DNA of 14,456 nucleotides from Streptosporangiaceae bacterium (GTDB taxonomy: Bacteria; Actinomycetota; Actinomycetes; Streptosporangiales; Streptosporangiaceae): positions 1 to 14,456 of the forward strand of contig JASHTQ010000757.1 of NCBI GenBank assembly GCA_030040475.1, read 5' to 3'. A program made the translations under genes and the position numbers. The notes under the pieces are model-generated. The model ran no database searches. It saw only the letters and a program-made list of their open reading frames with translations, and had not been told where the DNA came from. Below, one piece after another: positions 1 through 14,456 of this stretch. How positions within the stretch are numbered: position 1 is the first letter of the stretch; the number at the start of each line of letters is the position of its first letter.

Positions 1-50
1 TGCTGGTTGCGGCGGACTGTCTCCGCGATCTTGTTGAGATCTGGCGCCAT
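1..50 (-). CDS. 5' end of an unidentified gene leaving the window
   Basis: An ATG on the minus strand at 50 is preceded by a purine-rich GGGAGA ribosome-binding site about 5 nt upstream. It opens a frame reading MAPDLNKIAETVRRNQ up to the window edge. Only 16 residues are visible, too few to name a family. The peptide looks like a soluble amphipathic helix with no signal sequence. The Shine-Dalgarno match and the absence of a stop are the only support, so this is a tentative partial gene. Confidence 0.45.
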   Translation of the reverse strand, partial: MAPDLNKIAETVRRNQ

Positions 51-148
51 GATCTTCTCCCATCCCCGTTGCTCTGCTCGTCCATTCCAACCGTAGCGCG
101 GCGGATTGCCCGAACCGGGCTGGACTCGCGCCAGCTATTCGAACTGGC

Positions 149-271
149 GGGTGGCCAGCGCTGGCCGCGGCGGATGCCGAACGAGATCAGCCACTCCTGG
201 TAGTCCCGGCCCAGCCGCTCGCGGAAGCCCGAGGCGCCGCGATCGTGGAAGTGAGACCACGGCTCGTTCTG
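149..271 (-). pseudogene. Decayed coding remnant of about 41 codons, family unknown
   Basis: Read on the minus strand from 271 down to 149, this stretch gives a protein-like frame containing NEPWSHFHDRGASGFRERLG and then DYQEWLISFGIRRGQRW. Nearly every codon ends in G or C, as in the real genes nearby. No start codon or ribosome site precedes it: an in-frame TGA and an AT-rich patch lie just upstream, at about 272-296. Downstream the codon bias fades without a proper stop. I read it as the leftover of a larger gene. Chance bias in high-GC DNA is the alternative. The family is not recognised. Confidence 0.35.
153..166. repeat. 14-bp perfect palindrome
   Basis: GGCCAGCGCTGGCC is its own reverse complement. 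A second inverted repeat, CGCCAG (129-134) with CTGGCG (144-149) and a 9-nt loop, lies next to it. Both sit at the end of the decayed coding remnant. They could be leftover terminator hairpins or protein-binding sites; there is no T-run to support termination. Confidence 0.4.
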
Positions 272-333
272 AATAGAAATCTTTAAAAATCATGCCGAAC
301 GGCGGGTGGTGCGCGGCAGCAGGCAGGCGTCGC

Positions 334-531
334 CTAGCCGCTGGGTTTCGGGGTGGAGCAGGCGATCTGGGGATCCAGGCCGATGTAGTTCAGCGGCCCC
401 GCGACGATCGTCAGCGCGACCGTCGCGCCCTGGGTGCAGCCGAAGTTGTTCTGGCTGAAGTAGCCGCGCTGGCCGGCCGCGGCGGCACCGATGAGGATCC
501 AGATGAAAACGATCAGCGTCCCCTTGCTCAT
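334..531 (-). CDS. 65-residue single-pass membrane miniprotein (copy A)
   Basis: This is a conserved-looking small protein of unknown function. Residues 4-19 form one hydrophobic helix (TLIVFIWILIGAAAA). The rest carries a GQRGY motif (20-24), Cys32, the motif AGPLNYIG (44-51), Cys58 and a Pro/Ser-rich tail. The short charged N-terminus suggests the tail faces outside, where Cys32 and Cys58 could form a disulfide (inference). The start is fixed by GGAGGAG about 4 nt before ATG 531. A paralogue of identical length lies at 7207-7404; by eye about 30 of 65 residues are identical, including both cysteines and both motifs. That pairing makes a real gene very likely. No function can be assigned. 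Confidence 0.85.
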   Translation of the reverse strand: MSKGTLIVFIWILIGAAAAGQRGYFSQNNFGCTQGATVALTIVAGPLNYIGLDPQIACSTPKPSG

Positions 532-566
532 GTCTCCTCCGCCGACCCAGCCCAGAGCATGTTGTG

Positions 567-572
567 ATAGTA
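567..572 (-). promoter_or_regulatory. -10 element for miniprotein copy A
   Basis: TACTAT on the minus strand (572 down to 567) matches TANNNT. It predicts a start of transcription near A560, giving a leader of about 29 nt that contains the GGAGGAG ribosome site. No convincing -35 hexamer is visible. Confidence 0.4.
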
Positions 573-608
573 GCCTCCATACCCCGTTTTGCCTGATTCG
601 CCGCGCCG

Positions 609-2060
609 TTAGCCGCGGTCGAGGAAGGCGCGGACCACGGCCTTGTACGGTTCGCGGTCGTAGCTGGCGACGTACGCGCCGGCCATCCGCACCGGGTCGC
701 CGAAGAAGTAGTACTCGTACAGCGCCTGGCGGCCGGAGAAGGCGGAGATGCAGGCGTCCCAGACCAGCCGGAACAGCCTGACCCGGTCGGCGCCGCCGAG
801 CGTGGCGGCCTGCAGGTAGGTCTCGATGTCGGCGGCCGCGTGCCCGGTGACGTCCGCGTGGGTCGGCGTGGCCATCAGGCCGGAGGCGCCGAACTTGCGC
901 AGCATCTCCGGGAACCGCTGGTAGAGCTTCGGGTACAGGTTGCGGGCCGTGTTCAGCGGCGGCCAGGCCGGGGTGAGCACGCCGAAGGCGTTCGGCGCGG
1001 CGTCGGCCTCGGCGGCCCGGGCCAGCGCGCGCAGCGTCTCAAGCGTCGTGATGACCTCGGCCACGTCGGCCTGGACGTGCTGGAACTGCTCGATGCCGAT
1101 CGCCTCGGTGAGCAGGCTGACCAGGCCGAGGATGTACTCGGTCTTGGCCGTGGTGCGGGCCAGCACCTGGTGGGTCATGTGCACGACGGCCGAGGTGTGC
1201 GAGTAGAACCCGTTGCACAGGTCCGGGTCGCCGAGCACGAAGACCCGCTCGTACGGGACGTGCACGTCGTCGAAGACGACCACCGCGTCGGGTTCCTCGA
1301 ACCTGGCGCCGAGCGGGTGGTCGCGGCGGTCGCGGCCGTAGTCGAGCGACTCGCGGGCCAGGTAGCGCAGGCCGTCGGCGTCGTTCGGGATGGCGCAGGC
1401 GAACGAGTACGGCTTGTCCTCCGGGGTGGCGCGCAGGACCGTGGAGGGGAACACGAGGAGTTCGTCGGCGAACGGGCCGATGGTGGCGAGCAGGCGGGCG
1501 CCGCGGATCACCACGCCGTTGTCGTCCTCGCGCACGACGTGCGCCATCAGCTCGCCCCTGGCCTGCTGGCTCGCGGCGACCGCGCGGTTGGCCTGCGGCG
1601 GGACCAGCGTGTGGGTGCAGAGCAGGTCCTGCTCGCGGACCTGCTCCGCGTAGCGCCGGATGTTCTCGCCCCAGGCCGGGCTGGCCTGGGCGAACCAGTC
1701 GCTCGCGGCCGACAGGGCCATCAGCGCGCTGTTCAGGTAATCGGGCGTGCGGCCGAGCATGCCGAGCGAGCGATCGGCCCACAGCTTGAACGCCTGGCTG
1801 CGCTTGGCCAGGTCTTCCGGCGTCTGCGGGACGAGGAAGGAGGTGGCGACGGGGTCGCCGGTCGTCGGCGAGGGATAGGTGAGGATGTCTTTGTAGGCGG
1901 GGTCGTGCTGCATGTCGTACAGGTCGGCGTAGGTCTTGATGACGTTGCGGAACGCGGGGTGCGCCGCCACGCCGCCGGTCAGGGTCTCGCCGCCGATCTC
2001 CACGTGGACGCGGGCCGCGGACAGCCGCTGGAGGAATTCACTGCCGGTGCGTGCCGCCAT
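609..2060 (-). CDS. hpaB: 4-hydroxyphenylacetate 3-monooxygenase-type oxygenase (HpaB family)
   Basis: This is the large component of a two-component flavin monooxygenase. Such enzymes use FADH2 from a separate reductase to ortho-hydroxylate a phenol (4-hydroxyphenylacetate to homoprotocatechuate in the type enzyme). The 483 residues match the usual length. Family blocks seen: GRTPDY (103-108), YAEQVREQDLLCTHTLVPPQ (137-156), IRGARLLATIGPFADELLV (185-203), and HPLGARFEEPDAVVVFDDV followed by HVPYERVF (248-274). Arg104, Tyr108 and His150 align with the substrate residues Arg100, Tyr104 and His142 described for Thermus HpaB. No HpaC reductase or ring-cleavage gene is in the window, so the true phenolic substrate is open; related enzymes act on chlorophenols or tyrosyl carrier-protein intermediates. 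ATG 2060 has no ribosome site but lies 7 nt after a -10 element, so the mRNA is probably leaderless. Confidence 0.9.
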   Translation of the reverse strand: MAARTGSEFLQRLSAARVHVEIGGETLTGGVAAHPAFRNVIKTYADLYDMQHDPAYKDILTYPSPTTGDPVATSFLVPQTPEDLAKRSQAFKLWADRSLGMLGRTPDYLNSALMALSAASDWFAQASPAWGENIRRYAEQVREQDLLCTHTLVPPQANRAVAASQQARGELMAHVVREDDNGVVIRGARLLATIGPFADELLVFPSTVLRATPEDKPYSFACAIPNDADGLRYLARESLDYGRDRRDHPLGARFEEPDAVVVFDDVHVPYERVFVLGDPDLCNGFYSHTSAVVHMTHQVLARTTAKTEYILGLVSLLTEAIGIEQFQHVQADVAEVITTLETLRALARAAEADAAPNAFGVLTPAWPPLNTARNLYPKLYQRFPEMLRKFGASGLMATPTHADVTGHAAADIETYLQAATLGGADRVRLFRLVWDACISAFSGRQALYEYYFFGDPVRMAGAYVASYDREPYKAVVRAFLDRG

Positions 2061-2067
2061 ATCCGGG

Positions 2068-2077
2068 ACGGTACCGT
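2068..2077. promoter_or_regulatory. Symmetric -10 shared by hpaB and the PAP2-like gene
   Basis: ACGGTACCGT is a perfect 10-bp palindrome that contains TACCGT on both strands (2072-2077 plus; 2073-2068 minus). Each copy matches TANNNT. On the plus strand 6 nt separate it from ATG 2084; on the minus strand 7 nt separate it from ATG 2060. This spacing is what leaderless actinobacterial transcripts show, so both divergent genes may be transcribed without 5' leaders from one symmetric element. Neither gene has a Shine-Dalgarno sequence, in agreement. The -35 regions are not obvious. Confidence 0.55.
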
Positions 2078-2083
2078 CTGCTC

Positions 2084-2695
2084 ATGGGCGACCGTCAAGT
2101 CCTTGCCCGGCGGTGCACCTACCTGCTGGAGCCGAAGAACTGGCTGATCGTCACCGTGGTCGGCGTCGGCGGGCGGGTCGACGGCTGGGCCGGCGTCGGC
2201 TGGGGGCTGCTTGCCGCGCTGTTCGTCGCGGTGCTGCCGACGCTGTTCGTCTCCTACGGGGTGCGCCACGGACGCTGGAGCGACCGGAACGTGGGCGCGC
2301 GGGGGCCGCGCCTTGTCGTGCTGGCGTTCATCACGGCGTCGGTCGCTGCCGGGCTGGTCCTGCTTGTCCTGCTCGGCGCGCCGCGGCTGCTGATCGGGTA
2401 CCTGGCGTTCATGCTGGCCAGCGTCGCGGTGCTTGCGGCGATCACGTTCGTGTGGAAGATCTCGATCCACTGCGCGGTGGCGTCGGGTTCGGTGGCGATC
2501 CTGGCGCTGACCTACGGGCCGCTGCTGCTCGGCGGCTACCTGCTCGTCGGGCTGCTTGCCTGGTCCAGGGTGGCGCTGCGGGATCACACCGTGGCCCAGG
2601 TGGTGGCTGGGTCGGTGCTTGGCGCTTGCGCGGCGGCGCTGGCCTATGCCGCGCTTGTCTCCGGGACGGCCGGTTCGGCAGGCTCCTCGCGGTAG
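2084..2695 (+). CDS. PAP2-superfamily integral membrane protein
   Basis: A 203-residue multi-spanning membrane protein related to type 2 phosphatidic acid phosphatases, which hydrolyse lipid phosphates at the membrane. Hydrophobic segments are near 20-31, 38-58, 77-98, 101-123, 134-158 and 172-194. The signature is KISIHCAVASG (125-135), standing for the PSGH block, and SRVALRDHTVAQVVAG (161-176), standing for SRxxxxxHxxxD. Thus Ser161, Arg162 and His168 are kept, but the final Asp is Gln172. The first motif (KxxxxxxRP) is not recognisable, so catalysis is uncertain. The start at ATG 2084 rests on the -10 element 6 nt upstream; an earlier in-frame ATG at 2051 lies before that element and inside hpaB, so I reject it. 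The 3' end overlaps a possible small ORF on the other strand. Confidence 0.8.
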   Translation: MGDRQVLARRCTYLLEPKNWLIVTVVGVGGRVDGWAGVGWGLLAALFVAVLPTLFVSYGVRHGRWSDRNVGARGPRLVVLAFITASVAAGLVLLVLLGAPRLLIGYLAFMLASVAVLAAITFVWKISIHCAVASGSVAILALTYGPLLLGGYLLVGLLAWSRVALRDHTVAQVVAGSVLGACAAALAYAALVSGTAGSAGSSR

Positions 2696-2724
2696 TGGTA
2701 CTTGCCGCCGCGCAGCCAGGACAT
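2644..2724 (-). CDS. Candidate 26-residue basic/aromatic miniprotein
   Basis: The minus-strand ATG at 2724 opens a 26-codon frame beginning MSWLRGGKYHYREEP and ending in an acidic, Ala/Pro-rich tail. The first 13 codons after the ATG all end in G or C, and the composition (WLRGGKYHYR) is unlike random high-GC translation. It starts 35 nt after the stop of the secreted peptidase gene on the same strand, so it could be its distal operon partner. Its last 52 nt lie antisense to the end of the PAP2-like gene. No ribosome site is seen. It may be a real small gene missed by length cut-offs, or chance. Confidence 0.4.
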   Translation of the reverse strand: MSWLRGGKYHYREEPAEPAVPETSAA

Positions 2725-2759
2725 GCCCGCGGCACGGCGGGGCTTGGCGTTCTGTTCCG

Positions 2760-4847
2760 TCAGTAGGGCACGCCCTCGGGGGCGGGGGTGGATCCGTAGG
2801 CGGAGGCGGTGCTGACGGTGGCTCTGGCCTCGGCCCCGTAAAGGGGCCACGAGGCCTTGATTCCCGTGATCGTCGTGCCGTTGCCCTTGGCGGTGAGGTC
2901 GGCGGTGATCGTGGTGGCGCCGATCGTCACGGTGCCGCTGATCTTCACGCCGGGCACGAGCTCGTCGCCGGCCAGCGTGAGCTGGTCGCCGCTTGCCGAC
3001 ACCGTCACGCTCCCGCCGTACAGGCCAGCGTCCGGAGAGGCGCCGACCGACTCGTAGCGGGCGACCGCGTCGCCGGCGGTCTGCACGGCCGCGGCAAGCA
3101 GCCGCAGCGCCGTCGTGCTCGCCTGGCCGGCGGCTAGCGTGAGCGGGGCGACCTCGCCGAGGCTGGCCGGGTATGCGCCCACCGCGCGGATGCCGGGGAT
3201 GGCCGCGGCGCAGGACACATCCAGACGCTGCAACACTGCGGGATCGGTCACGAAGGCCTGGATGATCTCCGAGGCGCAGCCGTAGGAATCGCCCTCGCCG
3301 ACGACGTGGGTCTCGTTGGCGAACACCACGAACCTGCTGTCGCCGCCGATCTCGGCCTGGACCTCGGGCACCCCGGCGGGCGGCGTCCAGGTATCCAGCG
3401 AGCCGCCGAGGATCAGCACCGGCAGGTGCGGCGGGAGGAAGGGCGGCGCGGCGGTGATGGGCGGCTGCGCGATCGTCGGGCGGGGCCAGTCCAGGCAGGC
3501 GGTGTAGTTCTCGGTGTTCTGGTCCATCGCCAGCCACTGCGCCGTGCTGAACGGGGCGAACGTGCTCGCGGGGAGCGTCGCCTCGGCGGCCTGCAGGTCG
3601 GCCAGCCGGGTCGGCTCGCTGGCGTCAAGCGGGAAGAGCTGCGGGTAGTCCTGGCAGGAGACCGCCATGTACAGCTCGACCGAGTACTCGCCGACCGGCT
3701 GGCCGAAATACGCCTCGTCGACGGCCAGCCGCGACGCGTACAGGCGCAGCAGCGGCGCGGCCTGGTGATGGTCCAGGAGCGCCCGGGCGGCGGCGTCAAG
3801 CGCGGCGTAGATCGCGGGATCTTCGGCCGAGTCGCTGACCAGGTTGACCAGGCCGACGACGCCCATCGTCACCGGCTGCCGGGTCCCGTCGGGGCCGGGC
3901 ACGGTGCCGCGGGCCGGTTCGGCCGCGAGCCGGCGGGCCAGGGCCTCGATGCGGGGCCAGGACGCGCCGCCGGCCGCGGCGCAGGCCGGGGTCTGGGCGC
4001 ATACCGTGTCGAAGTCGGCGGGCATGGTCGCGATCGTGCTCCGGTACCAGGGATCCAGGCCCTGCACCTGGTAGGTCGAGTCGAGCGTGAGGCTGCGCAC
4101 CAGGGACGGGTAGCGGGCCGCGAAGACCTGGGCGAACCAGGAGCCGTAGGAGTCGCCGTAGACGTCGACCTTCGGAACCCTCAGGGCACGGACCACGGCG
4201 GCGACGTCGGCGGCGGATTCGGCGGAGGTGAACAGGTCAGAGGCGTGCAGGTAGCCGCCGCCCGGCGCGCGCCACCGGGTGTTGAGCGCGTCGGCGCAGC
4301 TGCCGACGACGGCCGCGAGGGCGAGGCTGCCCGACGGGCCGGCGTAGTTCTGCAGCGCGGGGCAGTTGAGCACGGTGGAGCAGCCGGTGCCGCGCAGGTC
4401 TATGGCGAGCATGTTGAAGCTGCGCAGGACCGGGCCGTACATCGCGGCGTAGCCGTCCGGCGCGACCGAAAGGATCGAGGGATAGCCCGGGCCGCCCTCG
4501 ACCGGGAGCACGGTGCCCGCCGGGCGGCCGTTACCTGTGGCCGGGTACCAGCGGTAGCAGACCGAGATGTCGGGGCTTCCGCGCAGCTGCCAGTCGAGCG
4601 GGACGCGGAGCGTTCCGCAGTAGGCGACCGGGGACCCGCCGCAGCGCTTGAGGTGCTGGGAGCCGACCTGCAGGGTCGTGGCGGCGGGGGTCGCGACCTG
4701 GACCTCCGCCTGGGCCGCGGCCGGGGCGGTCGCGGCACTGGCCGGACCGGCGGTCCCGGCGCCGGCCGGCACCAGGGCCGCGAGCGCGACGGTGAGCAGG
4801 AAGGACAGTGCTCGTCTCCGGGTCACGCAGCGGATCATAGCGGCCAC
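2760..4847 (-). CDS. Secreted alpha/beta-hydrolase, tripeptidyl aminopeptidase-like (S33)
   Basis: A 695-residue exported serine hydrolase of the type that releases N-terminal peptides from extracellular protein. The signal peptide has Arg10-Arg12, a hydrophobic core at 13-26 and a likely cut after ASA (36-38). The hydrolase fold shows an oxyanion strand EGGPGYPS (117-124), the nucleophile elbow GDSYGSW with Ser233, the acid Asp485 in GGSLDTWTP, and His514 in NETHVVG. About a dozen cysteines in the mature part suggest disulfides, fitting export. Residues from about 550 to 695 form an extra C-terminal region rich in Thr, Gly and Val that looks like beta-strands and goes beyond the usual core; its role is unknown. 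GTG 4847 is preferred over ATG 4838 because GAGGTG lies 8 nt before it. The gene lies 102 nt after the TPR-like gene, and an operon is possible. Confidence 0.88.
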   Translation of the reverse strand: MAAMIRCVTRRRALSFLLTVALAALVPAGAGTAGPASAATAPAAAQAEVQVATPAATTLQVGSQHLKRCGGSPVAYCGTLRVPLDWQLRGSPDISVCYRWYPATGNGRPAGTVLPVEGGPGYPSILSVAPDGYAAMYGPVLRSFNMLAIDLRGTGCSTVLNCPALQNYAGPSGSLALAAVVGSCADALNTRWRAPGGGYLHASDLFTSAESAADVAAVVRALRVPKVDVYGDSYGSWFAQVFAARYPSLVRSLTLDSTYQVQGLDPWYRSTIATMPADFDTVCAQTPACAAAGGASWPRIEALARRLAAEPARGTVPGPDGTRQPVTMGVVGLVNLVSDSAEDPAIYAALDAAARALLDHHQAAPLLRLYASRLAVDEAYFGQPVGEYSVELYMAVSCQDYPQLFPLDASEPTRLADLQAAEATLPASTFAPFSTAQWLAMDQNTENYTACLDWPRPTIAQPPITAAPPFLPPHLPVLILGGSLDTWTPPAGVPEVQAEIGGDSRFVVFANETHVVGEGDSYGCASEIIQAFVTDPAVLQRLDVSCAAAIPGIRAVGAYPASLGEVAPLTLAAGQASTTALRLLAAAVQTAGDAVARYESVGASPDAGLYGGSVTVSASGDQLTLAGDELVPGVKISGTVTIGATTITADLTAKGNGTTITGIKASWPLYGAEARATVSTASAYGSTPAPEGVPY

Positions 4848-4949
4848 TTTACGGACACCTCGCCGCGAAACGCCGGAAGCGGGGCCGTGGGCGGGGCAGG
4901 CTGCCGGTGACCGTCATCGCGGTGGCGCCGGATGAGGTCCGCCGCGCGC

Positions 4950-5411
4950 TCAGCTCAGGCCGGCCAGGTCGGCGTCCAGCAGGTCGCGCTCTTCCGCGTC
5001 GGTGATCTTGGCGGATTCCGCCCGGCCGAGGGCCACGTGCCTGGCCGTCATCTCGGCATCGCCGATCAGCTGGTAGGAACGGGCGATCGCCTCGTGCGCG
5101 ACGCCGACGTCGAAGGGCCCGAGATCGTGCTGCGTGGCCAGTTCCAGGCACCGGCGGGCATGGTGCAGGGCGGGCTCGAAGCGGCCGAGGACGGCATAGA
5201 CCCTCGAGCACTGCCACTCGCCGCGTGCCCAGTGCACCGGCTCGCCCGCGGCGCCCCAGTGATAGCGGCTCGCGTGCGCGCCGTGCAGCATCTCGTCGTC
5301 GTCGCCGACCGTGCGATCCGCCTTGACCAGCAGGTCCCAGACGTGATTGAAGATCGTGGCGGCCAGTTGGCGCTGCCGGCCTGCGTCAAGCTGCACCGGG
5401 GTAACTGTCAT
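4950..5411 (-). CDS. Small TPR-like helical protein, function unknown
   Basis: The product has 153 residues and is soluble, with no signal or membrane segment. Two helix-turn-helix units resembling tetratricopeptide repeats are visible, about 64-97 (ARGEWQCSRVYAVLGRFEPA) and 102-130 (VGVAHEAIARSYQLIGDAE). Before them lie NHVWDLLVKADRT (22-34) and a His/Trp-rich stretch, LHGAHASRYHWG (42-53), which could bind a metal or a small ligand (speculative). ATG 5411 is chosen because GCGGAG lies about 3 nt upstream; the longer frame reaching 5567 runs into the neighbouring gene. It starts 17 nt after the stop of the PhyH-type oxygenase and is probably co-transcribed with it, suggesting a joint role. 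I do not recognise a named family. Confidence 0.8.
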   Translation of the reverse strand: MTVTPVQLDAGRQRQLAATIFNHVWDLLVKADRTVGDDDEMLHGAHASRYHWGAAGEPVHWARGEWQCSRVYAVLGRFEPALHHARRCLELATQHDLGPFDVGVAHEAIARSYQLIGDAEMTARHVALGRAESAKITDAEERDLLDADLAGLS

Positions 5412-5428
5412 GATCTCCGCCTCTTTGC

Positions 5429-6331
5429 TCAGTGCACGGCCGCCGCCGGCGGGCGCCAGCGCTGCCAGCCGGGGTGCATGGCCACCAGGCGCGAGGGTGC
5501 CGGCGGGACGGCGACCAGCTGCGCACGGGGGGACAGGACAAGCCCGGCGGGAACAGGTTCCCACCACGGCTGGGCACTGAACAACCTGCTGAACATCTCC
5601 GGCGGCTGGGCGCTGGGTCCGAGGACCAGCTCGGCGGGAGCCGGCTGGTCCTGCCCCTGCCAGCGGAAGTCGCCGGAGATGCGCAGCGCCGAGCCCCAGT
5701 TGGGCAGCGCGGCGTGCGGGGTCAGGCAGTGGAAGATGATCGCGTCACCGGGCCGGTAGGTGGTCGTCGCCCAGCCGGGTTCGGATCTGCTCAGCGGCCG
5801 CGGCCGGCCGGGCGGCCCGAGGTGTCCGCCGGGCCGCAGCGCCAGTCCGCCGAGCAGGATCGGGATCTCCATCAGCGGGATCCAGCTCGTCAGCATGTCC
5901 TGGACGCCGGAGACCCCGTAGTCGTAGTGGATGTAGCGGCCGCGCGGGCGTGCCTCGGGACGTTCGGGGTAGACGGCGCGCAGCACCTTGGCCGGGTAGG
6001 AGAACGCCCCCGGCCCGAGGATGCGCCTGACCAGCGTGCGCAGCTCGGGCAGGTACGGGATCCGGTTGAAGGCTGCGCCGAACATCGCCGCGCGGAACGC
6101 CGTGTCGGACAGCGCGTCCATGGAGTTGACCGCGCGCGGCCGGACCGACGGTATGCCCCTGTCGTCGACCCAGCCGCCGGAGCGCAGCCGCTCCAGGACG
6201 ATCTGCCCGGCCGCCCAGATCTCGTCCTCGGGCAGCAGGCCGCGGAAGAACAGGTACCCGTCGGCGGCCAGCCGGCGCCGCAATCCCTCTGGATCGGTCA
6301 CCAGACGGGATGAATCGGACAGTTCCTCCAC
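5429..6331 (-). CDS. PhyH-family Fe(II)/2-oxoglutarate dioxygenase
   Basis: A 300-residue non-haem iron oxygenase of the phytanoyl-CoA dioxygenase superfamily, which couples 2-oxoglutarate decarboxylation to hydroxylation or halogenation of small molecules. The N-terminal DGYLFFRGLLPEDE block is typical. Likely iron ligands are His135 and Asp137 (RYIHYDYGV) and His206 (CLTPHAALPN); Arg217 (SALRIS) would hold 2-oxoglutarate. GGLALRPGGH (about 161-170) is the usual strand between them. Because Asp is present at the HxD site, a hydroxylase is more likely than a halogenase. The start is GTG 6331, 6 nt after a TATCGT -10, implying a leaderless mRNA; GTG 6337 in the same frame is the alternative. 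The Pro-rich C-terminal 60 residues are less typical. It leads a probable two-gene unit with the TPR-like gene. The substrate is unknown. Confidence 0.85.
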   Translation of the reverse strand: MEELSDSSRLVTDPEGLRRRLAADGYLFFRGLLPEDEIWAAGQIVLERLRSGGWVDDRGIPSVRPRAVNSMDALSDTAFRAAMFGAAFNRIPYLPELRTLVRRILGPGAFSYPAKVLRAVYPERPEARPRGRYIHYDYGVSGVQDMLTSWIPLMEIPILLGGLALRPGGHLGPPGRPRPLSRSEPGWATTTYRPGDAIIFHCLTPHAALPNWGSALRISGDFRWQGQDQPAPAELVLGPSAQPPEMFSRLFSAQPWWEPVPAGLVLSPRAQLVAVPPAPSRLVAMHPGWQRWRPPAAAVH

Positions 6332-6337
6332 ACGCAC

Positions 6338-6362
6338 ACGATAAGCGCCGCCGGCCGGCGCT
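6338..6362 (-). promoter_or_regulatory. Leaderless promoter of the PhyH-type gene with a palindrome in its spacer
   Basis: On the minus strand TATCGT (6343 down to 6338) is followed after 6 nt by GTG 6331. Immediately upstream, where the -10/-35 spacer should be, lies AGCGCCG (6344-6350) and its complement CGGCGCT (6356-6362), with a 5-nt centre. This 19-bp near-palindrome would be covered by RNA polymerase. That placement is what one expects of a repressor operator or of a spacer-binding MerR-type activator. No candidate regulator gene is adjacent. Confidence 0.4.
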
Positions 6363-6461
6363 CCGCACAATTCACGGCGAGCTGTCCGGGCGGGACCGGC
6401 CAGGCGAACGGGCGCGCGATCCCGGGCGTGGCGGAGGCCGTGCCCGGGTAGGGGGCGTGAT

Positions 6462-7070
6462 GTGACCAGCTGGCAGGAACTCGCGGACAACGCGGCCTCG
6501 TGCACGCGCTGCGACCTGTACAAGCGGGCGACGCAGACCGTGTTCGGCGAGGGGCCCGTCGACGCCGCGCTGGTGCTTGTCGGCGAGACACCCGGCGACC
6601 AGGAGGACAAGCACGGCCATCCGTTCGTCGGGCCGGCCGGGCGGGTGCTCGACCGGGCGCTTGCCGACAGCGGCATCGCCCGCAAGGACGTGTACCTGAC
6701 CAACGCCGTCAAGCACTTCAAGTGGACCGCGCGCGGGAAGCGCCGGATCCACCAGCGCCCGAACGGCACCGAGATCAAGGCCTGCGAGTTCTGGCTCGAG
6801 GCCGAACTCGGGACGGTCGGGCCGCGGCTCGTGGTGCTGCTCGGCGCGGTCGCCGGCGAGGCGATGTTCGGCTCGCGCTTCCGGGTCGGGGAGCACAAGG
6901 GCAAGGTCGAGGACGCGTCCCTCGGCTCGTGGCACGGGCTGGTGGTCGCCACCATCCACCCGTCGGCCGTGCTGCGCGGCCCGGACGCGGAAAGCCGCGG
7001 CGTCGCCTACGCGGGCCTGGTCGAGGACCTGGTGACGGCGCGCGAGGCGGCCTGCGGCCCGGGCCGCTGA
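6462..7070 (+). CDS. udgX: UdgX-family uracil-DNA glycosylase
   Basis: This cytoplasmic repair enzyme removes uracil from DNA. The UdgX family is known to become covalently trapped on the abasic site through a histidine. The 202 residues show motif GETPGDQEDKHGHPFVGPAG (41-60), the family hallmark KRRIHQRP (93-100) with His97 as the covalent residue, and the distal HPS motif (166-168). Cys14, Cys17 and Cys108 match iron-sulfur ligands of family 4 enzymes. Where family 4 has the KCRPP cysteine, this protein reads VKHFKW, so His85 may be the fourth ligand (inference). GTG 6462 is the start, with TAGGGGG upstream as a weak ribosome site. The gene stands alone, divergent from the PhyH-type gene and convergent with miniprotein copy B. 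Confidence 0.93.
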   Translation: MTSWQELADNAASCTRCDLYKRATQTVFGEGPVDAALVLVGETPGDQEDKHGHPFVGPAGRVLDRALADSGIARKDVYLTNAVKHFKWTARGKRRIHQRPNGTEIKACEFWLEAELGTVGPRLVVLLGAVAGEAMFGSRFRVGEHKGKVEDASLGSWHGLVVATIHPSAVLRGPDAESRGVAYAGLVEDLVTAREAACGPGR

Positions 7071-7125
7071 GCTAACCGGCGGCGGCGCAGATCGCCTGGC
7101 CGCGCTCGGCGCGTTTAGGCGGCCG

Positions 7126-7150
7126 ACGGCCGGGTAGCCGATACGGCCGT
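7126..7150. terminator. Weak bidirectional hairpin after udgX
   Basis: ACGGCCG (7126-7132) pairs with CGGCCGT (7144-7150) across an 11-nt loop, between the convergent udgX and miniprotein B genes. There is no T-run, so termination is plausible from position only. An imperfect direct repeat containing GGGTTCGGGC follows at 7161-7170 and 7179-7188. Confidence 0.3.
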
Positions 7151-7206
7151 GCCATTAGTAGGGTTCGGGCTCGTTAGGGGGTTCGGGCATGGCGGCCGCC
7201 GGTGCG

Positions 7207-7404
7207 TCAGCTACTCGGGGAGGGCAAGTGGCACGAGATCTTCGGGTTCACGCCCACGTAGTTGAGCGGACCCGCGGCGACCGTCGCCACGATATCGCCG
7301 GCGTGCGCACAGGTGGTCGAGGAAGAACCGTAGTAGCCGCGCTGGCCCGCCGCAATCGCCCCGATGATCAGCCAGATAAGCAAAATGACCCCGCCGACTC
7401 GCAT
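7207..7404 (-). CDS. 65-residue single-pass membrane miniprotein (copy B)
   Basis: Paralogue of the miniprotein at 334-531 with the same length and layout: hydrophobic helix at 5-19 (GVILLIWLIIGAIAA), GQRGYY (20-25), Cys32, AGPLNYVG (44-51), Cys58 and a Pro/Ser tail. The invariant spacing of the two cysteines suggests a structural disulfide on the outer side of the membrane (inference). ATG 7404 is chosen over the longer frame at 7437 because CGGAGG lies about 7 nt before it. It is flanked by udgX (convergent) and by the anti-sigma kinase gene (divergent), neither obviously related. Function is unknown; conservation between the two copies is the main evidence that both are translated. Confidence 0.85.
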   Translation of the reverse strand: MRVGGVILLIWLIIGAIAAGQRGYYGSSSTTCAHAGDIVATVAAGPLNYVGVNPKISCHLPSPSS

Positions 7405-7577
7405 ATCTACCTCCGAAAGACGGGCGGCTCGGGCCACTCGCCGGAGCCGCGGACTCGGGTCGCCCCTTCGTCTACCCCGCTGGCGACGGATACACGTACC
7501 CGACCGGCACCATATGCCGCGGATCCGGCATTCATCCAGACCGGCGGCGCTTTCACGTGCCGTTTCCCGTGCCGGTG

Positions 7578-7583
7578 TAGGGT
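7578..7583 (+). promoter_or_regulatory. -10 element of the anti-sigma kinase gene
   Basis: TAGGGT matches TANNNT and lies 8 nt before ATG 7592, which has no Shine-Dalgarno sequence. This supports a leaderless transcript and helps to choose the start. A clear -35 is not seen. Confidence 0.4.
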
Positions 7584-7591
7584 GGCTGCTG

Positions 7592-8074
7592 ATGGCCCGG
7601 GATGCAAGCCGCGCGCGGCGCCCTCAAGCGCCGGACGAACCCGCCTTTCCGCTGGCCCCCACGCCGGGCCGCGGCAGTCCGCTGTCTCCTCCCGTGCATG
7701 GTGTCATGGCCTTCGTCTACACCACTGACCTGTCGGCGGTCCGCGCCCTGGTGCACAGGCATGCGCTGCGGGCCGGGCTGACCGAATCCCGTGCCATCGA
7801 CCTCATGCTCGCGGTCAGCGAGGTCGCGGCGAACACCGTCAGGCACGCCAAGTCTCCCGGATGCCTCGATATCTGGTACGACACCAGGGAGATCGTCTGC
7901 CAGATCCGCGACAGGGGCACGATCCCGGACCCGCTGGCGGGCCGGCGCCGGCCCGCGCTCGATGCACTGGGCGGTCACGGCCTGTGGATCGTGAACCAGG
8001 TCTGCGACGAGGTCGAGATGCGCTCGGATGAAACGGGTACGACGATCAGGCTGCACATGACGCTATCCCGCTGA
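7592..8074 (+). CDS. RsbW-like anti-sigma factor kinase (HATPase_c_2)
   Basis: A 160-residue GHKL-fold ATP-binding protein of the anti-sigma kinase family. Such proteins hold a sigma factor inactive, or phosphorylate a STAS antagonist to stop it from releasing the sigma factor. Visible ATP-site boxes are the N box LAVSEVAANTVRHA (73-86; Glu77, Asn81), the G1 box RDRGTIPDP (106-114) and the G2 box GGHGLWIVNQVCDEVE (127-142). The first 38 residues are Pro/Arg-rich and lack family similarity. Translation could instead begin at ATG 7706, but no ribosome site supports that, whereas ATG 7592 lies 8 nt after a -10 element. A terminator and then a STAS gene follow, the expected antagonist partner. 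The target sigma factor is not in the window. Standalone proteins of this family are numerous in actinomycetes, so pairing is inferred from position. Confidence 0.87.
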   Translation: MARDASRARRPQAPDEPAFPLAPTPGRGSPLSPPVHGVMAFVYTTDLSAVRALVHRHALRAGLTESRAIDLMLAVSEVAANTVRHAKSPGCLDIWYDTREIVCQIRDRGTIPDPLAGRRRPALDALGGHGLWIVNQVCDEVEMRSDETGTTIRLHMTLSR

Positions 8075-8090
8075 CCAGCCATTCCGGCGT

Positions 8091-8120
8091 CCGTCCGGGG
8101 CGAGTTCCCGGACGGCTTTT
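8091..8120 (+). terminator. Intrinsic terminator between kinase and STAS genes
   Basis: A perfect 9-bp stem, CCGTCCGGG (8091-8099) with CCCGGACGG (8107-8115), has a 7-nt loop and is followed by CTTTT (8116-8120). It begins 17 nt after the kinase stop. It should uncouple, or at least reduce, expression of the STAS gene from the kinase transcript. Confidence 0.75.
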
Positions 8121-8141
8121 GACGTGCTGAGGAGTATCCCG

Positions 8142-8522
8142 TTGCCATCCGCCGTGTGGTACAACAAGTGCGTGGATCTGCTGACGGTCTCTGTGAGGGC
8201 CCGGGAGTCCGCCGGCGAACCGTACACGCTGGTGGAGATCACCGGCGAGGCCGACGTGACCAATACCGACGAGTTGCACCGGCTGCTGGACGAGGAGGTG
8301 TCCGCGCAGCCGCGGACCATGATCATCGACATGTCCGGGCTGCGGTTCATGGACTCCTCCGCGCTGCACGCGCTGCTGCGGGTGAACCGCTCGCTGGACC
8401 GGCAGGGCGGCGTCCTCGCGCTGGTTTCGCCGCAGGCGGCGGTGGCGAAAATTCTCCGTCTCACCACCGCTGACCGGCTCATTCCCGTCTTCGACAGCGT
8501 GGCGGAGGCCGCCGCGGGCTAA
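8142..8522 (+). CDS. STAS-domain anti-sigma factor antagonist
   Basis: A 126-residue SpoIIAA/RsbV-like antagonist. Unphosphorylated, such proteins bind the anti-sigma kinase and free the sigma factor. The STAS core runs from about residue 12 to 120, with VEITGEADVTNTDEL (31-45) and the phosphorylation loop IIDMSGLRFMDSSALHALL (61-79); Ser73 corresponds to the phosphoserine of SpoIIAA, next to Asp71. The start is uncertain. TTG 8142 has AGGAG 7 nt upstream, the best ribosome site; GTG 8172 would begin directly at the domain (VDLLTVSV), and GTG 8124 is the longest frame. The kinase gene upstream and the SpoIIE phosphatase at 12660-14456 supply the two enzymes that would set its phosphorylation state (inference). 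Confidence 0.88.
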   Translation: MPSAVWYNKCVDLLTVSVRARESAGEPYTLVEITGEADVTNTDELHRLLDEEVSAQPRTMIIDMSGLRFMDSSALHALLRVNRSLDRQGGVLALVSPQAAVAKILRLTTADRLIPVFDSVAEAAAG

Positions 8523-8536
8523 CCCGCCGCGGCTTT
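8511..8536 (+). terminator. Hairpin overlapping the STAS stop codon
   Basis: GCCGCGG (8511-8517) pairs with CCGCGGC (8527-8533) around a 9-nt loop that contains the TAA stop; TTT follows (8534-8536). It is a probable terminator for the STAS gene, located just before the promoter of the next gene. Confidence 0.5.
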
Positions 8537-8540
8537 GGTG

Positions 8541-8568
8541 TTTGCGGACCCCGAACGTGGGATATGCT
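8541..8568 (+). promoter_or_regulatory. Promoter of the glycosyltransferase leader
   Basis: TTTGCG (8541-8546), 16 nt of spacer and TATGCT (8563-8568) form a sigma-70-type promoter with a good TANNNT -10. The 6-nt rule seen at the leaderless genes of this window puts the start of transcription at A8575. That is the first base of the structured leader. Confidence 0.5.
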
Positions 8569-8574
8569 GTCAGC

Positions 8575-8703
8575 AAGTGGTGCCTACGACGCAGGCACGC
8601 TCTACGCGACACGGTGTTTTCGCGGAGCGTGCGGATCGGGTGCCACTTTTTCCGCCTCCTAGGACGAACACCGTGACAGAGGTTCGTCGGCGAGGAGGCC
8701 CTG
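8575..8703 (+). promoter_or_regulatory. Structured 5' leader with ribosome-site-sequestering hairpin
   Basis: Domain 1: AAGTGGTGCC (8575-8584) pairs with GGTGCCACTT (8639-8648), 10 bp with two G-U pairs. It encloses GCACGCTC (8595-8602) with GAGCGTGC (8625-8632) and CGCG (8605-8608) with CGCG (8621-8624). A run of five T (8647-8651) follows. A competing hairpin, GTGCCT (8580-8585) with AGGCAC (8593-8598), would break both helices. Domain 2: GCCTCCT (8654-8660) pairs with AGGAGGC (8693-8699), and inside it GACGAAC (8663-8669) pairs with GTTCGTC (8682-8688). This buries the AGGAGG ribosome site 5 nt before ATG 8704. Alternative folds, a U-run and a masked ribosome site are the design of a riboswitch, attenuator or RNA thermometer. 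It does not match any riboswitch class I can recall, and the ligand is unknown. Confidence 0.6.
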
Positions 8704-9924
8704 ATGAAGATCGCCATGGTAGCCCAGCACGCGACGCCGCTGCGTCCGCGCGCGGGGGATGGCCCGGACAGTGACGACATCGGACTTGGCGAGCTCACCC
8801 GCATGCTCGCCAGGCACGGTCACCAGGTGACCGTTTACGCCCAGAAGCAGCGCAGCGACGCGCCCGACCAGGCAGAGCTCGAAGACGGGGTGCGGATCCG
8901 CCACATCGACGCCGGTCCGGCCGCAGCCGGCGACGAGCGGGACGGGCAGCGCGATGCCGACCTGCTCGAGCGGGTTCCCGCGTTCAGCGCCCCGCTGCGC
9001 GAGCACTGGCACCGCGAGCGGCCGGACGTCGTGCACGCGATGCGGTGGACCAGCGGCCTGGCGGCGCTCGCCGCCGCGCGCGACCTCGACATACCGGTCG
9101 TGCAGGAGTTCAGCTCGCTCGGCGTCATCGAGGGACGGCACCGGGTAAAGGCCGGCGCGAAGGCGGACGGCGCGGCCGCGGCCAGGCTCAGGCTCGAGCC
9201 CGCCATCGGGCGCAGCGCCGCCGCCGTGGTCGCGACCAACTCCGCCGAGGTGTCGGACCTCGCCAGCCTCGGCGTCCAGCGGTCCGCCATCAGGGTCGTC
9301 CCGTGGGGCGTCGACACCGACGCGTTCACCCCGGAAGGCCCGGTCGCCAAGCGGAACGGCCGGCCACGGCTGCTCACCGCGGCGGACCTCAAGGAGCGCG
9401 ATGCGTTCGAGACGCTGCTGCGGGCACTGACCCGGGTCCCCGGCGCCGAGCTGATGATCGTCGGCGGCCCGGCCCGCGCCGACCTGCCGACCGACGAGGG
9501 CTACGTCGGCCTGGCCAGGTTCGCCGGGACGCTGGGCATCTCCGACCGGGTCATGTTCACCGGCCGGGTCGACCGCGGCAAGATGCCCGCCCTGCTGCGC
9601 TCTGCCGACCTGGTGGTCAGCACGTCCCCGCACGAGACCTCCGGCACGATCTCGCTGCAGGCCATGGCGTGCGGTACGCCGGTGATAGCGCCTCCGGTGG
9701 GCGGTCACATGGACGCCGTGGTCGACGGTACGACCGGCATCCTGATCCCGCCCGGCCGGCCCGCCCTGCTCGCGTCGCGGATCCGGCAGCTGCTCGCCCA
9801 CCCGATGCTCGTCGAGGCGTACGGGGTCGCGGCGGCCGACCGGGCCAGGTCCAGGTACTCCTGGGACCGGATCGCGGGCGAGACGCTCGCGGTCTACGAC
9901 CGGGCGACCGCCATGGCGGCCTAG
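8704..9924 (+). CDS. GT4-family glycosyltransferase
   Basis: A 406-residue GT-B-fold glycosyltransferase resembling those that add a sugar from a nucleotide donor to lipids, cell-wall glycans or metabolites. The N-terminal domain starts MKIAMVAQH and has LGELTRMLARHGHQVTVYA (28-46), the acceptor side. The hinge PWGVDTDAF (200-208) is typical of GT4. The donor-site block is PHETSGTISLQAMACGTPVI (309-328), followed by PVGGHMDAVVDGTTGILIPP (331-350). The usual EX7E pair is Glu311 and Gln319, so the second acid is replaced. No membrane segment is visible. ATG 8704 has the perfect ribosome site AGGAGG, but it is folded into a hairpin, so expression is probably controlled after initiation of transcription. 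A strong hairpin ends the unit, and the gene appears to be transcribed alone. Donor and acceptor cannot be told. Confidence 0.9.
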   Translation: MKIAMVAQHATPLRPRAGDGPDSDDIGLGELTRMLARHGHQVTVYAQKQRSDAPDQAELEDGVRIRHIDAGPAAAGDERDGQRDADLLERVPAFSAPLREHWHRERPDVVHAMRWTSGLAALAAARDLDIPVVQEFSSLGVIEGRHRVKAGAKADGAAAARLRLEPAIGRSAAAVVATNSAEVSDLASLGVQRSAIRVVPWGVDTDAFTPEGPVAKRNGRPRLLTAADLKERDAFETLLRALTRVPGAELMIVGGPARADLPTDEGYVGLARFAGTLGISDRVMFTGRVDRGKMPALLRSADLVVSTSPHETSGTISLQAMACGTPVIAPPVGGHMDAVVDGTTGILIPPGRPALLASRIRQLLAHPMLVEAYGVAAADRARSRYSWDRIAGETLAVYDRATAMAA

Positions 9925-9965
9925 CCCCGCTAGCCCCGCCTGGCGCCGCTTCGGCGAAGAACGTG

Positions 9966-10007
9966 CAGGCCCGGCGGTCCGGAGCCCCTCCCCGGACGCC
10001 GGGCCTG
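9966..10007 (+). terminator. Strong hairpin after the glycosyltransferase gene
   Basis: CAGGCCCGGC (9966-9975) pairs with GCCGGGCCTG (9998-10007). Inside, GTCCGG (9977-9982) pairs with CCGGAC (9992-9997), leaving one bulged G and a 9-nt loop. There is no immediate T-run, but T-rich sequence follows at 10031-10038. The rest of this 292-nt gap has a 10-bp palindrome TGTCCGGACA (about 10012-10021) and no gene that I can support. Confidence 0.7.
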
Positions 10008-10199
10008 TACATGTCCGGACAGTCAGAGCCTTTATTTTGCCGAACGGGGAGTGGTATCTGCGCCGCGCCGCCGGCCCGGCCCGCTCGGCTGACGTTCCGG
10101 TGGCATTCCCGGCCCGGGCAAACCATACTAAGAACCTGTCTTTACCGACACCCGACAGAAGTCGTTTTTGCCGGGTATCGGTGGTATTCAGGCGCTTTG

Positions 10200-10205
10200 T
10201 ATCGT
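10200..10205 (+). promoter_or_regulatory. -10 element before the TTG-start membrane protein gene
   Basis: TATCGT matches TANNNT. Six nucleotides later there is an ATG (10212) opening only a five-codon frame, MPCRR, that ends at 10229 and overlaps the proposed TTG start at 10217. Either this promoter makes a leader a few nucleotides long with a mini-ORF, or transcription starts further upstream and GGGGGA (10206-10211) serves as the ribosome site. Confidence 0.35.
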
Positions 10206-10216
10206 GGGGGAATGCC

Positions 10217-11065
10217 TTGCCGACGGTAACTGTCTCGAACGTCGAGAAGCACCAGGACACCGGTACGACTACCACCACGCCGGTGTCATCCTCGAAGGCT
10301 GCCGCTCCGGCCAGCGCCTGGGTGACCGTTCCATCGATGATCGCCGTCCTTGCCGCCATCGTCGGCATGTGGTTCGCGTACAAATACGTGATCAAGCCGA
10401 GCACTATCGGTTTCGCGAAGAACTACGTTCCCTATGCGGGCGTGATAGCCGCCACGGCTGCGCTGGAGCGCTTTCTCGAACCATTGAGCCAGATAGTGAT
10501 GCAAGGCAAGGTGCAGGCCGGCGCGGCGGGAAGCACGCCCGGCGCCGCGGGGACCTCGGGCGCCACCGCCTCTTCCCAGGTCGCCGGCGCTCCGGGGAAG
10601 GCCGCTCCCAGCGCCGCGGGCACCGTCGAGCCCGGACGCCCTCGGCTGGCCAACCCTTTGATGCAGAAGATTCTCCGGCAGGGCCCTGGCGGGCAGACCG
10701 GGGCGAAGAAGACCTTGAAGCAGGAGGCCGCCGAGTCCAAGGCGAGGGCTCAAAAGGCGGCCGCGGACCCGCAGCAGACGGCCGGGGACGTCCAGCCATT
10801 GGTCGATCAGGCTGCCGACGACCAGGCGAGCCTGGACACGCTGCGCACTAACCGGGCAATTCTCTTCTGGGCGATCGCGAGCGTATGCGGGATAGGGATA
10901 TCCGGCGGCTTCGGGCTCTTCCTGCTTCAGACGATCGCGACCAGCCACGTCAATACGTTGCTGGATCTGGCCGTGACCGGGCTGACCATAGGCGCCGGGA
11001 CCAAGCCGACACACGACCTGATCACCAGCCTGCAGGCGAAAGCGAGCGGTTCCTCCTCATCCTGA
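10217..11065 (+). CDS. Membrane protein with Ala/Pro-rich linker, function unknown
   Basis: I do not recognise this 282-residue protein. It has a Thr/Ser-rich N-terminus, a first membrane helix (about 38-58, MIAVLAAIVGMWFAYKYVI), and a short conserved-looking segment VPYAGVIAATAALERFLEPL (71-90). A low-complexity Ala/Gly/Pro/Ser linker (100-140) and a charged stretch with coiled-coil potential (160-210) follow. A second helix (about 214-238, AILFWAIASVCGIGISGGFG) comes next, then a C-terminal motif TGLTIGAGTKPTHDLITSLQ (254-273). The two helices would put the linker and coil on one side of the membrane. TTG 10217 is chosen because GGGGGA lies 5 nt before it; the frame is open up to 10037, and GTG 10181 is an alternative. 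It is flanked by a terminator upstream and by aldehyde dehydrogenase downstream, with no clear functional link. Confidence 0.75.
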   Translation: MPTVTVSNVEKHQDTGTTTTTPVSSSKAAAPASAWVTVPSMIAVLAAIVGMWFAYKYVIKPSTIGFAKNYVPYAGVIAATAALERFLEPLSQIVMQGKVQAGAAGSTPGAAGTSGATASSQVAGAPGKAAPSAAGTVEPGRPRLANPLMQKILRQGPGGQTGAKKTLKQEAAESKARAQKAAADPQQTAGDVQPLVDQAADDQASLDTLRTNRAILFWAIASVCGIGISGGFGLFLLQTIATSHVNTLLDLAVTGLTIGAGTKPTHDLITSLQAKASGSSSS

Positions 11066-11119
11066 CCCGGCCGTAGTCTCCGGCGGGGCAACCGAACGGC
11101 GCCCGGCGGCCGTGTGTAG

Positions 11120-11143
11120 CCCGGCTGAGGCGGGGTAGCCGGG
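11120..11143. promoter_or_regulatory. Inverted repeat just before the aldehyde dehydrogenase start
   Basis: CCCGGCT (11120-11126) pairs with AGCCGGG (11137-11143) over a 10-nt loop, ending 7 nt before ATG 11151. It may be an operator, a leader hairpin limiting translation, or the terminator of the preceding gene. No T-run or clear promoter is visible around it. Confidence 0.35.
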
Positions 11144-11150
11144 ATGTGCT

Positions 11151-12626
11151 ATGGCAACGTCAGGGGAATGGGTCGCTCCTGCCCGTTACGACGGCTTCGA
11201 CACGATGCCGCTCGGCGGACGTTGGCGGGCCGGGAGAAGCGGCCGGATCGCGGTCGACACCGACCCGTGGAGCGGGGGGTCGCTCGCCGAGATCCCGCTC
11301 GCGGACGTCGGCGACCTCTGCCGTGCCCTTGCGGCCGCGCCGTCGGCGCAGCGCTGCTGGGCGGCGCAGTCGCCTGCCTGCCGGGCGGAGATCATGCTGT
11401 CCGCGGCGGCCGTGGTGCAGCATCGCCGGGCCGAGATCGTGGACTGGCTGGTCCGTGAGACCGGCAGCATCCGTGCCAGGGCCGAACTCGAGTGGGGCCT
11501 GGTGCGATCGGTGCTGCTCGAGGCGGCATCCGTGCCGTACAGCGCGGCAGGCAGCATCGTCCCTTCAGATGCACCCGGCCGGGAGAGCCGCGTCTACCGG
11601 CAGCCGGTCGGGGTGGTGGCGGTGATCGGCTCCTCGGAGTTCCCCATGCACCGCTCGAGCCGGTGCGTGGCGGGGGCGCTGGCCGCGGGGAACGCGGTCG
11701 TGCTGAAGCCCGCCAGCGACACGCCCGTCACCGGCGGCCTGCTGCTCACCCGGGTCCTCGAAGAGGCCGGGCTGCCGGACGGCCTGCTCAGCGTCGTGAT
11801 CGGCGCGGGCAGCGAGATCGGCGAGGCGATCGTGGCGCATTGCATCCCCGGCGTCGTCTCGTTCACCGGCTCAGCCTCGGTCGGGGATCGGCTGGCCCGC
11901 GCGGCCGGGGTCGCCGCCGCCAAGCGGCTGGCCCTCGAACTCGGCGGCCCCGGCCCGCTCGTCGTGCTCGACGACGCCGACGTGGGGCGTGCGGCGGACG
12001 CCGCCGTGTTCGGGTCCTTCTTCCGCCACGGCCAGATCTGCATGATCGCCAACCGGCTCATCGTGGATCGCAGGGTGTACGACGAGTTCGCCGACCGGCT
12101 GGTGGCCGAGGTGCGGTGCCTGCGGGCCGGCGATCCGGCTGCCGTCGACACCGATGTCGGGCCGTTGCTCAGCGCGGCACGGCTCAGCGCGGCACAGGAC
12201 ATGCTGAAGCGCGTCACGGACGAGGGCGCGCGGCAGGTCCTCGGCGGCGAGCCGCGCGGCCCGACCGGGCTGCTGCTGCCGCCGCACGTGCTGCTGGCGC
12301 GGGGCGATATGACGACGGCGCGGGAGGCCGTGTCCGGCCCGGTGATCACCGTGATCCGGGCCAGGGACGGCGACGACGCGCTCAGCATCGCGAACAGGTG
12401 CGAATACGGCCGATCCGGCGCCGTGTTCACCGCGGACCCCGAGCGCGGCGCCCGGTTCGCGGCCGGCCTGGCCACCGGGATGACGCACGTCAACGCCTCG
12501 CCGGCGAACGACGACGCCAACGCCGCGATCGGCGGCACACGAGCCTGCGGCATCGACCGGTTCGGCGGCCGGTGGGTAATCGAGACGTTCACCGCGCGGC
12601 GGTGGGTCAGCCAGCCTGAGCCCTGA
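11151..12626 (+). CDS. NAD(P)-dependent aldehyde dehydrogenase with altered active-site residues
   Basis: A 491-residue member of the aldehyde dehydrogenase superfamily, closest by its C-terminal end (RFGGRWVIETFTARRWVS) to the benzaldehyde/vanillin dehydrogenase type. These oxidise aldehydes to acids. Catalytic Cys297 (HGQICMIANR) and general base Glu263 (ALELGGPGP) are present, as are Lys186 (AVVLKPAS) and the SFTGS turn (237-241). Three usual residues are changed. The oxyanion Asn of the NFP motif is Glu163 (SSEFPMH), and the Glu and Phe of EExFGPV are Ala393 and Ser395 (REAVSGPV). Activity may therefore differ from the standard reaction. ATG 11151 starts the gene; GGGA (11141-11144) is a weak ribosome site and lies within the hairpin. 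Convergent with the phosphatase gene, 33 nt away. Confidence 0.88.
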   Translation: MATSGEWVAPARYDGFDTMPLGGRWRAGRSGRIAVDTDPWSGGSLAEIPLADVGDLCRALAAAPSAQRCWAAQSPACRAEIMLSAAAVVQHRRAEIVDWLVRETGSIRARAELEWGLVRSVLLEAASVPYSAAGSIVPSDAPGRESRVYRQPVGVVAVIGSSEFPMHRSSRCVAGALAAGNAVVLKPASDTPVTGGLLLTRVLEEAGLPDGLLSVVIGAGSEIGEAIVAHCIPGVVSFTGSASVGDRLARAAGVAAAKRLALELGGPGPLVVLDDADVGRAADAAVFGSFFRHGQICMIANRLIVDRRVYDEFADRLVAEVRCLRAGDPAAVDTDVGPLLSAARLSAAQDMLKRVTDEGARQVLGGEPRGPTGLLLPPHVLLARGDMTTAREAVSGPVITVIRARDGDDALSIANRCEYGRSGAVFTADPERGARFAAGLATGMTHVNASPANDDANAAIGGTRACGIDRFGGRWVIETFTARRWVSQPEP

Positions 12627-12659
12627 GCGCGCGCCGGCGGGCCGGCCTGAGGTCCCGGC

Positions 12660-14456
12660 TCAGCGGATGCGGACGACCACGAGGCAGGCGTCGTCGCCGG
12701 TGTCGGACGCCCTGCTCGCGAGCACGCGATCGGCCCGAGCCGCGGCGGTCAGGTCCGACGCCGGGGACCCGTCGTGGTCCGCGGTCACGTTCGCGACGAA
12801 CTCCGCAAGGACGTCCTCTATGGAGTCACCGCGCCGCTCGATCAGCCCGTCGGTAAACAACAGCAGGCTGTCGCCGGGCTCCAGTGACTGGGTGGATTCC
12901 TCGTATTCCGCGTCCGGGTCCATGCCGAGCAGGACTCCGCCGGGCAGCGGCAGCGTGCGGGCGATGCCGTCGCGGACCAGAACCGGCGGCAGGTGCCCCG
13001 CGCGCGCCCAGCGCAGCAGGCGCGTGCGGGGATCGTAAAGCCCGCACACCACGGTGCCGACAACTCCCGAGGTGAGGTGGCACATGACGCCGTTCAGCAT
13101 GCGGAGCAGCTCGGCCGGGCCTGCCCCGGTGATGGCGAGGCCGCGCAGCGAGTTGCGCGCCGCGACCATCCCGGTCACCGCGTCAATGCCGTGGCCCGCC
13201 ACGTCGCCGACGATGAGCAGCACGTCGTTGCCGGGCAGCAGCAGCGTGTCGTACCAGTCGCCGCCGACGAGCTGGCCCTCTCCGACCGGCCGGTAGCGCA
13301 CGGCGACGTCGATTCCCGCCGCTTCCACCGGCGTCGCGTTGGGCGGCATGATCGCCCGCTGCAGCCGCAGCGCGAGCAGCCGCTCCTCCGCCGCGCGCTG
13401 CTCGCTGTCCGCGAGCTGGTCCTGCGTGGCCTCGAGCGCGACCTGCGTGTGGTAGTGCGACGAGACGTCCTGGAAGGCCCCGCGCAACGCCACCACCAGG
13501 CCCGCGGCGTCAACCACCGGCTCGGCGAAGACCCGGATCTGCCTGATGCCGCGGTCGTCGGGGTGGACGACGCGGAAGGTGGCCGTGGCGGGCTCCTTGT
13601 GCTCGGCCAGGCCCTGGTGGAAGCGCTTCACCGCCGGCTTGTCCACCGCCATCACGTAGCTGTGCAGGTCCGCAAGCGGGATCTCCGTTCCCGGCCGCGG
13701 GTCCAGGCCGAACAGCTCGAACGCCGAAGCCGTCCAGCGGACCGTGCCCGTGACGAGGTTCTCCTCCCAGCCGCCCAGCCTGCCAAGGCGCTGCGCGTGG
13801 TCGAGCAGCGCGGCAAGCTGGCCCGCGGCGGCGTCGCGGCGCCAGGTGACGATCACGCCGTCGAAGAAGCTGGCCGCGCGCAGATCGGCCAGCGGGACGT
13901 ACTCCTCGCCAGGGTCCTGCCGGGTCTCGCCCGCGCCGGTGGTCGACGCCGCCTGGGCCTGCCCGGCCAGGCCGAGGGACCCGCCGAGCGGGCCAGGGAC
14001 GTCCTGCGGGACGCCGCCGGCCAGGACCTGCACCGCCCGGGCGAACAGGCCCTGGCCCGACACGCTGGCCGGGTATGCCTCGATCAGGGTCAGCCCGGTC
14101 AGGTCGGTCCCCGCCCGGCCGGCCGGGTCGCGGTAGCCGGGGCTGACGTGCTCGATGCTGAAGTCGGCCACCTGCCCGCCCGGGTCCCTGATGGCCCGCA
14201 GCACGAGCACCGATTCGGCCAGGTCGTCGAGAAGGGTGAACAGCGCCGCCCTCGGCTGCGCGGCGGCCAGGTCCCCGAGCGCGAGGCGAGCGCCGAGAAT
14301 CCTCGCGCAGCCCGCGGCAAGGGCCGACAGGTGCTGGCGTACCCCGGGGGTGAAGTCTGGGATCGGCTCCGGCCAGGTCACCTCCATCACGCCGCGCAGC
14401 TCGCCGTTCCGCTCGCGCAGCGCGAGCACCGCCCTGGCGCCGCCCGGCGGGCCGGC
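12660..14456 (-). CDS. PAS-domain SpoIIE/PP2C-type serine phosphatase, N-terminus beyond window
   Basis: The frame stays open to the window edge, so the start is missing. What is visible, numbered from the internal Met at 14429: the end of a GAF-like domain (to about 50), a first PAS-like domain (60-195), and a second PAS domain (205-322, with GRLGGWEENLVTGTVRWTAS). A helical linker follows (325-355, ending LRLQRAIMPP), then a SpoIIE phosphatase domain (372-589). Metal-binding aspartates lie in VGGDWYD (Asp391), VGDVAGHGIDA (Asp409), FTDGLIERR and DTGDDACLV. Such phosphatases remove phosphate from STAS antagonists and so activate sigma factors; GAF and PAS domains sense small ligands, light or redox state. 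A STAS gene and an RsbW-like kinase lie at 7592-8522, making a shared pathway possible, but actinomycetes carry many such proteins. No transmembrane segment is visible in this part. Confidence 0.92.
   Translation of the reverse strand, partial: AGPPGGARAVLALRERNGELRGVMEVTWPEPIPDFTPGVRQHLSALAAGCARILGARLALGDLAAAQPRAALFTLLDDLAESVLVLRAIRDPGGQVADFSIEHVSPGYRDPAGRAGTDLTGLTLIEAYPASVSGQGLFARAVQVLAGGVPQDVPGPLGGSLGLAGQAQAASTTGAGETRQDPGEEYVPLADLRAASFFDGVIVTWRRDAAAGQLAALLDHAQRLGRLGGWEENLVTGTVRWTASAFELFGLDPRPGTEIPLADLHSYVMAVDKPAVKRFHQGLAEHKEPATATFRVVHPDDRGIRQIRVFAEPVVDAAGLVVALRGAFQDVSSHYHTQVALEATQDQLADSEQRAAEERLLALRLQRAIMPPNATPVEAAGIDVAVRYRPVGEGQLVGGDWYDTLLLPGNDVLLIVGDVAGHGIDAVTGMVAARNSLRGLAITGAGPAELLRMLNGVMCHLTSGVVGTVVCGLYDPRTRLLRWARAGHLPPVLVRDGIARTLPLPGGVLLGMDPDAEYEESTQSLEPGDSLLLFTDGLIERRGDSIEDVLAEFVANVTADHDGSPASDLTAAARADRVLASRASDTGDDACLVVVRIR

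Follow-up and report, generated by a model that had tools for sequence, protein, structure and literature searches.

What does the 129-nt leader ahead of a GT4 glycosyltransferase gene do, and which of its parts matter? The leader (8575–8703) lies in the window, as we call the whole 14,456-nt stretch of Streptosporangiaceae DNA analysed here. A sequence-only reading, whose sequence and coordinates for the leader proved accurate, had suggested that the leader may be a novel cis-regulatory RNA capable of two or more mutually exclusive folds. This suggestion is supported by compensatory changes in the stems of relatives (P0 pair 4–16, the P2 extension and, by eye, P1) and by the lack of an Rfam match. 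The features discussed below are collected in Table 1.

Table 1. Features of the GT4 leader and gene in the window
Feature	Position	Strand	Sequence or composition	Basis and remarks
Promoter-like pair	8541–8568	+	TTTGCG (8541–8546), 16 nt, TATGCT (8563–8568)	Read from the sequence; transcription start expected at about A8575
Conserved box, P0 hairpin	8580–8598	+	GTGCCT / loop ACGACGC / AGGCAC	Comparative; −9.0 kcal/mol alone
P1, closing stem of the window's branch	8575–8648	+	8575–8584 with 8639–8648	Fold; U-A/C-G exchange in relatives, by eye
P2	8595–8632	+	GCACGCTC (8595–8602) with GAGCGTGC (8625–8632), extended by 8604–8608	Fold and partner-swap test; excludes P0
Five-T run after P1, terminator-like	8647–8651	+		Sequence; shorter, broken or absent in L001, L005 and L006
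Short leader frame	8629–8676	+	GTG CGG ... CCG TGA, MRIGCHFFRLLGRTP	Frame reading; stops 27 nt before GT4
Loop-loop complement	8610–8675	+	CACGGTGTT (8610–8618) with AACACCGTG (8667–8675)	Exact-complement search
GT4 SD hairpin	8654–8699	+	GCCTCCT (8654–8660) with AGGAGGC (8693–8699), inner GACGAAC/GTTCGTC	Fold; weak statistical support
GT4 glycosyltransferase gene, 406 aa	8704–9924	+		ORF; best NCBIfam model MshA (TIGR03449), 160.9 bits against a cut-off of 462.5

The folded leader of the GT4 gene

The leader folds with a minimum free energy of −62.7 kcal/mol, compared with −47.9 (SD 3.8) for 200 dinucleotide shuffles (z −3.87, none of the 200 as low). Both halves behave alike (8575–8652, z −3.47, 1/200 shuffles as good; 8652–8703, z −3.46, 0/200). 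With the whole-leader and both half scores lying far below the shuffles, chance folding is rejected, in agreement with the earlier view that helices of this kind were unlikely to arise by accident.

The predicted fold contains the anticipated 10-bp closing stem from A8575, as well as the inner stem, although the latter comprises 8+5 bp and not the 8+4 bp originally read. The segment GGCAC (8594–8598) can indeed pair with GTGCC at 8580–8584 or at 8640–8644, or join the inner stem. Of the alternatives, it is the 5′ hairpin, here named P0, that forms the conserved core; it had been listed merely as an alternative pairing. Three elements go beyond that reading: the 19-nt box as conserved core, the complementarity of CACGGTGTT to 8667–8675, and the frame GTG...TGA at 8629–8676.

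The element had also been described as standing in register with a promoter. It lies just downstream of a loose promoter-like pair, and a pair of this type precedes the box in 38 of 76 non-redundant relatives (mean 3.6, maximum 11 in 50 rounds with shuffled upstream sequence), but a simple, strict sigma-70 scan of the window found no promoter. As to the gene downstream, MshA is the best NCBIfam model for the GT4 protein, which scores far under the model's cut-off.

The conserved box and the genes behind it

The core of the leader is a 19-nt box, RUGYYUANGAMGMAGRYAC. Scanning genome contigs with the GT4 protein retained 80 loci, including 14 close relatives (L001–L014) with 45–76% identity over most of the protein. 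The box lies upstream in all 14, which were found without using the RNA; in L001 it is cut by the contig end. Where readable, these boxes all fit RTGYCTAYGACGMAGGCAC, and the letters flanking them differ widely.

A search allowing one mismatch matched 18 of 394 class-sample genomes, one exactly and 17 with a mismatch. Eleven of the 17 lie ahead of GT4 and all differ at box position 8; the remaining six lie elsewhere and differ at other box positions. In the order in question, which is that of Trebonia kvetii (L004, G003), the exact pattern TGYCTANGACGMAGGCAC, which itself fixes the box being counted, matched 166 of 345 genomes, with two hits for the reversed control. A GT4 relative is present in 37 of 46 order genomes that have no exact match. 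When up to five mismatches were allowed, 16 of the 30 protein-found loci read in such genomes had a variant box; no box was seen in the other 14, some of which are probably paralogs.

The widened pattern RTGYYTANGAMGMAGRYAC was present in 28 of 28 Streptosporangiales genomes and in 0 of 268 others in a class-level sample of 296 (reversed control, two hits), the 28 being those that the order search also contains, and GT4 stood downstream in all ten places read from this sample. Among 39 further genomes of the order, 37 of them without an exact match, 31 possess the widened box, and GT4 follows closely in 24 of the 25 loci read. Distinct exact matches have GT4 downstream in 82 of 91 cases, about 13 of these loci having originally been fetched by the GT4 protein. 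At almost every place checked, the box is followed by one GT4 glycosyltransferase gene. Entry into the 113-locus set used for the pair counts below required a GT4 match or a place among 11 identifiers listed by hand; its GT4-linked share (105/113) is therefore no guide to the frequency of boxes without GT4.

Partner-switch type genes (STAS, RsbA-like HATPase, SpoIIE, MEDS) are found directly upstream of GT4, in the window at 7364–8522. The gene just upstream encodes a STAS, SpoIIE or MEDS/HATPase protein in eight of the nine loci whose neighbours were examined (the window, L218, L219 and L223–L227; L220 is the one without). Elsewhere in the window, a 321-aa frame between GT4 and an aldehyde dehydrogenase gene (10100–11065) has no NCBIfam match, and the longer frame 10037–11065 has no Pfam match. 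The minus strand carries genes for an HpaB-type hydroxylase (609–2060), a PhyH-type dioxygenase (5429–6955) and a PAS-SpoIIE phosphatase (12660–14429).

Some boxes precede other genes. A glycosyltransferase-9 gene follows the box in G297 and G298 (L191, L222) and probably in G299 (L193), where the leader is of the same type and a 200-aa piece gave no Pfam match. A carbamoyltransferase gene follows in G259 and G258 (L190, L118). In G238 (L189, L221), the box is succeeded by a carbamoyltransferase-like start that is soon interrupted, then by glycosyltransferase-9 and GT4 genes. A second box in L126 and L128 precedes a shorter GT4 paralog, seemingly without part of the usual N-terminal half. L184 and L187 hold box copies with no GT4 behind them, the 162-aa frame of L184 having no Pfam match; these copies are possibly decayed.

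P0 and P2, two helices sharing one strand

P0 is a 6-bp hairpin closed on a 7-nt loop, A-N-G-A-(C/A)-(G/A)-(C/A), in which box position 8 takes all four bases among the 113 loci. Pair 1–19 is GC in 105 of these loci and AC in 8, pair 2–18 UA in 110 and UG in 3, pair 3–17 GC in 107 and GU in 6, pair 5–15 CG in 109 and UG in 4, and pair 6–14 UA in all 113. Pair 4–16 is CG in 90, UG in 15 and UA in 8. The sole pair ever broken is the outermost one (A.C in 8/113). The pattern used for the 113 loci allowed wobble letters, a bias from which the 30 protein-found loci are free, and wobble pairs and double changes are present in loci found by protein rather than by pattern.

In 25 distinct rows, 97.3% of P0 cells are paired, against 95.9% in shuffles (15/500 as high), and the covariation score is 0.220 against 0.182; this formal count is modest because the box hardly varies. 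A separate argument comes from the box GTGTCT-AAGACGC-AGACAC of leaders that we label Nocardiopsidaceae type (this label and "Actinomadura type" are guesses). Pair 4–16 is U-A there and P2 starts at base 17, skipping base 16, so that the exchange supports P0 independently of P2. P0 thus has comparative support as a helix.

P2 is formed by the 3′ arm of P0, together with the lineage-specific bases that follow it, pairing with the downstream Shine–Dalgarno (SD) region. Both helices use AGGCAC and are mutually exclusive. In 45 of 81 leaders, 0–4 nt separate the end of P2 from the GT4 start (GGCACACC pairing with GGUGUGCC-AUG is an example), in a survey where the wrong start codon was chosen for a few leaders, L126 among them. 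Other lineages arrive at the same place with other letters (GCACAACUUC/GGAGUUGUGC, GGCACCUCC/GGAGGUGCC, GGCACGCCCUC/GAGGGUGUGCC), and Actinomadura-type leaders set CCUCC against GGAGG at the same end (GAU-A-CCUCC/GGAGG-AUC). In most short leaders, the SD is contained within one of the two exclusive helices.

Exchanging partners between leaders lends P2 comparative support as a helix as well. In the 76 of 113 leaders left after removal of near-duplicates, own partners score 21.21 and swapped partners 18.34, every swap being re-optimised, and the maximum of 20,000 permutations is 19.61. At position 20, the first extension base, the pair is AU in 28, GC in 13, CG in 7 and GU in 6 of 65. These extension counts draw on 83 of the 113 leaders: 20 were dropped because their gene start had been misplaced, so that nothing remained downstream of it, and 10 more because the best stem did not start at the first two bases of GGCAC. 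A permutation on the 83-leader set is flattered because its strands were preselected as best, and we therefore rely on the 76-leader swap test.

A candidate translation switch, its rivals and known systems

The mutual exclusion of P0 and P2 makes the leader a candidate translation switch. In the first fold, P0 and its conserved loop would form close to the 5′ end; the second, P2, would pair the 3′ arm of P0 and its following bases with the SD region of whichever frame comes first downstream. This second fold, usually the more stable, would hide the start site, presumably the OFF state. P0, forming by itself or held by a putative factor or ligand that reads its loop, would free the SD region and turn expression ON. 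The frame under P2 appears to be GT4 itself in many lineages and, elsewhere, a short leader ORF ending at or over the GT4 start. Taken as a whole, the statement that the GT4 mRNA leader carries an order-wide cis-regulatory RNA whose two exclusive folds act as a translation switch seems to us fairly likely; we are more certain that the box is a cis-acting RNA element of some kind.

The window itself departs from this scheme. Its P2 does not touch the GT4 SD, from which the helix may have moved away in this branch, and where relatives have a conserved helix covering the SD or start codon it has just the weak SD hairpin. The order-wide core does not include the closing stem P1, the U-run or the SD hairpin, all three of which are features of the window's own branch. 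P1 (AGYGG/CCRCU) has U-A as its variable pair in the window, L003–L007, L121, L122 and L127, and C-G in L002, L101, L126 and L128; pairing is found in 13 of 13 rows with partners chosen by eye, the outermost pair being lost in L002, L003 and L006 and a bulge occurring in L121.

P1 and P2 are nested in the window and followed by five T, and for this reason P1, P2 and the U-run look like a terminator that may end transcription in this branch. Termination could even be the branch's main output, with P0 as the antiterminator, a rather unlikely reading that nevertheless survives better than the other rivals. P0 would disrupt both P1 and P2, and stems followed by TTTTTT recur in L009 and L109. Against it, the T run is not retained in L001, L005 and L006 and may in some leaders be just a spacer between the SD and the start codon; a simple terminator scan of the window was negative, but covered loops of 3–8 only.

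The 7+7-bp hairpin that had been proposed over AGGAGG is predicted as AGGAGGC/GCCTCCT, but statistically it is the weakest part of the window's wiring. In 24 leaders, own partners score 21.05 and swapped ones 19.66, with 395 of 20,000 permutations as good, and for the window 20 of 23 swapped partners do as well as its own or better. At so high a GC content, the extent to which the GT4 SD is occluded in the window is unremarkable (p 0.17); across 41 leaders, the SD is unpaired with a probability of 0.19 compared with 0.28 in shuffles, and lies under the control median in 27 of the 41.

The leader frame bridges both structures: it runs across the 5′ arm of the SD hairpin, and its stop codon falls within the hairpin loop. 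A ribosome translating this frame would open the SD hairpin, amounting to a putative coupling. In long leaders, the frame adjoining P2 is often a short ORF that starts with the string D-T-G-C-G, complementary to CGCA of the box and found in 36 of 48 long leaders (18.1 expected from shuffles). The frame opened by the first such string reaches its stop over the GT4 start, or no more than 50 nt ahead of it, in 25 of 36 GT4-linked leaders, compared with 15 and 8 of 36 for the other two frames. The encoded peptides, among those listed, vary in sequence and length. This frame bias supports translational coupling to GT4 as a possible role of the ORF. The P2 loop of the window also contains CACGGTGTT, which matches 8667–8675 as an exact complement (two sites, 0.06 expected); by eye, the match extends to L001 and L002 at 9/9 with wobbles and to L003 at 8/9.

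As to the translation switch proper, P2 is better than P0 by 3.9–8.2 kcal/mol in short leaders folded whole, by 9.2 kcal/mol in the window (L004 falls within the 3.9–9.2 range) and by 11–12 kcal/mol in L010 and L258. In L154, P2 is better by 6.3 kcal/mol in an 85-nt piece, and the P0 fold is the minimum in a 165-nt piece. With P2 the more stable, P0 would need help or kinetics to form. The same advantage of P2 in nearly all folded pieces, along with the lack of a known signal, would suit a constitutive brake or a protective 5′ hairpin that responds to nothing, in which P2 keeps translation low and P0 guards the 5′ end of the mRNA. By itself, however, such a brake leaves unexplained why the P0 loop is kept across lineages while the letters of P2 change, and we regard it as distinctly unlikely.

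We give still less credence to the box as a DNA operator, that is, a near inverted repeat just past the transcription start that binds a dimeric repressor, the RNA folds being by-products. In the window, the 19 bp of the box do form a dyad with one mismatched pair of positions, and the promoter-like pair lies just upstream. Yet the box centre is fixed but asymmetric in most boxes, and position 8 can be any of the four bases; changes in the arms retain G.U pairs in the fashion of an RNA helix, the outer six positions of each arm staying complementary; and the bases after the box track the SD region of each lineage. Least probable of all is a leader-peptide attenuator, in which a short peptide would begin at the box RTG and a ribosome stalled on it would select the fold. 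Box base 1 is A or G only, bases 2–3 are invariably TG, and there are actinobacterial cases in which a conserved motif turned out to be a uORF (PMC10272879). In the RTG frame, however, the third codon positions are nearly invariant and the first and second vary, and the box as a coding peptide is therefore rejected; the 33 short leaders divide 15/13/5 by their frame relative to GT4, with an in-frame stop in four only.

Within the switch reading, we speculate, with little confidence, that P0 is a minimal sensor bound by a sugar nucleotide, a heptose intermediate or an order-specific RNA-binding protein, and that it sets surface glycosylation through outputs rewired by lineage (SD masking, leader-ORF coupling, termination). 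An RNA element present in 28 of 28 sampled genomes of a single soil-bacterial order, tied to one glycosyltransferase family and outside Rfam is an orphan ready for decoding. It also offers a natural series, in which one sensor-like hairpin stays constant and each lineage rewrites the output helix; changes in the output of RNA switches thus become directly readable. The factor, once found, could tie the GT4, glycosyltransferase-9 and carbamoyltransferase genes, as well as the partner-switch regulator genes that often adjoin GT4, to one signal.

An Rfam 15 cmscan gave no match for the window at E up to 1 and none for 13 related loci at E up to 0.5, and a known Rfam family is rejected for the leader, in accord with the novelty claimed earlier. 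Literature searches among open-licence papers listed none on this element. By word look-up, the terms glycosyltransferase, Streptosporang-, Nocardiopsis and Thermobifida are absent from the main texts of the discovery papers PMC11109978, PMC8632094, PMC2864571 and PMC6429828, as are Nonomuraea and Actinomadura from the main text of PMC11109978, the one text in which they were looked up. We judge the box element to be a new orphan cis-regulatory RNA family, whose mechanism we infer.

Some riboswitches and other RNA switches act on translation by letting one of two exclusive hairpins mask the SD. The box element resembles them in that two exclusive helices share a strand and, for most lineages, the SD or start codon lies under one of them; it differs in that its conserved part is a single 19-nt hairpin, below most aptamers in size, with no known ligand. 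The guanidine-II (mini-ykkC) riboswitch consists of two hairpins with ACGR loops. Small size and a conserved loop are common to both, whereas the box element has one hairpin, a 7-nt loop and no Rfam match. Closer in its setting is the ilvB-II motif of Corynebacterium, whose conserved motif, according to PMC10272879, is the uORF itself, rich in branched-chain residues. Both are actinobacterial leader motifs in which a short ORF separates the promoter from the enzyme gene; unlike ilvB-II as described there, the box is non-coding, and its leader ORF is variable both in sequence and in length.
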